Below are positions 1-58,142 of a DNA stretch of 58,142 nucleotides, in pieces. The notes below the pieces were generated by a model. It had not been told where the DNA came from. It searched no databases and saw only the letters and a program-made list of their open reading frames with translations. The stretch's first letter is position 1; each line of letters starts with the position of its first letter. Both the position numbers and the translations under genes were made by a program. Source of the DNA: Pseudobdellovibrionaceae bacterium (lineage in GTDB: Bacteria > Bdellovibrionota > Bdellovibrionia > Bdellovibrionales > Bdellovibrionaceae); assembly GCA_016785955.1 (NCBI GenBank), contig JAEUWH010000092.1, positions 1 through 58,142 on the forward strand, read 5' to 3'.

Positions 1-288
1 CCCATCGGGTTTCCTTCGAACTGGACCTTTATTCTCGTTGAATCATATTATTCACACTGAAAATCTCTCAAATCCATTACGTCAAAGATACTTTCCCTAT
101 AGCGCACTCTTTCGGTGTCATTTAATTAGACTCAATTCGCCCTAGGTGTATATCAAAAATAGTCACCGTCTCAGCTTGAAACGTTCTATCTTCGTTTTAT
201 ATCCGCTTTGTTGGCACACTTCCTGTACCTACTTTGGTTGTAGGCCTTTATCGAAGAGGCAAGGGTCTAATACATGAGTGAGGTATTT
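1..288. other. Leading intergenic or upstream region
   Basis: No convincing gene is visible on either strand in the first 288 bases. The sequence is AT-rich and lies upstream of the lipoprotein gene. I see no clear sigma70 promoter, tRNA or terminator. It may hold the 3' end or leader of a gene outside the window. Confidence 0.4.
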
Positions 289-1029
289 ATGTGGCGTTTT
301 TTAACATTAGGACTGTCAGCGTTTGGACTAGCGATGATTCTTATTTCGTGTGGTGAAAACAAGGCGACCAACACGACGGTTAACCCTTATGTTAATAACA
401 ATGGTTGTCCGACGGGAACTTACTACTCTAACGGATTCTGTTACAATCAAAACGGAACTCAATGGAATGGTTACCAAAATGGATACACCAGCAGCATTAA
501 TTTTGTAAGCGATAACTTTACCTATCGCGATTTCAAAGTGTCTAATTCCGGAGTATACAAAGAATTTATCAGAAAAGCGATGCAAACATGCGATCAAGCT
601 AACTCAAGCGGTGGTATCTACAGCTGTGACAGCTGGATCGCGGGACAATTTCAAATGAATCTACAAGTCGTTTCGACACAATCCACAAACGTTCGCGTGA
701 CGTTTGCCGCTTATCCACAAACCAATAGCTATTATTGGTATGGCTATTCATTGCCCTCGGCAAAAGATTTCTTTTACGGCATGTTTGGATTCCCCGTGTA
801 TCAAGCATCTTATGTTGTAAAGAATCCGCTTCCATTGGATATGGTGGTCTCGGTGGTGAATGACTCGAAAGGTTTTGAAGCACGTGCTTATGGCGACGTG
901 GCAACCCAAGCAAACCGCAGTTTGATTCAGCTTCAAGTACTGGAAGGCAAACTAGAACAATCGGCATTTAATTACCAACTGGCTTTCGAAGGCAAAGTGT
1001 TTGCGACAGGCCGTTTGCAACGTTATTAA
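289..1029 (+). CDS. Predicted secreted lipoprotein, function unknown
   Basis: I do not recognise the family. The N-terminus MWRFLTLGLSAFGLAMILISC is a lipoprotein signal peptide, with a lipobox LISC and lipidation at Cys21, so the product should be anchored in a membrane facing the periplasm or outside. Residues about 28-65 are rich in Asn, Thr, Tyr and Gly, with two Cys, and look like a flexible linker. The rest (about 175 residues) is a soluble domain with one more Cys pair. I chose the ATG at 289 because GAGTGAGG lies just before it and it gives a clean signal peptide. An in-frame ATG at 274 would add five residues and also has a purine-rich site. The gene stands alone. Confidence 0.7.
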   Translation: MWRFLTLGLSAFGLAMILISCGENKATNTTVNPYVNNNGCPTGTYYSNGFCYNQNGTQWNGYQNGYTSSINFVSDNFTYRDFKVSNSGVYKEFIRKAMQTCDQANSSGGIYSCDSWIAGQFQMNLQVVSTQSTNVRVTFAAYPQTNSYYWYGYSLPSAKDFFYGMFGFPVYQASYVVKNPLPLDMVVSVVNDSKGFEARAYGDVATQANRSLIQLQVLEGKLEQSAFNYQLAFEGKVFATGRLQRY

Positions 1030-1090
1030 GCTTGGAATTAGATTTTGAACTAAGCTTTGAGTTGGATTCGGAATTGAGTTCAGATACTGA

Positions 1091-1118
1091 TTGAAATTTT
1101 GAAGCTTTTGTAGATAAT
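1091..1118 (+). promoter_or_regulatory. Sigma70-type promoter close to yacG start
   Basis: TTGAAA, a 16-nt spacer and GATAAT lie nine bases before the ATG of yacG, which has no Shine-Dalgarno. The mRNA would have almost no leader. Confidence 0.5.
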
Positions 1119-1127
1119 TAAATCAAC

Positions 1128-1343
1128 ATGAAAGCCTTGATAGTCAGCTGTCCGCGCTGTGGAAATAAAATCGAATATTCATTGGAAAACAAGCATCGAC
1201 CTTTTTGCAGCGAACGCTGCCAGCTGATCGATCTTGGTGAATGGGCCAGCGAATCTTATAAAATTCCAGTAAAAAACACCGAGTTTGATACTTCGGCACG
1301 TGATAAGATTGGTGATGATATCCCTGAAAATGAAGATCCATAA
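1128..1343 (+). CDS. yacG: YacG-type zinc-binding protein (DNA gyrase inhibitor family)
   Basis: A 71-residue protein with the family's C4 zinc site: CPRCG at residues 8-12 and CSERC at about 27-31, followed by [16 protein letters not shown], the conserved YacG signature. E. coli YacG binds the GyrB C-terminal domain and inhibits gyrase; that role is known for the family, not shown here. The length is normal for the family. The C-terminus is acidic. There is no ribosome-binding site before the ATG, but a promoter-like pair ends nine bases upstream. The gene is followed by the HU gene after 135 bases. Confidence 0.85.
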
Positions 1344-1478
1344 GGCTCCTCGAACCATCGAAAAAAATAATTACTCTTAAAAAAAATATTGACGACACAC
1401 AGTTTATGCATTCTGATTGGTCTATAACAAACGATTGCTACGGTAGCGATCGTAAATAATATTCATAAGGAGTGTGAT

Positions 1479-1751
1479 ATGAATAAAGCGCAATTAATCG
1501 AAAAGATCGCAATGGAAACAAAAGTGTCTAAAGCTCAAGCTGAGACTCTTCTTGACTGCACAATCGAAAACATCAAAAAAGCTGTAAAAAAAGGCGATGA
1601 TGTTAAACTTGTTGGTTTTGGTACTTTCACTAAAGCTAAAAGAAAAGCTCGCGTAGGTCGTAACCCACAAACTGGTAAAGCGATCAAAATCCCAGCGTCT
1701 AACGCTCCAAAATTCCGCCCTGGTGCAGAATTTAAAGCTCTTGTTAAATAG
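1479..1751 (+). CDS. hup: HU-family DNA-binding protein
   Basis: A 90-residue histone-like protein covering the full family length. The start MNKAQLIEKIA, the middle LVGFGTFTKAKRKARVGRNPQTGK and the end FRPGAEFKALVK are typical of HU. The arm contains the RNPQTG motif with the intercalating proline. It should bind and bend DNA non-specifically in the nucleoid as a dimer. AAGGAG stands seven bases before the ATG. The region upstream (1344-1478) is A-rich, with TTGACG at 1389 and possible -10 boxes TCTGAT or TATAAC, so it probably has its own strong promoter. A good terminator follows at 1841. Confidence 0.95.
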   Translation: MNKAQLIEKIAMETKVSKAQAETLLDCTIENIKKAVKKGDDVKLVGFGTFTKAKRKARVGRNPQTGKAIKIPASNAPKFRPGAEFKALVK

Positions 1752-1840
1752 TTGACGGCAAGTTGCTGCTCAGTAATTACAGCAATTCGCTAGTTAAGTA
1801 CTTAGCAAAAACTAGCTTGTTAAGTAATTTTAACTCAAAA

Positions 1841-1869
1841 GCCGGCTCTAGTAGCCGGCTTTTTTTTTA
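1841..1869 (+). terminator. Rho-independent terminator after HU
   Basis: GCCGGCT, loop CTAGT, AGCCGGC: a perfect 7-bp GC-rich stem followed by a run of T. It lies about 90 bases after the HU stop and before pfkA. Confidence 0.9.
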
Positions 1870-1905
1870 ACTGCTTTCGAACACATTTTCAGGTGAAGTA
1901 GGAAT

Positions 1906-2895
1906 ATGGCCCAACATCAAAAAAAAATCAGTAGAATTGGCTTATATACAAGTGGTGGAGATGCTCCTGGAATGAACGCCGCTATCCGCGCTGTTGTGCG
2001 GGTTGCGCACTCTCTCAATATTGAAGTCATGGGAATTTATCAAGGCTACATTGGTCTGATTGAAAACATCGTCAAGCCCCTCCACATCCGAGACGTGGCA
2101 AATATTATCCAAAGAGGCGGCACCATATTGAAGACAGGCCGTAGCAGTGATTTTCATAAAGCCGAAATTCGCGCAAAAGCTGTGGATACATTGAAAGCTC
2201 ACAATATTGATGGACTGATATGCATTGGCGGCGACGGTTCTTTCCGTGGTGCATACTCTTTGTGGAAAGAACACCAAATTCCCATCGTGGGAATTCCGGG
2301 AACGATTGATAACGATATTTTTGGTTCCGACCTGACGATTGGTTTTGATACGGCCGTGAATACGGCACTGGACGCTATCGACAAGATTCGTGATACCGCC
2401 GACAGCCATGATCGCGTGTTTATCGTCGAAGTTATGGGACGCAATTCAGGATTCATCGCCTGCCATGTCGGCCTCGCTGGCGGTGCCGAGGAAATTTTTG
2501 TACCTGATGGCAGCACCCATATCGAAAAATCTATTGAACGCATCAAAGATTCGATCAAGAAAGGCAAGCACAGCAGTATATTAATCACTGCCGAAGGACA
2601 AAAACCAGGACGTGCTTACGATTTGGCCGATGCGATTCGAAAAAAATCAGGCATCGATCCCAAAATTTGCATCTTGGGACATATTCAACGAGGTGGATCT
2701 CCGACGTCGGTCGACCGCGTGTTGGCTTCACGTATGGGCTCCGCAGCCATTGATAATCTGCACAAAGGTTTTTGCGATATCATGATCGGCTCTGATGGTC
2801 CTAACCTTGTTCAAGTGCCTTTCGAACTTGCAACAACGAAAGAAAAACGCAGCCCCATAGAGTACGTTCAACTGAGTCAAATTTTAGCTGTTTAA
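1906..2895 (+). CDS. pfkA: ATP-dependent 6-phosphofructokinase
   Basis: Phosphorylates fructose 6-phosphate to fructose 1,6-bisphosphate in glycolysis. The 329 residues match the short bacterial PfkA. Visible motifs: GGDAPGMNAAIR near residue 18 (nucleotide-binding loop), GGDGSFRGA near 108, PGTIDNDI near 130 with the catalytic Asp, and MGRNSGF near 178. GGDGS and GTIDND are the ATP-type forms; the pyrophosphate enzymes have GGDD and KTIDND. AGGAAT precedes the ATG. It lies alone between the HU terminator and a convergent pseudogene. Confidence 0.95.
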   Translation: MAQHQKKISRIGLYTSGGDAPGMNAAIRAVVRVAHSLNIEVMGIYQGYIGLIENIVKPLHIRDVANIIQRGGTILKTGRSSDFHKAEIRAKAVDTLKAHNIDGLICIGGDGSFRGAYSLWKEHQIPIVGIPGTIDNDIFGSDLTIGFDTAVNTALDAIDKIRDTADSHDRVFIVEVMGRNSGFIACHVGLAGGAEEIFVPDGSTHIEKSIERIKDSIKKGKHSSILITAEGQKPGRAYDLADAIRKKSGIDPKICILGHIQRGGSPTSVDRVLASRMGSAAIDNLHKGFCDIMIGSDGPNLVQVPFELATTKEKRSPIEYVQLSQILAV

Positions 2896-2961
2896 AAAAA
2901 TTGCCCATCAATTTTTCATGGTCGTAAAATAAGACAATTTGTCTGGCAAATCACTATTGAT

Positions 2962-3018
2962 ATCATCATCCTCATCATCATCAAGACTGAAAACTTGAAT
3001 GAGCACACACACACACAC
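2962..3018. repeat. Simple repeats after pfkA
   Basis: An ATC/ATCC-rich tract (about 2962-2984) and a (CA)7 C run (3004-3018) lie in the intergenic stretch after pfkA. They are not coding. Their length could vary between strains. Confidence 0.7.
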
Positions 3019-3057
3019 TATTAACACGACAATGTGTCTCCATTTTTACCGCGGGGC

Positions 3058-3092
3058 CTAGCGCGAGCGGATCGATCGAACCGCTGCGCTAG
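3058..3092. repeat. GC-rich inverted repeat at convergent gene ends
   Basis: CTAGCGCGAGCGG (3058-3070) and CCGCTGCGCTAG (3081-3092) form a 12-bp stem with one bulged G and a 10-nt loop. There is no T run, so it is only a possible terminator for the convergent genes on either side. Confidence 0.5.
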
Positions 3093-3105
3093 TAGACTGG
3101 ACTCG

Positions 3106-4752
3106 CTAGCGAAAGCGCCGCAGAATGTGATTAGCCGCCTCCAGCGCGGTGGACTCGGAACTTTCGTATGCGGGGGACACCAAGTTATCTTGATTGGCAA
3201 AGACTATGTTCCCGATAGGTTGACTGGCCAACGCAAGCTCTTTCGATGACGCCAATCCTGCCTGACATACGGGTACCGAGTGCCCCCAGAGGGTCATGCG
3301 AACGGCACCGATATCCGAGTTCGTGATGCCCAATTCAGGATAATAATTTTGCAATTCCGTGAGCAAGAAATCTCGATGCTTGTTGTGCGCAAACGGACTT
3401 AACAAGAACTGCCGTGCTCCTTGGTAGGGAAATGCCTTGTAAAACGTCAATGTGCAGGGAGAGCCTTTATCACCCTGAGCCCAATTTGAAAAGATCACGT
3501 CCGTAAACCCACGACTGAATGTCGCATTCGGTGTCGGAATTTTAGGAATTTCTTTTTTCAAACAATACAAATCAAAACCTTTAGAGGGAATTGTCTTTCG
3601 TAATGTCACATTACCGACCATGAACGAGCGGTATTCAATACTGTCCATTACCCTCAATTGATTAGCCGGAATCGGCGAGATAATTTTTTTTGCCACAAAT
3701 TTGGGTGCCGCCATGACGACGAATTTCGTGCGAATGGTTTTTAGTTTGTATAAACTTTCTTCCACAACGACGTCCACGAAACCATTTCCGGGAATCACTT
3801 TCAATACGGCACTCTTTGTTCTCAACTGGGCCGGTCCCACCGCCGCCCGCAGATTTTGAAATAACAATTGTGTGATCAGACTGTTTCCACCCGGAAAAAC
3901 TAAAATTCCATTTTGTTCCGAGGCTTGCCAAGACAAAAACTCGCCCGCCGCAATTTCATCCAGCGTGCCACCAAAAGACGACCAAGCATAGTACTGGAAG
4001 TATTCGTACAATGTCGTAGTGATGTGCGGAAAATATTGTCGTAACCATTGGTTCACAGACATATGATTGAACGCGGCGGGATTATCTTTGTACTTTTTCA
4101 AAACTTGTTTCATTTGCGCAAACACGGTTGGACTTTCATGCGCACCCGACCAGAAATTCGGCAGCACTTTGCCATTTAGAAATACTTCTTTCTGCGCCGC
4201 CGTTTCGACGCGTCCATATTTCAAAACACCGATTTCATTCAACATGCGGTGAGAAGGCGAATTGGTTTCGGGAATAGAAATGTAAGCCGGACCTAACGAA
4301 TATAAATTCGTGCCGATCGATTCACCTTTACAGTTGCCACCGAACTGACTGGCTTGCTCTAAAATCAGCGGCTGCAATCGTTTTAATTAATAACCCGCAA
4401 TCAATCCACTGAGTCCGCCGCCGACGACCACAACGTTTTGCGATTCACTTGCTGACGGAATTCCACCTGATTTTTGAATATAGCCATCCACATTCCAAAA
4501 TCGATCATGATTAGGATCGGGCTCATCACCCGTAAATTCAGCCGTAGAGGAAAAGCCGGCTAATTTAGAAATTGGATCTTGAGGTGCGCGACGAGTATAT
4601 TGGGCATCCGCAAAGGGTGCAATACCCAAGGTACCCATGAATGCCGTTCCAAATGTCGTTCCCAATGTTTTTGCAAGAGGTGATCCCACCACGGACGCGA
4701 CAGACGTAGCTAAAATCTTGTGAAAATCCCGACGATCTAACATGTATTTCAT
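3106..4752 (-). pseudogene. Tat-exported FAD-dependent amine oxidase-like gene broken by an in-frame TAA
   Basis: Read from 4752 down, the first 121 codons give a twin-arginine signal (RRDFHK near residue 7, then a hydrophobic stretch) and the start of a Rossmann FAD site, VVVVGGGLSGLIAGY. A TAA follows at 4389-4387. In the same frame, with no shift, come Leu-Lys-Arg-Leu and then QPLILEQASQFGGNCKG, the rest of the FAD beta-alpha-beta unit with its ribose-binding Glu. The frame stays open for 423 more codons to TAG at 3108. So one stop splits a protein of about 548 residues inside its cofactor site. The rest is intact, so the change is recent, is a sequencing error, or is read through. An internal TTG start at 4377 would give a protein without the GxGxxG loop. 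Confidence 0.85.
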
Positions 4753-4893
4753 AGCGACTTGCTACATGGGCAATGGCGATTATTCAAATTTTTTTCTGGA
4801 ACGAAAATCAGATGAAAGATAAATGAAAATCTCTTGTATTTTCTGTCGAGTACCCTAAGCTAGTGAGGCAACCTCATCGAACAGGGAGTTTTT

Positions 4894-5388
4894 ATGAAGG
4901 TCTTGATAACGCTGGTCTTTTTGTATACTAGCCTATCCCTAGCCGCCTCTCGTGTGGGTGAATGGGCGGCTTATGACTATGAAGAGTCAACACCGACCTC
5001 GTCGCTCAAAGGTATCTTAATCAAAGAAGTCTTAGCCGTTAAACGTATGAAGTCCGCATCCGGTAAACTAGAGAATCATCTGCAAGTGAGTTCAAAATTA
5101 CTTTCTTCTGGAGCCGCAACCAAAGAAGTCATCAAATGGGAGCCCGAGACTCAATACCACAATGCGCTTGATCTGAATCTATATGTTCTGAAATGCCGCT
5201 TTATTGCGAAAATCGGTAAGATCGAAAAAATTAAAGTCAAAGGTGGTTCATTCAATGCCTGTCATGTGAAAGATCAAGACACGTGGGTGGGCGTGGTACC
5301 TTTCAATTTTATTTTGCATATCCGCAACGAACCGCAATTATTTCAACGGTACGAGCTGATCAACTACTCTTGGAAAAAGAAAAAATAG
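4894..5388 (+). CDS. Secreted hypothetical protein
   Basis: I do not recognise this 164-residue protein. It starts with a signal peptide (MKVLITLVFLYTSLSLAAS, cleavage probably after SLAA) and carries two Cys (near residues 100 and 123) that could form a disulfide. The mature part is basic and beta-rich, ending in KKKK. CAGGGAG lies before the ATG. The gene is divergent from the broken oxidase gene and is followed by a terminator-like hairpin. It probably acts in the periplasm. Confidence 0.7.
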   Translation: MKVLITLVFLYTSLSLAASRVGEWAAYDYEESTPTSSLKGILIKEVLAVKRMKSASGKLENHLQVSSKLLSSGAATKEVIKWEPETQYHNALDLNLYVLKCRFIAKIGKIEKIKVKGGSFNACHVKDQDTWVGVVPFNFILHIRNEPQLFQRYELINYSWKKKK

Positions 5389-5450
5389 AAACGGCACCTA
5401 TAGTCAGTGGTTCTAGCGGCAGAGACTCGCTCGCATATTTTGTATATTTG

Positions 5451-5475
5451 AGTTCAGGCTACCTGACTTTATTTT
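5451..5475 (+). terminator. Probable terminator after the secreted hypothetical
   Basis: AGTTCAGG, loop CTA, CCTGACT (one bulged T), then TTATTTTTG. It lies between the plus-strand gene at 4894 and the convergent gltS. Confidence 0.55.
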
Positions 5476-5530
5476 TGTGGCCGAATATCTGATGCCCGTG
5501 GATCTCCTCAAGAGGTCGAGTTCCATAAAC

Positions 5531-6757
5531 TTATTTCAATAAATTCAACAATGTCGTAATAAATGCAGCATTGATAAAATCAATAAAGCAAGATCCAACT
5601 AAGGGAACAATCAAAAACGCCCGTGGAGAAATACCATACGTGCGCGTTAACGACGACATATTAGCCAAAGCATTCGCCGTCGTCCCCATCATAAAACCAA
5701 CAAACCCGCTGCTGATGATCGCCGAATCATAGCTTTTGCCCATGAATTTATAGACTAAAAACAAAGATCCCAAAACAACCAACACACCTTGCAGAACCAA
5801 CGAGACAATCACCGGTAACGCCGCATTTTTTAATTGTGACAAATCCAATGTCACGATTGCCATCGCAATGAATACCGAAAGCGAGGTATTACCCAACTCT
5901 TCGAGGGTTTCTTCTTTTAACCCAAACCATTGCGACTGATCATCCATGTTTCGGATAATGGCCGCGACGATCATCGATCCAATATAAATCGGCAATGTTA
6001 CCCCAATCTGGGCAAACAACGGAGACACATAGGTTCCTAGCCCCACAAACAGAATTAACGCCAACACATGTTTGATGAATGTATCGGGATTCATTTTCTC
6101 TTGGGCTTCGATGCCAATTTCCGAAAAAGGTAAATCTTCTGTCTCTTTTGAAATAATTTTGACTTCGCGGTGCTTTACGAAGCGACCCGACACAGACAAA
6201 TTATCCCGGCCAATTAAATAAGTCGCCAGTGGTGTTCCCAGAACTCCCCCCATCAAGATCCCACCCAGAGCCGTGGTCAACCCCAGTGTAGCCGCATTCG
6301 TCACCCCGGCTGATTCGAACAAGGGTGCAAACGCCAACGACGTTCCCGGACCGCCCGCCAAGGCGACTGAACTCATCAAAATTCCAGAAATGCTCGGCAT
6401 ATCCATCGCAACGGCAATACCAATACCCAAAGCAATTTGCGCGACTAAAAACACCACGCTTAAAAACAAGAAAAACAACACATCTTTGCCGCCTTTTTTA
6501 AGCGAGATCCACGACGCCCCAAAACCTAACGAAGCGAAAAATGCGATCATCAAAGGTTCTTGAAATGTTTTTTCAAATTTAATTTCAGCACCGAAATATT
6601 CTTTAGCTACAAAGAAAACCAACGCAAACAATAACCCACCCACCACGGGAGACGGAAAATTATAACGATTTAAAAACCTAATTCGTTTAACCAAAATTTG
6701 TCCGACGATAATAACAATGGCCGCAAGAGCTAAAGTTTGTAATCCATTGAATGACAT
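5531..6757 (-). CDS. gltS: Sodium/glutamate symporter
   Basis: Inner-membrane carrier that brings glutamate in with sodium. The 408 residues match E. coli GltS (about 400). There are about ten hydrophobic segments in two similar halves. Conserved pieces include FPSPVVGGLLFA near residue 34, ALAGGPGTSLAFAP near 132 and GFVGFMMGTTANALANM near 355, the paired glycine-rich re-entrant loops of the family. AAGGGGAAC precedes the ATG. It stands alone. Glutamate uptake would suit an organism living on amino acids from prey. Confidence 0.93.
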   Translation of the reverse strand: MSFNGLQTLALAAIVIIVGQILVKRIRFLNRYNFPSPVVGGLLFALVFFVAKEYFGAEIKFEKTFQEPLMIAFFASLGFGASWISLKKGGKDVLFFLFLSVVFLVAQIALGIGIAVAMDMPSISGILMSSVALAGGPGTSLAFAPLFESAGVTNAATLGLTTALGGILMGGVLGTPLATYLIGRDNLSVSGRFVKHREVKIISKETEDLPFSEIGIEAQEKMNPDTFIKHVLALILFVGLGTYVSPLFAQIGVTLPIYIGSMIVAAIIRNMDDQSQWFGLKEETLEELGNTSLSVFIAMAIVTLDLSQLKNAALPVIVSLVLQGVLVVLGSLFLVYKFMGKSYDSAIISSGFVGFMMGTTANALANMSSLTRTYGISPRAFLIVPLVGSCFIDFINAAFITTLLNLLK

Positions 6758-6821
6758 AGTTCCCCTTTAGAGTTATTGTTCTGAAACGAATGGCCAATTC
6801 TGTATATCGAAGGAGTATTCT

Positions 6822-7229
6822 GTGGTCAAAATGAAAGCACACTATCAAGGTTCAAAACATTGTTTATTGACTCACATTCCCTCAAGCGCGCACATCCAAA
6901 CAGATGCCCCCAAAGATAATCATGGCAAAGGAGAATGTTTTTCACCAACGGATCTGACGGCGGTTTCCCTACTCTCGTGTGTCTTAACGACGATGGCCAT
7001 CAAGACCGAACCGCTGGGTTATAAATTGGATGACATTCACGGCACTGTCGAAAAAATAATGATCTCCGATCCACGCCGCATCGGGGAACTCCGCATGCAG
7101 ATTCATCTTCCTAAATCTTTAAGTTCCGAACAAAGATTGAATCTAGAAAACATTGCGGCGGGATGCCCGGTAAAAGAATCTCTGCATCCCTCGATTTTGA
7201 TTTCCACCACTTATTTTTACGATATGTAA
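6822..7229 (+). CDS. OsmC/Ohr-family protein
   Basis: A 135-residue member of the OsmC-like fold, which reduces organic hydroperoxides through two Cys. Cys appear in SLLSCVLTTMAIK (near residue 53) and in AAGCPVKESLHP (near 112), the two expected places. GECFSPTDLTAVSLLSC is a typical family segment. I chose the GTG at 6822 because AGGAG ends six bases before it; an ATG at 6831 is too far from that site. The closest relatives are usually called OsmC family, not Ohr proper. It converges on the agmatinase gene with only four bases between stops. Confidence 0.85.
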   Translation: MVKMKAHYQGSKHCLLTHIPSSAHIQTDAPKDNHGKGECFSPTDLTAVSLLSCVLTTMAIKTEPLGYKLDDIHGTVEKIMISDPRRIGELRMQIHLPKSLSSEQRLNLENIAAGCPVKESLHPSILISTTYFYDM

Positions 7230-7233
7230 AATT

Positions 7234-8178
7234 CTATTTATTGTTCATCAAGCAAAGTAATTCGAATACAACATCGACACCCGCTAAACCGGTTATATCC
7301 GAATGATCATAGGGTGGCGAAATTTCTACGATATCGGCGCCGACTAAATTTTTTACCTGCAAACCACGCAAGATTTGCTGAACCTCGTAACTGGTTAATC
7401 CCCCCGGCACGGGAGTCCCCGTTCCTGGAGCATAGGCCGGGTCCATACAATCAATATCGAAACTGATGTAAGTGGGTTCGTCGACAGAAAAGCTCGGCAG
7501 TGTTTTTACAAAATCTGAAATAGGAGATTTTTTAATATCATCCATCGTGCAAACGGTGATTTGATGTTTTTTTATAAAATCCAAATCTGTGTTGTCGGCC
7601 AATGGGCCGCGAATTCCAATCTGCACCATACGTTTTGGATTCACCAACCCTTCTTCAACCGCATGGCGAGCAAAAGCGCCATGATGAAATTCACAACCCC
7701 AAGCGGCAGGATACGTGTCCAAATGGGCATCGAAGTGAATAAAGCTTAATGGTTTTCCTATTTTTTTTCTTAACGCACGCAAAACGGGCAGTGTTGTCGA
7801 GTGATCCCCACCCACAGAAATAAATTTTTTGTTTTTGTGGGCCAATACGGAAACAAAACTTTCAATTTTCTCATAGGTCGCTTCGATAGAAATCGGCACC
7901 GTCGAGCAATCCCCAATATCTGCCACTTTCAAAGATTTAAATAAATTCATTCCTCGCGGCCAATGATAGGCACGTCCCAAGCTTGAGCACTCGCGAATAT
8001 GCGAGGGTGCAAATCGCGCCCCGGGACGATACGAAACGCCGCCGTCGAAGGGTACGCCAAAAATACCTACCTCATAGTCTTCATCCACCTGTACATGGGG
8101 AAGACGAAAAAAAGTTTTAATCGCGGAAAAACGCGGAAATTCACGGCCACTGAGTGGAAGATATTTATCTGCAGTCAT
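7234..8178 (-). CDS. speB: Agmatinase-type ureohydrolase
   Basis: Likely hydrolyses agmatine to putrescine and urea, following SpeA (22598). All six Mn ligands are present: GGDHS near residue 124, DAHLD near 150, and DIDCMD near 243. PGTGTPVPGGL after the last metal motif is typical of agmatinase and guanidinobutyrase. The length (314) fits. Substrate cannot be fixed from sequence; guanidinobutyrate or guanidinopropionate are alternatives. No Shine-Dalgarno is visible, but a strong promoter ends six bases before the ATG, so the mRNA is probably leaderless. Confidence 0.85.
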   Translation of the reverse strand: MTADKYLPLSGREFPRFSAIKTFFRLPHVQVDEDYEVGIFGVPFDGGVSYRPGARFAPSHIRECSSLGRAYHWPRGMNLFKSLKVADIGDCSTVPISIEATYEKIESFVSVLAHKNKKFISVGGDHSTTLPVLRALRKKIGKPLSFIHFDAHLDTYPAAWGCEFHHGAFARHAVEEGLVNPKRMVQIGIRGPLADNTDLDFIKKHQITVCTMDDIKKSPISDFVKTLPSFSVDEPTYISFDIDCMDPAYAPGTGTPVPGGLTSYEVQQILRGLQVKNLVGADIVEISPPYDHSDITGLAGVDVVFELLCLMNNK

Positions 8179-8184
8179 GCCACA

Positions 8185-8212
8185 ATTTTATGCTTAGTTT
8201 ATCTTAAGTCAA
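8185..8212 (-). promoter_or_regulatory. Sigma70 promoter for a leaderless ureohydrolase mRNA
   Basis: On the minus strand: TTGACT, a 16-nt spacer, TAAAAT, six bases, then ATG at 8178. Transcription would start at or next to the A of the start codon. Confidence 0.7.
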
Positions 8213-8293
8213 TACGATCCCAGCTCTGTCGCTTAACACTCAACTCTGGACACTTCTTTCAGAATCACTTACACTGGAACTCTGGTACACCAC

Positions 8294-9028
8294 ATGAAAT
8301 ATCCATTTGATGGCGAATATTTTTCGAGTAAACAAAAACGCTATAATGAAGTGATCTTCTTTGTGCATTTCTATGACGGCTCAAAAAGCCAACTGCGTCG
8401 CCATATTGATTTGGTCAACGAACTCGGTTTTGATGCCTTTGCGTTCAATCTTCTAGATAAAATGGCACTCTTCACCAATCCTATCAGCCGCAGTAAGAAA
8501 CCGGGCCTAAAACATCTTTGGGCCGATCAAATCCACGACTTGCTAAATCTATTGCCGCAAAAAAAAATCATATATAGCTTTTCAAACCCCAGTGCCAGTG
8601 CGATCGAGGCGATGGCCACCCGCCATAATTTAGATATCGTCGCGATGGTGTGCGACAGTGGTCCTTCGACCAAATTTTTGGAATCGGTCTTTCACCTGTT
8701 CCAGCACTACCGCAAAGAAGGGCTTGTTAACAGTATCACCAAAACCTTAATAACCCCCCTGGTTTGGAGTCCCTACCTGCATAAAGATATGCACGACCAT
8801 TTGGAAACGTTCCCAAAAGGTTTCAAGATTTTATCGATTCGCGGCTGGAAAGATATGTTGATTCCACCCAATCATATAGACGGCACCTTTGAACCCCATA
8901 CTCATTTAGACTGGCGTAAACTCAGTTTGCCAAAAGCTGGTCATTTAAATGGATTGAAAGACTTCAAAGACGAATACACCGCGGGATTGATTCCTTTTCT
9001 TCAGGAAGTCGCTACGCCTGTCTCTTAG
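8294..9028 (+). CDS. Alpha/beta-hydrolase-like protein
   Basis: A 244-residue protein that I place only by fold pattern. VIFFVHFYDGSKSQLRRHI resembles the first strand and oxyanion loop of alpha/beta hydrolases. IYSFSNPSAS sits where the nucleophile elbow should be but lacks a clear GxSxG. ILSIRGWKDMLIP has the usual acid Asp, and PKAGHLNGLKDF the usual late His. So it may be an atypical esterase or a non-catalytic relative. No signal peptide, so probably cytoplasmic. Its 3' end overlaps the convergent O-methyltransferase gene by 17 bases. Confidence 0.6.
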   Translation: MKYPFDGEYFSSKQKRYNEVIFFVHFYDGSKSQLRRHIDLVNELGFDAFAFNLLDKMALFTNPISRSKKPGLKHLWADQIHDLLNLLPQKKIIYSFSNPSASAIEAMATRHNLDIVAMVCDSGPSTKFLESVFHLFQHYRKEGLVNSITKTLITPLVWSPYLHKDMHDHLETFPKGFKILSIRGWKDMLIPPNHIDGTFEPHTHLDWRKLSLPKAGHLNGLKDFKDEYTAGLIPFLQEVATPVS

Positions 9029-9707
9029 CGACTAGAAGTCCCTCACTGGTGCCAATAAAAAAGGAAGAGTACTTTAGATTATTTACTGGATTGTTCATCA
9101 GTCGCATATTAAATTCATTCATCACTTGAATTTGCTTTGCCGAGAAGGACGTTTCTTTGGCTCCCCACACGGACCCACTTAAAAAAACATTATCGGCAAT
9201 GACCAAATAGGATCCCGACAATCTGGATTCAATCCAATTCAAATAGTCTACATACGCAGCTTTATTTGCATCAATGAACACGCCCCCAAGTCCCGACGGA
9301 ACTTCCCAGGAATCCAGTTTTTGTCGAGCGTCCCCATGAACGACAACGACTTTCTTTCCTTTTAGCTCGGGCACCGACCCGGTATCCGCAAAAAGATTTT
9401 TCAAAAAAAGGGCGCAGTGATCATCTTTTTCAAAACAGTACAACGTTCCATTTTCCTTCAGTCCCCGCAATAAAAACAATGCCGAATAGCCTGTCAAAGA
9501 GCCTAACTCCATGAACGCGGCACTTTGCGATTGCCTGACCAGTTCGGAAATCAAATACGCTTCACTTAATGATACAGAAATTCCTTCACGATTCAGCTGG
9601 CGCGATTCTTCTCGGGCGGTTTCCATTTTAGCCAAAAATTCTGGACTAAGGTTTGTACGATAAAAGGAATCCAAATAGTCTAAATGTTCGTTACGGCCAG
9701 TTCTCAT
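9012..9707 (-). CDS. Class I SAM-dependent O-methyltransferase (caffeoyl-CoA type)
   Basis: Transfers a methyl group from SAM to a hydroxyl of a small molecule; the substrate is unknown. Visible motifs: MELGSLTGYSALFL (SAM loop), LYCFEKDD (acidic end of strand 2), and GGVFIDANKAAYVDYL and VIADNVFLSGSV (metal and active-site segments of this family). I chose ATG 9707 (MRTGRNEHLDYL). An upstream ATG at 9797 would add 30 hydrophobic residues, but it overlaps the divergent start at 9796 within CATG, and the added part is not usual for the family. Confidence 0.75.
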   Translation of the reverse strand: MRTGRNEHLDYLDSFYRTNLSPEFLAKMETAREESRQLNREGISVSLSEAYLISELVRQSQSAAFMELGSLTGYSALFLLRGLKENGTLYCFEKDDHCALFLKNLFADTGSVPELKGKKVVVVHGDARQKLDSWEVPSGLGGVFIDANKAAYVDYLNWIESRLSGSYLVIADNVFLSGSVWGAKETSFSAKQIQVMNEFNMRLMNNPVNNLKYSSFFIGTSEGLLVAKRQA

Positions 9708-9795
9708 AAGCTCTTTTAAATGACACGACTTTAGTGCAATGACCAGCACTTTCTGATTACTAAAGATCATAAGCAAAATCGCCGAAAATAACTGC

Positions 9796-10701
9796 ATGGT
9801 ACAAACGGGTAAAATCTGGATTTTTTATGATTCTAAAAACAAAAAACAAAGTAAACCGCTGAACTTGACTCAGGCTCAGGCATTGATTTTAAATTTGGCG
9901 CAGAAGAAAAGTTTTCAAGCCTATATTTGGACACCTGGTTGGGATGAATGGGTTGATTTGAAATCGTTCTTAGAAGTCGATCAAGATTATTTTGTGGTCC
10001 CACCGTCCATCAGAAAAAAAACTCTCGACAAAACAGCGGTCACCAAAACTCTGACTCGCTTCAAAGATCCACCGACCACAACGACCATCACCGAAAATTT
10101 CGAAAAGACAGTCCTGGTCCCACTGGATCCTGATAACTTAATGGTCAAAGAACCAAAACCCAACTTTACCGAAGTTAAAAAAGAAGACTCGAACAAGAAA
10201 ATCGATTACGGTTACTTTTACCCAGACTTCAAAGCTGAAAATATCGACCCCGATATCACTCGCTTGAGAGGGCGCCTAAAATCAAACTCTTTTGATGCTC
10301 ATTCTACAGGGTCATCTTTTGAACCTGCGAAAGCCGACGCTCCCATATCAGCCGACCGACGTATCGGCATTCGATATAATTTTGCTATCGAAATTATTTT
10401 AATCACAAAAAAAGGGAAGACTTTTCGTTCCGAATCCGAAAATATTTCCATATCCGGGGTAAAATTAAAAGACGCCATACCAAAAGAATTTTTAATTTCA
10501 GATTTCACAATTATTATTGTCAATAAACTGGAAAAAGATCCCAAGAAGGCACGCATACATTTTAATACAAAATGTGTCGGGGACGTCAGCGATTCCAAAC
10601 GATTGGTTTTCATCAACCCAGACAATAAAACTCAACGCGCTCTGGAAGAAATGATCAATTCATATATTCAGCAAATTCAAAAACGCGAAAAAACCGGATA
10701 G
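9796..10701 (+). CDS. PilZ-domain protein with N-terminal GYF-like domain
   Basis: A possible cyclic-di-GMP receptor. Residues about 6-62 (IWIFYDSKNKKQSKPLNLTQ to GWDEWVDLKSFLEV) look like the GYF_2-type domain often joined to PilZ in Bdellovibrio. A Thr/Pro/Lys-rich linker spans about 70-185. The C-terminal PilZ part has RRIGIR near residue 188 and, about 30 residues later, NISISG, matching the RxxxR and D/NxSxxG c-di-GMP motifs. With the REC-GGDEF protein at 18874 it suggests c-di-GMP signalling. It converges on the response-regulator gene. Confidence 0.75.
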   Translation: MVQTGKIWIFYDSKNKKQSKPLNLTQAQALILNLAQKKSFQAYIWTPGWDEWVDLKSFLEVDQDYFVVPPSIRKKTLDKTAVTKTLTRFKDPPTTTTITENFEKTVLVPLDPDNLMVKEPKPNFTEVKKEDSNKKIDYGYFYPDFKAENIDPDITRLRGRLKSNSFDAHSTGSSFEPAKADAPISADRRIGIRYNFAIEIILITKKGKTFRSESENISISGVKLKDAIPKEFLISDFTIIIVNKLEKDPKKARIHFNTKCVGDVSDSKRLVFINPDNKTQRALEEMINSYIQQIQKREKTG

Positions 10702-10717
10702 AAGCACGCTCAGGCTT

Positions 10718-11221
10718 CTATCGTTCTTCGCCGGAAATTTTCAAAAGAGTTTTTACGGTCTTTTTCAATTTATCCACATCAAATGGTTTTTTAATATAAT
10801 CATGAGCGCCCACCATAAAGGCCCGTCGCATATCATCCGGAGAAGCCTGTCCCGAAACAAAGACCAATGGAATTTTTTTCAGATCTTTCGTTTCCTTTAA
10901 CAACTCGGCCAGCTCAAAGCCATTGATCCATGGCAAACCAATATCAAGCAGAATTAAATCCACCGGCGTATCATCCAAAACATCGGATAGCTCATTGGCC
11001 TGTGCCGCGACTCGAACGGCATAACCTTCCGATTCCAAAATTCGTTTGATCGAAGCCCGCATTGTTTCGTCATCATCAATGACCAGAATCATTTTTGGTT
11101 CTTCTTTTTTCTTCGTCTCGCGAAATTTATCTAAAGGCACGACATCCTGAGAGGCAATCCGCGCTTTCGTGATCTTCTCGATTTTATTAATTAAATCTTT
11201 AGTGTCGATTTTTTTTGTCAT
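10718..11221 (-). CDS. Single-domain response regulator with N-terminal extension
   Basis: A CheY-like receiver with no output domain. After a basic 45-residue extension come MILVIDDDETMR (acidic pocket), LILLDIGLPWINGFEL (phospho-acceptor Asp), LVFVSGQ (switch Ser) and YIKKPFD (conserved Lys). It probably acts through protein contacts. I chose ATG 11221, whose ATGA overlaps the trxB stop, so it is translationally coupled to trxB; an upstream in-frame start at 11245 would lie inside trxB. The link to thioredoxin reductase hints at redox or stress control, but that is inference. Confidence 0.85.
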   Translation of the reverse strand: MTKKIDTKDLINKIEKITKARIASQDVVPLDKFRETKKKEEPKMILVIDDDETMRASIKRILESEGYAVRVAAQANELSDVLDDTPVDLILLDIGLPWINGFELAELLKETKDLKKIPLVFVSGQASPDDMRRAFMVGAHDYIKKPFDVDKLKKTVKTLLKISGEER

Positions 11222-12150
11222 TTTGCCTCTTGCGCTTCCAACCAACGTTCTGCATCGATTGAGGCCATACAGCCCGTACCTGCGGCCGTGATGGCTTGAC
11301 GGTACACAGGGTCTTGAACATCTCCCGACGCAAAAACGCCCGGAATATTTGTGTAGGTGGATCCTAATTTTGTTTTCAGATAACCAGTTTCGTCCATATC
11401 CAATACACCTTGGAATAACTCGGTATTCGGCTTGTGGCCAATCGCGATAAATAAACCATCCAGACTCATTTGTCGTTTTTCATTTGTTTTTGTGTCGTTC
11501 ACGATAACCGCATTCATTTTTTTTCCATCACCAAGAACTTCAGTGATCTCGGAATTCCAGATCACTTCGATCTTAGGATTCTTCATTGCTCGCTCGACCA
11601 TGATTTTAGACGCGCGAAATGAATCCCGACGGTGGAAAATATAAACTTTGCTGGCAAATCGAGTTAAGAAATTAGCTTCTTCCATCGCGGTGTCGCCACC
11701 GCCCACCACGCCCACATTCACGTTCCTGAAAAAAGCACCATCGCAGGTCGCACATGCCGACACCCCACGACTCATGTATTGTTTTTCGGAAGGTAAACCT
11801 AAAAGCTTGGCTTTGGCTCCAGTTGAAATAATAACTGTTTTGGCTTGATACTCTTGATCACGAATCCAAACTTTAAAGGGTCGTTGGCTGAAATCCACTT
11901 TCGTAACATTCTTGGTGATAAAACGAGTTTCAAAACGCTTGGCTTGATTTCTCATGACCGCGATCAAATCTGGCCCTGGAAGACCGTGCTCAAAACCAGG
12001 AAAATTTTCAACATCCGTAGTGATCATCAACTGACCACCTGCCTCTTCACCTTCAATCATCAAGGGCTTTAAGTTAGCTCGAGCCGCATAAATCGCCGCC
12101 GTTAACCCCGCAGGGCCAGAACCAATAATAATCACATTTTCAACACTCAT
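11218..12150 (-). CDS. trxB: Thioredoxin-disulfide reductase
   Basis: Flavoenzyme that reduces thioredoxin with NADPH in the cytoplasm. Visible in order: GSGPAGLTAAIYAARA (FAD loop, residue 9), GGQLMITTDVENFPGF, the redox pair CATC in SACATCDGAFFRN near residue 135, VVGGGDTAMEEANFL (NADPH loop) and VFASGDVQDPVYRQ (late FAD motif). 310 residues is the normal length. AAGGAAAAG precedes the ATG. It is first of a two-gene operon with the receiver gene. Confidence 0.95.
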   Translation of the reverse strand: MSVENVIIIGSGPAGLTAAIYAARANLKPLMIEGEEAGGQLMITTDVENFPGFEHGLPGPDLIAVMRNQAKRFETRFITKNVTKVDFSQRPFKVWIRDQEYQAKTVIISTGAKAKLLGLPSEKQYMSRGVSACATCDGAFFRNVNVGVVGGGDTAMEEANFLTRFASKVYIFHRRDSFRASKIMVERAMKNPKIEVIWNSEITEVLGDGKKMNAVIVNDTKTNEKRQMSLDGLFIAIGHKPNTELFQGVLDMDETGYLKTKLGSTYTNIPGVFASGDVQDPVYRQAITAAGTGCMASIDAERWLEAQEAK

Positions 12151-12231
12151 AACTTTTCCTTTTTATATCGGGTCTTATATTTTTACTCGATTTGAATTTT
12201 AAATCCTACCACTATTTCAGTGATCACACCG

Positions 12232-12846
12232 TCAGCTGGACGCAGTGTTTATGACGAGCTGCAAGAGCTGCTGAGCCACAGCTTCTGGTTCGTCGACTCG
12301 ACTTTTCTCTCGAGGCCATGCCGCTTTCGGCAGCATTGCGGTATTCATATAGCCCGGGCTAAACAAAGTCAGTGCAATTGGATACCCTTCCTTCTTCAAA
12401 GATTCCACTAAGCCTTTTAGAGCATGTTTAGACGCACAGTACATACCGGCATGCGGGTCAGGCTGGCTTTCCGCAATCGCTGATCCAATAAAAATCATTT
12501 GCCTGATTTTTGGATTATTTTTACCCAGATAGTTCAAAAGATAGGCAGGAAATCCAAAAGTGACATTCAGACTCCATAAATGATCTTTCCACTCAAACTT
12601 TGAAAAGGGGCCATAAGGACCACCGCCCGCAAAATAAAATACGCGATCAGCATCAAATTCCACGATTTTTTCAGCATAAAATTCAAATAGATCTGTTTTT
12701 GAAAAATCAAAACCATTTATGGAACGCGAAGCGATGAAAAGCTCGATCTCGGGATAGCAGCGCTTAACTAAACTGGAAAAGGATAAACCTAAACCACGTC
12801 CCGCTCCTAAAAGGATCCATTTTTCTTTTACAATCGTCTCGCTCAT
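12232..12846 (-). CDS. Short-chain dehydrogenase/reductase-like protein
   Basis: A 204-residue SDR-fold protein. WILLGAGRGLGLSF (residue 11) is the glycine-rich NAD(P) loop, and YCASKHALKGLV has the catalytic Tyr-x-x-x-Lys with Ser in FIGSAIAES before it. FYFAGGGPYGP takes the place of the usual NNAG. SPGYMNTAML follows the active site as in other SDRs. It is shorter than most (about 250). Substrate unknown. No Shine-Dalgarno; a promoter ends six bases before the ATG. Confidence 0.8.
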   Translation of the reverse strand: MSETIVKEKWILLGAGRGLGLSFSSLVKRCYPEIELFIASRSINGFDFSKTDLFEFYAEKIVEFDADRVFYFAGGGPYGPFSKFEWKDHLWSLNVTFGFPAYLLNYLGKNNPKIRQMIFIGSAIAESQPDPHAGMYCASKHALKGLVESLKKEGYPIALTLFSPGYMNTAMLPKAAWPREKSRVDEPEAVAQQLLQLVINTASS

Positions 12847-12852
12847 GAATTG

Positions 12853-12882
12853 AATCTAAGGTAATCTGTAGGCACATGACAA
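12853..12882 (-). promoter_or_regulatory. Promoter for a leaderless SDR mRNA
   Basis: On the minus strand: TTGTCA, an 18-nt spacer, TAGATT, six bases, then ATG at 12846. It overlaps the start of the divergent ferredoxin gene. Confidence 0.55.
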
Positions 12883-13193
12883 TTTATTTCGCATCCAATA
12901 AGTCTCACCTTCAACCCATCGATGTCCCCAAGACTTCGCCCGAGGGTCACGATCAGGAAAAAAGCTTAATGGAATTGTTATTGGATGCTAAAATCCCTGT
13001 AGCCTCGTCTTGCAAAGGCGATGGCATCTGCGGTAAATGCCGAATTCAAATACTCAGTAACCCAGAAAATCTCAGTGTTGAATCCGCCCTAGAAACAAAA
13101 ACCAAAATGCGCAATAAAGTTTCTGCATCCGAACGTCTGTGTTGCCAAACATATGTCCGAGGAGACATTAAAATCGACACCAGTTACTGGTGA
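12876..13193 (+). CDS. 2Fe-2S ferredoxin
   Basis: A 105-residue plant-type ferredoxin. The cluster Cys lie in SCKGDGICGKC (C-x5-C-x2-C, near residues 47-56) and RLCCQTYV (near 88). It carries single electrons in the cytoplasm; the partner is not shown. There is no Shine-Dalgarno, and TAATCT (12862-12867) lies eight bases before the ATG, so the mRNA may be leaderless. The gene is divergent from the SDR gene, with only 29 bases between the two starts. A 36-bp palindrome follows the stop. Confidence 0.88.
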   Translation: MTIYFASNKSHLQPIDVPKTSPEGHDQEKSLMELLLDAKIPVASSCKGDGICGKCRIQILSNPENLSVESALETKTKMRNKVSASERLCCQTYVRGDIKIDTSYW

Positions 13194-13198
13194 CCGCA

Positions 13199-13259
13199 TG
13201 TCCTTACCTGTCCTTGCCATTCCACCTGTCACTACCAATCTAGATTGGTAGTGACAGGT
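13199..13259. repeat. Perfect 36-bp palindrome with flanking repeat-like units
   Basis: ACCTGTCACTACCAATCT (13224-13241) is followed directly by its exact reverse complement (13242-13259), with no loop bases. Each arm resembles the dispersed unit at 38712 and 40677 (CTAGAT, TGGTA, TGACAG). On the minus strand two weaker units follow (GGCAAGGACAGG and GGTAAGGACATG, down to 13199). It lies between the convergent ferredoxin and SDR genes. It has no T run, so it is not a standard terminator. Confidence 0.9.
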
Positions 13260-13260
13260 T

Positions 13261-14382
13261 TTATGAGTGCAACCCCAAGTTAAATTCCGCATCATGACTG
13301 GGATGTTGATTGTTTCTGGCTTCAGCCTTACGTGCCACTTGCCTGAATGGTCGAGTTAAAATCGAGTTCTCAAATAATTTACGGCTTTGATATCCTGTTT
13401 GGCGCACACCCGATTGTCCTTTCGGCATCAACGTATTGATCATCACCATGAACGAATGAATCAACTCTGGAAACAAGGCTCCGCCAATCACGCGCAATTT
13501 GCCAATCGGGGAAAGCACCACTTCGCTATCTCCATTGGCCGCTCCGATTAAAATTTTTCTCGCCGCCTTGTCGACCTCCATACTTAAACCCGGAATACTG
13601 TCTGCGGTTTCAAACCAGGCGAATTCTTTTTCATGATCACCTTTGAAAACCGCCTGAATGGGCGATCCCGTCCGCATCAACGCCGGATACACCGTGGTGA
13701 CCTTGATTCCATCTTTAGCCAACTCAATGGCCGACCCTTGCGAGAATCCCGCCAAAGCAAATTTTGAAGCATTGTAAGGCAACATATGAGGAACCGCACT
13801 TTTTCCTCCCAACGAGCAAATATTAATAATTCGTCCACCGCCTCGTTGTTTGAAATATGAACGAATCATTTCCGTCGCCTCGATCACAGCATACAGATGA
13901 AGTTTCATCTGCGCCTCGAAATCGGCACGTGTCATGGATTCTAAAGGTCCCACGCTGATCGCACCCGCATTGTTGATCATGCCATCTAATACGCCAAACG
14001 CAGAAATAGCTTCGGTGATCGCATTCGACAGCTGATCTTTTCGAGTCACATCCGCCATAACAGTACACACTTCTGCCCACGGAAATTCTGTGATCAGCAT
14101 AGTGCGCGCACGCGCAAGTTCTTCAAATTTACGAGCGACCAACGTCACCTTTGCCCCTTGCGAAACCAACTGGCGCGCCAGCGCCAAACCCAATCCGCGC
14201 GAGCCCCCGGTGATCAAAATCGATTTGCCTTCCCATTGAAACGGCCGGGTCGATGAAGTTAAATACATACCTGTCGCAAGCCCACCCAATAACGCCGCCG
14301 CTTTATAACGACGTGATTTCAAATAGGCCAACGCCAATATCCCTGTGACCGTTGCGATTTCATTTTTTAAAGATTTGTCCAT
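13261..14382 (-). CDS. Membrane-anchored short-chain dehydrogenase
   Basis: An SDR of about 373 residues, longer than usual. The first 45 residues contain one or two hydrophobic stretches (IATVTGILALAYL, AALLGGLATGMYL) that may anchor it in the inner membrane. Then come ILITGGSRGLGLALA (NADP loop), INNAGAISVG (NNAG), NICSLGGKS (Ser) and YNASKFALAGF (Tyr-x-x-x-Lys). The extra C-terminal part, about 100 residues, has another hydrophobic patch. I chose ATG 14382, because GGGAGGAGG lies six bases before it; TTG 14388 overlaps that site. It follows the hypothetical gene at 14398 by 15 bases. Confidence 0.88.
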   Translation of the reverse strand: MDKSLKNEIATVTGILALAYLKSRRYKAAALLGGLATGMYLTSSTRPFQWEGKSILITGGSRGLGLALARQLVSQGAKVTLVARKFEELARARTMLITEFPWAEVCTVMADVTRKDQLSNAITEAISAFGVLDGMINNAGAISVGPLESMTRADFEAQMKLHLYAVIEATEMIRSYFKQRGGGRIINICSLGGKSAVPHMLPYNASKFALAGFSQGSAIELAKDGIKVTTVYPALMRTGSPIQAVFKGDHEKEFAWFETADSIPGLSMEVDKAARKILIGAANGDSEVVLSPIGKLRVIGGALFPELIHSFMVMINTLMPKGQSGVRQTGYQSRKLFENSILTRPFRQVARKAEARNNQHPSHDAEFNLGLHS

Positions 14383-14397
14383 GATCAACCTCCTCCC

Positions 14398-15045
14398 TTA
14401 TCGAGACTTATCCGTCTGATATACCCTTTGCTCGGGATCTCCGGTTTTCTCGTTCGATCCTTCGAAGCGCAAAGAAACTACTTTACGAAATGGCGGAATT
14501 ATCGTCTTTTCAGACTCCGCATATATCTTTTCTAAAACTAATTTTGCAGAATTATTTTTGTCCTCAGAGATCGTCTTGGGCAAACCGCTCTCCAAATGAA
14601 ATGTCACTTTTAAATCGCAATCCTTCAGTGTACGTACTGCTTTCACGTGAACGAGTGCATCGCCCAATGCAGGATCGACCTGAATCAAATCCCTTACCTG
14701 GACGGAAAAAAAATCTCGCTTCTTGGAAAAATTTTCTGGAATCATTATCTGAAGACGTTCGGCAATACCACTTTGAATCAATGCATGAACAGGTTTATAG
14801 TTTTGACCATCCATTAACCAGTAAAATCCAAATATAGGCCGTGCCAGATTATCTGGCTCTAAAACAAAGCGACAGTCCTTGTCTAATTTTGTATAAACAA
14901 CTAAAATATTTTCAGGATTTTCACTTTTTTCAAATTGGAAAATTTGGTAATGGGGACCAACCGCTTCAAAATTTTTTTGAGCCGCAATCGCGGTCAATTG
15001 ATACATTTGATATACGATTAAAAAATAAAAAAATACCCACGACAT
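14398..15045 (-). CDS. Secreted or membrane-anchored hypothetical protein
   Basis: A 215-residue protein with an N-terminal hydrophobic segment (VFFYFLIVYQMYQLTAIAA) that is a signal peptide or anchor. The mature part contains ILVVYTKLDKDCRFV and PIFGFYWLMDGQNYKPV, which recall the DUF4833 type of periplasmic domain; I hold that only weakly. Two Cys (near 58 and 142) might pair. It probably shares a transcript with the SDR gene downstream, as only 15 bases separate them and its stop abuts the SDR ribosome-binding site. Confidence 0.65.
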   Translation of the reverse strand: MSWVFFYFLIVYQMYQLTAIAAQKNFEAVGPHYQIFQFEKSENPENILVVYTKLDKDCRFVLEPDNLARPIFGFYWLMDGQNYKPVHALIQSGIAERLQIMIPENFSKKRDFFSVQVRDLIQVDPALGDALVHVKAVRTLKDCDLKVTFHLESGLPKTISEDKNNSAKLVLEKIYAESEKTIIPPFRKVVSLRFEGSNEKTGDPEQRVYQTDKSR

Positions 15046-15154
15046 CGTTCAATTCAGATATGCAAGATGACGACCGTTTTTCTAATCCAAATCAAGGTGA
15101 TCAGACGATATCTATCGGTAATTTTTCCACAATTGAGAGGTAAAAAGACACAAG

Positions 15155-15766
15155 TTATTCGTGATAGCCAGTGTAAGACCAGGCTTGGTTTTTGCGATCA
15201 AAAGACAGCTCATATAAACAACAATTAGGAATCGCAATTGCTTGCTCTGGAGCCTTTTCAGCAGCATGCACCAAACGTACTAACGATCCTCCATGTGTAG
15301 ACACCGCAACTCGCTTAAAATGTGGATTTTCTATTAGCGTCTTTTCGACGTATGATTTTACCCGGCCAAGATGCTGTTGTTTTGTTTCACCGTTGGGAAA
15401 ACCCATCGTCAAATCTTCAATTTTAACCGAACGCCATTTCGTTAAAAGCTCTTCCCCATATTTTTCGATAATCTGGATTTGCGACTGCCCCTCGACGTCC
15501 CCCAGATGAGTTTCGCGGAGCGCCGAAGAAAACAAAAAAGGTATCGTATGACTCGACAATGCGATACGCGCCGTCTCTACTGCCCGATCCAGATCGGAAC
15601 ATAGACACGCATCGATCATCATCGATGTGAGCTTCTCTTTCAAGGACAATGCTTGATCTCGTCCCTTTTGATTCAAAGGAATATTCGTATGGCCTTGAAA
15701 TTTTTTATTTAAATTCCAATCGGTTTCCCCATGCCTAAAAACCAAAAGCTGTACGACATCATTCAT
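15155..15766 (-). CDS. Histidine phosphatase (phosphoglycerate mutase-like)
   Basis: A 203-residue member of the branch-1 histidine phosphatase family. FRHGETDWN near residue 10 carries the phosphorylated His. SDLDRAVETA and LRETHLGDVEG give the usual Arg and Glu, and VSTHGGSLVR the second active-site His. It could be a broad phosphatase, a cofactor-dependent mutase or an alpha-ribazole phosphatase; sequence alone does not decide. Its ATG overlaps the trmB stop as TAATG, so the two are coupled. Confidence 0.85.
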   Translation of the reverse strand: MNDVVQLLVFRHGETDWNLNKKFQGHTNIPLNQKGRDQALSLKEKLTSMMIDACLCSDLDRAVETARIALSSHTIPFLFSSALRETHLGDVEGQSQIQIIEKYGEELLTKWRSVKIEDLTMGFPNGETKQQHLGRVKSYVEKTLIENPHFKRVAVSTHGGSLVRLVHAAEKAPEQAIAIPNCCLYELSFDRKNQAWSYTGYHE

Positions 15767-16488
15767 TACACGTGCTCTTTTCTCAATAAAATATAGTTAA
15801 TTTTAATTCCCTGATTAATAAAAATTTTCTCGAACCCAGTAATAAAATTATCACTTACTTTTTCTGATTGATGCAAATCAAAAGTCACGAATTCAACCTT
15901 ATATCGACTTTTTTTAATTTCCTCCAAAGCCCATTCAAAATAAACCAAAGAGTCTGTTTTAAATTCCAGAAACGAGCCTGGCTTTTGTAAGTCATATAGA
16001 ATATCTAGATTCCTAAGCTGGACAAATCGATTTTTAGGTTTCTTTGGTGAGGTCCAAGGATCTGGAAAGTGTACAAATACATTATTGATCTCACCTTTTT
16101 CAAACATCATCTCTAAGTCAAATGCATGAAACCGGCTGATAACGGCATTCTTGGCACCCGCATGTAATGCACGGCGGATCGTCTGAATTAAAGGCTTGTA
16201 TTTTATTTCAATTCCCACAAGATTGCGTTCAGGATGCTTCAAGGTCTGGTGCTGAAAAAAATAACCGGCGCCCGTTCCCACTTCCAAATCAATGGGCAAT
16301 TGAGAATTTGTAAACTTGGTTTTCCACTGACCTTTGTTTAATGGCGTCCGTTCTTCGTTGAACGCATAATCACGGAATTCGCCATCTAGTGCCAGAGTGT
16401 ATTGATTTGGTTTTGGTAAAGTTCGAGTTAAATTAATTCGACCAATTTTCTTTTCGCTATTTTGTATTTGCATAAAGCCATTTTCCAT
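15766..16488 (-). CDS. trmB: tRNA (guanine-N7)-methyltransferase
   Basis: Makes m7G46 in the variable loop of tRNA, using SAM. Family segments: DLEVGTGAGYFF (SAM loop near residue 68), LVGIEIKYKPL, VFVHFPDPWTSPKKPKNRF (the PDPW and KxR signature) and FLEFKTDSLVYFEWAL. The usual TrmB FPDPWPKKRH is changed to TSPKKPK here. Length 240 fits. In-frame ATGs at 16488 and 16473 are both possible, and neither has a clear Shine-Dalgarno. First gene of a pair with the histidine phosphatase. Confidence 0.9.
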   Translation of the reverse strand: MENGFMQIQNSEKKIGRINLTRTLPKPNQYTLALDGEFRDYAFNEERTPLNKGQWKTKFTNSQLPIDLEVGTGAGYFFQHQTLKHPERNLVGIEIKYKPLIQTIRRALHAGAKNAVISRFHAFDLEMMFEKGEINNVFVHFPDPWTSPKKPKNRFVQLRNLDILYDLQKPGSFLEFKTDSLVYFEWALEEIKKSRYKVEFVTFDLHQSEKVSDNFITGFEKIFINQGIKINYILLRKEHV

Positions 16489-16542
16489 AGCATCAAAGCA
16501 AAGGAAAATACAGTCATATTGATATTTTTACAGGGAGTCTAT

Positions 16543-17898
16543 GTGCCAAACCCCGCCATGAGCCTAAAAGAAAAAAACAATATCTGGACCGTCATCGGTG
16601 CCTCATCTGCAGGTACAATGATTGAATGGTACGACTTTTACATTTTTGGCAGCCTTGCAACGATCATCTCGCATAACTATTTTCCTAAAGACGACGAACG
16701 CGTTTCGCTTCTGTTGACACTTGCAACGTTTGCCACTGGGTTTGTCATACGTCCATTCGGCGCCTTGTTTTTTGGCCGCATCGGAGACATCGTTGGTCGT
16801 AAGTATACTTTTTTAGTTACCCTTTTGATCATGGGCGGCGCCACCGCCCTGATCGGTTTGTTACCCACTTACGACTCCATAGGAATTCTTGCGCCGATCT
16901 TACTGTTAGTTTTAAGGCTTTTACAGGGTTTAGCTTTAGGGGGAGAGTATGGCGGAGCCGTCATCTATGTTGCCGAACATTCCCCTAACGACCGACGCGG
17001 ATTTTTTACAAGCTTCATTCAAACAACGGCAACACTGGGTTTGTTTGTTTCTCTGGGTGTCATCTTAATCACTCGTTTTGCAATCGGAGAAGTGGCCTTT
17101 GCGGAATGGGGCTGGCGCATTCCATTTTTGCTGTCTACCATTCTAGTAATTTTATCTTACTACATTCGTAGAAAACTCCACGAATCTCCCGTATTCGAAG
17201 AACTCAAAGCCAGCGGGCTAGCCTCAACCTCGCCCATTCGCGACTCCTTTGTGAATCCCGAAAATCGCAGAACTGTGCTTATCGCTTTGATCGGAGCCAC
17301 CATGGGGCAAGGAGTTGTTTGGTATACCGGTCAGTTTTACGCACTTTATTATTTGCAAACGGTGCTGAAAGTTGATTTCGTATTGGCCAATTATATTGTA
17401 GCCGCAGCCTTGTTTCTGTGTACGCCATTTTTTATTCTGTTCGGATCACTTTCAGATACGATTGGCCGAAAGAAAATTATGATGACGGGTTGTTTGATCG
17501 CTGCCTTAAGTTATATACCACTATACAAAGCCATGACTGCCGCATCAGGATTTAATCCCGAAAATCCTCTGATGCCTTTGCATGAGCTCAATATTTTACT
17601 GTTGATTTTAGTCGTCTTTATTCAAGTCATTTTTGTAACCATGGTTTATGGCCCCATCGCCGCTTTTTTAGCCGAGCAATTTCCCACCCGTATTCGTTAC
17701 ACATCGATGTCATTACCTTACCATATTGGCAATGGAGTATTCGGTGGCCTCGTGCCACTGATTGGAACCTACATGGTCAGTCGAACCGAAAATATGTACG
17801 CGGGTCTTTACTATCCAATTGCTATTGCACTTATTACATTCGTCGTCGGAGGCATTTATATCAAGGAGCCAAAGGCACACGCACGTATGACTCGTTAA
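16543..17898 (+). CDS. MFS transporter, metabolite:H+ symporter family
   Basis: A 12-helix inner-membrane carrier of the MHS group (ProP, KgtP, ShiA relatives). SSAGTMIEWYDFYIFGSL near the start and GRIGDIVGRKYTF after helix 2 are typical; LRLLQGLALGGEYGGA in helix 4 is the group signature, and GSLSDTIGRKK is the second-half copy of the loop motif. The substrate may be an organic acid or an osmolyte. I chose GTG 16543, since AGGGA lies six bases before it; ATG 16558 is the alternative. The reading frame extends upstream without a start signal. Its 3' end overlaps the convergent efflux gene by 38 bases. Confidence 0.85.
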   Translation: MPNPAMSLKEKNNIWTVIGASSAGTMIEWYDFYIFGSLATIISHNYFPKDDERVSLLLTLATFATGFVIRPFGALFFGRIGDIVGRKYTFLVTLLIMGGATALIGLLPTYDSIGILAPILLLVLRLLQGLALGGEYGGAVIYVAEHSPNDRRGFFTSFIQTTATLGLFVSLGVILITRFAIGEVAFAEWGWRIPFLLSTILVILSYYIRRKLHESPVFEELKASGLASTSPIRDSFVNPENRRTVLIALIGATMGQGVVWYTGQFYALYYLQTVLKVDFVLANYIVAAALFLCTPFFILFGSLSDTIGRKKIMMTGCLIAALSYIPLYKAMTAASGFNPENPLMPLHELNILLLILVVFIQVIFVTMVYGPIAAFLAEQFPTRIRYTSMSLPYHIGNGVFGGLVPLIGTYMVSRTENMYAGLYYPIAIALITFVVGGIYIKEPKAHARMTR

Positions 17899-18877
17899 CA
17901 GACTTGATTATATCATGACTATCAAAACTAAAATGCTTCACAAAGGCAGTCTGGCGTACCGGGCAATTATCAATATCACAATAGGAACAGTATTTGCGCC
18001 CGCAGGGATCTAAATGAAAGGCGAATTCTCCATCATAAGGATAGTCTTCAACGACTTTTTTTTCGAAATCATCCGTGAATCTGTGCGCTTTTGCAACATC
18101 CCAAAACTCGGGCACAATTAAATGCGCATCGATATGATGGAAATTACCAGAACGAATCGCCCGTAACAGATGAATATTAATCACACCGGGTTTCACGTTC
18201 TTTTTTATCGCCTCGGAAAGTTCTTGCAATGACTCACTGTCCATCTCGTCCGTCAGACCCGAAACTGAACGACGTACAATTTTATAACTTTCCACTAAAA
18301 GATGGGCCGCAACCAAGAAAGAAACCACCGCATCAATCCAAATCAAACCTGTCAGCTTCACCAAGAACAATCCCACCAAAACCCCGGCAGTTGTGTAAAC
18401 GTCGCTCATCAGGTGAGCCGAGCTAGCGATCAATGTCACCGACTTTTCTTTTTCCCCCACTCGTTTCAACGCCAAAGACATAAAAAAATTAACTAAGGAC
18501 GCTATGAAAATGAACACCATCCCCGTTTCAATTTGCACCAAAGGTTGATTGACCTTAAAGGCCTGCACGCCCTCGATCAGGATCGAAACCGCCGCAAAAA
18601 ATACAAGACCGCCCTCAAAGGCCGCCGAAAAAAACTCGAGCTTGCCGTGACCATAGGGATGATTCTCGTCCGCTGGCATCGCTACAAAATGAATGACTAC
18701 TAGGGCGGTAAATGCCGTCAATACATTGATCAATGTCTCAACGGCATCTGAATAGATGGCACTAGAACCAGAAAAATAATACCCGGTGTATTTCAATGCA
18801 AGAACGACAAAACTGACCGCGATATTTAACTTGGCAACACGAAGTCTTTGATTGAGGGTGGCTGTTTGGTGAATCAT
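17861..18877 (-). CDS. Cation diffusion facilitator with Cys-rich tail
   Basis: An inner-membrane metal/proton antiporter of the CDF family, 338 residues and six predicted helices. Helix 2 has YSDAVETLINV, so the two metal positions that are His or Asp in zinc carriers are Glu and Asn here. Helix 5 has the usual HLMSD (HxxxD). HPYGHGKLEF follows helix 2 as in the family. The cytoplasmic domain ends in CGRKYCSYCDIDNC, four Cys in 14 residues, a likely extra metal site. Its ATGA overlaps the stop of the REC-GGDEF gene. Confidence 0.88.
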   Translation of the reverse strand: MIHQTATLNQRLRVAKLNIAVSFVVLALKYTGYYFSGSSAIYSDAVETLINVLTAFTALVVIHFVAMPADENHPYGHGKLEFFSAAFEGGLVFFAAVSILIEGVQAFKVNQPLVQIETGMVFIFIASLVNFFMSLALKRVGEKEKSVTLIASSAHLMSDVYTTAGVLVGLFLVKLTGLIWIDAVVSFLVAAHLLVESYKIVRRSVSGLTDEMDSESLQELSEAIKKNVKPGVINIHLLRAIRSGNFHHIDAHLIVPEFWDVAKAHRFTDDFEKKVVEDYPYDGEFAFHLDPCGRKYCSYCDIDNCPVRQTAFVKHFSFDSHDIIKSVNESYVRVPLAP

Positions 18878-19932
18878 CCTACTCTTTGCTTACGTTTCTT
18901 GTTCGAAGCGCTAGCAGAAGTAACTGATTTTTTCTTCTTTTTCAATGCCGAAACAACTTTTGGCTTGTCCTTTTGCTTTTCCAGGGCCTCTTCCGAGCTT
19001 CTATTTTTATAAAAACACACTCGATTACGGCCATTTTCTTTAGCCTCGTATAAAGCATGATCAGCGCGGCGAACTAGCTCTTTAGGCGAGATATTTTCAT
19101 AAGGATCCGTAACCGCAAAACCAACCGAAATAGTCAGTTGAATCTCGTCGTCACCACTACGAAACGTCGTGCCTTCGACCGACTTTCGCAATCGTTCACA
19201 ATAAAACAATGCCCCATCGAAATTCACCTCGGTCAACACGATCAAAAACTCATCGCCTCCGTAACGCGCCGGAATGTCGATATTGCGGGTATTGGCCCGC
19301 ACGATTTTTCCCATTTCCGAGATCACAAAGCTTCCAAATAAATGATCATGCCCGTCATTCACATTTTTGAAATGATCCATATCAAACATGATCACGCACA
19401 CCTGGCGCCCGAAACGTCGGGCCCGTTGCAACTCGAAATCCAGTTTTTGATATAGCGAGCGCATATTCAGTAGGCCTGTCAAATCATCGGTGTCAGCCAA
19501 CTCTTTAAGTTTTTCATTGGCGTACATCAATTGCTCTTGAAGATCCCGAATACGCAGATGCGTACGGATGCGCGCCAAAAGCTCTAAAGGAACAAATGGT
19601 TTAACAATATAGTCATCTGCACCACTATCTAATCCTAAAATGATCGACTCTGTGGAAGATTCATCACTCAACAAAAGAATGGATGCAAATGGCCGCACCT
19701 CTCGCACCTTGGCAATGGCGCGAATTCGATGATCACGTTCTTTAAAATCGACCACGATGATCGCCGGCATCCAAGAATCAATAACTCGGATACCTTCCTC
19801 CAGTGTATCAACACCGACAGCATCGTAGCCTTCCCATTTCAATGGTTCCAATATGACGTCGATTCCTTGAGGATCATCGTCAATGACTAATATTTTTCTC
19901 GATTTAGCGGGACGTTCAACTTCCTGAGACAT
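18874..19932 (-). CDS. Response regulator with diguanylate cyclase (REC-GGDEF)
   Basis: Makes cyclic-di-GMP when its receiver is activated. REC domain, residues 13-126: acidic DDD at 18-20, phospho-acceptor Asp62 and Lys111. GGDEF domain, about 145-310: catalytic GGDEF at 225-229 is intact, and RNID at 216-219 is the inhibitory I-site (RxxD five residues before GGDEF). The C-terminus is very basic (KKKKK, KKRKQR). No Shine-Dalgarno; TAAAAT lies six bases before the ATG. It is coupled to the downstream CDF gene by an ATGA overlap. Confidence 0.92.
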   Translation of the reverse strand: MSQEVERPAKSRKILVIDDDPQGIDVILEPLKWEGYDAVGVDTLEEGIRVIDSWMPAIIVVDFKERDHRIRAIAKVREVRPFASILLLSDESSTESIILGLDSGADDYIVKPFVPLELLARIRTHLRIRDLQEQLMYANEKLKELADTDDLTGLLNMRSLYQKLDFELQRARRFGRQVCVIMFDMDHFKNVNDGHDHLFGSFVISEMGKIVRANTRNIDIPARYGGDEFLIVLTEVNFDGALFYCERLRKSVEGTTFRSGDDEIQLTISVGFAVTDPYENISPKELVRRADHALYEAKENGRNRVCFYKNRSSEEALEKQKDKPKVVSALKKKKKSVTSASASNKKRKQRVG

Positions 19933-19938
19933 ACTTAT

Positions 19939-19966
19939 ATTTTACGGCAGAAATAGACCACAACAA
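19939..19966 (-). promoter_or_regulatory. Promoter for a leaderless REC-GGDEF mRNA
   Basis: TAAAAT ends six bases before the ATG at 19932; the -35 side is weak (TTGTTG with a 16-nt spacer). Confidence 0.45.
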
Positions 19967-20022
19967 TAGATCCAGGAGTTCTTAAGTCGTGCAATCTGTG
20001 CCTCTGTCTGGTTCATTTTTCC

Positions 20023-20050
20023 TTGAAGATTTCTGTTAAATTAGTAAGAT
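20023..20050 (+). promoter_or_regulatory. Promoter for a leaderless leuS mRNA
   Basis: TTGAAG, 16-nt spacer, TAAGAT, then TCCCTC and ATG at 20057. There is no Shine-Dalgarno between the -10 box and the start. Confidence 0.6.
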
Positions 20051-20056
20051 TCCCTC

Positions 20057-22474
20057 ATGAATAACTCACGCAACATCGAAAAAAAATGGCAAGCGCTGTG
20101 GGCTCAGGAAAAAGCGTTCGAAGCTGATCCAAAGTCTACTAAACCTAAGTATTATGCATTGGACATGTTTCCCTATCCTTCAGGATCTGGACTGCACGTA
20201 GGACATGCGGCTTCGTATATGCCCACCGAGGTGATCTCGCGGTACAAACGTGCCAAAGGGTTTAATGTTCTACACCCCATGGGGTACGATGCCTTTGGTC
20301 TGCCCGCCGAGCAGTACGCGATTCAAACGGGAATTCATCCGGCCATCACGACAGAAAAAGCCATCGGCAATTTCCGTCGCCAGCTTCAATGTGTCGGCTT
20401 AAGTTTTGATTGGAGTCGCGAGATTTCTACGGCGGATCCAAAATATTACAAGTGGACCCAATTCATTTTCACTAAATTGTTTGAACGTGGCCTTGCCTAT
20501 CAAAAAGAAGTTCCCGTCAATTGGTGCCCAGCTCTGAAAACTGTTTTGGCCAATGAAGAAGTCGTCGATGGCAAAAGTGAACGCGGTGGACATCCGGTCA
20601 TCCGTATGCCCATGAAACAATGGATGCTGAAAATCACGGACTACGCCGAGCGCCTTTTGAATGATTTAGACATGATCGACTGGCCCGAGCGCACCCGTGA
20701 AGGACAAAAAAATTGGATCGGCAAATCCGAAGGGGCTCGCGTTCATTTTCCATTGAAAGACGCCAAGGAAATCATCACGGTTTTCACGACCCGCCCCGAC
20801 ACACTGTTTGGCGCGACATTTATGGTGCTGGCTCCGGAAAACCCCGTTGTACTCAAAATCACGACGCCTGATCAAGCCGCCAAGGTGCAGGACTATATTA
20901 AAAAAACATTATCGAAATCCGAAGTTGACCGTAAGGCTAATACCGAAAAAACGGGCCAATTCACGGGTGCCTACGCCGTTCACCCATTGACGCAAAAACC
21001 AGTCCCGATATGGATCAGTGACTATGTGTTGAATGACTATGGCACAGGTGCGATCATGGCCGTTCCCGCGCATGATCAACGTGATTTTGAATTTGCCCAA
21101 GCATTTGGTTTAGACATAGTTCCCGTCTTGCAAAGTCCAAATAATGAACCGTTACCGTTTGAAGGTGACGGCATTTTAATCAACAGTGATTTTCTAAATG
21201 GTTTGGATAAAAAATCCGCGATTCAAAAAATGAATCAACACTTGGAAGCGACAAAAAAAGGCGAAAAGGAAGTTCAGTATAAACTGCGTGACTGGCTGTT
21301 TTCGCGCCAACGCTATTGGGGCGAGCCGTTTCCGATGGTCCGCTTTTCTGATAAAGGCCTCAGCGCATTGCCCGTGAATGAACTGCCGGTGATACTGCCA
21401 GAGGTTGCAGACTACGAACCAACGGAAAAGGGTGAGCCACCACTGGCCCGGGTCCCTTCGTTTTTAAATTACACTTCGCCACAAGGACATATCGGCACGC
21501 GTGAAACCGACACGATGCCGGGTTCGGCAGGCTCATCTTGGTATTTCTTGCGTTTCACGGATCCTCATAATGACGCGGAACCATTTTCTCAAGACGCTCA
21601 AAAATATTGGATGCCGGTAGATTTATACGTCGGTGGTCCCGAGCACACCGTGGGACATTTACTCTATGCGCGTTTTTGGCATAAGGTTTTATTTGATGTG
21701 GGACTTGTTTCTCATCCCGAGCCATTTAAAAAGCTCGCTCATCAAGGGATGATCTTGGGAAAAGATGGCGAGAAGATGTCCAAATCACGTGGCAATGTCG
21801 AACCGCTGGAAGAAGTGATTGAAAAATATGGTGCCGATACCGTGAGAACATTTATTTGTTTCTTAGGCCCCATGGATAAAGACAAAGCTTGGTCACCCAC
21901 GGGAGTTGAGGGTGTGAAACGCTTTCTCGAGCGTGTTGGTCGACTGGTTTTTGATGACCAGGGCCAGGTTATTTCTCAAATTACTGATGATCAGAATACG
22001 CCGATGTCAGACGATTTGAAAAAATCGCTTCACAAAACGATTAAGAAAGTCACTCATGATATTGAAACTATGGGTTTCAACACGGCTATCAGCCAAATGA
22101 TGATTTTAGTAAACGAAATTTACAAGCAAGAGACTCGCCCGAAAGACCTGCTGTTAACCTTCTCGCAGCTGTTGATGCCATTTGCTCCCCACTTGGCCGA
22201 AGAAATTTGGCAAAAATTAGGCGGCAAAGGTTTTGTATCGCTGGCACCGTGGCCAAATTTTGACGAAGCATTATGTAAAGATGACAAAATTGTTCTGGGC
22301 GTGCAGGTGAATGGAAAAATGCGTGGGACGATCGAACTTTCTCCCCACGAGCCTCAAGACGCGGCTGTGGCGCTAGCGATGCAAGTCGCGGCCGTAGCGA
22401 ATGCTATGGGCGGAAAATTGGCTGACAAAATTATCTACAAAGAGGGAAAAATTTTAAACCTGATTGTGAAATAA
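20057..22474 (+). CDS. leuS: Leucyl-tRNA synthetase
   Basis: Class I synthetase that charges tRNA-Leu. MFPYPSGSGLHVGH near residue 37 is the HIGH motif, and GEKMSKSRGNV near 574 the KMSKS loop. The editing (CP1) insertion is present, with TTRPDTLFGATFMVLAPE near 243 and GTGAIMAVPAHDQRDFEFA near 329, which clear mischarged tRNA. The C-terminal anticodon and tail domains complete a normal 805-residue enzyme. The gene starts directly with the typical NIEKKWQALW. It stands alone, with a leaderless-type promoter. Confidence 0.97.
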   Translation: MNNSRNIEKKWQALWAQEKAFEADPKSTKPKYYALDMFPYPSGSGLHVGHAASYMPTEVISRYKRAKGFNVLHPMGYDAFGLPAEQYAIQTGIHPAITTEKAIGNFRRQLQCVGLSFDWSREISTADPKYYKWTQFIFTKLFERGLAYQKEVPVNWCPALKTVLANEEVVDGKSERGGHPVIRMPMKQWMLKITDYAERLLNDLDMIDWPERTREGQKNWIGKSEGARVHFPLKDAKEIITVFTTRPDTLFGATFMVLAPENPVVLKITTPDQAAKVQDYIKKTLSKSEVDRKANTEKTGQFTGAYAVHPLTQKPVPIWISDYVLNDYGTGAIMAVPAHDQRDFEFAQAFGLDIVPVLQSPNNEPLPFEGDGILINSDFLNGLDKKSAIQKMNQHLEATKKGEKEVQYKLRDWLFSRQRYWGEPFPMVRFSDKGLSALPVNELPVILPEVADYEPTEKGEPPLARVPSFLNYTSPQGHIGTRETDTMPGSAGSSWYFLRFTDPHNDAEPFSQDAQKYWMPVDLYVGGPEHTVGHLLYARFWHKVLFDVGLVSHPEPFKKLAHQGMILGKDGEKMSKSRGNVEPLEEVIEKYGADTVRTFICFLGPMDKDKAWSPTGVEGVKRFLERVGRLVFDDQGQVISQITDDQNTPMSDDLKKSLHKTIKKVTHDIETMGFNTAISQMMILVNEIYKQETRPKDLLLTFSQLLMPFAPHLAEEIWQKLGGKGFVSLAPWPNFDEALCKDDKIVLGVQVNGKMRGTIELSPHEPQDAAVALAMQVAAVANAMGGKLADKIIYKEGKILNLIVK

Positions 22475-22597
22475 TCTTGCGGCGGCGAGGTATTTAAATT
22501 AAAAATAATTTCGTTTTTTTAACATTTAAATGGATAGCCACATTGGCAACCAAAGAAATCGTTCTGCTTGCTCGGCAGAACGATAAAAAAGGATGAA

Positions 22598-24598
22598 ATG
22601 GAAAACAAGATCGGCGCTGAATCGACTGCAGTTTCTGAAAACCTAAACGGTTCTTCTGTTCCCGTACAAAGCAAATCCAACCCGCTTAAAACTCAGCCCT
22701 GGACTCCCGAAGACAGTGCCGAGCTTTATGGTATTAACAATTGGGGAAATGGCTATTTTCGTGTTAACGGCACCGGCAATGTTCAAATCACTCCGACAGG
22801 TGCCAACGGACCATCTGTTGATCTTTATGAACTGACGCAAGATTTACTGGATCGTGGTATCCGTGTACCCATCATGATCCGTTTCACTGACATCATCAAA
22901 GCACGCGTCGAATTGTTGCATAAATGCTTCAACAAAGCGATTTCCGAGTATGGCTATAAGGCCGAGTACAACGGCGTGTATCCCATCAAGGTAAATCAGC
23001 AACGTCACTTGGTTCAGGATATTGTCCATTTCGGCAAAGACACTCGTCTGGGTCTTGAATGCGGGTCTAAGCCCGAGTTACTTGTGGTCTTGGCGTTGAT
23101 GAATAATCCGCGTGGTGTGATTATCTGCAATGGCTTTAAAGATATCGAGTACATCGAGACCGCGATTCTTTCACAAAAACTGGGTAAAAATACGATCATC
23201 GTGGTTGACCGCAAAGAAGAACTCAAGATGATCATTCAAGTCGCGAAGAAGTTTAACACCAAACCCAAAATTGGCTTCCGCGCTAAATTAAACACCCAAG
23301 GGGCCGGAAAATGGGTGGACTCTTCGGGGGCTCGTTCAAAGTTTGGTTTGACCTCTATGGAGATCGTGGAAGGTATCGAACTGCTGAAAAGCGAAAATCT
23401 TTTAGACTGCCTCGAGCTTCTTCATTACCATATCGGCTCGCAAGTTCCGTCTATCCAAAGTATCAAATCGTCTTTGAAAGAAGGCGCACGTTTTTACACG
23501 GAAATTTATCAAATGGGCGCTACGGGGTTAAAATATATCGACGTGGGCGGCGGTTTGGGCGTGGATTACGATGGAACGGGGCACTCGGACTCGTCGATTA
23601 ACTATTCAGAGCAAGAGTACGCGAATGATGTCGTTTCCATCCTGCAAGGACTTTGCGATGAAAAAAGCATTCCCCATCCTAACATCGTAACCGAATCTGG
23701 GCGCGCCTTAGTGGCGCACCATTCCGTGTTAATCTTCAACGTATTGGGTGTGAATCACTTGCATCGTTCGGCACCGCCACGTTTGGTGACCAAAAAAGAC
23801 CCGGGCATTATGCAAGATCTTCAGTACATCTATGAAAAAGTAAACATCAACAACATCAATGAGTGCTTCAACGATTTAACACAATCTAAACAAGAGACCT
23901 TACAGTTGTTCACCTACGGGGTTCTGAATCTAGAACAACGTGCGTGGTGCGAAACGATGTATTTCTCGATCGCGACAAAAATGTTGCAAATCGCAAAAAA
24001 CACTCCTGATGTGGAAGATATCGAGCTTACTCTGCGCCAAGAACTGTGTGATACGTACTTTTGCAACTTCTCGGTGTTCCAATCTGTTCCAGATTCGTGG
24101 GCCGTAGGACAATTGTTTCCCGTGATGCCGATTCACCGCCTGAAAGAAGAACCACATCACGAAGCCACACTTGCGGACTTAACCTGCGATTCAGATGGTA
24201 AGATTGAAAAGTTCATCGATTCAAAAACCGGCGAGTACAAACGGACGTTACAAATCCACGAAGTGAAAGAAAACGAGCCTTACTATTTGGGAGTTTTCTT
24301 GACGGGTGCTTATCAAGAAATCCTGGGTGACTTACACAATCTTTTTGGGGACACGGATGCGGTCCACATTTCGATGGGTCCGGCGGGGTACACGATCGAT
24401 CATTACGTTCCTGGTGACACTGTGACGGAAGTTTTGTCGTATGTGCAGTACGACCGCAATAAGATGATTGATAATGTTCGCCAAGCCTCTGAAGAGTTTA
24501 TTCAAAAAGGCACGATCTCTAAACACGAAGCAAAACTATTGATCAAGCACTACGAAGAGGGCTTGTCTGGCTATACATATCTTGAAGATTTAGAATAA
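22598..24598 (+). CDS. speA: Biosynthetic arginine decarboxylase
   Basis: PLP enzyme (fold III) that converts arginine to agmatine, the first step to putrescine. YPIKVNQQRHLV near residue 125 holds the PLP Lys. DVGGGLGVDYDG is the glycine-rich PLP phosphate loop, and VTESGRALVAHHSVL follows as in SpeA. The length (666 from ATG 22598) fits the E. coli enzyme (658). I chose ATG 22598, with AAGGA just upstream, over TTG 22568. Its product is the substrate of one or both ureohydrolases in the window (7234, 28000). A strong terminator follows. Confidence 0.94.
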   Translation: MENKIGAESTAVSENLNGSSVPVQSKSNPLKTQPWTPEDSAELYGINNWGNGYFRVNGTGNVQITPTGANGPSVDLYELTQDLLDRGIRVPIMIRFTDIIKARVELLHKCFNKAISEYGYKAEYNGVYPIKVNQQRHLVQDIVHFGKDTRLGLECGSKPELLVVLALMNNPRGVIICNGFKDIEYIETAILSQKLGKNTIIVVDRKEELKMIIQVAKKFNTKPKIGFRAKLNTQGAGKWVDSSGARSKFGLTSMEIVEGIELLKSENLLDCLELLHYHIGSQVPSIQSIKSSLKEGARFYTEIYQMGATGLKYIDVGGGLGVDYDGTGHSDSSINYSEQEYANDVVSILQGLCDEKSIPHPNIVTESGRALVAHHSVLIFNVLGVNHLHRSAPPRLVTKKDPGIMQDLQYIYEKVNINNINECFNDLTQSKQETLQLFTYGVLNLEQRAWCETMYFSIATKMLQIAKNTPDVEDIELTLRQELCDTYFCNFSVFQSVPDSWAVGQLFPVMPIHRLKEEPHHEATLADLTCDSDGKIEKFIDSKTGEYKRTLQIHEVKENEPYYLGVFLTGAYQEILGDLHNLFGDTDAVHISMGPAGYTIDHYVPGDTVTEVLSYVQYDRNKMIDNVRQASEEFIQKGTISKHEAKLLIKHYEEGLSGYTYLEDLE

Positions 24599-24626
24599 AA
24601 ACGATCGATACAAATAAAGTGTCTTT

Positions 24627-24664
24627 AAAAGCGCTTTAGAGCCAGTCTCTAAAGCGCTTTTTTA
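24627..24664 (+). terminator. Rho-independent terminator after speA
   Basis: AAAAGCGCTTTAGAG, loop CCAGT, CTCTAAAGCGCTTTT: a perfect 15-bp stem followed by TTTATTTT. Confidence 0.93.
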
Positions 24665-24869
24665 TTTTGCCTTACGTTTCTCCAACAAGATAAGGCCATC
24701 GTTTCATATCAAGACGTTTCACTTTAAGACATAATACCCGAAAGTTGCCTAGCCCGTTTACAAAATTCGGCGACAAGCTTTGGCTTCTCAGAATGAAACG
24801 CTTGGAGGGCGTTAAAACTGATCTTTCCGGCACAGCTATTGAATCTTATGTTTTTCAAGAGGATAAAAC

Positions 24870-25565
24870 ATGAAAACATTAATCTTGATAGCGCCCCTAT
24901 TACTTATCATCTGTTTCCAAAATTTTAATTTTGTAAATCTGCTGGATAAAAAATATTTTGTAGATGAAAAAAGTCGTGTTAATCACGCACGCGAAATACT
25001 TGGGAAAAACTATAAAAAAAGCGACATCTCCAAGTTAGAAGGCGAAAAGTTTTTTCATATCTATTTATATAATCTAGTAAACAAAGGACTTCCAGAAAAA
25101 CACAAAAGGCATTCTAATCGTCTTGTAAAAACCATCATCGCCGAGGCCACCGCTCACTCGATCGATCCTGTATTTATCGCTTCCATTATTCAAACGGAAA
25201 GCTCGTTTAACCCTGAAGCACGCGGCTTGGCCGGCGAGGTGGGTCTAATGCAAATCATGCCCTCAACCGCAAAAGAAATTGCCGAACGTTTGAAAATTCG
25301 TTGGCGCGGACCAAAGACTTTATTAGATCCGGTTAACAATGTCCGCATTGGCACCGCTTATGTGAGTCAGCTCCGAGACTTCTTTGGCAATCAACCCGCT
25401 CGTTATATTTCGGCCTACAATGTTGGCCCTGGTAAAATTTTAAAAATTGAAAACAAGAAAAAAGATTTACCCAAGTTCTATTCAACTAAGGTTTTAAAAT
25501 ATTACGAAGAATTTTATAAAAAAGTTGTCTCTAGCCAGTTATTGAACAACCTAGCGGCTAATTAA
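24870..25565 (+). CDS. Lytic transglycosylase (SLT domain)
   Basis: Cleaves peptidoglycan glycan strands to 1,6-anhydro ends in the periplasm. An N-terminal hydrophobic signal or anchor (MKTLILIAPLLLIICF) has no lipobox. The SLT domain spans about 88-215: IIQTESSFNPEA carries the catalytic Glu, followed by GEVGLMQIMPSTA and, later, ISAYNVGPGKI. This is the goose-lysozyme-like family 1 pattern. AAGAGG precedes the ATG. It lies between two terminators, so it is a single-gene unit. In a predator it could act on its own or prey wall; that is inference. Confidence 0.92.
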   Translation: MKTLILIAPLLLIICFQNFNFVNLLDKKYFVDEKSRVNHAREILGKNYKKSDISKLEGEKFFHIYLYNLVNKGLPEKHKRHSNRLVKTIIAEATAHSIDPVFIASIIQTESSFNPEARGLAGEVGLMQIMPSTAKEIAERLKIRWRGPKTLLDPVNNVRIGTAYVSQLRDFFGNQPARYISAYNVGPGKILKIENKKKDLPKFYSTKVLKYYEEFYKKVVSSQLLNNLAAN

Positions 25566-25570
25566 AATAA

Positions 25571-25611
25571 AAACGCGCTCTTGATTTCTCAAGAACGCGT
25601 TTCTGATTTTT
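25571..25611 (+). terminator. Terminator after the lytic transglycosylase
   Basis: AAACGCGCTCTTGA, loop TTTC, TCAAGAACGCGTTT: a 14-bp stem with one G-T type pair, then CTGATTTTT. It lies between convergent genes and may serve both. Confidence 0.85.
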
Positions 25612-25627
25612 AAAATTAAATTAAAAA

Positions 25628-25972
25628 CTAGTAACGAGGCTTTCTGTCGCCGTATCCACCGCCGCCGAAAGACTTGCGAGGACCACCGAAACCACGACCG
25701 CCGCCGCCGCCACCTTCACGTGGAGCCATTGGCTTAGCTTCGCTTACGTTAATTGCGCGACCTGATTGCTCAGTCCCGTTTAATTTCTCGATAGCTGCTT
25801 GTGCTTCTGATTCTGACGACATTTCAACAAAGCCAAAACCTTTGCTTCGTCCAGACTCTCTATCAGTAACAACTTTTGCTGATTCAACAGTTCCAAAAGC
25901 TGAAAAGATATCAGAAAGAGACTGATCGTCGATTTGATATGATAAGTTTCCAACGTAAATTTTCTTGCCCAT
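25628..25972 (-). CDS. RRM-type RNA-binding protein with Gly/Arg-rich tail
   Basis: A small RNA-binding protein of the kind found in cyanobacteria and many Proteobacteria. One RRM covers residues 3-80: KIYVGNLSY is RNP2 and KGFGFVEM is RNP1, with the two aromatic residues that stack on RNA. The tail (about 85-114) is rich in Gly, Arg and Tyr, like eukaryotic RGG regions. AAGGAGG precedes the ATG. Such proteins are often cold-induced; nothing in the sequence proves it here. Confidence 0.92.
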   Translation of the reverse strand: MGKKIYVGNLSYQIDDQSLSDIFSAFGTVESAKVVTDRESGRSKGFGFVEMSSESEAQAAIEKLNGTEQSGRAINVSEAKPMAPREGGGGGGRGFGGPRKSFGGGGYGDRKPRY

Positions 25973-26281
25973 GAGTTCCTCCTTAGGATTGGGTGGTCTT
26001 CTAAAGGAATTGAGCCCTATGCTATTCTCTTAAGACGGACGCGTACATTGAGACTTGTTTCTACACTGTTTTAATAAAAAGGCTAGCAGAAAAACAACAC
26101 CCTTAGACCTCAAACACTAGGAAACTCTCTAATTTCGAGATCAGCTGTCAAAAATTCTTAAACAGTATCCAATGGTGGCTATTTTAAGCATAAATCCCGC
26201 ATAGTTAGCCAAAAATATCGATCGGTATCAAGCCCAGAACCTTATTGAATTTTTGGGATCTCCCTATTTTCTTTATTTCAT
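25973..26281. other. Intergenic region upstream of the RRM gene
   Basis: About 309 bases with no gene. It holds the leader and presumably the promoter of the minus-strand RRM gene, plus the 3' flank of the peptide-binding protein gene. I see no clear hairpin with a T run and no recognised RNA. A long leader would fit cold or post-transcriptional control, but this is only a guess. Confidence 0.4.
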
Positions 26282-27880
26282 TTATTTCTTTACCGACCAG
26301 GTATTCAATCCAATGCCATAATTAAAAGTATCTTTAGGCTTCGTAAAACGATTAACGTGGGCATAATAGTTGAATTTATCCATGAACAAAAATAAATAGG
26401 GGTTCTCATCAGCGACCATTTGATAAACTTTTTCAAAAACGGCGATCCGTTTTTTACGATCCATAATCATGCGCCCTATATCAATTTGCTTATTAACTTC
26501 TATATTTTTGTATCCCACAAAGTTTGATCCTCCCTTTAGTGACGATTCGGAATGCCACAGTTGCTTAGGATCAGGATCTACCCCTCCACCAGACCACGAC
26601 AAGGCCAAGGCATCAAAACTGAGATCTTCTTTAGCTTTCATCATCACATTGAAGTCTTGAAATTTAAGTTCCATATCGATACCACTGGATCGATAGTCCT
26701 CGCGTATGTACTGCCAAACTTTTTCGAAATCTTTATTCGCATAGGATAAAGTGAATTTCAGATCCAAACGAACACCGTCAATCATTTTATCTAGGATGCC
26801 GTCTTTGTTGCTGTCCCCCCAACCGGCTTTCTTCAACAACGTGCGCGCTTTTTTGACGTCACGAACAAACGGTTTAATCTTTGCTCCGTATTCCTGAGTA
26901 TGCAAAAAAGGACCATTTAGTACATACAATTGATTATCAAAAAAAACTTTATTGATGTCTTCTTTGTTAACAAGCAGGTTCAACGCCTTACGCAGTTCCG
27001 GATCAGAAAATAGGGGTTTGGCCAAATTCCAACCGATATAGGACCATGTTTTAGGAATTTTATTTTCTACTTTTACTTTTACCAATGACTTCTGAACGAC
27101 ATCGCCGCTTAATTTGCGTTCTAGCAAATCGGAATTAGGAAATTCCAAAAAATCAATTTCCGATTTCTTTAATTTCTCAACACGCGCCTCTTCTTCGCGA
27201 ATCAATTGGAATTCAATACTTTGAAAAGTGTTTAAATTTTTAAGATGACTGACGTTAAATCCAAAGTACTTATCAAACAGCTTCAAACTGATTTTTTTTG
27301 ATTTTTCATACGCATCCAACTGATAAGGTCCGGCGCACACCAACTGATTCGGAAGCTGCGTCTTCACGTCATAGACAGCTTTTGGTAAAATCCAATTAGT
27401 GGCGATCACTTCAAAATTTTTAAAATAACTGTTCTTAAATTTCACCTTAACTTTCAGAGGTGAGAGGATTTCGACAGAATCAATTCCATCGAAATAGGAT
27501 GTCACCGAGGGACTGACGACACCCGGTTTTTTGTAAACATCAAAAGAAAACTTCACATCGTCAGCAGTCAGCTTGGCACCGTTATGAAAAAAAACATTAT
27601 CACGCAAATGAAATGTGATCGAACCATTGTCTTTCGCTAGCTCCCACTTCTCGGCGATGGCACTTTGCCATGAATAGGTATCCAGATCCCGTTTTAAAAG
27701 GGAGTCGCACACCCACGTTTGCACATCAACTGCATAGTCCGAGGCCGACAATAACGGGTTCAAAATTTCTGGATCTTCATTCAATGCCATTCTCAATTGG
27801 CCTTGGCGATTCTTAGCCGCCAAGGCGGATACACCAATACCTATACAAAAAATTAGAATCGATATATTTTTTATCTGCAT
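26282..27880 (-). CDS. Extracellular solute-binding protein, family 5 (peptide type)
   Basis: Periplasmic binding protein of the OppA/DppA class, about 532 residues. It has a signal peptide (MQIKNISILIFCIGIGVSALAA) without a lipobox Cys. Family segments include LRMALNEDPEILNPLL at the mature start, ITFHLRDNVFFHNGAKLTADDVKFSF near 90-115 and LRKALNLLVNKEDI near 300. Ligand is likely a peptide, but the family is broad. I chose ATG 27880, which has GGGGA just upstream. No permease or ATPase gene is adjacent, so it is an orphan here. Confidence 0.9.
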   Translation of the reverse strand: MQIKNISILIFCIGIGVSALAAKNRQGQLRMALNEDPEILNPLLSASDYAVDVQTWVCDSLLKRDLDTYSWQSAIAEKWELAKDNGSITFHLRDNVFFHNGAKLTADDVKFSFDVYKKPGVVSPSVTSYFDGIDSVEILSPLKVKVKFKNSYFKNFEVIATNWILPKAVYDVKTQLPNQLVCAGPYQLDAYEKSKKISLKLFDKYFGFNVSHLKNLNTFQSIEFQLIREEEARVEKLKKSEIDFLEFPNSDLLERKLSGDVVQKSLVKVKVENKIPKTWSYIGWNLAKPLFSDPELRKALNLLVNKEDINKVFFDNQLYVLNGPFLHTQEYGAKIKPFVRDVKKARTLLKKAGWGDSNKDGILDKMIDGVRLDLKFTLSYANKDFEKVWQYIREDYRSSGIDMELKFQDFNVMMKAKEDLSFDALALSWSGGGVDPDPKQLWHSESSLKGGSNFVGYKNIEVNKQIDIGRMIMDRKKRIAVFEKVYQMVADENPYLFLFMDKFNYYAHVNRFTKPKDTFNYGIGLNTWSVKK

Positions 27881-27999
27881 AATCCCCAACTATGTCCTTA
27901 CTAACCCATCTATACTAAATCTTATAGAGTTGGATTCAATAGAATGTTGTTTTCAATACAAAAATAGGGTACGACCTACCCCTCAACGCAAGAGGAATT

Positions 28000-29052
28000 A
28001 TGATACAGTTTGATCCATCCACTACGATCTCGTCTGACTTTGGAATCTTTGGCATTCCCGCAACGGAAGCCGACTCCAAAATTATTCTTTTACCTGTACC
28101 TTGGGAGGTCACGACGTCCTATGGTTCCGGAGCCTCTCATGGTCCCGTGATGGTTCGCAAGGCCAGCGAACAAATTGATCTTTTTGATTTGGAAACTGGA
28201 AAGTCGTACGAAGACGGTTACTTCATGCGACCCTATCCCCAAGATTGGAAAAATAAAAACGATATCTTCAAGACCAAAGCACAAAAAGTGATCACGTTAA
28301 AAACTGAACTCAGTGAAGATATCAAAACCATAAATCAACTGACTCAAGAAGTGAATATTGCCTGCGATGACATGACCCAATGGGTACGCACGCAGTCAGA
28401 GTCTATTTTAAATCAGAATAAAATTTTGGGTCTCGTCGGCGGTGATCACTCGACACCATTTGGTGCTATTCAGGCCGTCAGCAAAAAATGGAACGGCGAT
28501 TTCGGAGTTTTGCATATCGACGCCCACGCGGACTTGCGAAATTCATATCAGGGATTCAAACAATCTCACGCATCGATCATGCACAATGTGATGACTCACG
28601 AATTGAAACCGAAGAAATTGGTCCAAGTCGGTATCCGTGATTTTTGCGAAGAAGAGTATGACTTTATCCAATCCCGTCCAGACATTAAAACGTTCTTTGA
28701 TTTAGAATTAAAAAAGAAACTTCTCAATGGAACTACTTGGGCACAGCTGTGCCAAGAGATTGTCGCGGAACTACCGCAAAACGTTTATATCTCGTTTGAT
28801 ATTGATGGCCTTGATCCCGTGTTCTGTCCCCATACGGGAACACCGGTTCCCGGCGGACTCAGCGTGGATCAGGTTTTTTATTTATTTGAAGCCATCGTAA
28901 AATCTGGGCGCAAAATTATTTCGTTCGATCTGAATGAAGTCTCTACCGGAGGCTTAAATCCAGATGAAGCCGATGATTGGGATGGCAACGTAGGCGCACG
29001 CGTACTTTATAAGTTATGTGGGTGGTCTATTATTTCAAACAGGACAAATTAA
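28000..29052 (+). CDS. Arginase/agmatinase-family ureohydrolase, second copy
   Basis: A 350-residue relative of the enzyme at 7234, in a different subgroup. All Mn ligands are kept: GGDHSTPFG near residue 148, HIDAHADLR near 173, SFDIDGLDP near 266. PVPWEVTTSYGSGASHGP near 28 and an extra segment of about 50 residues (80-130) set it apart and resemble the agmatinase-family proteins of Bacteroidetes. The end FDLNEVS is normal. It may hydrolyse agmatine or another guanidino compound; substrate not decided. AGAGGAATT precedes the ATG. It is monocistronic, closed by a hairpin at 29080. Confidence 0.88.
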   Translation: MIQFDPSTTISSDFGIFGIPATEADSKIILLPVPWEVTTSYGSGASHGPVMVRKASEQIDLFDLETGKSYEDGYFMRPYPQDWKNKNDIFKTKAQKVITLKTELSEDIKTINQLTQEVNIACDDMTQWVRTQSESILNQNKILGLVGGDHSTPFGAIQAVSKKWNGDFGVLHIDAHADLRNSYQGFKQSHASIMHNVMTHELKPKKLVQVGIRDFCEEEYDFIQSRPDIKTFFDLELKKKLLNGTTWAQLCQEIVAELPQNVYISFDIDGLDPVFCPHTGTPVPGGLSVDQVFYLFEAIVKSGRKIISFDLNEVSTGGLNPDEADDWDGNVGARVLYKLCGWSIISNRTN

Positions 29053-29079
29053 ACCCAAACAATTTAAACCCAAAAATGG

Positions 29080-29105
29080 TTGAGACGCCCATTCCGGCGT
29101 CTCAA
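29080..29105. terminator. Hairpin between convergent genes
   Basis: TTGAGACGCC, loop CATTCC, GGCGTCTCAA: a perfect 10-bp stem. There is no T run on the plus strand (TAGGGG) and only CCATTTTTG on the minus strand, so a two-way terminator is likely but not textbook. Confidence 0.6.
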
Positions 29106-29136
29106 TAGGGGTTAGCTTGTTGCAAGTACTAAGACA

Positions 29137-29517
29137 TTATCCGCGAGCGTAGCGTTTATTCAAAGATTCGCGAATTTCAGCACCTTCGATGCTTAATCGA
29201 GTCCATGGAATCGCTCGCAGGCGATCGGCTTCGATTGTTTCTTCCGTTTCCTCGCAGATACCGAAAGATCCATTTTCAATTCGCGCCAAAGCGCTTTCGA
29301 TTTCGATAAGTTGATTTCTCAGTCTATCTTGCATGTTCACGAATTCTTGCTCGGCAAGTACGCGAACTGTTTGATCTGCTTCGTCCCCACCAGTTTCCAT
29401 GTTGTCCAACTGGCTACGAGCATCTCGCACTCGATTTAAAAGGTCTGTCTTGATTACTTGAAGCTTGTCCTTGCACTCAGCCACTAATGCTGGCTTTAAA
29501 GCGGCATTCCCTGCCAT
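29137..29517 (-). CDS. TraR/DksA-family protein with degenerate zinc site
   Basis: A 126-residue DksA-like protein. A coiled-coil part (residues about 5-90) with MQDRLRNQLIEIESALARIENGSFG leads into the globular end. The zinc site is mostly lost: GICEETEETIEADRLRAIPWTRLSIEG keeps the first Cys only; the other three Cys of classic DksA are Thr, Ser and Gly-like. DksA-type proteins bind the RNA polymerase secondary channel with ppGpp. Cys-poor variants are known in other bacteria. AAGGAGG precedes the ATG. Confidence 0.85.
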   Translation of the reverse strand: MAGNAALKPALVAECKDKLQVIKTDLLNRVRDARSQLDNMETGGDEADQTVRVLAEQEFVNMQDRLRNQLIEIESALARIENGSFGICEETEETIEADRLRAIPWTRLSIEGAEIRESLNKRYARG

Positions 29518-29777
29518 AATCCCCTCCTTGTTCTATTCTGCCAAATCTTTAGGCAAAATTAAATCAACCCCTCTATTCCCTAGTTAAAACTCTACTTTTA
29601 TAGAGGTCTAAAAAGGAATTTACTTATTAATAGGTACAATTGAATTTTTTGCAACTCTTTTCTTAAAATCACTTAAATTAATATAAGTATCTGATTATAT
29701 AGGGCAAAGACGCGTAAATGTTATGGGAACTATTAGAAAAACATAACCAGACCTAGACATTTGTCAGGTTCTTATTT

Positions 29778-30125
29778 TTATCTGATACAGTTTGCAACTT
29801 TTTTAATCAATTCATCTGTTGCTTTGTTTAGTTTGTTTAAAGTTAGTTCCGTTTTATCAGCACGCTTAGAATGCGCCTTAGCGCTGCGCAGAGCTTGTTC
29901 TCGAATAAAAAGTCGTCGCTTAGGTGAATCGTCATGCATCTTGATTGCCGTGTAAGAAACCTGCTCGGCTGCTGATTTATAATTCTCTATCAGATTCTGA
30001 CTGATTTGGTTTTGAGCTGCGCGCATTTGTTTGAGCTCAGCTTTGACAGAATCACACCCACTCCCCCACGCCCAATGAGAAAATGTTAACGTGATCATAT
30101 AAAAGAAAACGATGAATCTTGCCAT
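29778..30125 (-). CDS. Small secreted hypothetical protein
   Basis: A 115-residue protein starting at ATG 30125, with GGAGG five bases upstream; a longer frame starts at 30164 without a good site. It has a signal peptide (MARFIVFFYMITLTFSHWAWG). The mature part is helical, rich in Lys, Ala and Gln, and has one Cys near each end that could pair (GCDSVKAELKQ and VANCIR). Family unknown. About 260 bases upstream of the DksA-like gene, on the same strand. Confidence 0.65.
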   Translation of the reverse strand: MARFIVFFYMITLTFSHWAWGSGCDSVKAELKQMRAAQNQISQNLIENYKSAAEQVSYTAIKMHDDSPKRRLFIREQALRSAKAHSKRADKTELTLNKLNKATDELIKKVANCIR

Positions 30126-30197
30126 ATATACCTCCGCCAGTGCCGAAAGAAAAAGCAAGAACAAGTCCGCACTTCTACGGATCTATTCAATTTTAAA

Positions 30198-30818
30198 TTA
30201 GGTAGACAAATCGGTATTTAGAAAATTTTCAAAGTCGTCTCTAGATTTGCCAATTGAATAGGGCAACAAAAGACGCACTAAATGAGTCTTTCCGCGCAGA
30301 ACTGATTCTTTTCCAGCAGACTTCTCTGTACTTTCAAAAAACTGCAAGAACGTTGTCGCCATCGCCAATAAAGATTCAAATACATAAAGTAGCTCTCTAT
30401 CATTTTTGATTTGAACCATTTTTCCGTCTTCGACCCAATGACGGTATAACACTTTCATAAGCTTCATCATTTTAGCCATATGAAGCTTCCACATTTTTCC
30501 CAAGGCAGGATCCTTACGGCGAAGTGCATACATCTCGCGGTGAAAAAAACGGTACTTCCAATAAACATCAAAATTTTCTTCTACAAACTGAACCGGAGAC
30601 ATGAGCGAAATATGCTTTGAACTCCAAATTTTATATGTCTCCTTACACATACGACGAAAAAGCTCCTGAATGATTTCTTCTTTGTTGTCATAGTGAAAAT
30701 ACAAATTTCCTGGGGAAATATTCATCGCTTTAGCAATATGGTTCGTCGTGATGGCGACGACTCCATTTTTGTTAAATAGTTCGACAGAAACATCTAAAAT
30801 TTTATCTTTGGTTTTCAT
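30198..30818 (-). CDS. TetR-family transcriptional regulator
   Basis: A 206-residue dimeric repressor-type protein. The DNA-binding helix-turn-helix is at residues 20-48: VVAITTNHIAKAMNISPGNLYFHYDNKEEI is typical of TetR. The C-terminal ligand domain is helical and has no clear match by eye. The target is not obvious; it is divergent from the transpeptidase gene at 31007. No Shine-Dalgarno is present; a promoter ends six bases before the ATG. Confidence 0.9.
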   Translation of the reverse strand: MKTKDKILDVSVELFNKNGVVAITTNHIAKAMNISPGNLYFHYDNKEEIIQELFRRMCKETYKIWSSKHISLMSPVQFVEENFDVYWKYRFFHREMYALRRKDPALGKMWKLHMAKMMKLMKVLYRHWVEDGKMVQIKNDRELLYVFESLLAMATTFLQFFESTEKSAGKESVLRGKTHLVRLLLPYSIGKSRDDFENFLNTDLST

Positions 30819-30824
30819 GGGACC

Positions 30825-30853
30825 CTTATAGGCTTTGGTCGATACTTTAGCAA
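30825..30853 (-). promoter_or_regulatory. Promoter for a leaderless tetR-type mRNA
   Basis: Minus strand: TTGCTA, 17-nt spacer, TATAAG, six bases (GGTCCC), then ATG at 30818. Confidence 0.65.
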
Positions 30854-30937
30854 TAGAATTTTGGCCATTATTTCAGCGAAGCTGGTAAAATAAAAGTAGG
30901 AGCCGGACTTGAAGTTCTTGCAAATAAAGTATCTAAT

Positions 30938-30973
30938 TAAGATTCGTAGTAAAGTTAAGATTCGCAGTGAAGT
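30938..30973 (+). repeat. Tandem 18-bp repeat upstream of the transpeptidase gene
   Basis: TAAGATTCGTAGTAAAGT (30938-30955) is followed directly by TAAGATTCGCAGTGAAGT (30956-30973), two differences in 18. It lies about 35 bases before the start of the next gene and could be a regulator site. Confidence 0.75.
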
Positions 30974-31006
30974 AAAAATACATCAGTTAAATTTGGGGTT
31001 GGGGTT

Positions 31007-32284
31007 TTGTCATTTACATTTGATCGAAAAATAAAAATTCAATTAGGTCTTTTAACCTGCCTGGCAGTTGCCTTTGTAACTTTGACGGCGTTTAACTATG
31101 AAGATTCTGAAATCGAAGTCATTTCAAAGCACGTCAAACGCAATTTAGAACAACGGACGCAAATTTCCAATACCATGTCGAAATTTATCAAATCCAGCCA
31201 ATTCCCGACCGAAGCCGAATTTGACTGGTATGATCGCAAAGACAAATTTCAAATTTCTTACACGATCGATGAACGCTTACAATCCGAAGCCGACCTCTTG
31301 TTTAAAAGGTACCGCCCAGACTATGGAGCGATCGTTTTGCTTGATGCCAGCAACGGTAGGGTTTTAGCTCTATCTAGTTACGAAAAAGGCAATCCCAGTG
31401 CTTCACATCTGGCATTACGGGCCACTTACCCGGCCGCCTCGCTTTTTAAAATCATCACGGCCTCGGCAGCGGTGGAAAAAGCAGGGGTCACGCCTTATCA
31501 TTCGATTCACTTCAATGGCGCCAATTATACGTTATACAAAAAAAACGTCATGACCGATAAGGTAAACCGCTGGACTCGTAAAATTACACTAAAAGAGGCT
31601 TTTGCCCGTTCGATCAATACCGCATTTGGCCGCCTGAGCTTGGAAATGCTAGAACCCGCAGATCTTTTGGATTTCGCCAATCGCTTTATGTTTAATCAGC
31701 ACATCCCGACCGACTTCGAAGTGGACCAAGGCTACGCCCACGTTCCCACAGAGAAGAATTATGAATTGACCCAAGTGGCTTCAGGATTCAACCGTATTAA
31801 CCGCATCAGCCCCGTTCAAGGAGCGATGATTGCCGCCGCCGTAGTGAACGACGGAAAAATGCTAGTACCCTATGTTGTTGACCAACTGACCAATCCGGAA
31901 GGCGATGTTTTTTACAAAGGTGAGCCGCTAGAAAAAGGATACATCATGACCGCCGAATCAGCCGCTCAAATGCGGAAAATGATGGAACAAACTGTCATCG
32001 GAGGCACCTCTCGCAAAAGCTTTCGCAACTTAGTCCGCGACCGCCGCTTCAGCGAAATTGAAATGGGCGGAAAAACAGGCCATCTGACGGGCGACAACCC
32101 CAAAGGCCGTGTGGATTGGTTTGTGGGATATGCTACCGACGCCCAGAATCGCAAACTGGCTGTTGCCGCCATCACAATAAGCAAGAAATTTTGGACTGTG
32201 AAATCATCTTACATTGGTCAACATATGTTCCGCACTTATTTCGAACCTGTCGTAAAAAAAAAGACGGTCGCAACTAATCACTGA
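31007..32284 (+). CDS. Penicillin-binding-protein-like transpeptidase
   Basis: A membrane-anchored DD-transpeptidase. One helix at residues 12-30 is the anchor. The penicillin-binding domain has all three motifs: SLFK at 145-148 (active Ser145), SIN at 202-204, and KTG at 356-358. There is no transglycosylase domain and no large N-terminal dimer domain, so at 425 residues it is smaller than PBP2 or PBP3. It should cross-link peptidoglycan in the periplasm. The start is a TTG with GGGGTTGGGG upstream, so the start is less certain. Confidence 0.85.
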   Translation: MSFTFDRKIKIQLGLLTCLAVAFVTLTAFNYEDSEIEVISKHVKRNLEQRTQISNTMSKFIKSSQFPTEAEFDWYDRKDKFQISYTIDERLQSEADLLFKRYRPDYGAIVLLDASNGRVLALSSYEKGNPSASHLALRATYPAASLFKIITASAAVEKAGVTPYHSIHFNGANYTLYKKNVMTDKVNRWTRKITLKEAFARSINTAFGRLSLEMLEPADLLDFANRFMFNQHIPTDFEVDQGYAHVPTEKNYELTQVASGFNRINRISPVQGAMIAAAVVNDGKMLVPYVVDQLTNPEGDVFYKGEPLEKGYIMTAESAAQMRKMMEQTVIGGTSRKSFRNLVRDRRFSEIEMGGKTGHLTGDNPKGRVDWFVGYATDAQNRKLAVAAITISKKFWTVKSSYIGQHMFRTYFEPVVKKKTVATNH

Positions 32285-32347
32285 AGATTCGCTTTGACCA
32301 TCTCGATCTTTCAATTATTAAAATCCTCAACGGTTTCTAGGACCGGC

Positions 32348-32380
32348 CCTCATTTACTTAGCCGTCGCGAGGAAATGAGG
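32348..32380. repeat. Hairpin between convergent genes
   Basis: CCTCATTT (32348-32355) pairs perfectly with AAATGAGG (32373-32380) around a 17-nt loop, with possible further GGC/GCC pairing outside. It lies between the transpeptidase gene and fxsA and has no T run. Confidence 0.4.
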
Positions 32381-32491
32381 ATAGGCCCTAATAATTCCTG
32401 AGGCTCTTGAAAAGTTATCGATGTGGTTCATTTCAGACATCGCAACAGCTGACCACACGATGAAAACCTAAACTTTTTTTGTAAATGTTGG

Positions 32492-32995
32492 TTATTTTAA
32501 CAGCTTGGGATCATCGATTTTGCGAAATTCGGCGTCGATGACATCACCACTTTGCTCGGTCGTGGTATTTTGATTTTGAAATGGACCGCGGCTTTGACTG
32601 CCTTGATAGTAAAAACGAAAGTTTCCGCTTCCAAATTGATGAACAAAGCTATTCGCGTTAAATACTCGTTTCAATAGAAAATTTGTAAACCCAACCGCGA
32701 CCAACCATCTTACCGGTGGAAAAAACAAAACGGCTCCGCAGATCTTAGTACCCATCGAGGGCACAATTAACAATAAACCCGATACGAACAGGAGACCACG
32801 AGATATCATAGATCGATTCGATGCCGATACCGTACCCGTTTGAAATTCACGTAATGACTTGAAGCCAACGGCGCGAACAATGATGATACCGATGAACATT
32901 GTGACCGCATAGAGCAAAAGAAAATTCAAAAATCCAAAGAACTGAACAAAGTAATAAACCAAAATTATTTCCGCAAACAGAATCAGTATGGGCAT
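32492..32995 (-). CDS. fxsA: FxsA-family membrane protein
   Basis: A 167-residue inner-membrane protein of the FxsA/UPF0716 family. It has three to four hydrophobic helices in the first 110 residues. GLLFVSGLLLIVPSMGTKICGAVLFFPPVRWL (about 68-98) is the conserved core of the family, usually written as LLIPGF-x-TD-x-x-G-x-LLL-P. The tail is polar and rich in Gln and Asn. E. coli FxsA relieves F-plasmid exclusion of phage T7; the native role is unknown. AGGAGG precedes the ATG. Confidence 0.85.
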   Translation of the reverse strand: MPILILFAEIILVYYFVQFFGFLNFLLLYAVTMFIGIIIVRAVGFKSLREFQTGTVSASNRSMISRGLLFVSGLLLIVPSMGTKICGAVLFFPPVRWLVAVGFTNFLLKRVFNANSFVHQFGSGNFRFYYQGSQSRGPFQNQNTTTEQSGDVIDAEFRKIDDPKLLK

Positions 32996-33008
32996 TGTAT
33001 CGCTCCTC

Positions 33009-33779
33009 CTAATTAATGTCCAAAATTATGCTGACAGGACAATGATCACTGCCTTCGATCTCATCGTGAATTTTTGCGTCCCTCACCAAGGGAGCCAGCA
33101 GGCGGCTCACACAAATATAATCGATACGCCAACCACGATTCGAAATGCGCGCTAACTCGCGATAGTTCCACCAAGTGTATTTATCTTTAACGTCAGGGTG
33201 AATCAAACGAAACGTGTCCACAAAACCAATTTTTAAAAACTCTTCAAACCACTGACGTTCTTCAGGCAAAAAGCCGCTCTCCTTTGAGAGACGAACCGGA
33301 TCATACACATCGGCTTCACGATGGGCGACATTATAGTCCCCCACCACCACGATTTGTTTACCGGCCTCATATGTTTTAGCTAAATGTTTGTTTAGTTCCT
33401 TCAAAAATTCTTGCTTGAATTGGTGACGAACATCACCCGATCCGCCATTGGGGAAATAAATATTATATAATACAAACGGACCAAAATCGGTAATCACCGT
33501 GCGTCCTTCGTCTTCATATTTTTTAATTTCGAAATGTGTTGTTTCCGTGACCCAATCTTGATTACTGAAAGTCGCCACACCCGAGTAACCTTTACGAATG
33601 GCCGAAGACCACAAAGCCCTTTTGTATCCCAGGTTCTTAATGCGATCATCGACTTGTTCTAAATGCGCTTTAGTTTCTTGCACGCAAAAAATATCCGGTT
33701 TCTCCTGAGCAATAAATTCCTCAAGACCTTTCTTTGCGCACGCACGGATTCCATTGACATTCCAGCTAACGATTTTCAT
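33009..33779 (-). CDS. xth: Exodeoxyribonuclease III
   Basis: AP endonuclease and 3'-5' exonuclease for base-excision repair. From ATG 33779 the protein starts MKIVSWNVNGIRACAKKG, as ExoIII should. Further motifs: DIFCVQETKA (metal Glu), NIYFPNGG, VVGDYNVAHREADV (catalytic Asp and Asn) and GSDHCPVSIIL (last Asp-His). Length about 256 fits. A longer frame to 33851 adds 24 unlike residues and runs up against the divergent gene. Ends 13 bases from fxsA on the same strand side. Confidence 0.93.
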   Translation of the reverse strand: MKIVSWNVNGIRACAKKGLEEFIAQEKPDIFCVQETKAHLEQVDDRIKNLGYKRALWSSAIRKGYSGVATFSNQDWVTETTHFEIKKYEDEGRTVITDFGPFVLYNIYFPNGGSGDVRHQFKQEFLKELNKHLAKTYEAGKQIVVVGDYNVAHREADVYDPVRLSKESGFLPEERQWFEEFLKIGFVDTFRLIHPDVKDKYTWWNYRELARISNRGWRIDYICVSRLLAPLVRDAKIHDEIEGSDHCPVSIILDIN

Positions 33780-33851
33780 GGTGACGACCATACACTTTAA
33801 ACCCATACTAGTACAATATTTTAACTGCTTACCAAGAATATAAGAGCCCAA

Positions 33852-35015
33852 ATGTCATTGATTCAAAACTATAAATCCATCCTTAAGAACCATTTTAAAA
33901 GTATTAACGATGCCATTTTGGATCCACTGGTGTCCGACAATCTTCTTTGCCCCAAACCGGTGCCGTTACCACAAACTCTTATCCCCGCGTTTCAACAAAC
34001 GATCGCGGCATTTTATTCGCTCCGTAAAAACCCTGAATATATAAAGAAATATCATAACGACTTGAACGAACTGGGCATTAAAGACCCAGGCAATAACTCG
34101 TTGTTTATGAGTTATGATTTTCACCTCACCGCCGACCATCAACCGAAATTGATTGAAATCAATACCAACGCCGCTTTTCTTACATTGGGTCAATATTTGT
34201 ATGAAGCTCATCAATTGCCCACGGGAATAAATTTTAAAAATGCGGATTTTAAAAATTTATTTCTAAAAGAACTTGAACTTCAAGGAAAATCACCGGCACA
34301 ACCACGCGTACTGATCCTGGATGAAAAACCTAACGAACAAAGATTATTTTTGGAATTTTTGATTGTCCAAGAATTGCTCCAGTCCTTTGGGTGGTCATGT
34401 GCCATTGATGACGTTGCAAACTATCCGCACCACAATGTGGACCTTGTTTACAATCGCTTCACGGACTTTTATTTTAAAACGCCAGTCGCACAGCCATTAC
34501 GAGAAGATTTCTTAAGTCGTCGCGTCTGTTTTACACCGAATCCGTTTGAATATTTTTTATTGGCAGATAAACAACGAATGATCGACTGGTGTGAAGAGGA
34601 TTTCTGGCGCGAGCTGAATACCCTGTCGCCGGCACAGAAAATCTGCATCCAGAACGTTTTGCCCAAGACAATCAGTTTCAAACCCGAATTGAAAGACGAG
34701 ATTTGGAGCCAGCGAAAACATTTATTCTTTAAACCAAAAAATTCCTTTGGCTCTAAACAGTCCTACAAAGGCGCCTCGATTTCTAAAAAAGTTTTCGATG
34801 ACGTTGCCAACGAAAATTTTTTAGCCCAGGAACTCGTGCCGCCATCGGAAGTCGCCATGGCCACCCCTGATGGTACCCAAAACTTTAAATTTGATTTACG
34901 CTGTTACGCTTACCAAGATCAATTGCAGCTGGTGATCGCACGGGTGTACCAAGGGCAAGTGACAAATTTAAAAACAAAATGGGGCGGGTTTGCCCCCGTC
35001 ATGTGGACAGAGTAA
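33852..35015 (+). CDS. ATP-grasp protein, probably circularly permuted
   Basis: A 387-residue protein whose ATP-grasp motifs come in an unusual order. KLIEINTNAAF (Glu102 and Asn104), normally the last metal motif, comes first. VDLVYNRFTDFYF (about 196-208) and NPFEYFLLADKQ follow, as in CP_ATPgrasp families. FFKPKNSFGSKQSYKGAS (292-309) looks like the nucleotide Lys and glycine loop, then FLAQELVPP, FDLRCYAY and VIARVYQGQVTN. Likely ligates an amine to a carboxylate; substrate unknown. Its stop overlaps the corA start as TAATG. TATAAG lies seven bases before the ATG and there is no Shine-Dalgarno. Confidence 0.65.
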   Translation: MSLIQNYKSILKNHFKSINDAILDPLVSDNLLCPKPVPLPQTLIPAFQQTIAAFYSLRKNPEYIKKYHNDLNELGIKDPGNNSLFMSYDFHLTADHQPKLIEINTNAAFLTLGQYLYEAHQLPTGINFKNADFKNLFLKELELQGKSPAQPRVLILDEKPNEQRLFLEFLIVQELLQSFGWSCAIDDVANYPHHNVDLVYNRFTDFYFKTPVAQPLREDFLSRRVCFTPNPFEYFLLADKQRMIDWCEEDFWRELNTLSPAQKICIQNVLPKTISFKPELKDEIWSQRKHLFFKPKNSFGSKQSYKGASISKKVFDDVANENFLAQELVPPSEVAMATPDGTQNFKFDLRCYAYQDQLQLVIARVYQGQVTNLKTKWGGFAPVMWTE

Positions 35016-35953
35016 TGCAAGAAAAGATTTTGAACCTGAGCTTTGGCCAATGGGTCGATGTCACAGCCCCAACAAAAGACGACGTACCCTCGCTGTCTCA
35101 ACATTACGGCGTGCCCGAAAAAGATTTGATGAGCTGCCTAGACCCTGAACACTTGCCTAAATTGGAAGTTCATCCCAGCTTTTTGTTTTTGGTGACCCGA
35201 GTATTTGATAAGTCCAATTCAGTAAAAGGTGATACCGTACAAGAACTGACAACGAAGCTGGCCTTCTTTATCTTTAAGGACCGAGTCATCACCGTCCATC
35301 GTGTCGATCATGACTTTATAGATCACTTACGGCTTAAGCTTTCACAAAATCCTGGTTGCTTGGACTCAAAGAAACTCATTCTGAGCCTATTAGTTTCGGC
35401 CATCGAAAGTTTTGATCTGCCACTGACTCAGCTAGAAAGTCAAGTCACGCATTTCGAGCAGCTCATCTTTAAAAATGCCAAACAGAAACGCATTTTTCAA
35501 GAGGGGTTCTTGTTAAAACGTAAATCCAATGTATTCAGAAAAGTTTTGAAACTGGCTAATGATGTAAATAATAAATTGGTTATTAAATCCGAGTTTCAAA
35601 ACGAAGACTTTCAAGAAATAAAAACGACGATGGACACGATGTTATTCTACGCCGATGAAGTATTGGATAATGTCACAAATTTGTTGACACTGTATTTGTC
35701 CATGACGTCTCAAAGAACAAACGAGGCTTCATACAAAACAAATGAAATTGTTCGTATCCTAACCGTGTTCTCAATTTTTTTCTTACCATTAAATTTTTTG
35801 GCTGGCGTCTATGGAATGAATTTCGAAAACATGCCAGAATTAAAATCTCAATCAGGCTATTACATTGTTCTTGGAGTTATGTTCTCAATTTCAGTCGGAC
35901 TCTTTATTTGGATGTACCGCCGTGGCTGGATCAAAGGCTTGGACGAAGTTTAA
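35015..35953 (+). CDS. corA: CorA-family Mg2+/Co2+ transporter
   Basis: Pentameric metal channel in the inner membrane. A long alpha/beta cytoplasmic N-domain and helical stalk are followed by two C-terminal helices (FSIFFLPLNFLAGVYG and YYIVLGVMFSISVGLFIWMY). The GMN selectivity motif is in YGMNFENMPE between them. The tail is basic (YRRGWIKG), as in CorA. I chose ATG 35015 because it overlaps the stop of the ATP-grasp gene (TAATG); a frame from 34979 lies inside that gene. About 312 residues is normal. Confidence 0.92.
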   Translation: MQEKILNLSFGQWVDVTAPTKDDVPSLSQHYGVPEKDLMSCLDPEHLPKLEVHPSFLFLVTRVFDKSNSVKGDTVQELTTKLAFFIFKDRVITVHRVDHDFIDHLRLKLSQNPGCLDSKKLILSLLVSAIESFDLPLTQLESQVTHFEQLIFKNAKQKRIFQEGFLLKRKSNVFRKVLKLANDVNNKLVIKSEFQNEDFQEIKTTMDTMLFYADEVLDNVTNLLTLYLSMTSQRTNEASYKTNEIVRILTVFSIFFLPLNFLAGVYGMNFENMPELKSQSGYYIVLGVMFSISVGLFIWMYRRGWIKGLDEV

Positions 35954-35995
35954 CGATCCTTACAGATTTCTAACACATCTCAATCGTTTCCTAAA

Positions 35996-36025
35996 TTGAT
36001 GTAGGCAAACATATCTGTGTAGATT
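35996..36025 (+). promoter_or_regulatory. Promoter for a leaderless phosphatase mRNA
   Basis: TTGATG, 18-nt spacer, TAGATT, AACATC, then ATG at 36032. No Shine-Dalgarno. Confidence 0.55.
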
Positions 36026-36031
36026 AACATC

Positions 36032-37348
36032 ATGTTAATGAGAAGACGGATCTTCTTAAAAAGTATAGCCAGTGCCGTGGCACTGACCTCGGTGGCTGCC
36101 CAAAAAGCGCCCAAACCAATTCCATTTAATCGGGATTTGTTTTCAATTCTGCTGGGACCGGCCTTTGATGGCCAAGCCGAACTTTCGATCGTCCACAGCC
36201 GAAGTGAACGGATACGCTATATTATTTGTGACGGCGAGCAAATTCTGACGGACGCTTCCTATGAAACCATCACCTACCCTGGCAATTCATTTAGAATCGA
36301 TAAATTTTTAGTCAAGAATCTACCGATCGATACCCCACTCACTCTGCGAGTCTATGGTGATGATATCCAAATTGACGAACGCACCTTTTCATCCATTTCC
36401 AGCCAACGAAACGAATATGCCATCGGACTGGCTTCCTGCATGCGCGCAGCTCAACATGATAAATCTATATGGGCCAGTCTTGAACAACAGAAAACCGATT
36501 TACTACTTTTTTTGGGTGACTGTGTCTATGTCGACTATAATTTGGAAGTGCCTCTTAATCCCAAAATATTGTGGGAAAAATTTGTAGAAACCCGCATGGT
36601 ACTTCACTTTTACCACTGGAAAAAGTTAGTACCGACCATAGCGATTTGGGACGATCATGATTTTGGCGGTGACAATTCGAATAGAACATTTCCCTTCGTC
36701 AAAGAAACTCAGACCAACTTTAAGAACTTCTTTGCACAGAACCTCAGTGAAGGATCATTCATTACCCCGGGCCCCGGAATCGCATGTCGATTTCAATTGG
36801 GAAATCAGCTTTTCTTGATGCTGGATGGGCGAAGTTTTCGGGATGCCCCCAAGTCCGGACAACTGTACTCGATGTTCGGCAAAGAACAGGAAGATTGGAT
36901 TTTTGATTCCATTAATAACTTCGACGGACTTGTTTGGCTCAACAATGGAACCCAATGGTTTAATCTAAAAGGCTACAGCGAGTCTTTCCGTAAACAGCAC
37001 ACCATCAACTTTAATATGTTCGTAGAAAAATTGAATCAAGCGAACAAGAATGTCATTTTCACGTCCGGCGATATTCATTTTTCTGAAATTTGCGAAACCC
37101 CCAAATTTTTAAAAAATCTATCGCTAGAAATAACATCCAGCTGTATGCACAGTTCAACATTTGTCGGCCTACCGGCAATGAACCGCAGCGAAAATCGCCG
37201 AGGAGCCACGTCGCAAATTAATTATATCGTCAGTCACACTCAACAACACCTTGAAGACGAAATCAAAATCGACAACAAATGCTATACGCGCAATCGACGG
37301 CTGCTGTTCACCACCCAAATGACCTACAACCTGAACAAAAAAAGATAG
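36032..37348 (+). CDS. Tat-exported PhoD-like phosphatase
   Basis: A 438-residue protein of the alkaline phosphatase D family (metallophosphatase fold). RRRIFLKSIASAVALTSVAA is a twin-arginine signal (RRxFLK). Metal-site segments: LLFLGDCVYVDY near 165, IAIWDDHDFGGDN near 207 and FTSGDIHFSE near 347; LDGRSFRDAP is also typical. It should hydrolyse phosphomono- or diesters outside the cytoplasm. It is followed 37 bases later by the FadL-like gene on the same strand. Confidence 0.85.
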   Translation: MLMRRRIFLKSIASAVALTSVAAQKAPKPIPFNRDLFSILLGPAFDGQAELSIVHSRSERIRYIICDGEQILTDASYETITYPGNSFRIDKFLVKNLPIDTPLTLRVYGDDIQIDERTFSSISSQRNEYAIGLASCMRAAQHDKSIWASLEQQKTDLLLFLGDCVYVDYNLEVPLNPKILWEKFVETRMVLHFYHWKKLVPTIAIWDDHDFGGDNSNRTFPFVKETQTNFKNFFAQNLSEGSFITPGPGIACRFQLGNQLFLMLDGRSFRDAPKSGQLYSMFGKEQEDWIFDSINNFDGLVWLNNGTQWFNLKGYSESFRKQHTINFNMFVEKLNQANKNVIFTSGDIHFSEICETPKFLKNLSLEITSSCMHSSTFVGLPAMNRSENRRGATSQINYIVSHTQQHLEDEIKIDNKCYTRNRRLLFTTQMTYNLNKKR

Positions 37349-37385
37349 ACATTCCCCGATATTTAACAGCAAACTGCCAAGAATT

Positions 37386-38639
37386 ATGGTTTCGCAAATC
37401 TTTGTCATTTTACTTCTGTGCTTAAACTGCTTTGGCTATTCGTATATCGATAATCGCAATCTTTTTCCCTTAGGTGAAAAAGAAATGTTTATGGCCAACA
37501 CTGGGGTTGCATTAACAGAGTCTTCGGGAAATGTTTTTTACAATCCTGCGGGATTGGCTTTGACTCAAGCGACAAAACTATCGCTGAGTTCAAATAGTTA
37601 CTTTAATTCAAAAACAGAGTATAAATCGATTCAAATATTGGATGACACTAACTTTCCATTTTCAACATCAGGCTCGCAATCTATACCAAGCACTTTAGTT
37701 TCCGCTTGGAAAGGCGAAAAAATGGCGTGGGCATTTTCTATTTTGGTTCCTCATCAGCTTAAAATTCAAGACGCGGCTCTTTATAAAACAGCCAACTATG
37801 AAACCGTTCAAGTGGCGCGCGTGCAGTCGTTTCAAATTTTGATGATTGGTGGTACCTGGGCGGGTGCTCTGAGTGCAACCACTCGACTGGGCGGAAGCTG
37901 TTTTTATACAACCTACCAAACCAACCAACAGTTTGATTTTTCAGCAACCCCCAAGGACTCTTCTGCTCTAAAGCCCGCCGTCATTAATTCATTCTTTAAT
38001 TCCGAGATTTCGGGCGGCATCTGTCATGTCGGTCTTCAGCATGATGTAACCGAATTACTGCACTGGGGTATGACGGTCAAAACACCACTTTTAACTAGCT
38101 CAAAAAAGGGAACCAGTTCGCAATTTATCCAAGAACCCACTCAAGGGGCCTTTAAAGCAGAAGGACCAAAAGAAATAACCCCTCAGGTCGAAATACCAGG
38201 CGAGCTGAGCGCCGGTATAAAATTAAATGTGTCTGAACGATTAAAACTTTATTCCGACATCAACTATCAGTTAGAAGCCAGTTACAACGATGGAAATCAA
38301 CTATCAGAAAAATTTGAACATGCTGCTACTTTTCGATATAGCGGAGGAGTTCAATTCAAAATTTCTCCAAAAAACGATTTATTGGCAGGCTTCGCTTATA
38401 ATCCAAGCTCCCTGAAAAAGCCAGAAAGCGAAGCCTTCGAAAATTATTTTGTTGGTTCTTTAGGAGTGCAATCTCAAACCGAAAACAGCGTGCTGGGCGT
38501 CGGAGTCTTCATTGCTCAATCCTATGGCGAGATTGTAAATAGCAAGCTAAATACCTCGTTCCAAGAAACAGAAACTTTTAAAAGCGAAGTCAGAACTGCC
38601 GTTACGGGTTTCTTGATCAGTTCCGGATTCTCTTTCTAA
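37386..38639 (+). CDS. OmpP1/FadL-type outer-membrane protein
   Basis: A 417-residue predicted beta-barrel. It has a signal peptide (FVILLLCLNCFGYS). The N-terminal hatch-like segment MANTGVALTESSGNVFYNPAGLALTQ carries the NPA motif of FadL/TodX proteins. The rest alternates polar and hydrophobic residues and ends in a Phe (FSF), as outer-membrane barrels do. It may take up long-chain fatty acids or other hydrophobic compounds. Probably co-transcribed with the PhoD-like gene upstream. Confidence 0.78.
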   Translation: MVSQIFVILLLCLNCFGYSYIDNRNLFPLGEKEMFMANTGVALTESSGNVFYNPAGLALTQATKLSLSSNSYFNSKTEYKSIQILDDTNFPFSTSGSQSIPSTLVSAWKGEKMAWAFSILVPHQLKIQDAALYKTANYETVQVARVQSFQILMIGGTWAGALSATTRLGGSCFYTTYQTNQQFDFSATPKDSSALKPAVINSFFNSEISGGICHVGLQHDVTELLHWGMTVKTPLLTSSKKGTSSQFIQEPTQGAFKAEGPKEITPQVEIPGELSAGIKLNVSERLKLYSDINYQLEASYNDGNQLSEKFEHAATFRYSGGVQFKISPKNDLLAGFAYNPSSLKKPESEAFENYFVGSLGVQSQTENSVLGVGVFIAQSYGEIVNSKLNTSFQETETFKSEVRTAVTGFLISSGFSF

Positions 38640-38711
38640 CGCATCCAATGAGAATGGCCTTTTCATAAACGACTAGTATCAAAGATCAAATTACCATTGT
38701 AACTAAATCGA

Positions 38712-38738
38712 CCTAGATAGGTTGGTAAGGACAGACAC
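38712..38738 (+). repeat. Dispersed intergenic repeat, copy 1
   Basis: CCTAGATAGGTTGGTAAGG and then ACAGACAC. It matches 20 of 22 bases of the first unit at 40677, on the other side of the SelO-like gene, in the same direction. Confidence 0.8.
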
Positions 38739-38823
38739 GGACCTTCCGCCAGATGTTACATTTTTATCTCTAAAAAACATAAAAACGTCTTAAATTTGAT
38801 CACGCCGATCCGATAAATTCAAC

Positions 38824-40671
38824 ATGACCATAAAAATGAGCCTAAAGAAAACCCAAGTCGTCCCGTATGCTGAATTTGACACGATCGATGGATCTCACCC
38901 GTACAAAGATTTAGGCTCGGAGTTTTTTGTGGAGTATCCCGTTTTCAATTTAAAAAAAGGGAAAATCGCGTACTTCAATTTTGATCTTGCAAAAGATATG
39001 GGATTACTGGGCAAAGATCACAAACAGAAGTTAAATGCCCAACTCGAAAAGAAAATATTAGATACCTTCGCGATTCAAATTATCAACGAATACGATGTAT
39101 TGACTAAAAAACGTATCCCTAGTCATCTGATTAAACCGAATAAATACATGGCGACTCGTTATCTGCAATTGCAACACAAAAATAAAAAAGGAAAAACCTC
39201 AGGCGATGGCCGCAGTATTTGGAACGGACAATACAAAAACGGCAAAACAGTATGGGACGTTTCATCACGCGGCACGGGCGTCACATGCCTATCGCCCGGC
39301 AGTGCGGACAGTAACAAGCCACTTAAAACGGGAAATACCGACACCGGATATGGATGTGGTCAAGCCGAAATCGACGAACTTGTCAGTTGCGCAATCATGT
39401 CTGAAGTTGTTCACAAAATGGGAATATACACCGAACGCGTGCTTACGGTCATTGATCTAGGCAACGGCCTGGGCATTGGGGTTCGCGCGGCAGAAAGTCT
39501 TCTTCGCCCTGCTCATGCCTACTTGTTTCTAAAGCAAAATCGCTGGGAGCCTTTGAAAAAAGTGATCGACTATGCCGTCGCTATGAAAAAATACAGTCCT
39601 CGTGCTTTACTTTCCGCCAAACAAGACAAATACGATCTTTTTTTAAATGATTTCTGCGATCGTTTCGCGACGTTTGCCGCCCAACTTGAAGAACATTATC
39701 TTTTCGTTTGGCTGGATTGGGACGGCGATAATGTTTTAATGGAAGCCGGGATCATAGACTACGGCAGCGTCCGACACTTTGGCAGTTGCCACAATCAATA
39801 CCGCTATGACGACGTCGAAAGATTCTCGACAAATCTTCTAGAGCAAAAAGGCAAAGCAAAAGCCATTGTTATGACGATGATCCAGGCTATTGATTTTGTA
39901 AAAACAAGATCTAAAAAAAACTTAGACTCCTTCAGAAAACATCCTCAAATGGCTCGCTTCGAAAAGAAATTTAATGAAAAACGACTTTACTTTTTTGCGC
40001 AAAAAATCGGGATCAGCGACACAGAGTTTGCTCAAATTAATGCCAATTCTGAATTAAATCGTGCTCTTATTAAATTGTTCAAGGCGTGCCACTATTGGGA
40101 AAACTTGAAAACCCAATCAGCGTTTTCAAATGTTGCCGATGGCATTAATAAAAATCCACTTTGCAATATGAGAAATTTTTATCGCGAGTACCCGACGTTT
40201 AAGACGTATTCTAAAAATAGCAAGCTGACGATCGATGAATTTGTTTCGATGACCTGGACACAATCTTCACCAAAAAAAAGTACGAATTTATTCTACAAGA
40301 ACAGCGACCGATTTGAAGATCTTCTGACATGCTATGACCGCGTCGTTGCGAGCCTGTCGAGAACGATGGATTCAGATGCCTATTTAACCATGGCAAAAAA
40401 TGCCGGCCGCTGGAATCCTTCAAATTTTCTGACAGGTAACGCTTTGATCCACACCGTTGACCATATCTTGCAGCAATACGCGATCGACGCTCGTGAAGAC
40501 CTGGTTCAGCAAATCGTGGAAAAAATAGTAAGCTATGTCAGTGGCGAGGCCTCTTCGGTAAAAAGAAAATCAATGTACGATGTGAACTCAAATCAATCCA
40601 AAGAAAAAATCCATCAAAAATTGTGGGACCAAATACTGATGAATTTACACGAATATCGCGACGAGTTCTAG
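38824..40671 (+). CDS. Divergent SelO (YdiU)-like pseudokinase
   Basis: A 615-residue protein I align by eye with SelO, the pseudokinase that transfers AMP to protein Ser, Thr or Tyr. GDGRS (127-131) matches LGDGRA. VSSRGTG (146-152) matches LKGSG but has Arg149 in place of the ATP Lys. E185 fits the conserved Glu, and R221 the VxR segment. DWDGDNVLMEAGIIDYG (298-314) matches NTDNMSILGLTIDYG, with Asp302, Asn303 and Asp312 at the same 10-residue spacing as the catalytic and metal residues. So most of the site is kept, but overall similarity is low. GATAAA lies six bases before the ATG and there is no Shine-Dalgarno. Confidence 0.65.
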   Translation: MTIKMSLKKTQVVPYAEFDTIDGSHPYKDLGSEFFVEYPVFNLKKGKIAYFNFDLAKDMGLLGKDHKQKLNAQLEKKILDTFAIQIINEYDVLTKKRIPSHLIKPNKYMATRYLQLQHKNKKGKTSGDGRSIWNGQYKNGKTVWDVSSRGTGVTCLSPGSADSNKPLKTGNTDTGYGCGQAEIDELVSCAIMSEVVHKMGIYTERVLTVIDLGNGLGIGVRAAESLLRPAHAYLFLKQNRWEPLKKVIDYAVAMKKYSPRALLSAKQDKYDLFLNDFCDRFATFAAQLEEHYLFVWLDWDGDNVLMEAGIIDYGSVRHFGSCHNQYRYDDVERFSTNLLEQKGKAKAIVMTMIQAIDFVKTRSKKNLDSFRKHPQMARFEKKFNEKRLYFFAQKIGISDTEFAQINANSELNRALIKLFKACHYWENLKTQSAFSNVADGINKNPLCNMRNFYREYPTFKTYSKNSKLTIDEFVSMTWTQSSPKKSTNLFYKNSDRFEDLLTCYDRVVASLSRTMDSDAYLTMAKNAGRWNPSNFLTGNALIHTVDHILQQYAIDAREDLVQQIVEKIVSYVSGEASSVKRKSMYDVNSNQSKEKIHQKLWDQILMNLHEYRDEF

Positions 40672-40676
40672 AAACC

Positions 40677-40728
40677 GACGCCTAGATAGGTGGGTAATGA
40701 CAGACGCCTAAATGGGTTGCGAAGGACA
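40677..40728 (+). repeat. Dispersed intergenic repeat, tandem copies 2 and 3
   Basis: Two 26-bp units in tandem: one starts GACGCCTAGATAGGTGGG (40677-40702) and the next GACGCCTAAATGGGTTGC (40703-40728); 20 of 26 bases agree. They begin six bases after the stop of the SelO-like gene. The first unit is the closest match to the copy at 38712. Confidence 0.85.
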
Positions 40729-40796
40729 TGAGTCGATGAAGAGACAAAACCGTGATGCCTTGATAAGTTCTGTTAAACAACGCGGTCGTTCCAAAG

Positions 40797-41438
40797 CTAT
40801 AAATGCTCTTTAACCCAACGTTTTAAAATGGGCAGTTCTTCATCAATCATATCGTGTTTTTTGTTTAACGATATGAATTCAATATCAAGCCCTGCATCTT
40901 TCAGTTTTTCGGCCCCAAATTTTGTATCTTGATAAGGCAGTATATCGTCCTTATAACCATGAGTCATGATCCATGGAGTTTTTTTAGAATCCACCGTCAG
41001 ACTTTGACGCCAACGCGGGAAAAAGTGGAAATAACCACTGATACCCAATACCCCACCAAATTTCTTAGGATAATTAAGCGCCACGTCGGCACTCACCAAA
41101 CACCCTTGAGAAAATCCAAACAGAAAAATGTTTTCGGTCTTGTAACCTTTTTTCTCAAGTTCATGGATCAAATCAAATAGCTTGGATCGAATGCGCAACA
41201 CGCCTGTTTTTTCAAAAGGCGGCTCGCCATACCACGAAAAACCCTTTAAATATTTTCGAGGCGCATTGAGAAGCAAATAATTAAGCTCGGAAATACCCAG
41301 CTCTTGATCGAAATTTTTAAAAGGCTTCAGACTATCTCCACGCCCATGCAAAACAATCATCATTTTTTTTGATTTTCGTTTTGCCGGAATAAATTGGTAT
41401 TTAAAATGACGAGTCTTGAGCTGAAACGCAGTGTCCAT
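40797..41438 (-). CDS. Phospholipase/carboxylesterase-family hydrolase
   Basis: A 213-residue alpha/beta hydrolase. IVLHGRGDSLKPF is the oxyanion strand; FLFGFSQGCLVS has the Ser nucleophile (GFSQG); THGYKDDILPY has Asp and KKHDMIDEE the His. This is the esterase / thioesterase family (YpfH-like). No signal peptide, so cytoplasmic. I chose ATG 41438, with AAGGGGACC upstream; an earlier start at 41468 overlaps the S41 gene. Second gene of a pair with the S41 protease, ten bases apart. Confidence 0.85.
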   Translation of the reverse strand: MDTAFQLKTRHFKYQFIPAKRKSKKMMIVLHGRGDSLKPFKNFDQELGISELNYLLLNAPRKYLKGFSWYGEPPFEKTGVLRIRSKLFDLIHELEKKGYKTENIFLFGFSQGCLVSADVALNYPKKFGGVLGISGYFHFFPRWRQSLTVDSKKTPWIMTHGYKDDILPYQDTKFGAEKLKDAGLDIEFISLNKKHDMIDEELPILKRWVKEHL

Positions 41439-41448
41439 TCTGGTCCCC

Positions 41449-42960
41449 TTAGAATTGGATGCAATCAATATGTCCTAGGGCTTTACCCAGCAGACGATCC
41501 CCAGTCAAGGCTTCCTTTTTTAAGGACGGACATTCATTCACGGACGCCAGTCTCTTTGAAACTTTTTCTCGCGGTTCGCGATTACCGATGGGATACAAAT
41601 ACAACTCTTCTTCTCGCTGTGAATTACTGGCGATGGTTTCGGAGACTTCTAAATCAGGCACGATCCCCAAAAGCTGCGGCGAACGTCCCGATGGCAAATG
41701 AAATGTTCCTTTGGTTTGGAAATACAACAATTGTTTGTTCTTCGCCCAATCTTCACCTTCTTGAAATGAACCTTTACCAAACGTCCGCTCGCCTACAACA
41801 AGTCCACGTTCATAATGCTGAACCACGCCCGCCAAAATCTCGGCACTAGAGGCCGTAGCGCGATTAACAAGAACGACCAGTGGTCCAAAATATTTGGCAT
41901 CGCGATCACTATAGAATGTTTCTTTTCGGTATCGCCTATCGAAATATACCAAGTCATAGATCTTTTTATTACCCACAAACAGCCCGCTGAGACACAACAC
42001 TTCGTCCATGGATCCGCCCGAATTATCTCGCAGATCCAATATCACTCCGCTTGTTTTCTGGTTTAACGCCGCTTGAATACCTTTTTCAACCGAACGACAA
42101 ATGCCATCAGAAATTTTGTATATGCTGATCAAATGCAAAGTCTTATTATTTTCACGAGGCAGGCGCTTTAACGCCATCGCCGGTAAAATTTGGTTTTTCT
42201 TATCTAGTAACCAAGACTGAGTCTTGCCTGGCATTTTCACTTTAAACAAGTGCTTATCTTTTTTCTTAAGTAATTCAGAAACACTCTCCAGATCCATACC
42301 GGCCAATTTTTTACCGTCTAACTCGAGGATGACATCACCTTTTGAAACGCCCAGGCCTTCAAACAGTGAACCCGGATAAATTCGTGCAAATACAACTTCT
42401 ACGCCCACTTTCCCCAAATTGAAACCGTATGAATTTATGCGAGGCCGGCTATTGGCCACAACCTTTTCGTAATATTCTTTAGGTACAATGTAACTATGAG
42501 GATCTCGATGAATGGACAAGTATGCATTAATTCCTTGCCCCACAATATAAGAGACAAATCGATGGGATGATATCTGCCGATCGAGCTCGGTCCAAACAGT
42601 ATCAAAGTTCATACCGATATGTTTGTTGGACTTGTAATAATTTACCCAAACCTCCAAACGTTCTTTTTCGGTGCTCAACGAATTTTTACCTGGTTCTAAT
42701 CTTAGGCCTTTGCCCTCGAGCCAAGTCACTTTTTGTCCTATATAGTTCGCCATGGCATTTAAACTGTTCACACAGGCTAAAAACGTTTTTTGTGAATTTT
42801 TGCAGCTAAAATTTTGAAATAAATTCGCTATGTCCTGCGACTTCAACCCTGTCTTTATCCACGTCTCTTCTTGTTTGAAGGTCGCCTCAGACAGCACCTG
42901 GCGTTCAAATGCCATAAATATAAATATGATCGAGATTAACCCTACCCCAAAACGTACCAC
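41449..42960 (-). CDS. S41-family carboxyl-terminal processing protease
   Basis: A periplasmic serine protease of the Tsp/CtpA type, about 503 residues. From GTG 42960 (GGGAGGG four bases before it) it has a signal peptide (VVRFGVGLISIIFIFMAFE). A PDZ domain lies near 180-255 (GVEVVFARIYPGSLFEGLGVSKGDVILELDGKKL). The peptidase part holds VILDLRDNSGGSMDE, ATASSAEILAG (nucleophile Ser) and GERTFGKGSFQ (general base Lys). An upstream ATG at 43008 lacks a site. Such enzymes trim exported proteins or peptidoglycan hydrolases. Confidence 0.9.
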   Translation of the reverse strand: MVRFGVGLISIIFIFMAFERQVLSEATFKQEETWIKTGLKSQDIANLFQNFSCKNSQKTFLACVNSLNAMANYIGQKVTWLEGKGLRLEPGKNSLSTEKERLEVWVNYYKSNKHIGMNFDTVWTELDRQISSHRFVSYIVGQGINAYLSIHRDPHSYIVPKEYYEKVVANSRPRINSYGFNLGKVGVEVVFARIYPGSLFEGLGVSKGDVILELDGKKLAGMDLESVSELLKKKDKHLFKVKMPGKTQSWLLDKKNQILPAMALKRLPRENNKTLHLISIYKISDGICRSVEKGIQAALNQKTSGVILDLRDNSGGSMDEVLCLSGLFVGNKKIYDLVYFDRRYRKETFYSDRDAKYFGPLVVLVNRATASSAEILAGVVQHYERGLVVGERTFGKGSFQEGEDWAKNKQLLYFQTKGTFHLPSGRSPQLLGIVPDLEVSETIASNSQREEELYLYPIGNREPREKVSKRLASVNECPSLKKEALTGDRLLGKALGHIDCIQF

Positions 42961-43129
42961 TAAACCCTCCCCGAAAACTTCGGGCCCGAACATACTCAGA
43001 GCAACCACTATGCCATTTCTAATATAACTCTTGGAGGTGCTCGTTCGGTTAGTCCTAAGGAATTTTCATTAATGTCTAACAATTTGACAAGACTAAAAGG
43101 GCTGGAGTAAAAAATCAAATGAGGTAAAA

Positions 43130-44152
43130 ATGGATATTCAGTCTTCCAAAAAAATTATAGTTACAGGCGCCAATGGCTTTATTGGCAGCGTGATCGTGTG
43201 GGAGCTGAACCAAAGAGGGTTTTCCAATATTATCGCCGTCGATAGCATTCCTTTAAGCGAACGTGATCTATTAAAGGACTTGAAATACTCGCAGTTTTTA
43301 ACCCACACAGAGCTATGGCCTTTTTTGGAAAAACAAGAAAAAGGGCAAATCTCGTGGGTCATCCATATGGGGGCTTGTTCCTCCACGACGGAAAAAAATT
43401 GGGAGTTTTTGTATGACAACAATACTCTGTACACGCAAAAAATTTTTGAAGCCGCCGTCGCTAAAGATTTTGATGTTATATACGCCTCCAGTGCCGCCAC
43501 CTATGGTGCGGGCGAACAAGGCTTTAATGACACGACCGACTCGGAACTGCTGAAACCGCTGAATCTGTATGGCGACTCGAAAGTCCTTTTTGATCGATGG
43601 GTGCAAAAGGCAAAAATTCTGCCCCAGCATTGGTACGGCTTGAAATTTTTTAATGTCTACGGGCCGATGGAATACCACAAAGACGCTATGGCCAGTGTCG
43701 TGTTTAAATCATTTCATTCCATTAAATCCACGGGCCGAGTGAAACTGTTCAAATCTCATCGCCCCGAATACAAAGATGGCGAGCAACTGCGAGATTTTGT
43801 ATACGTAAAAGATGTGTCTCGCTGGATCGTTGAACTCATAGAAAAACAGCCAGCCAATGGAATTTATAATATGGGTTTTGGCAAAGCCCGCTCTTGGAAT
43901 GATTTAGTCCACGCGACGTTTCATGCACTGAACTTGGAAATAAAAATTGATTGGATGGAAATCCCTGCGGACATTCGTAATCAATACCAATACTTCACCG
44001 AAGCTAATATGAACCGCTGGTTAACGCAAAAGATGTCACCTCCCAAATGGAGTCTGGAAGACGGCATTCATGACTATATACAAAATTACTTAAATACGAC
44101 TCATCCTCTGTTAAGCTCAAAAAATGGGCTCGAAAAAGGAACACTCGGATGA
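43130..44152 (+). CDS. hldD: ADP-L-glycero-D-manno-heptose 6-epimerase
   Basis: Last step in making the heptose of the LPS inner core. An extended SDR of 340 residues: IIVTGANGFIGSVIVWELN (NADP loop), YASSAATYGAG (Ser), LNLYGDSKVLFD (Tyr-x-x-x-Lys) and FFNVYGPMEYHKDAMASVVF, which is specific for HldD. GAGGT stands before the ATG. Its last bases overlap the next gene (ATGA), so it leads an operon with the aromatic hydroxylase and TrmJ-type genes, an odd mix of functions. Confidence 0.94.
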   Translation: MDIQSSKKIIVTGANGFIGSVIVWELNQRGFSNIIAVDSIPLSERDLLKDLKYSQFLTHTELWPFLEKQEKGQISWVIHMGACSSTTEKNWEFLYDNNTLYTQKIFEAAVAKDFDVIYASSAATYGAGEQGFNDTTDSELLKPLNLYGDSKVLFDRWVQKAKILPQHWYGLKFFNVYGPMEYHKDAMASVVFKSFHSIKSTGRVKLFKSHRPEYKDGEQLRDFVYVKDVSRWIVELIEKQPANGIYNMGFGKARSWNDLVHATFHALNLEIKIDWMEIPADIRNQYQYFTEANMNRWLTQKMSPPKWSLEDGIHDYIQNYLNTTHPLLSSKNGLEKGTLG

Positions 44153-45900
44153 AAACATTACCAGATCATCTTAGAAAATACATCGTTGATCAGGGAAATT
44201 TAAAATACACCCCAAAAGAACACGCGATTTGGCGGTATATTTTACGACAATTAAAAAATTTTTTAAAAGATCATGCGCATGAAAGCTATCTAGACGGTTT
44301 AAAAAAAACAGGCATTTCGTCCGAAGAGATTCCCCAAATCAGCCAGATCAGTCGCCACCTTGAAGCTTTCGGTTGGCGAGCTTTACCGGTCAGCGGATTC
44401 ATTCCACCCGCCGCATTCATGGAATTACAATCCTTGAGTGTTCTACCCATCGCCTCGGAAATCAGGTCGCTGGATCACTTAAAATACACTCCGGCACCTG
44501 ACATCGTTCATGAGGCCGCAGGACATGCGCCATTTTTAGCTCATCCAGAATTTGCCGAGTATTTAAAAAAATATTCAACAGTGGCCAAAAAGGCCATCAT
44601 CAGCAAAGAGGATCTGGATATTTATGAAGCCATCCGCGTTCTTTCCGACGTAAAAGAAAATCCAACATCGACAAAAGAACACATTGTCGATGCCGAAAAC
44701 GCGCTGGCCCATGTCGTGGCCAAAAATAAAACGGTTTCGGAAGCTGCCGAGCTGGGGCGCATGAATTGGTGGACGGCCGAGTACGGCCTTATTGGCGACA
44801 TTGAAAATCCAAAAATATTTGGTGCGGGTCTGCTGTCCAGTGTGGGAGAATCAAAAGCCTGCCTAGAACCCAAAGTAAAAAAAATTCCGCTAAGCATTGA
44901 TTGTTTAAAATATTCTTATGATATCACCGAACAACAACCGCAGTTGTTTGTGACTCCCAATTTTAAGCATTTAGAAATGGTCTTGGAAGAAATGGCCTGC
45001 AATATGGCGTTTCGTAAAGGCGGGGTTTACGGCTTAGAAAAAGCCCTCGAAGCCAAAACAGTCAATACGGTCATGCTGAATTCGGGTGTTCAAATCAGTG
45101 GTGTCTTGACGGAATATATAGCAAATCCAGAACACATCGAGTTTATCAAATTCACTGGCCCTACGCAGATTTCTTTTGAGGATTTTGAACTTCCAGACCA
45201 AGGAAAAGAGTATCATGCTGTGGGATTCAGTTCGCCAATAGGCATGCTGAAAAACTTCGCGCAGTGCCCTTCGGAATTGTCTGATACGCAGTGGGAAACC
45301 CTGGGGTTGGAACTAGGTAAAAAACTGACCATAAATTTCCAGAATGGCTTTGTTGTCGAAGGCATTTATTGTGGACGTATCATTCGAAAGCAGAAAACCC
45401 TTGTGATGAAATTCAAAGAGGCCCACGTCACCAAGTCCGGCAAAGTATTTTATCAACCCGACTGGGGACCATTTGATTTAGTACTGGGATCAACGGTTAC
45501 CAGTGTCTATTCAGGCCCTGCAGATCGTTTCGCATATGGACAGAATGATGATTTCGTCGTTAAGAAAATTTCGACCAAGCAACCGAGTGCGATCGATTTG
45601 CAAATCTATCAAATTTACAGTGATCTTCGTCATCTGCGCACCAAATTTGATTTCAGCTCGGCCGTGCTCCCTACATTGCAATCATTCTTCAACAAAACGC
45701 AGGAATTAGATCCCAACGACTGGCTGGTGGTTTTAGAAATTTATGAAATTTTAATTTCTAAAAAATTAATTTTGTCCCGTGAAACAGGTTACGAAGAACT
45801 CCTGGATGAAGTTCGTCGCAACTTGGAGTCTAAAAAAACATTTTCTGTGAATAATGCGGATTCCATCGAGCAAGGCATGCAGTTGGCCGCACACATATGA
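44149..45900 (+). CDS. Aromatic amino acid hydroxylase (phenylalanine 4-monooxygenase type), long form
   Basis: Pterin- and iron-dependent hydroxylase that should turn phenylalanine into tyrosine. The catalytic domain (about 1-330) has the iron ligands His121 and His126 in PDIVHEAAGHAPFLAHPEF and Glu211 in NWWTAEYGLIG. The usual bacterial enzyme is 260-300 residues; this one is 583. The extra 250 C-terminal residues show no motif I know. Overlaps at both ends (ATGA) couple it with hldD and the TrmJ-type gene. It feeds the hppD-hmgA cluster at 48.5-50.7 kb. Confidence 0.9.
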   Translation: MKTLPDHLRKYIVDQGNLKYTPKEHAIWRYILRQLKNFLKDHAHESYLDGLKKTGISSEEIPQISQISRHLEAFGWRALPVSGFIPPAAFMELQSLSVLPIASEIRSLDHLKYTPAPDIVHEAAGHAPFLAHPEFAEYLKKYSTVAKKAIISKEDLDIYEAIRVLSDVKENPTSTKEHIVDAENALAHVVAKNKTVSEAAELGRMNWWTAEYGLIGDIENPKIFGAGLLSSVGESKACLEPKVKKIPLSIDCLKYSYDITEQQPQLFVTPNFKHLEMVLEEMACNMAFRKGGVYGLEKALEAKTVNTVMLNSGVQISGVLTEYIANPEHIEFIKFTGPTQISFEDFELPDQGKEYHAVGFSSPIGMLKNFAQCPSELSDTQWETLGLELGKKLTINFQNGFVVEGIYCGRIIRKQKTLVMKFKEAHVTKSGKVFYQPDWGPFDLVLGSTVTSVYSGPADRFAYGQNDDFVVKKISTKQPSAIDLQIYQIYSDLRHLRTKFDFSSAVLPTLQSFFNKTQELDPNDWLVVLEIYEILISKKLILSRETGYEELLDEVRRNLESKKTFSVNNADSIEQGMQLAAHI

Positions 45901-46670
45901 AAATCAAAGTTGTCCTCGTCAAAACTTTATACGATAGAAATATCGGATCCACATCACGTGTAATGAACAATATGGGCGTGGACGAGTTGATTTTAGTCGC
46001 CCCCCAATGCGAGGTGACCTATGAAGCCCAACTGGCAGCAGCCACCGGCCAAACGGCACTGCAAAAGCGTAAAACTTATCTTGATTGGAATGATTTTTAC
46101 AAGCACGAGCATGAAGGCGTACGCATTGCCTTTACCGCCCGCGATGGACGAGGTCGCTTGGTCCAAGATTTTGACACTCAATTGAAATCTTATCTTGAAC
46201 AAATTCAAAGCAAAGAAGCCGAACCGCCGCAAAACATGTATCTGATTTTCGGGCCCGAAGATGCTGGGCTTGCAAGTGAAGATATGGAAAACACCCATCT
46301 TGCCGTTTCTCTGCCTACCTATGGTGACAATGCCAGCTTTAATCTGTCTCATGCCGTCCTGATGGGTCTTTTCATACTCAGACAAAACATCGGTGGCCAA
46401 CGAACCCTGCTTGATGGATCTCAGCTGGAAAAGAAAACACAGTCGGAACCGATTTCGCTGATTGGTGAAACTATGAAAGAGTGGCTAACCGTTTTGGGTT
46501 TAAATTTAGAGTCCCACAAAGTGAATGCTCATTCGGTGTTGTACCGGATGCTGCTGCGAACAGTACCAACGTCTAAGGAATATCAAACTTTAGAAACCAT
46601 GTTGCAGCAAACAATTCGCAAACTAAAGCGATTAAAGGAGCTGGAAAACAAAACCTCAAAGGCGGACTAG
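45897..46670 (+). CDS. TrmH/SpoU-family RNA 2'-O-methyltransferase (TrmJ type)
   Basis: A knotted SPOUT methyltransferase, likely for the 2'-O of a nucleotide in the tRNA anticodon loop. The three family motifs are visible: NIGSTSRVMNNMG near residue 15, LIFGPEDAGL near 118 and NASFNLSHAVLMGLF near 143. The helical C-terminal part (about 175-257) matches TrmJ rather than TrmL. Overlaps the hydroxylase stop by ATGA. Its own TAG lies in the loop of a terminator hairpin. Confidence 0.85.
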   Translation: MKIKVVLVKTLYDRNIGSTSRVMNNMGVDELILVAPQCEVTYEAQLAAATGQTALQKRKTYLDWNDFYKHEHEGVRIAFTARDGRGRLVQDFDTQLKSYLEQIQSKEAEPPQNMYLIFGPEDAGLASEDMENTHLAVSLPTYGDNASFNLSHAVLMGLFILRQNIGGQRTLLDGSQLEKKTQSEPISLIGETMKEWLTVLGLNLESHKVNAHSVLYRMLLRTVPTSKEYQTLETMLQQTIRKLKRLKELENKTSKAD

Positions 46671-46680
46671 CCGCCTTTTT
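46658..46680. terminator. Terminator overlapping two convergent stop codons
   Basis: AAAGGCGG, loop ACTAG, CCGCCTTT, then TT: a perfect 8-bp stem. The TAG of the TrmJ-type gene and the stop of the minus-strand gene at 46667 both fall in or next to the loop, so the hairpin can serve both. Confidence 0.85.
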
Positions 46681-47008
46681 GAAAGCCATGAAGCTCGTCA
46701 TCGAGCTGATGGACTTGGTTTTCTAATTTTTCACGTTTTTTCAGTAAATTTATTAAATAATCGACGGTTTCTTTATCTCTAATGATTGAATCTAACTCTT
46801 TATCAATGACATCAATTTCGCAATCGAGAATACGTTTGTGGATGTTTATTGAATTGACCATGTCCTGGTCGTCCACTCGGAGAGCGGAATCTTCCATCCA
46901 ATCGAGATCCTCGATGATATTTTCGGGTGAATCTTTGTGCTCGGAAAGGGCTGAACTTAAATTCTTGATAAGCGTACCAATGAACGAATGACTACTGTCA
47001 CCTTCCAT
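46667..47008 (-). CDS. Small coiled-coil hypothetical protein
   Basis: A 113-residue acidic, helical protein with no signal peptide. Residues about 50-108 (heptad pattern of Ile, Leu and Val in IHKRILDCEIDVIDKELDSI and LINLLKKREKLENQVHQLDDEL) should form a coiled coil. One Cys. Family unknown. It converges with the TrmJ-type gene, overlapping at the stop codons. No clear Shine-Dalgarno. Confidence 0.6.
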   Translation of the reverse strand: MEGDSSHSFIGTLIKNLSSALSEHKDSPENIIEDLDWMEDSALRVDDQDMVNSINIHKRILDCEIDVIDKELDSIIRDKETVDYLINLLKKREKLENQVHQLDDELHGFQKGG

Positions 47009-47144
47009 AAATAATTTTGAATAACTCCCGGCCTAGTGCCTGATTAACCTCAAACTTTGTTCGACATTCCGTGAACGTCTTTTGCCTAAAAACAAAGCTG
47101 GGTACTCTGTTAGTATATCAAACCGAGATTAGGTTTACTATTTA

Positions 47145-47235
47145 AGGTGCAGTCCTGAATCCCGCGTTAATTAGGTTAAATGGCATTAATTGATTCTCAG
47201 GACAGTCTATGAATAAAAATATTTTTATTGCACCT
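47145..47235. repeat. Structured intergenic element (possible three-way junction or MITE)
   Basis: Outer arms AGGTGCA (47145-47151) and TGCACCT (47229-47235) enclose two hairpins: GTCCTGA (47152-47158) with TCAGGAC (47197-47203), and AATAAAAAT with ATTTTTATT (47212-47229), a perfect palindrome. The element is 91 bp, lies five bases from the ribD stop and fills most of a 230-bp gap without genes. Confidence 0.55.
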
Positions 47236-47239
47236 AGAC

Positions 47240-48505
47240 CTAGCCTATTGGGTAACAATAAGTCCAATTAAGTCCGGTGACGAGCAGATCGTCACCTAAC
47301 TCAATTTTTTCAAGCGCCGTGAATTGCATCTTCTGATTCATCGACGTAATGGGCAACTCATCCGTGTAACCTAGACCGTTCCCCATCAATATGGGAGCCA
47401 CAAACGCATAGATACGATCGAACGCGTTTTGCTTCAAACACTGATGGATCAAGGACGGTCCCCCTTCTACCAATAAGGACTTCATTCCTCTTTCAAAACA
47501 AAATTGATAGATGTCTTGCATCGAAAAAAAACCTGATGTTCCCCGATTAAGGAATAAAATATTTTTAAAAGCCCCGGGGGCTTGTGCGGAGAAATCAAAA
47601 ACCGCGGCGGAAGACGCCGATTTAGCATCGACAATAAAAAATATATTTTCTTTTTTGTGATACCGAGACAATTCCAGACTCTCAAACGTTTTATAGACGG
47701 TGGCCTCGGGATCAATAATGACTAATTTACTTTCTTTAGAAAAATTTTCGAGTCGGATATTCAGCTTTGGATTATCTTGAAGAATAGTACCCGATCCCAC
47801 AATCAACCCATCATAAATACTTCTTAAATAATGAGCATAGGTTCGTGATAGCTCGCCCGTGATCCATTGGCTTTGATAATTTTTAAGTGCCATTTTGCCA
47901 TCAAGTGATTGTGCCCACTTCAATGCCACAAATGGTTTTTGCGCTCGAGAATTTTTTAAAAAATTCTCGGCCAAGATTTCTAATTGCTGGTTCAGCAATC
48001 GCGATTCCTGCCCGTTATTATCCATACCTACATAATCGGCATACACAATCGCTTCTTTTCCCGAATCTCTAAGAATTTGTGCGCCTTTGCCGGCAACCAA
48101 ATGGAACGGATCCACCAAACCATAAATCACTCGCTTCACGGGTAAGTCTTTGATTTGCAAAGCACAAGATCCGGTCTTTCCCACATGGGCACATGGTTCA
48201 AGTGTCACGATCATTGTCGCGTCCTGCAGCTGCTCTTTGTCTAAGCCTTTGAGCGCATTGATTTCGGCATGGGCCTGACCATAAACTTCGTGATGACCTT
48301 TAGAAAGAAATTGCCCATGACTATCCAAAATCACGCAACCAACCAGCGGGTTCGGCGACACTCGCTGAGCCCCTTGATAAGCCTCGTAGATCGCGATGGC
48401 CATCGCCTGCGCCACCGTCAGTTTCTTTTTTGAAATATCTAATTCATTTAATAAAGATCTTAACCCGAACTCAGAAATAAGCTTCTGACAACGAACATCG
48501 AACAT
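47240..48505 (-). CDS. ribD: Riboflavin biosynthesis deaminase/reductase
   Basis: Bifunctional enzyme for the second and third steps from GTP to riboflavin. The deaminase part (about 30-175) has the zinc site HAEINAL and PCAHVGKTGSC; SPNPLVGCVI is the family start. The reductase part (about 195-415) has ALKWAQSLDGKMA and LLVEGGPSLIHQ. At 421 residues it is longer than most (about 370), with a 30-residue N-terminal extension. The ATG follows the hmgA TAG directly (TAGATG), so it is coupled to the tyrosine genes. Confidence 0.92.
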   Translation of the reverse strand: MFDVRCQKLISEFGLRSLLNELDISKKKLTVAQAMAIAIYEAYQGAQRVSPNPLVGCVILDSHGQFLSKGHHEVYGQAHAEINALKGLDKEQLQDATMIVTLEPCAHVGKTGSCALQIKDLPVKRVIYGLVDPFHLVAGKGAQILRDSGKEAIVYADYVGMDNNGQESRLLNQQLEILAENFLKNSRAQKPFVALKWAQSLDGKMALKNYQSQWITGELSRTYAHYLRSIYDGLIVGSGTILQDNPKLNIRLENFSKESKLVIIDPEATVYKTFESLELSRYHKKENIFFIVDAKSASSAAVFDFSAQAPGAFKNILFLNRGTSGFFSMQDIYQFCFERGMKSLLVEGGPSLIHQCLKQNAFDRIYAFVAPILMGNGLGYTDELPITSMNQKMQFTALEKIELGDDLLVTGLNWTYCYPIG

Positions 48506-49618
48506 CTATTTTGCCATCCAACTCTTCCAGTAGTCCTTCAGTTCGACACTGTCCAAGTTGGAATCGATCTCTAAATTTTGTCGCGTATCAATCATCACCG
48601 CCACTTCATCCGTATGAGTTTTTGTACCCACATTTTTGACCGCTTTAGGATGAGGTCCATGCGGGAACCCCGCTGGATGCATCGACAACATTCCTGCATG
48701 CAGATTATCACGGCTAAAGAAATTACCGTCATGATAGAATAGGACTTCGTCGTAGTCGATATTCTGATGATAAAACGGAACTTTCAATGCATCCGAATCC
48801 GATTCCAGAGGACGCGGCAGAAAAGTGCAGACAACAAAACCATGAGCGACAAACGTGGTGTGCGCACTGGGTGGCAAATGCACACGCGCCGATAACATCG
48901 GCATCATGTCTTTGATATGTAAAGTTATTGGGAAGAAATCACCTTTCCAACTGACGGTGTCGTACACACAAGAATCATAATCAAAACGAGTCATTTGGTA
49001 AGAACGTTTCGCGTGAACTTCAACCACGCTCAGACTTTGAGATTTTTTTAATGCGTGCAATTCTTCCAGACTTGGTTTGCCAAAAGCCGCCGGATCATAA
49101 AACGCATTTTTACCCACCATGCCCCGGTCAGGCTCGCGGTAAGAACTGGATTTTGATTCGATCACCAAAAACTCGGACTGAGTTCGCGCGACAAATGTAT
49201 GCGTACAACATTTGGGCATCAGAATATACTGGCCAGGATTATAATGTAGTAAACCATATTCCGTCAGAATTACGCCCTCACCTTTGTGAGTGAAGTAAAG
49301 CGTGTCACCATCCGCATTCCTAAAAGCACGCATTTTCTCGCCCGGCGCCGACACGGGTACCGAAGACATATATAATCCAACGTCTGCATTATAAAACATG
49401 CGCTGCCACTGATGATTTGGTTTCTTAAGCTCTACCAAATCATACAAATGTGGTTTTAAATTTCCCTCAATCATTGTCCAACGCGTGCTGGGTTGAGGCT
49501 TGATCAAATGAGACGCAGGTCCAAAAAAACCACCCCGTCCCTGTTCTTCTTCAAAATGATCTTGAGGAATACCTTTGTGACCTTGAGTCGTGTTTTTACC
49601 CTGTGAATATTGATGCAT
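48506..49618 (-). CDS. hmgA: Homogentisate 1,2-dioxygenase
   Basis: Iron enzyme that opens the homogentisate ring to maleylacetoacetate. MHPAGFPHGPHPKA near residue 316 is the conserved iron and substrate segment; FNADGDTLYFTHKGEG-like and HTFVA segments form the cupin fold. 370 residues is the short bacterial form (the animal enzyme is about 440). Its start overlaps the hppD stop as TAATG. Middle gene of hppD-hmgA-ribD. Confidence 0.92.
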   Translation of the reverse strand: MHQYSQGKNTTQGHKGIPQDHFEEEQGRGGFFGPASHLIKPQPSTRWTMIEGNLKPHLYDLVELKKPNHQWQRMFYNADVGLYMSSVPVSAPGEKMRAFRNADGDTLYFTHKGEGVILTEYGLLHYNPGQYILMPKCCTHTFVARTQSEFLVIESKSSSYREPDRGMVGKNAFYDPAAFGKPSLEELHALKKSQSLSVVEVHAKRSYQMTRFDYDSCVYDTVSWKGDFFPITLHIKDMMPMLSARVHLPPSAHTTFVAHGFVVCTFLPRPLESDSDALKVPFYHQNIDYDEVLFYHDGNFFSRDNLHAGMLSMHPAGFPHGPHPKAVKNVGTKTHTDEVAVMIDTRQNLEIDSNLDSVELKDYWKSWMAK

Positions 49619-50667
49619 TATAAATACCCTCGCTCTTGCTGATCTCTTTCGATGGCATCAAATAACGCCTGGAAGTTGCCATCGCCAAATCCAAAATGAT
49701 TTTCACGTTGGATAATTTCAAAGAAAATCGGACCAATCATATTTTTTGTGAAAATCTGCAAAAGATAGCCGTCATGATCACCATCCGCTAAAATCGCATT
49801 CGCCTCAAGGCTGTCCACGGCCTCTGTGACATTTGGCAGACGATCTTTCAACATTTGATAATATGTTTTCGGCGGAGGCGTTAAAAATTCGATATCATTT
49901 TTTCGAATTTCGCCCAGCGATTTAATTATATTCGACGTCGTTAAAGCAATATGCTGAATCCCCGAACCTTTATATTCATCCAAGTACTCTTGAATTTGCG
50001 ATTTCGTTCCCGTCGGTTCGTTGATAGGAATGGAAAATGTGCCGCAAGGCGAACGCATCACCTTAGAAACTAAACCTGTCGATTTTCCCCTGATATCAAA
50101 ATAGCGTGCTTCCCGAAAGCCAAAAATATTTGTGTAAAAATCACACCACTTTTGCATTTCGCCTTTAGGAACATTGTTCGTGAAATGATCCACAATTTGC
50201 AAACCACTGCCCTTAGGCTCTGCCAAGGCGCCCTTAATTCCAAAAACATCTTCATAAAATTTCTGCATGTTTTTTTTATCTACAAAATAAACAAGCGAAT
50301 CACCGATACCGTAAACCGCCGGAAAATCACCGACTGGTTTTACCTCTGCTTTCGGGTCGAACGCCTTCGCCCCACGCGCCACCGCTACCTTGAATGCGTG
50401 ATTTGCATCTTGAACCAAAAAGCCGGTCGAGCACACCGATGGCCCATGCGATTCCGTAAACTTCTGAGCAAACGTACCCTTTTCATTATTTAATATGAAT
50501 TTGATTTTTCCTTGTTGATATAAATATATACTTTGATTCCCGGCCTGTGCTGTTTTTTCGAAACTAAATTTTGTAAACAATTTCGCAAAATCAAAAGATT
50601 GGGGACCAGAGAATTCAACAAACTCTACACCTAAAATGCCTAATGGATTGGTATCTTGACTCGTCAT
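49618..50667 (-). CDS. hppD: 4-Hydroxyphenylpyruvate dioxygenase
   Basis: Turns 4-hydroxyphenylpyruvate into homogentisate. From ATG 50667 (AAGGAG six bases upstream) it has 349 residues and the family's metal ligands His161 (VDHFTNNV), His239 (GIQHIALTT) and Glu317 (IFFEIIQR). ENHFGFGDGNFQALF at the C-terminus closes the active site. A frame to 50709 adds 14 residues before the ribosome-binding site and is rejected. It leads the operon. No tyrosine transaminase, maleylacetoacetate isomerase or fumarylacetoacetase is nearby. Confidence 0.95.
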   Translation of the reverse strand: MTSQDTNPLGILGVEFVEFSGPQSFDFAKLFTKFSFEKTAQAGNQSIYLYQQGKIKFILNNEKGTFAQKFTESHGPSVCSTGFLVQDANHAFKVAVARGAKAFDPKAEVKPVGDFPAVYGIGDSLVYFVDKKNMQKFYEDVFGIKGALAEPKGSGLQIVDHFTNNVPKGEMQKWCDFYTNIFGFREARYFDIRGKSTGLVSKVMRSPCGTFSIPINEPTGTKSQIQEYLDEYKGSGIQHIALTTSNIIKSLGEIRKNDIEFLTPPPKTYYQMLKDRLPNVTEAVDSLEANAILADGDHDGYLLQIFTKNMIGPIFFEIIQRENHFGFGDGNFQALFDAIERDQQERGYL

Positions 50668-50725
50668 AAGTGGCTCCTTATGAACCCAAATTAGGCTCGG
50701 CCGCCACAAAGTTCAAGCAAAAACT

Positions 50726-51964
50726 CTAAGCCTGAGAGCCGTAAAAGGCGATAACGTCCTCGTCGGCCTTTATCGAATTCCGTGACCATTTTATCAGATT
50801 CAACCCACTCGAATCACGCAACCGACTTAAAGCCACATAGGCCTGACCAGGCTCCCAAAGCTGCGATAAATCACACCACACCTTATCCAAGGTCGAACCT
50901 TGGCTTTTATGTATTGTTGTTGCATAGCCCAAATTCAGCGGATATTGGGTGGCCGACATCACCACTTCGCCTTCCGCATTCAAAAGATCAAATGATACGG
51001 GATCGACGGTCACTTGGCGACCCGAACGCTTCTCAACGGTGATTCGTTTGTCCTCAACTTGTCGGACAACACCTTGAGTGCCATTGATCCAACGTTTTTG
51101 TGGATCATTTTGCGTGAAAATAACTTCGGCTCCTTCTTTTAAAGCCAACTCTGCTGGCACCGGAAAAGTATCTTTCCATTTTTCAATCTTTCCCGCATCA
51201 CCCCAGTACAGCGTCGGAAACACATGCACCGGCGCCGTGATTTTATTCAATTGCTTCAGATTAAATTGCTCGGATTGATTACGAAATGGAAACAGGCGAA
51301 TACCCGAATCTGACTCGTCGTGAATTTTAATTTTATCATTTAAAAATTCAAACACACGCTGAGTAACCTGGCCCTGACGAATATCATTCAGCACGCTTAA
51401 AAACTCTGCATCTTGAGTGCGGTGATTTGTTCGCAGATGAGCTTTTTGAAATTGCATCCGCTGCCAAACAGAATGTTGAAAGCTCCAATTTCGAGGTCCC
51501 ATTTTGTTGACGGGCGGCAACTGCGCAAAATCACCGACGGCAATCACACGCAACCCACCAAAAGGATGCTCGTTCTCGCGGGCATGCCGAGCAATACGCT
51601 CGGCTAAATCCAGCACGTCCCCCGAAATCATCGAGATTTCATCAATAATTATGCCTTCCACTTTGTTAATTCTTTTTCGCAGGCGACCGTCCTTTTTAGC
51701 TTTTTCAAAGACACGCTCGGGTCCCCCCTCCATGATCCCCAATCCAAAAAAACTATGAAAGGTTCGGCCCCCCACCAGCACGGCCGCAGCCCCCGTAGAC
51801 GCCAGCACCGGAAATAAATTTTTATCATCGAACTGTTCTAAAAACTTTCTTATTAAAAAACTTTTACCAGAACCTGCCGCCCCGGTAAGGAACACATTTT
51901 CACCGGACAGTAACAAATGAAATGCCTCTAATTGATCATCGCGTATATCAGAATCTGGTAACAT
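50726..51964 (-). CDS. PIF1-like DNA helicase
   Basis: A superfamily 1B 5'-3' helicase, 412 residues. Walker A GAAGSGKSF near 30; LASTGAAAVLVGGRTFHSFFG (motif Ia); Walker B IIIDEISMIS; GDFAQLPPVN (motif III); and LGYATTIHKSQGSTLD with YVALSRLRD near the end (V and VI). It may unwind G-quadruplexes or R-loops, or act in recombination. Compared with yeast Pif1 it lacks extra N- and C-terminal regions. No Shine-Dalgarno; a promoter-like pair ends six bases before the ATG. Confidence 0.88.
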   Translation of the reverse strand: MLPDSDIRDDQLEAFHLLLSGENVFLTGAAGSGKSFLIRKFLEQFDDKNLFPVLASTGAAAVLVGGRTFHSFFGLGIMEGGPERVFEKAKKDGRLRKRINKVEGIIIDEISMISGDVLDLAERIARHARENEHPFGGLRVIAVGDFAQLPPVNKMGPRNWSFQHSVWQRMQFQKAHLRTNHRTQDAEFLSVLNDIRQGQVTQRVFEFLNDKIKIHDESDSGIRLFPFRNQSEQFNLKQLNKITAPVHVFPTLYWGDAGKIEKWKDTFPVPAELALKEGAEVIFTQNDPQKRWINGTQGVVRQVEDKRITVEKRSGRQVTVDPVSFDLLNAEGEVVMSATQYPLNLGYATTIHKSQGSTLDKVWCDLSQLWEPGQAYVALSRLRDSSGLNLIKWSRNSIKADEDVIAFYGSQA

Positions 51965-51970
51965 TCGGGG

Positions 51971-52000
51971 ATTGTCTCACAAACGACCGCAAAGGCTCAA
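51971..52000 (-). promoter_or_regulatory. Promoter for a leaderless helicase mRNA
   Basis: Minus strand: TTGAGC, 18-nt spacer, GACAAT, CCCCGA, then ATG at 51964. Confidence 0.5.
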
Positions 52001-52100
52001 CCGGTTTGGCTTTGCGTAGAGCGCCATACAATTTAAGCCGTTAGCAAGATTAATTTTACAAATCCTTAGTTTTCGATAGAATCACGGCACTGGAGTCAAG

Positions 52101-53483
52101 ATGACGATGAATAATTCAAAAGTATTTGTAAACCGCACCCTCAATCTGAAAAAAATTAAATTTATTGGCCTGGATATGGATCATACGCTTGTACGCTACA
52201 ATATCGAGGCTTTTGAACGACTTTCGTATTCAAAAATTATCGAAAAACTTATCAAGCGCCGAAACTATCCTCAAACTCTAAAAAATTTGGTATTTGACTA
52301 TAATTTTGCAATTCGTGGATTGGTTATCGATCGCCAAAAAGGCAACTTATTAAAACTCAATCGCTACACAGCGATCCGCGCGTCTTATCATGGTCAAAAA
52401 TCAATTGATTTTAAGACACACCAAAAATTGTACCGCAGCACTTATATTGATCTCAGCAATCCTGCGTATATGACCGTCGATACATTTTTTTCTATTTCTT
52501 TGGCTGTGTTGTTTTCTCAGTTAGTGGATTTAAAGGATACTGACAAGGGCAATACCTATCCCGAATACTCGCAAATGGCAGATGATGTACTGGCTTCGCT
52601 GGACGAATCGCATCGAGATGGTTCTTTAAAGGATGAAGTTAAGAAAAATCTAGATAAATATATTATCAAAGATTCCTTCATGGTTGAACGCCTAGAAACC
52701 TTCAAAAAACATGGAAAGAAAATTTTCGTACTGACAAATTCTGATTTTACGTACACGAAATTATTGATGGACTACGCGATTAATCCATTCTTGAAAGAGC
52801 ACAAAAGTTGGATCGATCTTTTCGAAATAGTGATTACGTTTGCTCACAAGCCTAAATTTTTCTATGAGCGCCAGCAGTTCCTGAAAGTAAATCCAATGGA
52901 TGGAACAATGACCAATATGGACGAACCCCTAAAACATGGTATCTACCAAGGGGGTAATGCCATGAAATTTACCGATGATTTTAATCTGGAAGGCGATGAA
53001 ATTCTTTACATCGGCGATCATATTTATGGCGATATTCTGCGCTTGAAAAAAGACTGCAACTGGCGAACGGCAATGGTACTGGAAGAACTTCAATTCGAAC
53101 TAGAGAACAACACCAAGGCCGAACCCACGGTGGTTGAAATTGAAAAACTAATGGCGCTCAAAGAGCCAATGGAAGATAAACTGACCTTACTGATGACGGA
53201 AAAAACTGAAAATCCAAATTTGGACGACAAAGAGATTGAATCCTTACAAGATCAAATTTCTGGAATCGATGCGCAGATATCTCAACTTATTAAAAAACAG
53301 CAATCTCTTTACAATCCTCAATGGGGCCAGTTGATGCGCGCCGGGAATGAAGAGAGCTATCTTGCATATCAAGTGGAACGCTATGCGTGCGTTTATATGT
53401 CTCAGTTGTCGGACTTACTGGCACTCTCTCCGCGCACGTACTTTCGTGCTCCACGCCGTCCCCTGTCCCACGAGAAAGTATAG
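52101..53483 (+). CDS. HAD-IG family 5'-nucleotidase
   Basis: A 460-residue haloacid dehalogenase-type phosphatase related to cytosolic IMP/GMP 5'-nucleotidase. GLDMDHTLVRYN near residue 24 is motif I (DxDxT), KIFVLTNSDFTYT near 210 motif II, and EILYIGDHIYGDILRLKK near 300 motif IV. The C-terminal third is helical. It should dephosphorylate purine nucleotides in the cytoplasm, which could matter in nucleotide salvage from prey. GGAG precedes the ATG. Confidence 0.9.
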   Translation: MTMNNSKVFVNRTLNLKKIKFIGLDMDHTLVRYNIEAFERLSYSKIIEKLIKRRNYPQTLKNLVFDYNFAIRGLVIDRQKGNLLKLNRYTAIRASYHGQKSIDFKTHQKLYRSTYIDLSNPAYMTVDTFFSISLAVLFSQLVDLKDTDKGNTYPEYSQMADDVLASLDESHRDGSLKDEVKKNLDKYIIKDSFMVERLETFKKHGKKIFVLTNSDFTYTKLLMDYAINPFLKEHKSWIDLFEIVITFAHKPKFFYERQQFLKVNPMDGTMTNMDEPLKHGIYQGGNAMKFTDDFNLEGDEILYIGDHIYGDILRLKKDCNWRTAMVLEELQFELENNTKAEPTVVEIEKLMALKEPMEDKLTLLMTEKTENPNLDDKEIESLQDQISGIDAQISQLIKKQQSLYNPQWGQLMRAGNEESYLAYQVERYACVYMSQLSDLLALSPRTYFRAPRRPLSHEKV

Positions 53484-53644
53484 GATATAAGTGCTGCCGC
53501 CTGGTTGCGAGGCAAAATAGCGTATAAGTTTTGGACAACTCAGAAACTACTTCAAAGCCATTTAATTAGTATGGAGAATTCTTCCAAACTAAGGCATAAC
53601 CAGAACCGGTTGTTCGTAAGAATAACGCATTTTTTCCCCCTCTT

Positions 53645-53672
53645 GCCTCTTTGAAAAAAGGGGCTTTTTTTT
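53645..53672 (+). terminator. Rho-independent terminator
   Basis: GCCTCTTT, loop GAAA, AAAGGGGC (one T-G pair), then eight T. It lies 160 bases after the 5'-nucleotidase stop. Confidence 0.85.
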
Positions 53673-53704
53673 GTCTCTAGTTAAACTCAACCAGCGTGTA
53701 TAAA

Positions 53705-53734
53705 TAGACACTATACGACTAGACACTACACGAC
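53705..53734 (+). repeat. Tandem 15-bp repeat
   Basis: TAGACACTATACGAC and TAGACACTACACGAC side by side, one difference. It lies just upstream of the promoter for the outer-membrane protein gene, so it could be a regulator site. Confidence 0.75.
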
Positions 53735-53755
53735 GCCAAACAAGCCGACAATGTG

Positions 53756-53784
53756 TTGACAGAAATCGACAAAACTCGTCTGAT
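53756..53784 (+). promoter_or_regulatory. Promoter for the outer-membrane protein gene
   Basis: Perfect TTGACA, a 17-nt spacer, then TCTGAT; the ATG follows nine bases later with no Shine-Dalgarno. The mRNA would be leaderless or nearly so. Confidence 0.6.
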
Positions 53785-53793
53785 TAAAAAACT

Positions 53794-54372
53794 ATGAAAA
53801 CACTGTTCATTATTTTTTGTTCTATTTTGCTCAGCTTTGCCGTTCAGGCACAAACCGTACAAAACACACCTCCACCGGCAAGAAAAAATCGCGTCGGTAA
53901 TATTGATCCTGGCGAAAAGGAAAAATACCGCACTCGTTTTGAAGCCAAAGATTCGCGCTATTTCGCATTTGGTCCTGGGTTTGGAACCAATTTGAACAAT
54001 AAAGACGTTCTTTATGCTTTTACGTTTGGTTACGAGTGGGAAGTCGGTACACAAGGAGCCTTGCTGGCCGAGTTATCGGGGGTATTTGGCGATGGCACGA
54101 CATTCGCTTCGGGTGGCATCGGTGGAAAATATTTTTTCACTGACGAGGACACATCACCATTCGTGAAAGGTCTTTTTGGAATGGGTTTAGCCAGCGCAAA
54201 AGGAAGCTCGGACACGGCCAGTGGGTTTGCGGGCAAAGTCGGCGTCGGGATGACATTTTTTCGAACGTCTACCAAGCATCTTGAGGTTTCTGCTGATTAT
54301 TCGTCTATTTTTAAATCAACTCCGCAGGGCACCCCCGGTGTTGTAGTTATTGCACTCACGTTGCTTTATTAA
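53794..54372 (+). CDS. Predicted outer-membrane beta-barrel protein
   Basis: A 192-residue protein with a signal peptide (MKTLFIIFCSILLSFAVQAQ) and a mature part made of alternating strands, ending in LTLLY, like small barrels of the OmpX or OmpA type. The first 35 mature residues are Pro- and charge-rich. It has no Shine-Dalgarno but a good promoter just upstream. Its stop is two bases from the next ATG, so it forms an operon with the transglutaminase-like gene. Confidence 0.65.
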   Translation: MKTLFIIFCSILLSFAVQAQTVQNTPPPARKNRVGNIDPGEKEKYRTRFEAKDSRYFAFGPGFGTNLNNKDVLYAFTFGYEWEVGTQGALLAELSGVFGDGTTFASGGIGGKYFFTDEDTSPFVKGLFGMGLASAKGSSDTASGFAGKVGVGMTFFRTSTKHLEVSADYSSIFKSTPQGTPGVVVIALTLLY

Positions 54373-54374
54373 AA

Positions 54375-54965
54375 ATGAGCCCAGCGTCCAAGTTATTTAA
54401 AAAGTTGGCTCAGGTCTATGATACGCCAATCAAAGTTCAAAAGTACTTATCCACTTTTAAATACAATAAGAAAAGCACAATGCGCTCGGCCTACCAGACG
54501 TGGCAACATCAAGAGGCGCATTGCATGGAAGGCGCCTTTCTTGCCGCCGCGATATTAGAGTGCGTTGGTTATCCGCCATTGTTCGTAAGTTTCGAAAGTA
54601 TCGACTTGCTAGAACACGTCATTTTTGTTTACAAAAAAAATGGTTATTGGGGATCTATTGGCTTTTCTAGAGACCAAGGATTGAAGGGACGTAAACCTAT
54701 TTTTAAAAGTATTCGCGCCCTAACATTAAGTTACTATGAACCCTACGTTGATAAAACCGGCCGCATCACGGCTTATCAGTTGGCCCATCTCGATGATTCC
54801 CAATCAAACTGGCGTGATTCAAAAAGAAATGTGTGGAAAGCCGAGACTTATCTTTTGCAGCTGCCCCACATAAAACTTCGCAGTTCCCAGAAAAAATTTC
54901 TTAAAATTAAAAATCGTTATCTAAAACAAGGGCCCATGCCAGCCAAAGACTATTGGGTTTATTGA
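54375..54965 (+). CDS. Transglutaminase-like cysteine protein
   Basis: A 196-residue protein without a signal peptide. HCMEGAFLAAAILECVGYPPLFVSF near residues 49-73 resembles the Cys-bearing helix of transglutaminase-like papain folds, and LEHVIFVYKKNGYWGSIG near 79 the His strand. A third catalytic Asp or Asn is not certain. It may be a protease or amidase, or a non-catalytic relative. It lies two bases after the outer-membrane protein gene and overlaps the convergent membrane gene by seven bases. Confidence 0.6.
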   Translation: MSPASKLFKKLAQVYDTPIKVQKYLSTFKYNKKSTMRSAYQTWQHQEAHCMEGAFLAAAILECVGYPPLFVSFESIDLLEHVIFVYKKNGYWGSIGFSRDQGLKGRKPIFKSIRALTLSYYEPYVDKTGRITAYQLAHLDDSQSNWRDSKRNVWKAETYLLQLPHIKLRSSQKKFLKIKNRYLKQGPMPAKDYWVY

Positions 54966-56005
54966 CTAGGACAGACGCTTTTCATTTTCAATTCGGCATC
55001 CTTCAGAATCGCCAACCGTTGACTTTCCCTACGATTTTCATTGTTATTTTCACTCTGGTTTTCGCCAACCGCCCCCTCAGATGCTTGCAACGATCGAATG
55101 ACGGCATTTAAAACATCGCAGTCTGCATGAGCATGCCTAACGATCGACGCAAAAGTATCCAGGTCATTCGCGTGTACATTCGTCTTTGACAGTATCAGTA
55201 GTAACTCTTTTGCCACATTCGTATTTTTAGCCAGTGCTGAAGCGATATAAGGGCTACGATGATAGGCAGCCTCCAGAATTGCCGCCGGAGTATTGTGATT
55301 CAGCGCAAATGCATAGTCCAGTTGTGATTTATCTTTATTTCGATCATATATTTCCTCTAACAGCTTTGTATCAGAATTTTGATGCTTGATAACAGCCGCC
55401 ACCGTATTCAAATTTTCTGTCAATGAAATCATTGCCAACACTTCTCGATCGACATAATTTGTTGTCAAAGCGGCGGCAATAAAAGCCTCATCCTCTAACT
55501 GAAGATCCGTATGCGTGCGCGTATGCGTATGCGTCTCGAGTCTCGAAACAATTTCTTGCTTTATCCATTCCGCTTCTGCACCCGCATGATGTGAAAAATT
55601 CTGCAAGATCCTGGTTCTTTGCTCCTGAATCCTAACGGCCAATTTATATCTATTTAGTTTTTCTTGCCTCTGTTGAAGTCCACTGTACAAACCATACCCA
55701 CAAATACCCATACTTGCGAACAAAGATACAAAGCCCAACACTTTGAAAACTCTGCTCGCCCGCCCTTGTAATCGCCAAAAAACCCAAATAAAAAAACTGC
55801 ACGCCGCTGCAAAACAAGGGATAAAAAGAAACCCGATCGCCGCCGTAGAACTCGAAGACTGTGTGATACTCCAATACATGATTCCGCTGCAGACAAGAAA
55901 CATAAGCAAAGCATACCCAAGTCCGTCACGCTGGCCTTTGAAAAACAAATACAAAGCCCCTAGGCCCACAAAAACAGGAAATAAAATATAGAAAATAAAT
56001 AACAT
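54959..56005 (-). CDS. Membrane protein with LRV/HEAT-like helical repeats
   Basis: A 348-residue protein of unknown family. Four hydrophobic helices occupy residues 1-108. After a charged linker, with a His-Thr run (ETHTHTRTHTD near 158) coded by a hexamer repeat, come helical repeats of the type ALAKNTNVAKELLLIL and ALNHNTPAAILEAAY, which recall leucine-rich-variant repeats. The C-terminus is rich in Asn and Glu. The repeats probably face the cytoplasm and bind a protein. A perfect -35 box and a -10 box end seven bases before the ATG. Confidence 0.65.
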   Translation of the reverse strand: MLFIFYILFPVFVGLGALYLFFKGQRDGLGYALLMFLVCSGIMYWSITQSSSSTAAIGFLFIPCFAAACSFFIWVFWRLQGRASRVFKVLGFVSLFASMGICGYGLYSGLQQRQEKLNRYKLAVRIQEQRTRILQNFSHHAGAEAEWIKQEIVSRLETHTHTRTHTDLQLEDEAFIAAALTTNYVDREVLAMISLTENLNTVAAVIKHQNSDTKLLEEIYDRNKDKSQLDYAFALNHNTPAAILEAAYHRSPYIASALAKNTNVAKELLLILSKTNVHANDLDTFASIVRHAHADCDVLNAVIRSLQASEGAVGENQSENNNENRRESQRLAILKDAELKMKSVCPSQ

Positions 56006-56012
56006 TTTGGTC

Positions 56013-56042
56013 AGTAAATCGGATCTCCCTGTTCACTGTCAA
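56013..56042 (-). promoter_or_regulatory. Promoter for the membrane repeat protein
   Basis: Minus strand: TTGACA, 18-nt spacer, TTTACT, seven bases, then ATG at 56005. Leaderless-type arrangement. Confidence 0.6.
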
Positions 56043-56187
56043 AAGGAATCACGCGTGTCTAAACAGAATGGGTGATGAAAAATATTGTACACTCATATGT
56101 TCAGCTATGATTTCAATTTGAGACACATTCACATTCTGTATTTCTGCAGAAAAAAATTGTGACATATTTATAGAACGGGGGAATTGC

Positions 56188-56778
56188 ATGTATATCTTAA
56201 ACCTTGTTCTTTTAATGTCTTTCATTTGGTCGCAGTCAATGGCGAAACCTAACACCGAACTCTCTCCAGAGAGCTTCTCGTCAGCTTCACTGACCATCGC
56301 CTTTGATAAAACAATAAAATTAAATAGGAAAAATAACTTTCGTTTTCCGGTGATGATTGATTCCCATAATAAATGCACATTGTATGCGACCCAGCCAATG
56401 GTGATCCGTGTAGGAACGGAATGGAAGTCAGAATCCAAAACTGAATGGAATGATTGGGACCTTAAAAATTTCAGTTTTAAACTGACGAATCGAAATAAAA
56501 ATGTGACGCTAAATTGCGACTTAAATTTAACGGGTGAAATTCTACTTTTTAATTCTGACACCAAACACAAAGCCCTCGCTGAATGTACTAAAAAAGGCGG
56601 ACGCACGCACAGCTCACCAAAATCTGCGTTAGCCAGACAAACTTATTGCGTCAAGCGCATTCCAAAATTGAAATATAAACAGTTCAGAAATGCCTTCGCA
56701 AAATCTAGCATTTCTATTCAGATCGATTTAAGTAGTGAAAACGTGAAAAATTTTGAGACATCGTCGGGGTTCCGATGA
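56188..56778 (+). CDS. Secreted hypothetical protein, 3' end replaced by an insertion sequence
   Basis: It has a signal peptide (YILNLVLLMSFIWSQSMA) and GGGGGA before the ATG. The mature part is basic and beta-rich, with four Cys near 63, 111, 134 and 154 that may form two disulfides. Family unknown. The left end of the insertion sequence begins at about 56754, so the last seven or so residues (ETSSGFR) come from the element. The native protein was probably longer, but I cannot tell by how much. Confidence 0.6.
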   Translation: MYILNLVLLMSFIWSQSMAKPNTELSPESFSSASLTIAFDKTIKLNRKNNFRFPVMIDSHNKCTLYATQPMVIRVGTEWKSESKTEWNDWDLKNFSFKLTNRNKNVTLNCDLNLTGEILLFNSDTKHKALAECTKKGGRTHSSPKSALARQTYCVKRIPKLKYKQFRNAFAKSSISIQIDLSSENVKNFETSSGFR

Positions 56779-57979
56779 TGAGGGCTTTGAGCTTATCTTT
56801 CTCATCCCATTCAAGATATTGTAAGTATTTATCAACGGCCGATTTTTTTCGAGTCTTGATCTTTGGTTTTACTGGTTTTTTGGGCGTAGGTATTGGCAAA
56901 TATGTGTTTCCGTTTTGATCAAGTCGGTAAATGGCTTGGTTGCTATCGGTGGCGATGAACATCATCAACGCCACGGCCTTAACGTAGGCTCCATAAACCG
57001 CTTCGTTAGGAGTTTTCTTACCTAACGCCCTGGTGGCGCGGTTTGCGTTCCAACGCTCATTATAGCCCTTCGTGTTCAGCGCTATAGATTCATAACTTTC
57101 AAATTTTCCCATCGCATAGAACTCGCGATCATCCTGTTTGTGCGTGTTTTCAACTTTTCCGTTTAACTCTTTCACTCCGACCGGTATCAGTCGATGAATG
57201 ATTCCATTTTCTGCACACCAGCGGTCCATAGCGTGCTCGCCGGTTACCCCGCGCCCTTGGGAACTAAATTTGTCGGTAAAGGCGGTGTCATTGTCCGTTT
57301 GGATTTCCATAATGTAAAATGGACATTCTTTAAGTAACTCCGCTAAGAACATGAGTACACTCGGCAAATCTTTGTTGTGATAACATCTAATCAAGCGCCA
57401 ACTGGAGTGATGATCAACGCAGCTTAATTGATAGTACTGACGACCCTCTACTTTATATGGAACATACTTAAAATCCATTTGTAAATACCCGCAGAACGGC
57501 CTTCTGTAGCGCTTAAGATGTTTCTTGGTTAACTTCTCGGCGATTTTCTTGCTGACCACGCCCGCTCTTTTTAAAATATTAAACACGGTACTTGATGGCA
57601 CCAAAATATTATAGATTTTTTCTGCCAGATCAGAGATCCTAAGTGGCCCTAAATATGGCTCTACCCTGCGGATTGCGAGTACTTTTTTTTCAACTCTTGG
57701 CTTTGTTTTATTAGGAGATCGCCGCGGCTTGCGGCTCTTGGTAAACAAACTCTTAAGTCTGCGAGACTTAATCAACCTATTCGCCCACTTACTAAAAAAA
57801 TCGACCGACACTCCCTCATGCGAACAACAAGACTCAATACTTTTAGGGCTTAAGGCGATCTTCCTGAGCTTCATCCATCGACTACGTGCCTCAGCATCCT
57901 TTAATTGATTTGCCTCTGCAGCTAGTCTGGGTATCATCAGTCTTAGTTCTTCTTTTGCTTTTAACTTCTTTTGAGACAT
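56714..57979 (-). CDS. Integrase-type DDE transposase (IS481-like)
   Basis: A 421-residue transposase. An N-terminal helix-turn-helix region (about 40-100) with SLFTKSRKPRRSPNKTKP is followed by the rve core: LQMDFKYVP (first Asp), EIQTDNDTAFT (second Asp) and KELNGKVENTHKQDDREF (Glu). These suggest the IS481 group, though I cannot exclude another integrase-type family. The last 12 or so codons, NFSRFHYLNRSE, lie outside the terminal repeat at 56754, so the natural stop was probably different or supplied by the target site. Confidence 0.85.
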   Translation of the reverse strand: MSQKKLKAKEELRLMIPRLAAEANQLKDAEARSRWMKLRKIALSPKSIESCCSHEGVSVDFFSKWANRLIKSRRLKSLFTKSRKPRRSPNKTKPRVEKKVLAIRRVEPYLGPLRISDLAEKIYNILVPSSTVFNILKRAGVVSKKIAEKLTKKHLKRYRRPFCGYLQMDFKYVPYKVEGRQYYQLSCVDHHSSWRLIRCYHNKDLPSVLMFLAELLKECPFYIMEIQTDNDTAFTDKFSSQGRGVTGEHAMDRWCAENGIIHRLIPVGVKELNGKVENTHKQDDREFYAMGKFESYESIALNTKGYNERWNANRATRALGKKTPNEAVYGAYVKAVALMMFIATDSNQAIYRLDQNGNTYLPIPTPKKPVKPKIKTRKKSAVDKYLQYLEWDEKDKLKALIIGTPTMSQNFSRFHYLNRSE

Positions 57980-58132
57980 CTTCGATTCCTTTCAAAGATT
58001 AAAATTATTTGGTAGTAAAATTAAACACTTGAACGAGCTTAGATGTCTCTCTTTCTATAAATCAAAAGAAATACCAGAATCAATACCTCAATAACCACAA
58101 TAACTTGTGCGGAATTCTCCGCCGATGTCCCA
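56754..58132 (-). mobile_element. Insertion sequence with imperfect terminal inverted repeats
   Basis: Left end (plus strand) TGAGACATCGTCGGGG, then TTCCG; right end (minus strand) TGGGACATCGGCGGAG, then AATTCCG. These are inverted and alike over about 20 bases, and both begin with TG, as in integrase-type elements. The element is about 1379 bp and carries one transposase gene. I see no clear target-site duplication in the flanks. Two further GAGACATC copies lie inside, at 57973 and 58042. Confidence 0.8.
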
Positions 58133-58142
58133 AAGTTCTCTA

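Follow-up and report, generated by a model that had tools for sequence, protein, structure and literature searches.

Does a stop codon within an otherwise well-kept bacterial oxidase gene mark a gene that has just been lost, a wrong letter in a draft consensus or a stop that the cell is able to live with? This question is raised by the minus-strand frame 4752..3106 of the window (the whole stretch of 58,142 nucleotides of DNA analysed here), in which the only internal stop is codon 122 of 549, the natural stop being codon 549 (3106-3108). The features on which the argument turns are the following:

1906..2895, plus strand: 6-phosphofructokinase-like gene, a syntenic flank that places the locus in congeners
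3106..4752, minus strand: interrupted gene for what looks like an FAD-dependent, amine-oxidase-like enzyme, with PF01593 in the post-stop part and an N-terminal RRDFHK twin-arginine stretch
3106..4377, minus strand: open frame from the first post-stop TTG, 423 amino acids, lacking GGGLSG and the signal stretch
4387..4389, minus strand: in-frame TAA, codon 122, directly 3' of the GGGLSG stretch
4387..4752, minus strand: open frame up to and including the stop, 121 amino acids, with the twin-arginine stretch and GGGLSG; alone, it has no Pfam or NCBIfam match
4894..5388, plus strand: second syntenic flank, a gene for a small protein that looks exported

An earlier note on this DNA had reported a single in-frame TAA without frameshift within 4375-4400, and our alignment bears this out: the TAA lies at 4389-4387, the residues around it read GGGLSGLIAGY, stop, LKRLQPLILEQ, and there is no gap, insertion or deletion at the stop column in the protein alignment with homologues. 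The TAA is preceded by 121 sense codons and followed by 426; the 423 open codons given in the note are right when counted from the TTG at 4377-4375, and become 426 when counted from the stop itself. Uninterrupted orthologues can be aligned with the frame over its full length, on both sides of the TAA, and the oxidase is the only one of the 49 window genes with a counterpart in the related genome G005 to carry a stop inside its conserved frame. Judged from these comparisons, the TAA-interrupted oxidase frame is therefore more than chance. The 49 genes are what remained of 58 initial rows once nine overlapping ones (antisense or paralogous) had been dropped, and two of those kept are weak (29% and 45% identity). 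Three other rows flagged for stops were rejected: in 24756-25538 and 52038-53480 the stops come before the true start, and in 32489-32995 the natural end is concerned.

As to the nature of the gene, the post-stop part matches PF01593, the flavin-containing amine oxidoreductases, with 25.9 bits and from profile position 17 onwards, and two intact orthologues do so with 41.2 and 39.9 bits, all above the gathering cut-off (19.8 bits). The intact orthologues also match the N-terminal Rossmann family PF13450 above its gathering score (residues 106-170) and, because the stop column corresponds to their residue 119, the TAA splits the FAD-binding unit, in agreement with the note, which had put the stop within the FAD-binding beta-alpha-beta unit. 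Hence, the intact orthologues resemble PF01593 oxidoreductases with a PF13450 Rossmann unit in matching both families, whereas the window copy is broken inside the PF13450 stretch. Its product looks like an FAD-dependent, amine-oxidase-like enzyme. The best named NCBIfam relative is PigB (NF053556; PMC7065143), a flavin-dependent dihydropyrrole oxidase of prodigiosin synthesis, with whose C-terminal part the last ~260 residues align. The best-scoring stretch, however, spans only profile positions 401-657 of 659, and we rejected PigB equivalog identity as mainly the C-terminal part is matched and the scores (71.4 and 115.9 bits, the latter for an intact orthologue) are far under the cut-off of 850. 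Solved structures found by sequence search comprise seven distinct sequences: one is unrelated, and the other six are flavoenzymes for which the match covers the Rossmann stretch. A plasmid search gave five records with partial matches below 30% identity. The predicted structure of an intact orthologue, based on a three-row alignment, is poor (mean pLDDT 33.7), and no conclusion is based on it. By eye, the window frame has a twin-arginine (RR) close to its N terminus, as does each of the 13 homologues aligned. Twin-arginine motifs act as export signals, and the enzyme is probably exported by the twin-arginine route; the description 'exported' in the note stands to this extent, as a reading of the motif.

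The intact state of the gene can be seen in relatives. Among 39 genomes searched with the post-stop part, including that of the window (G000), 14 have a match, and two Bdellovibrionaceae MAGs, G004 (UBA2351) and G005 (UBA2316), carry uninterrupted orthologues of 545 amino acids (73-78% identical) that are flanked, as in the window, by the phosphofructokinase gene on one side and the small exported-looking gene on the other. The site is empty between the flanking genes in G002, which has a 562-amino-acid homologue on a different contig, and in G003 the oxidase gene is absent between the two flanks. In G001 the site still holds a remnant (L027 9546-9730): three pieces, spread over two reading frames by a frame change, correspond to residues 10-19 (weak alone, E 0.066), 255-283 and 516-544 of an intact copy, and two large internal deletions have removed most of the gene. 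In a survey of the family at E <= 1e-20, the gene is matched in 29 of 66 genomes and not in the other 37. Since G001 holds a remnant only, G002 and G003 lack the gene at the site and 37 of the 66 family genomes are without a match, the oxidase looks dispensable. A four-gene protein tree places G000, with support 98, outside (G001,(G004,G005)) as against G002 and G003, and because G001 thus groups with G004 and G005 apart from G000, the G000 stop and the G001 deletions would most simply be two separate inactivations. Of the 30 copies counted in the family survey, the window copy is the sole one reported with an internal stop. Another of these copies, from a different genus of the family (G052, L096 337-1882), falls into two parts in different reading frames, that is, a frameshift or an assembly error.

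The neighbourhood of the gene shows some features of its own. Only ~210 bases (2896-3105) lie between the phosphofructokinase and oxidase genes in the window, and the same interval holds two extra genes in G005 (166 and 299 amino acids), one in G001 (314 amino acids) and a partly different set in G004, which makes it a variable segment. Just past the natural stop of the oxidase gene there is a CA dinucleotide run (3004-3018) and a GC-rich imperfect palindrome (3058-3092, CTAGCGC...GCGCTAG). The palindrome was not listed by a terminator scan, and the idea of a repeated element at the gene end was dropped, the sole match to the hairpin in the genome being itself. The genes around the sodium/glutamate symporter next door are matched in the syntenic 10-kb stretches of G002 (L060) and G003 (L059), but the symporter itself is not.

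Could the part downstream of the TAA be a gene with a start of its own? None of the 13 aligned homologues has a stop in the column of the TAA; their sense residues there are of five different types, so the position is variable and the stop itself not conserved. The note had named, as the case that would speak against an interrupted gene, homologues whose natural start is the downstream TTG; none was found, and all 13 carry the upstream GGGxxG stretch. A related view is that translation restarts at the TTG nine bases past the stop and that two fragments are made and assemble. Although a 423-amino-acid open frame does begin with that TTG at 4377, we see by eye no purine-rich ribosome-binding stretch just before it, none of the 13 homologues starts there and the second fragment would come without signal stretch and GGGxxG, which to our minds makes this scenario extremely improbable.

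Alternatively, the TAA might be decoded. Terminators among the 49 genes are TAA (20), TAG (20) and TGA (9), and no UUA anticodon (for a tRNA reading UAA) was called among the 33 Rfam tRNA matches of the genome, one of which (C82) gave no ARAGORN call. With TAA ending 20 of the 49 genes and no such anticodon called, we rejected TAA reassignment or a suppressor tRNA; and with one of 49 matched genes affected, we likewise rejected a general error problem or pseudogene load, in a window that represents only ~1.3% of a draft genome of 124 contigs. Taken together, these three observations (one gene affected in 49, 20 of 49 ending in TAA, no UUA anticodon called) are the reason why neither TAA reassignment nor poor assembly is indicated. 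Readthrough of the TAA had also been offered in the note; whether programmed or tolerated, it would give some full-length enzyme. It would fit purifying selection that is not relaxed, and Belinky et al. (2021, PMC7918605) read constrained in-frame stops (dN/dS <1) as frequent readthrough. However, the stop is found in none of the 13 aligned homologues and in none of the 29 other family-survey copies, which argues against its conservation, the anticodon search offers no decoding tRNA, UAA is, in the summary given by PMC4989110, the bacterial stop that leaks least (from about 9e-4 down to below 1e-5), and most stops of this kind are, according to PMC7918605, short-lived and on the scale of polymorphism. 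Readthrough thus finds no positive support for a TAA that is an ordinary terminator here, and we hold it to be highly unlikely.

How long the gene may have been without function can be bounded from its sequence constraint. In a comparison with 11 other sequences, from which the two most remote homologues (L013 and L014) were left out, 47 columns are invariant among these 11, and the window copy deviates at none of them. A codon model for G000, G004 and G005 gives an omega of 0.03 on the G000 branch as against 0.044 elsewhere (2dlnL 1.98, not significant); synonymous divergence is saturated on this branch, so omega there is rough and the time bound rests on nonsynonymous change. A four-taxon fit gave an even lower G000 omega (2dlnL 4.73) with two branch lengths at bound, and we do not count it as evidence. 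Because of the saturation we fitted a neutral segment at the G000 tip, whose likelihood is maximal at 0 and falls at 0.02 (2dlnL -3.56) and 0.03 (-5.6) neutral substitutions per site. This puts the neutral time since inactivation at an estimated 0, with an upper bound of ~0.02 neutral substitutions per site. Every 0.01 neutral substitutions per site should bring ~0.8 stops, so a single stop agrees with a very young event. Run on four neighbouring genes that are intact, the profile peaks at 0 or 0.01, and for this reason the test cannot tell the oxidase apart from functional genes. The claim in the note that the gene has not decayed is upheld by both the neutral-segment maximum and the invariant columns.

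Strong constraint without relaxation is, however, also expected from a sequencing error or from a gene still expressed through the stop, and a wrong base in the draft consensus could not be told from a mutation here. A substitution error, with the gene of the organism intact, is the main rival; the draft state of the genome with its 124 contigs, the unrelaxed G000 branch and the singleness of such a stop among the 49 genes would all agree with it. Against this, the window shows no excess of broken genes and hence no general error problem, and the loss or breakage of the gene elsewhere in the genus makes real loss plausible. A lone consensus error that creates a stop is also rare a priori. On balance we regard an error as rather unlikely, yet deserving of more weight than any other rival. 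Of the explanations in the note, a very recent nonsense mutation and a sequencing error both stay live, the former being favoured.

Two further scenarios see the stop as part of a changing population. One, the phase-like on/off state suggested in the note, would make it reversible, and nothing beyond a single stop in an otherwise intact gene speaks for it; by eye there is no simple repeat, long homopolymer or slippage tract or indel at the stop, and the single genome copy leaves no silent cassette of the oxidase gene for exchange. We therefore give phase variation hardly any credence. The other sees in the TAA an allele, tolerated at the level of the population, by which a periplasmic oxidase of a predator-family bacterium is switched off or kept at low expression; selection would repeatedly remove or return it, or slight readthrough would leave a trace of enzyme. 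We think this very unlikely; if true, it would explain why the frame is unrelaxed despite a genus that inactivates or loses the gene at this site elsewhere.

The reading we prefer, and consider probable, is that a dispensable gene has very recently suffered a genuine nonsense mutation, be it fixed by now or still segregating. The comparison involves one genome per species, and from a single genome a fixed stop and one allele of a population look alike. An ancestral intact gene would have encoded the FAD-dependent, amine-oxidase-like enzyme, probably exported via the twin-arginine route, and a base substitution, without an indel, would have put TAA in place of a sense codon at a position that varies, just past the dinucleotide-binding glycines. 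Translation would now end after 121 residues and leave an N-terminal stub, while no active enzyme is to be expected from the remaining 426 codons because they lack the signal and the FAD-binding glycines. With codon 122 of 549 the stop comes early enough to remove essential parts, GGGxxG lying before it and the PF01593 match after it. The rest of the frame may still look selected because too little time has passed since the stop for decay, within the upper bound given above. Several marks of a recent nonsense pseudogene are found here: a conserved frame that is truncated, intact orthologues in relatives and little or no decay besides the stop.

According to Belinky et al. (2021, PMC7918605), in-frame stops in conserved bacterial genes are common and mostly short-lived, with dN/dS staying below 1, and our analysis would assign the oxidase to this class. 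Like those stops it is one in-frame stop in a frame that is otherwise conserved and shows no visible relaxation; in contrast to the main set of that study, which consists of stops common to two or more species, the oxidase stop occurs in one genome only. Thus the TAA is most likely an ordinary event and does not point to a new mechanism. For annotation, this calls for a single entry flagged as interrupted and no division into two genes. The locus may also offer a clean example of a gene at, or just after, its inactivation, and a related lineage has a decayed remnant of the gene in the corresponding position.

Follow-up and report, generated by a model that had tools for sequence, protein, structure and literature searches.

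Leaderless genes with TANNNT boxes are well described in Deinococcus-Thermus, Actinobacteria, and other bacteria (PMC3160421, PMC12340547, PMC3898074). In Deinococcus-Thermus, the box is placed a few bases before the open reading frame, with an optional −35 element and no Shine-Dalgarno (SD) sequence, an arrangement like the one described here (PMC12340547; PMC3160421). In that group, the class is predicted to cover ~30-46% of genes, and reporter assays have been done in D. radiodurans (PMC12340547; PMC3160421), whereas ours comes to ~3-6% by sequence prediction. Mycobacterium tuberculosis is similar in its TANNNT −10 boxes and in having the start codon at the transcription start, which was mapped in that organism and is predicted in ours; leaderless genes there make up 26% of the genes with a primary start, as determined by experimental mapping (PMC3898074). 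The M. tuberculosis leaderless set is depleted in growth genes (PMC3898074), whereas the predicted set in our genome includes housekeeping genes, among them leuS, pheS, rsmH (mraW), and ftsK.

The stretch of DNA analyzed here (the window; 58,142 nucleotides) is contig 104 of a Pseudobdellovibrionaceae genome of 4,337,415 bases in 124 contigs, with an estimated completeness of 99.9%. Judged by LeuS, its nearest relatives (88-90%) are Bdellovibrionaceae and Bdellovibrio assemblies. In 2011, Bdellovibrio was grouped with the delta-proteobacteria. A survey from that year, which used the same in silico signal, predicted leaderless genes with TA-like signals in 8 of 33 delta-proteobacterial genomes; Bdellovibrio goes unnamed in its main text (Zheng et al., PMC3160421). 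For B. bacteriovorus, passages from a promoter-mapping study give TTAAG-N16-CCGATA as the mapped attack-phase FliA consensus, attribute most mapped attack-phase promoters to FliA, and make no mention of leaderless mRNAs (PMC3627812). Among open-licence papers, start-mapping studies included, we found no report of leaderless genes in Bdellovibrio. Leaderless genes are a known way of starting genes; the predicted group in this Bdellovibrio relative would be a new addition.

TANNNT boxes at a spacing of six nucleotides

Spacing was counted over 1.5 Mb of the window's genome, in which 1,094 genes were called with a simple, purpose-written caller that uses a hexamer coding score. The start codons rest on this caller, which set at least two starts in the window wrongly (36032 and 38824). 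Genes were termed SD-less if they lacked an SD-like word of at least 4 bases and non-operon if no close same-strand gene lay upstream. The main test set comprised the 292 ATG genes that were both SD-less and non-operon, with TANNNT counts taken for each spacing upstream of the start codon. Estimates of the total fraction from a fixed-register mixture model proved unstable, and column-shuffled nulls returned larger values than the data; results are therefore given only as excess counts. A sequence search for the exact 16S 3' end, GGATCACCTCCTTT, found no match in the G000 assembly, from which the rRNA is thus probably missing or in which it differs.

TANNNT lies exactly 6 nt before the ATG in 38 of the 292 genes (binomial p ~1e-16), compared with a mean count of 7.2-7.4 at other distances (10 at distance 5 and 9 at distance 7) and a background of ~2.5% per position. 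Dinucleotide shuffles of the upstream regions (n = 300) gave 8.4 ± 3.0 with a maximum of 20. The earlier note on this DNA had proposed comparing −10-to-ATG distances with shuffled controls, and the six-base excess it anticipated was indeed found across the 1.5 Mb, although ~7-8 of the 38 hits are expected by chance. There was no 6-nt excess among SD-bearing non-operon genes (10 vs 9.2 expected) or operon genes (6 vs 5.9 expected), and the excess remained when counting was limited to ORFs of at least 250 aa (28 vs 5.1). By start codon, 6-nt boxes precede genes with a purine start (38/292 ATG and 3/26 GTG) but none of the 44 TTG genes. A slight excess was also seen at distances 8 and 9 in SD-less genes (14 and 15 vs 7.3). 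Scanning alternative in-frame ATGs turned up 15 further cases vs 10.9, a difference that is not significant (p = 0.14). For the window alone, 5 of 49 called genes carry the box against a 2.4% background (p = 0.006), a post hoc value for cases picked after looking.

In 13 of the 38 hits, the box is preceded by a TTG at a distance of 16-18 nt, compared with 26 of the 254 remaining SD-less genes (p = 3e-4). At off-register positions in the same hits, TTG was found in none at 10-12 nt and in 4 at 22-24 nt. The TGN extension occurs in 7 of 38 hits vs 16 of 254 other SD-less genes, and boxes at distances 8 and 9 have TTG at the −35 position in 7 of 14 and 5 of 15 cases, respectively.

Candidate promoters in the window and its relatives

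According to the earlier note, eight genes had no SD sequence and a −10 box exactly six bases before the ATG. Strict TANNNT stands at that position for five of them (starts 8178, 12846, 19932, 20057, and 36032) and is absent at 30818, 38824, and 51964; both −35 examples that were quoted, TTGACT-TAAAAT at 8178 and TTGCTA-TATAAG at 30818, are present. Orthologs were compared in G001, G004, and G005, which share the genus by GTDB, have the same LeuS contigs, and show synteny with the window. Spacing-6 boxes keep both the TANNNT pattern and the 6-nt distance in 9 of 12 ortholog comparisons with these three relatives (4 sites), whereas control TANNNT words at other spacings are kept in 11 of 37 comparisons (13 sites; Fisher p = 0.008). 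Over the seven named genes that have orthologs, identity at columns −12, −11, and −7 is 86%, above most neighboring columns, and the −35 columns are likewise conserved. As a separate observation, the LeuS proteins of G002 and G003 match at 57-58% over part of their length, compared with 89-90% in the other three genus members, a divergence that suggests gene replacement.

The agmatinase-like gene (7234..8178, minus strand; NCBIfam agmatinase TIGR01230, E 5e-64) is predicted to be leaderless. Its putative promoter (8179..8212, minus) reads TTGACT, a 16-nt spacer, TAAAAT, 6 nt, and the ATG of 8178; orthologs keep TTGACT and carry TAGACT (G001) or TAAACT (G004 and G005) exactly 6 nt before the ATG. 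At 12846, TAGATT stands 6 nt before the ATG with TTG at the −35 position (12847..12882, minus), and no ortholog of this gene was found in the examined stretches of the genus relatives. The box of the response-regulator/GGDEF diguanylate cyclase gene at 19932 (19933..19966, minus) is TAAAAT at 6 nt, and TAAACT occupies the same distance in all three relatives. The candidate leuS promoter (20022..20056, plus; LeuS TIGR00396, E 8e-303) consists of TTGAAG, TAAGAT, 6 nt, and the ATG of 20057. Its orthologs keep TTGAAG or a near-identical word. The spacing of the downstream box is variable, with TAGTAT 6 nt from the ATG in G001 and G004 and 7 nt from it in G005. Spacing also varies at the PhoD-like phosphatase gene (PhoD, E 1e-10), where TAGATT lies 6 nt before the ATG of 36032 (36020..36031, plus) and orthologs carry TAGGAT at the same distance in G001 and TACGAT at 8 nt in G004 and G005.

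The remaining named starts depart from the strict pattern. A TetR-family regulator gene (TetR_N match) is preceded by TTGCTA, a 17-nt spacer, TATAAG, 6 nt (GGTCCC), and the ATG of 30818 (30819..30853, minus), and the sequence TATAAGGGTCCC before this start is identical letter for letter in four genus members. The reported lack of an SD sequence is doubtful at this gene, because the stretch also reads TAAGGG, which is SD-like and 4 nt from the ATG; the putative −10 box overlaps this word and is ambiguous. Upstream of the PIF1/RecD-like helicase gene (51965..52000, minus) lie TTGAGC and a degenerate extended −10, TGA-GACAAT, 6 nt before the ATG of 51964; relatives show TGA-GATACG, GATACT, and GATACT at 6 nt and ATTGA at −35. 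The SelO-like gene at 38824 has GATAAA at 6 nt, although CCGATA at 8 nt is the better reading. The candidate FliA/sigma-28-like promoter would then be CTTAA-N16-CCGATA, ending 8 nt before the ATG (38791..38823, plus). CCTTAAATT and TCCGATG are kept at the same place upstream of the orthologs in the three relatives. The element resembles the B. bacteriovorus FliA consensus (PMC3627812); against TTAAG-N16-CCGATA, it reads CTTAA-N16-CCGATA in the window and has CCGATG in the relatives.

Three further starts that had been counted as close, with boxes at seven to nine nt (33852, 53794, and 56005), are weak in ortholog comparison. The gene of unknown function at 33852..35015 (plus) has TATAAG 7 nt before the ATG, and this box is not convincingly kept in relatives. 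The single ortholog of 53794 has no box; for 56005, the one ortholog is distant and has TATACT at 6 nt. Another candidate start, 33806 (minus; TATTGT at 6 nt), was dropped; relatives read TCTTTT or TCTTGT there. Elsewhere in the window, a stretch of ~30 nt (GTTATATTAGAAATGGCATAGTGGTTGCTCT) preceding an S41-peptidase gene (42993, minus) does not differ among four genus members and contains the mini-ORF ATG GCA TAG. At another locus, a GidB-domain gene (L213:5681-6610, minus) and pheS (L213:6622-7644, plus) are divergent, with 11 nt between the called ATGs and TATTTT at 6 nt on both sides in a near-palindrome. Since the domain begins at residue 106, the start called for the GidB-domain gene is doubtful.

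Origin of the six-nucleotide signal

With the end of a −10 box 6 nt upstream of the ATG, the A of that codon falls at the usual start point of transcription. The leaderless prediction is matched by a 6-nt peak confined to genes that are SD-less and non-operon, by the −35 enrichment, and by conservation within the genus. We consider it highly probable that a promoter-proximal subset of genes is served by housekeeping-type promoters with 6 nt between the −10 box and the start codon, giving leaderless mRNAs. From this geometry, RNA polymerase would start at, or 1-2 bases from, the A of the ATG; the resulting mRNA would have no leader, and the ribosome would initiate on the 5'-terminal AUG without SD pairing. 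Initiation on leaderless mRNAs probably involves the intact 70S particle.

Chance TANNNT words in AT-rich upstream DNA, combined with the picking of favorable cases, could account for the loose selection in the earlier note, where only five of eight boxes were strict, and one or two matches in the window are expected at the background rate. This account is exceedingly improbable given the p value at the exact spacing, a shuffle maximum well below the observed count, the missing excess in SD and operon genes, and the conservation of the boxes; for the class as a whole, it is strongly disfavored. The A/T-rich upstream regions reported for SD-less genes in many bacteria (PMC3160421) would instead fit a translational motif, in which an unstructured A/T-rich stretch recruits the ribosome through the S1 protein and transcription starts farther upstream. 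However, the signal is a hexamer at a single exact distance, not general A/T richness, and its association with an upstream TTG and TGN, together with the conserved −35 columns, makes such a motif very unlikely. The boxes may also be true −10 elements that give very short leaders (1-5 nt) or several starts, so that the mRNAs are nearly leaderless. The slight excess at 8 and 9 nt, the TTG frequencies of those boxes, and the variation among relatives at 36032 (6 or 8 nt) and 20057 (6 or 7 nt) speak for short leaders, but the peak at 6 is by far the largest and places the A of the ATG at the usual start position; we regard this reading as possible, if rather unlikely.

Part of the class may not be of the housekeeping type, as FliA/sigma-28 promoters with CCGATA 7-8 nt before the ATG could also yield leaderless mRNAs, with 38824 as an example. 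In four family genomes, 10 genes have CCGATA or TCGATA at a distance of 7-8 nt from the start codon, vs ~2 expected (p = 3.5e-5). The CTTAA...CCGAT pattern is kept in 38824 and its orthologs, and the prominence of FliA among mapped attack-phase promoters of B. bacteriovorus (PMC3627812) is in line with such a role. The numbers are small, though, and for most of the CCGATA/TCGATA genes inspection showed no clear TTAAG at the −35 position, which leaves a FliA contribution tentative and somewhat doubtful. These data suggest FliA-type leaderless genes as our newest lead, not as a result.

Extent of the class and its significance

Over all non-operon ATG genes, the strict-box excess is 48 − 15.9 = 32 of the 1,094 genes called, or ~3%, and the excess corresponds to ~10% of SD-less non-operon ATG genes. 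Because the caller misplaced two starts in the window and weaker boxes went uncounted, a fair guess for the leaderless-type class is perhaps 3-6% of genes in all. SD-like words of at least 4 bases precede 51% of genes. Between neighbors on the same strand, distances of −4 (84 genes) and −1 (31 genes) occur most often, which bears out the ATGA and TAATG coupling described earlier for operons. SD initiation and operon coupling dominate. The suggestion that leaderless transcription is widespread holds insofar as the 6-nt peak is sharp and found only in SD-less non-operon genes, but the term overstates a class of ~3% of genes in a genome where SD words precede about half. Judged from promoter sequence, leaderless-type promoters are real in this genome, as a small share of its genes. 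Predicted members include leuS, the agmatinase gene, pheS, rsmH (MraW family), ubiE-like, pilM-like, and T2SSF-like genes, ftsK, and a LysR regulator.

Other family members also have the 6-nt peak, namely G010 (7 vs 0.9, 400 kb) and G007 (5 vs 0.9, 200 kb), while G006 (61% GC, 200 kb), with 1 hit only, is too sparse to judge. We also pooled loci from broader groups; because these are leuS neighborhoods, the genes within them are not entirely independent of one another. Bdellovibrionota loci gave 8 boxes at 6 nt vs 1.0, and no 6-nt peak was found in Firmicutes loci, where SD-less genes are few. In pooled Spirochaetes loci, we observed a 6-nt peak of 13 vs 0.8, or 13 of 56 SD-less non-operon ATG genes, stronger than in the window's genome.

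If start mapping confirms the predicted promoters, a Gram-negative predator lineage would join those bacteria in which leaderless genes form a standing class, and this class would take in essential genes such as leuS and pheS. The finding is relevant to the choice of start codons in gene calling and to engineered expression in Bdellovibrio relatives. A broader scheme, in which two sigma regimes feed leaderless translation in the Bdellovibrionota, the housekeeping one at a group of growth genes (leuS, pheS, rsmH, and ftsK) and FliA at some attack-phase genes, strikes us as improbable; were it true, leaderless initiation would be tied to the predatory life-cycle switch.
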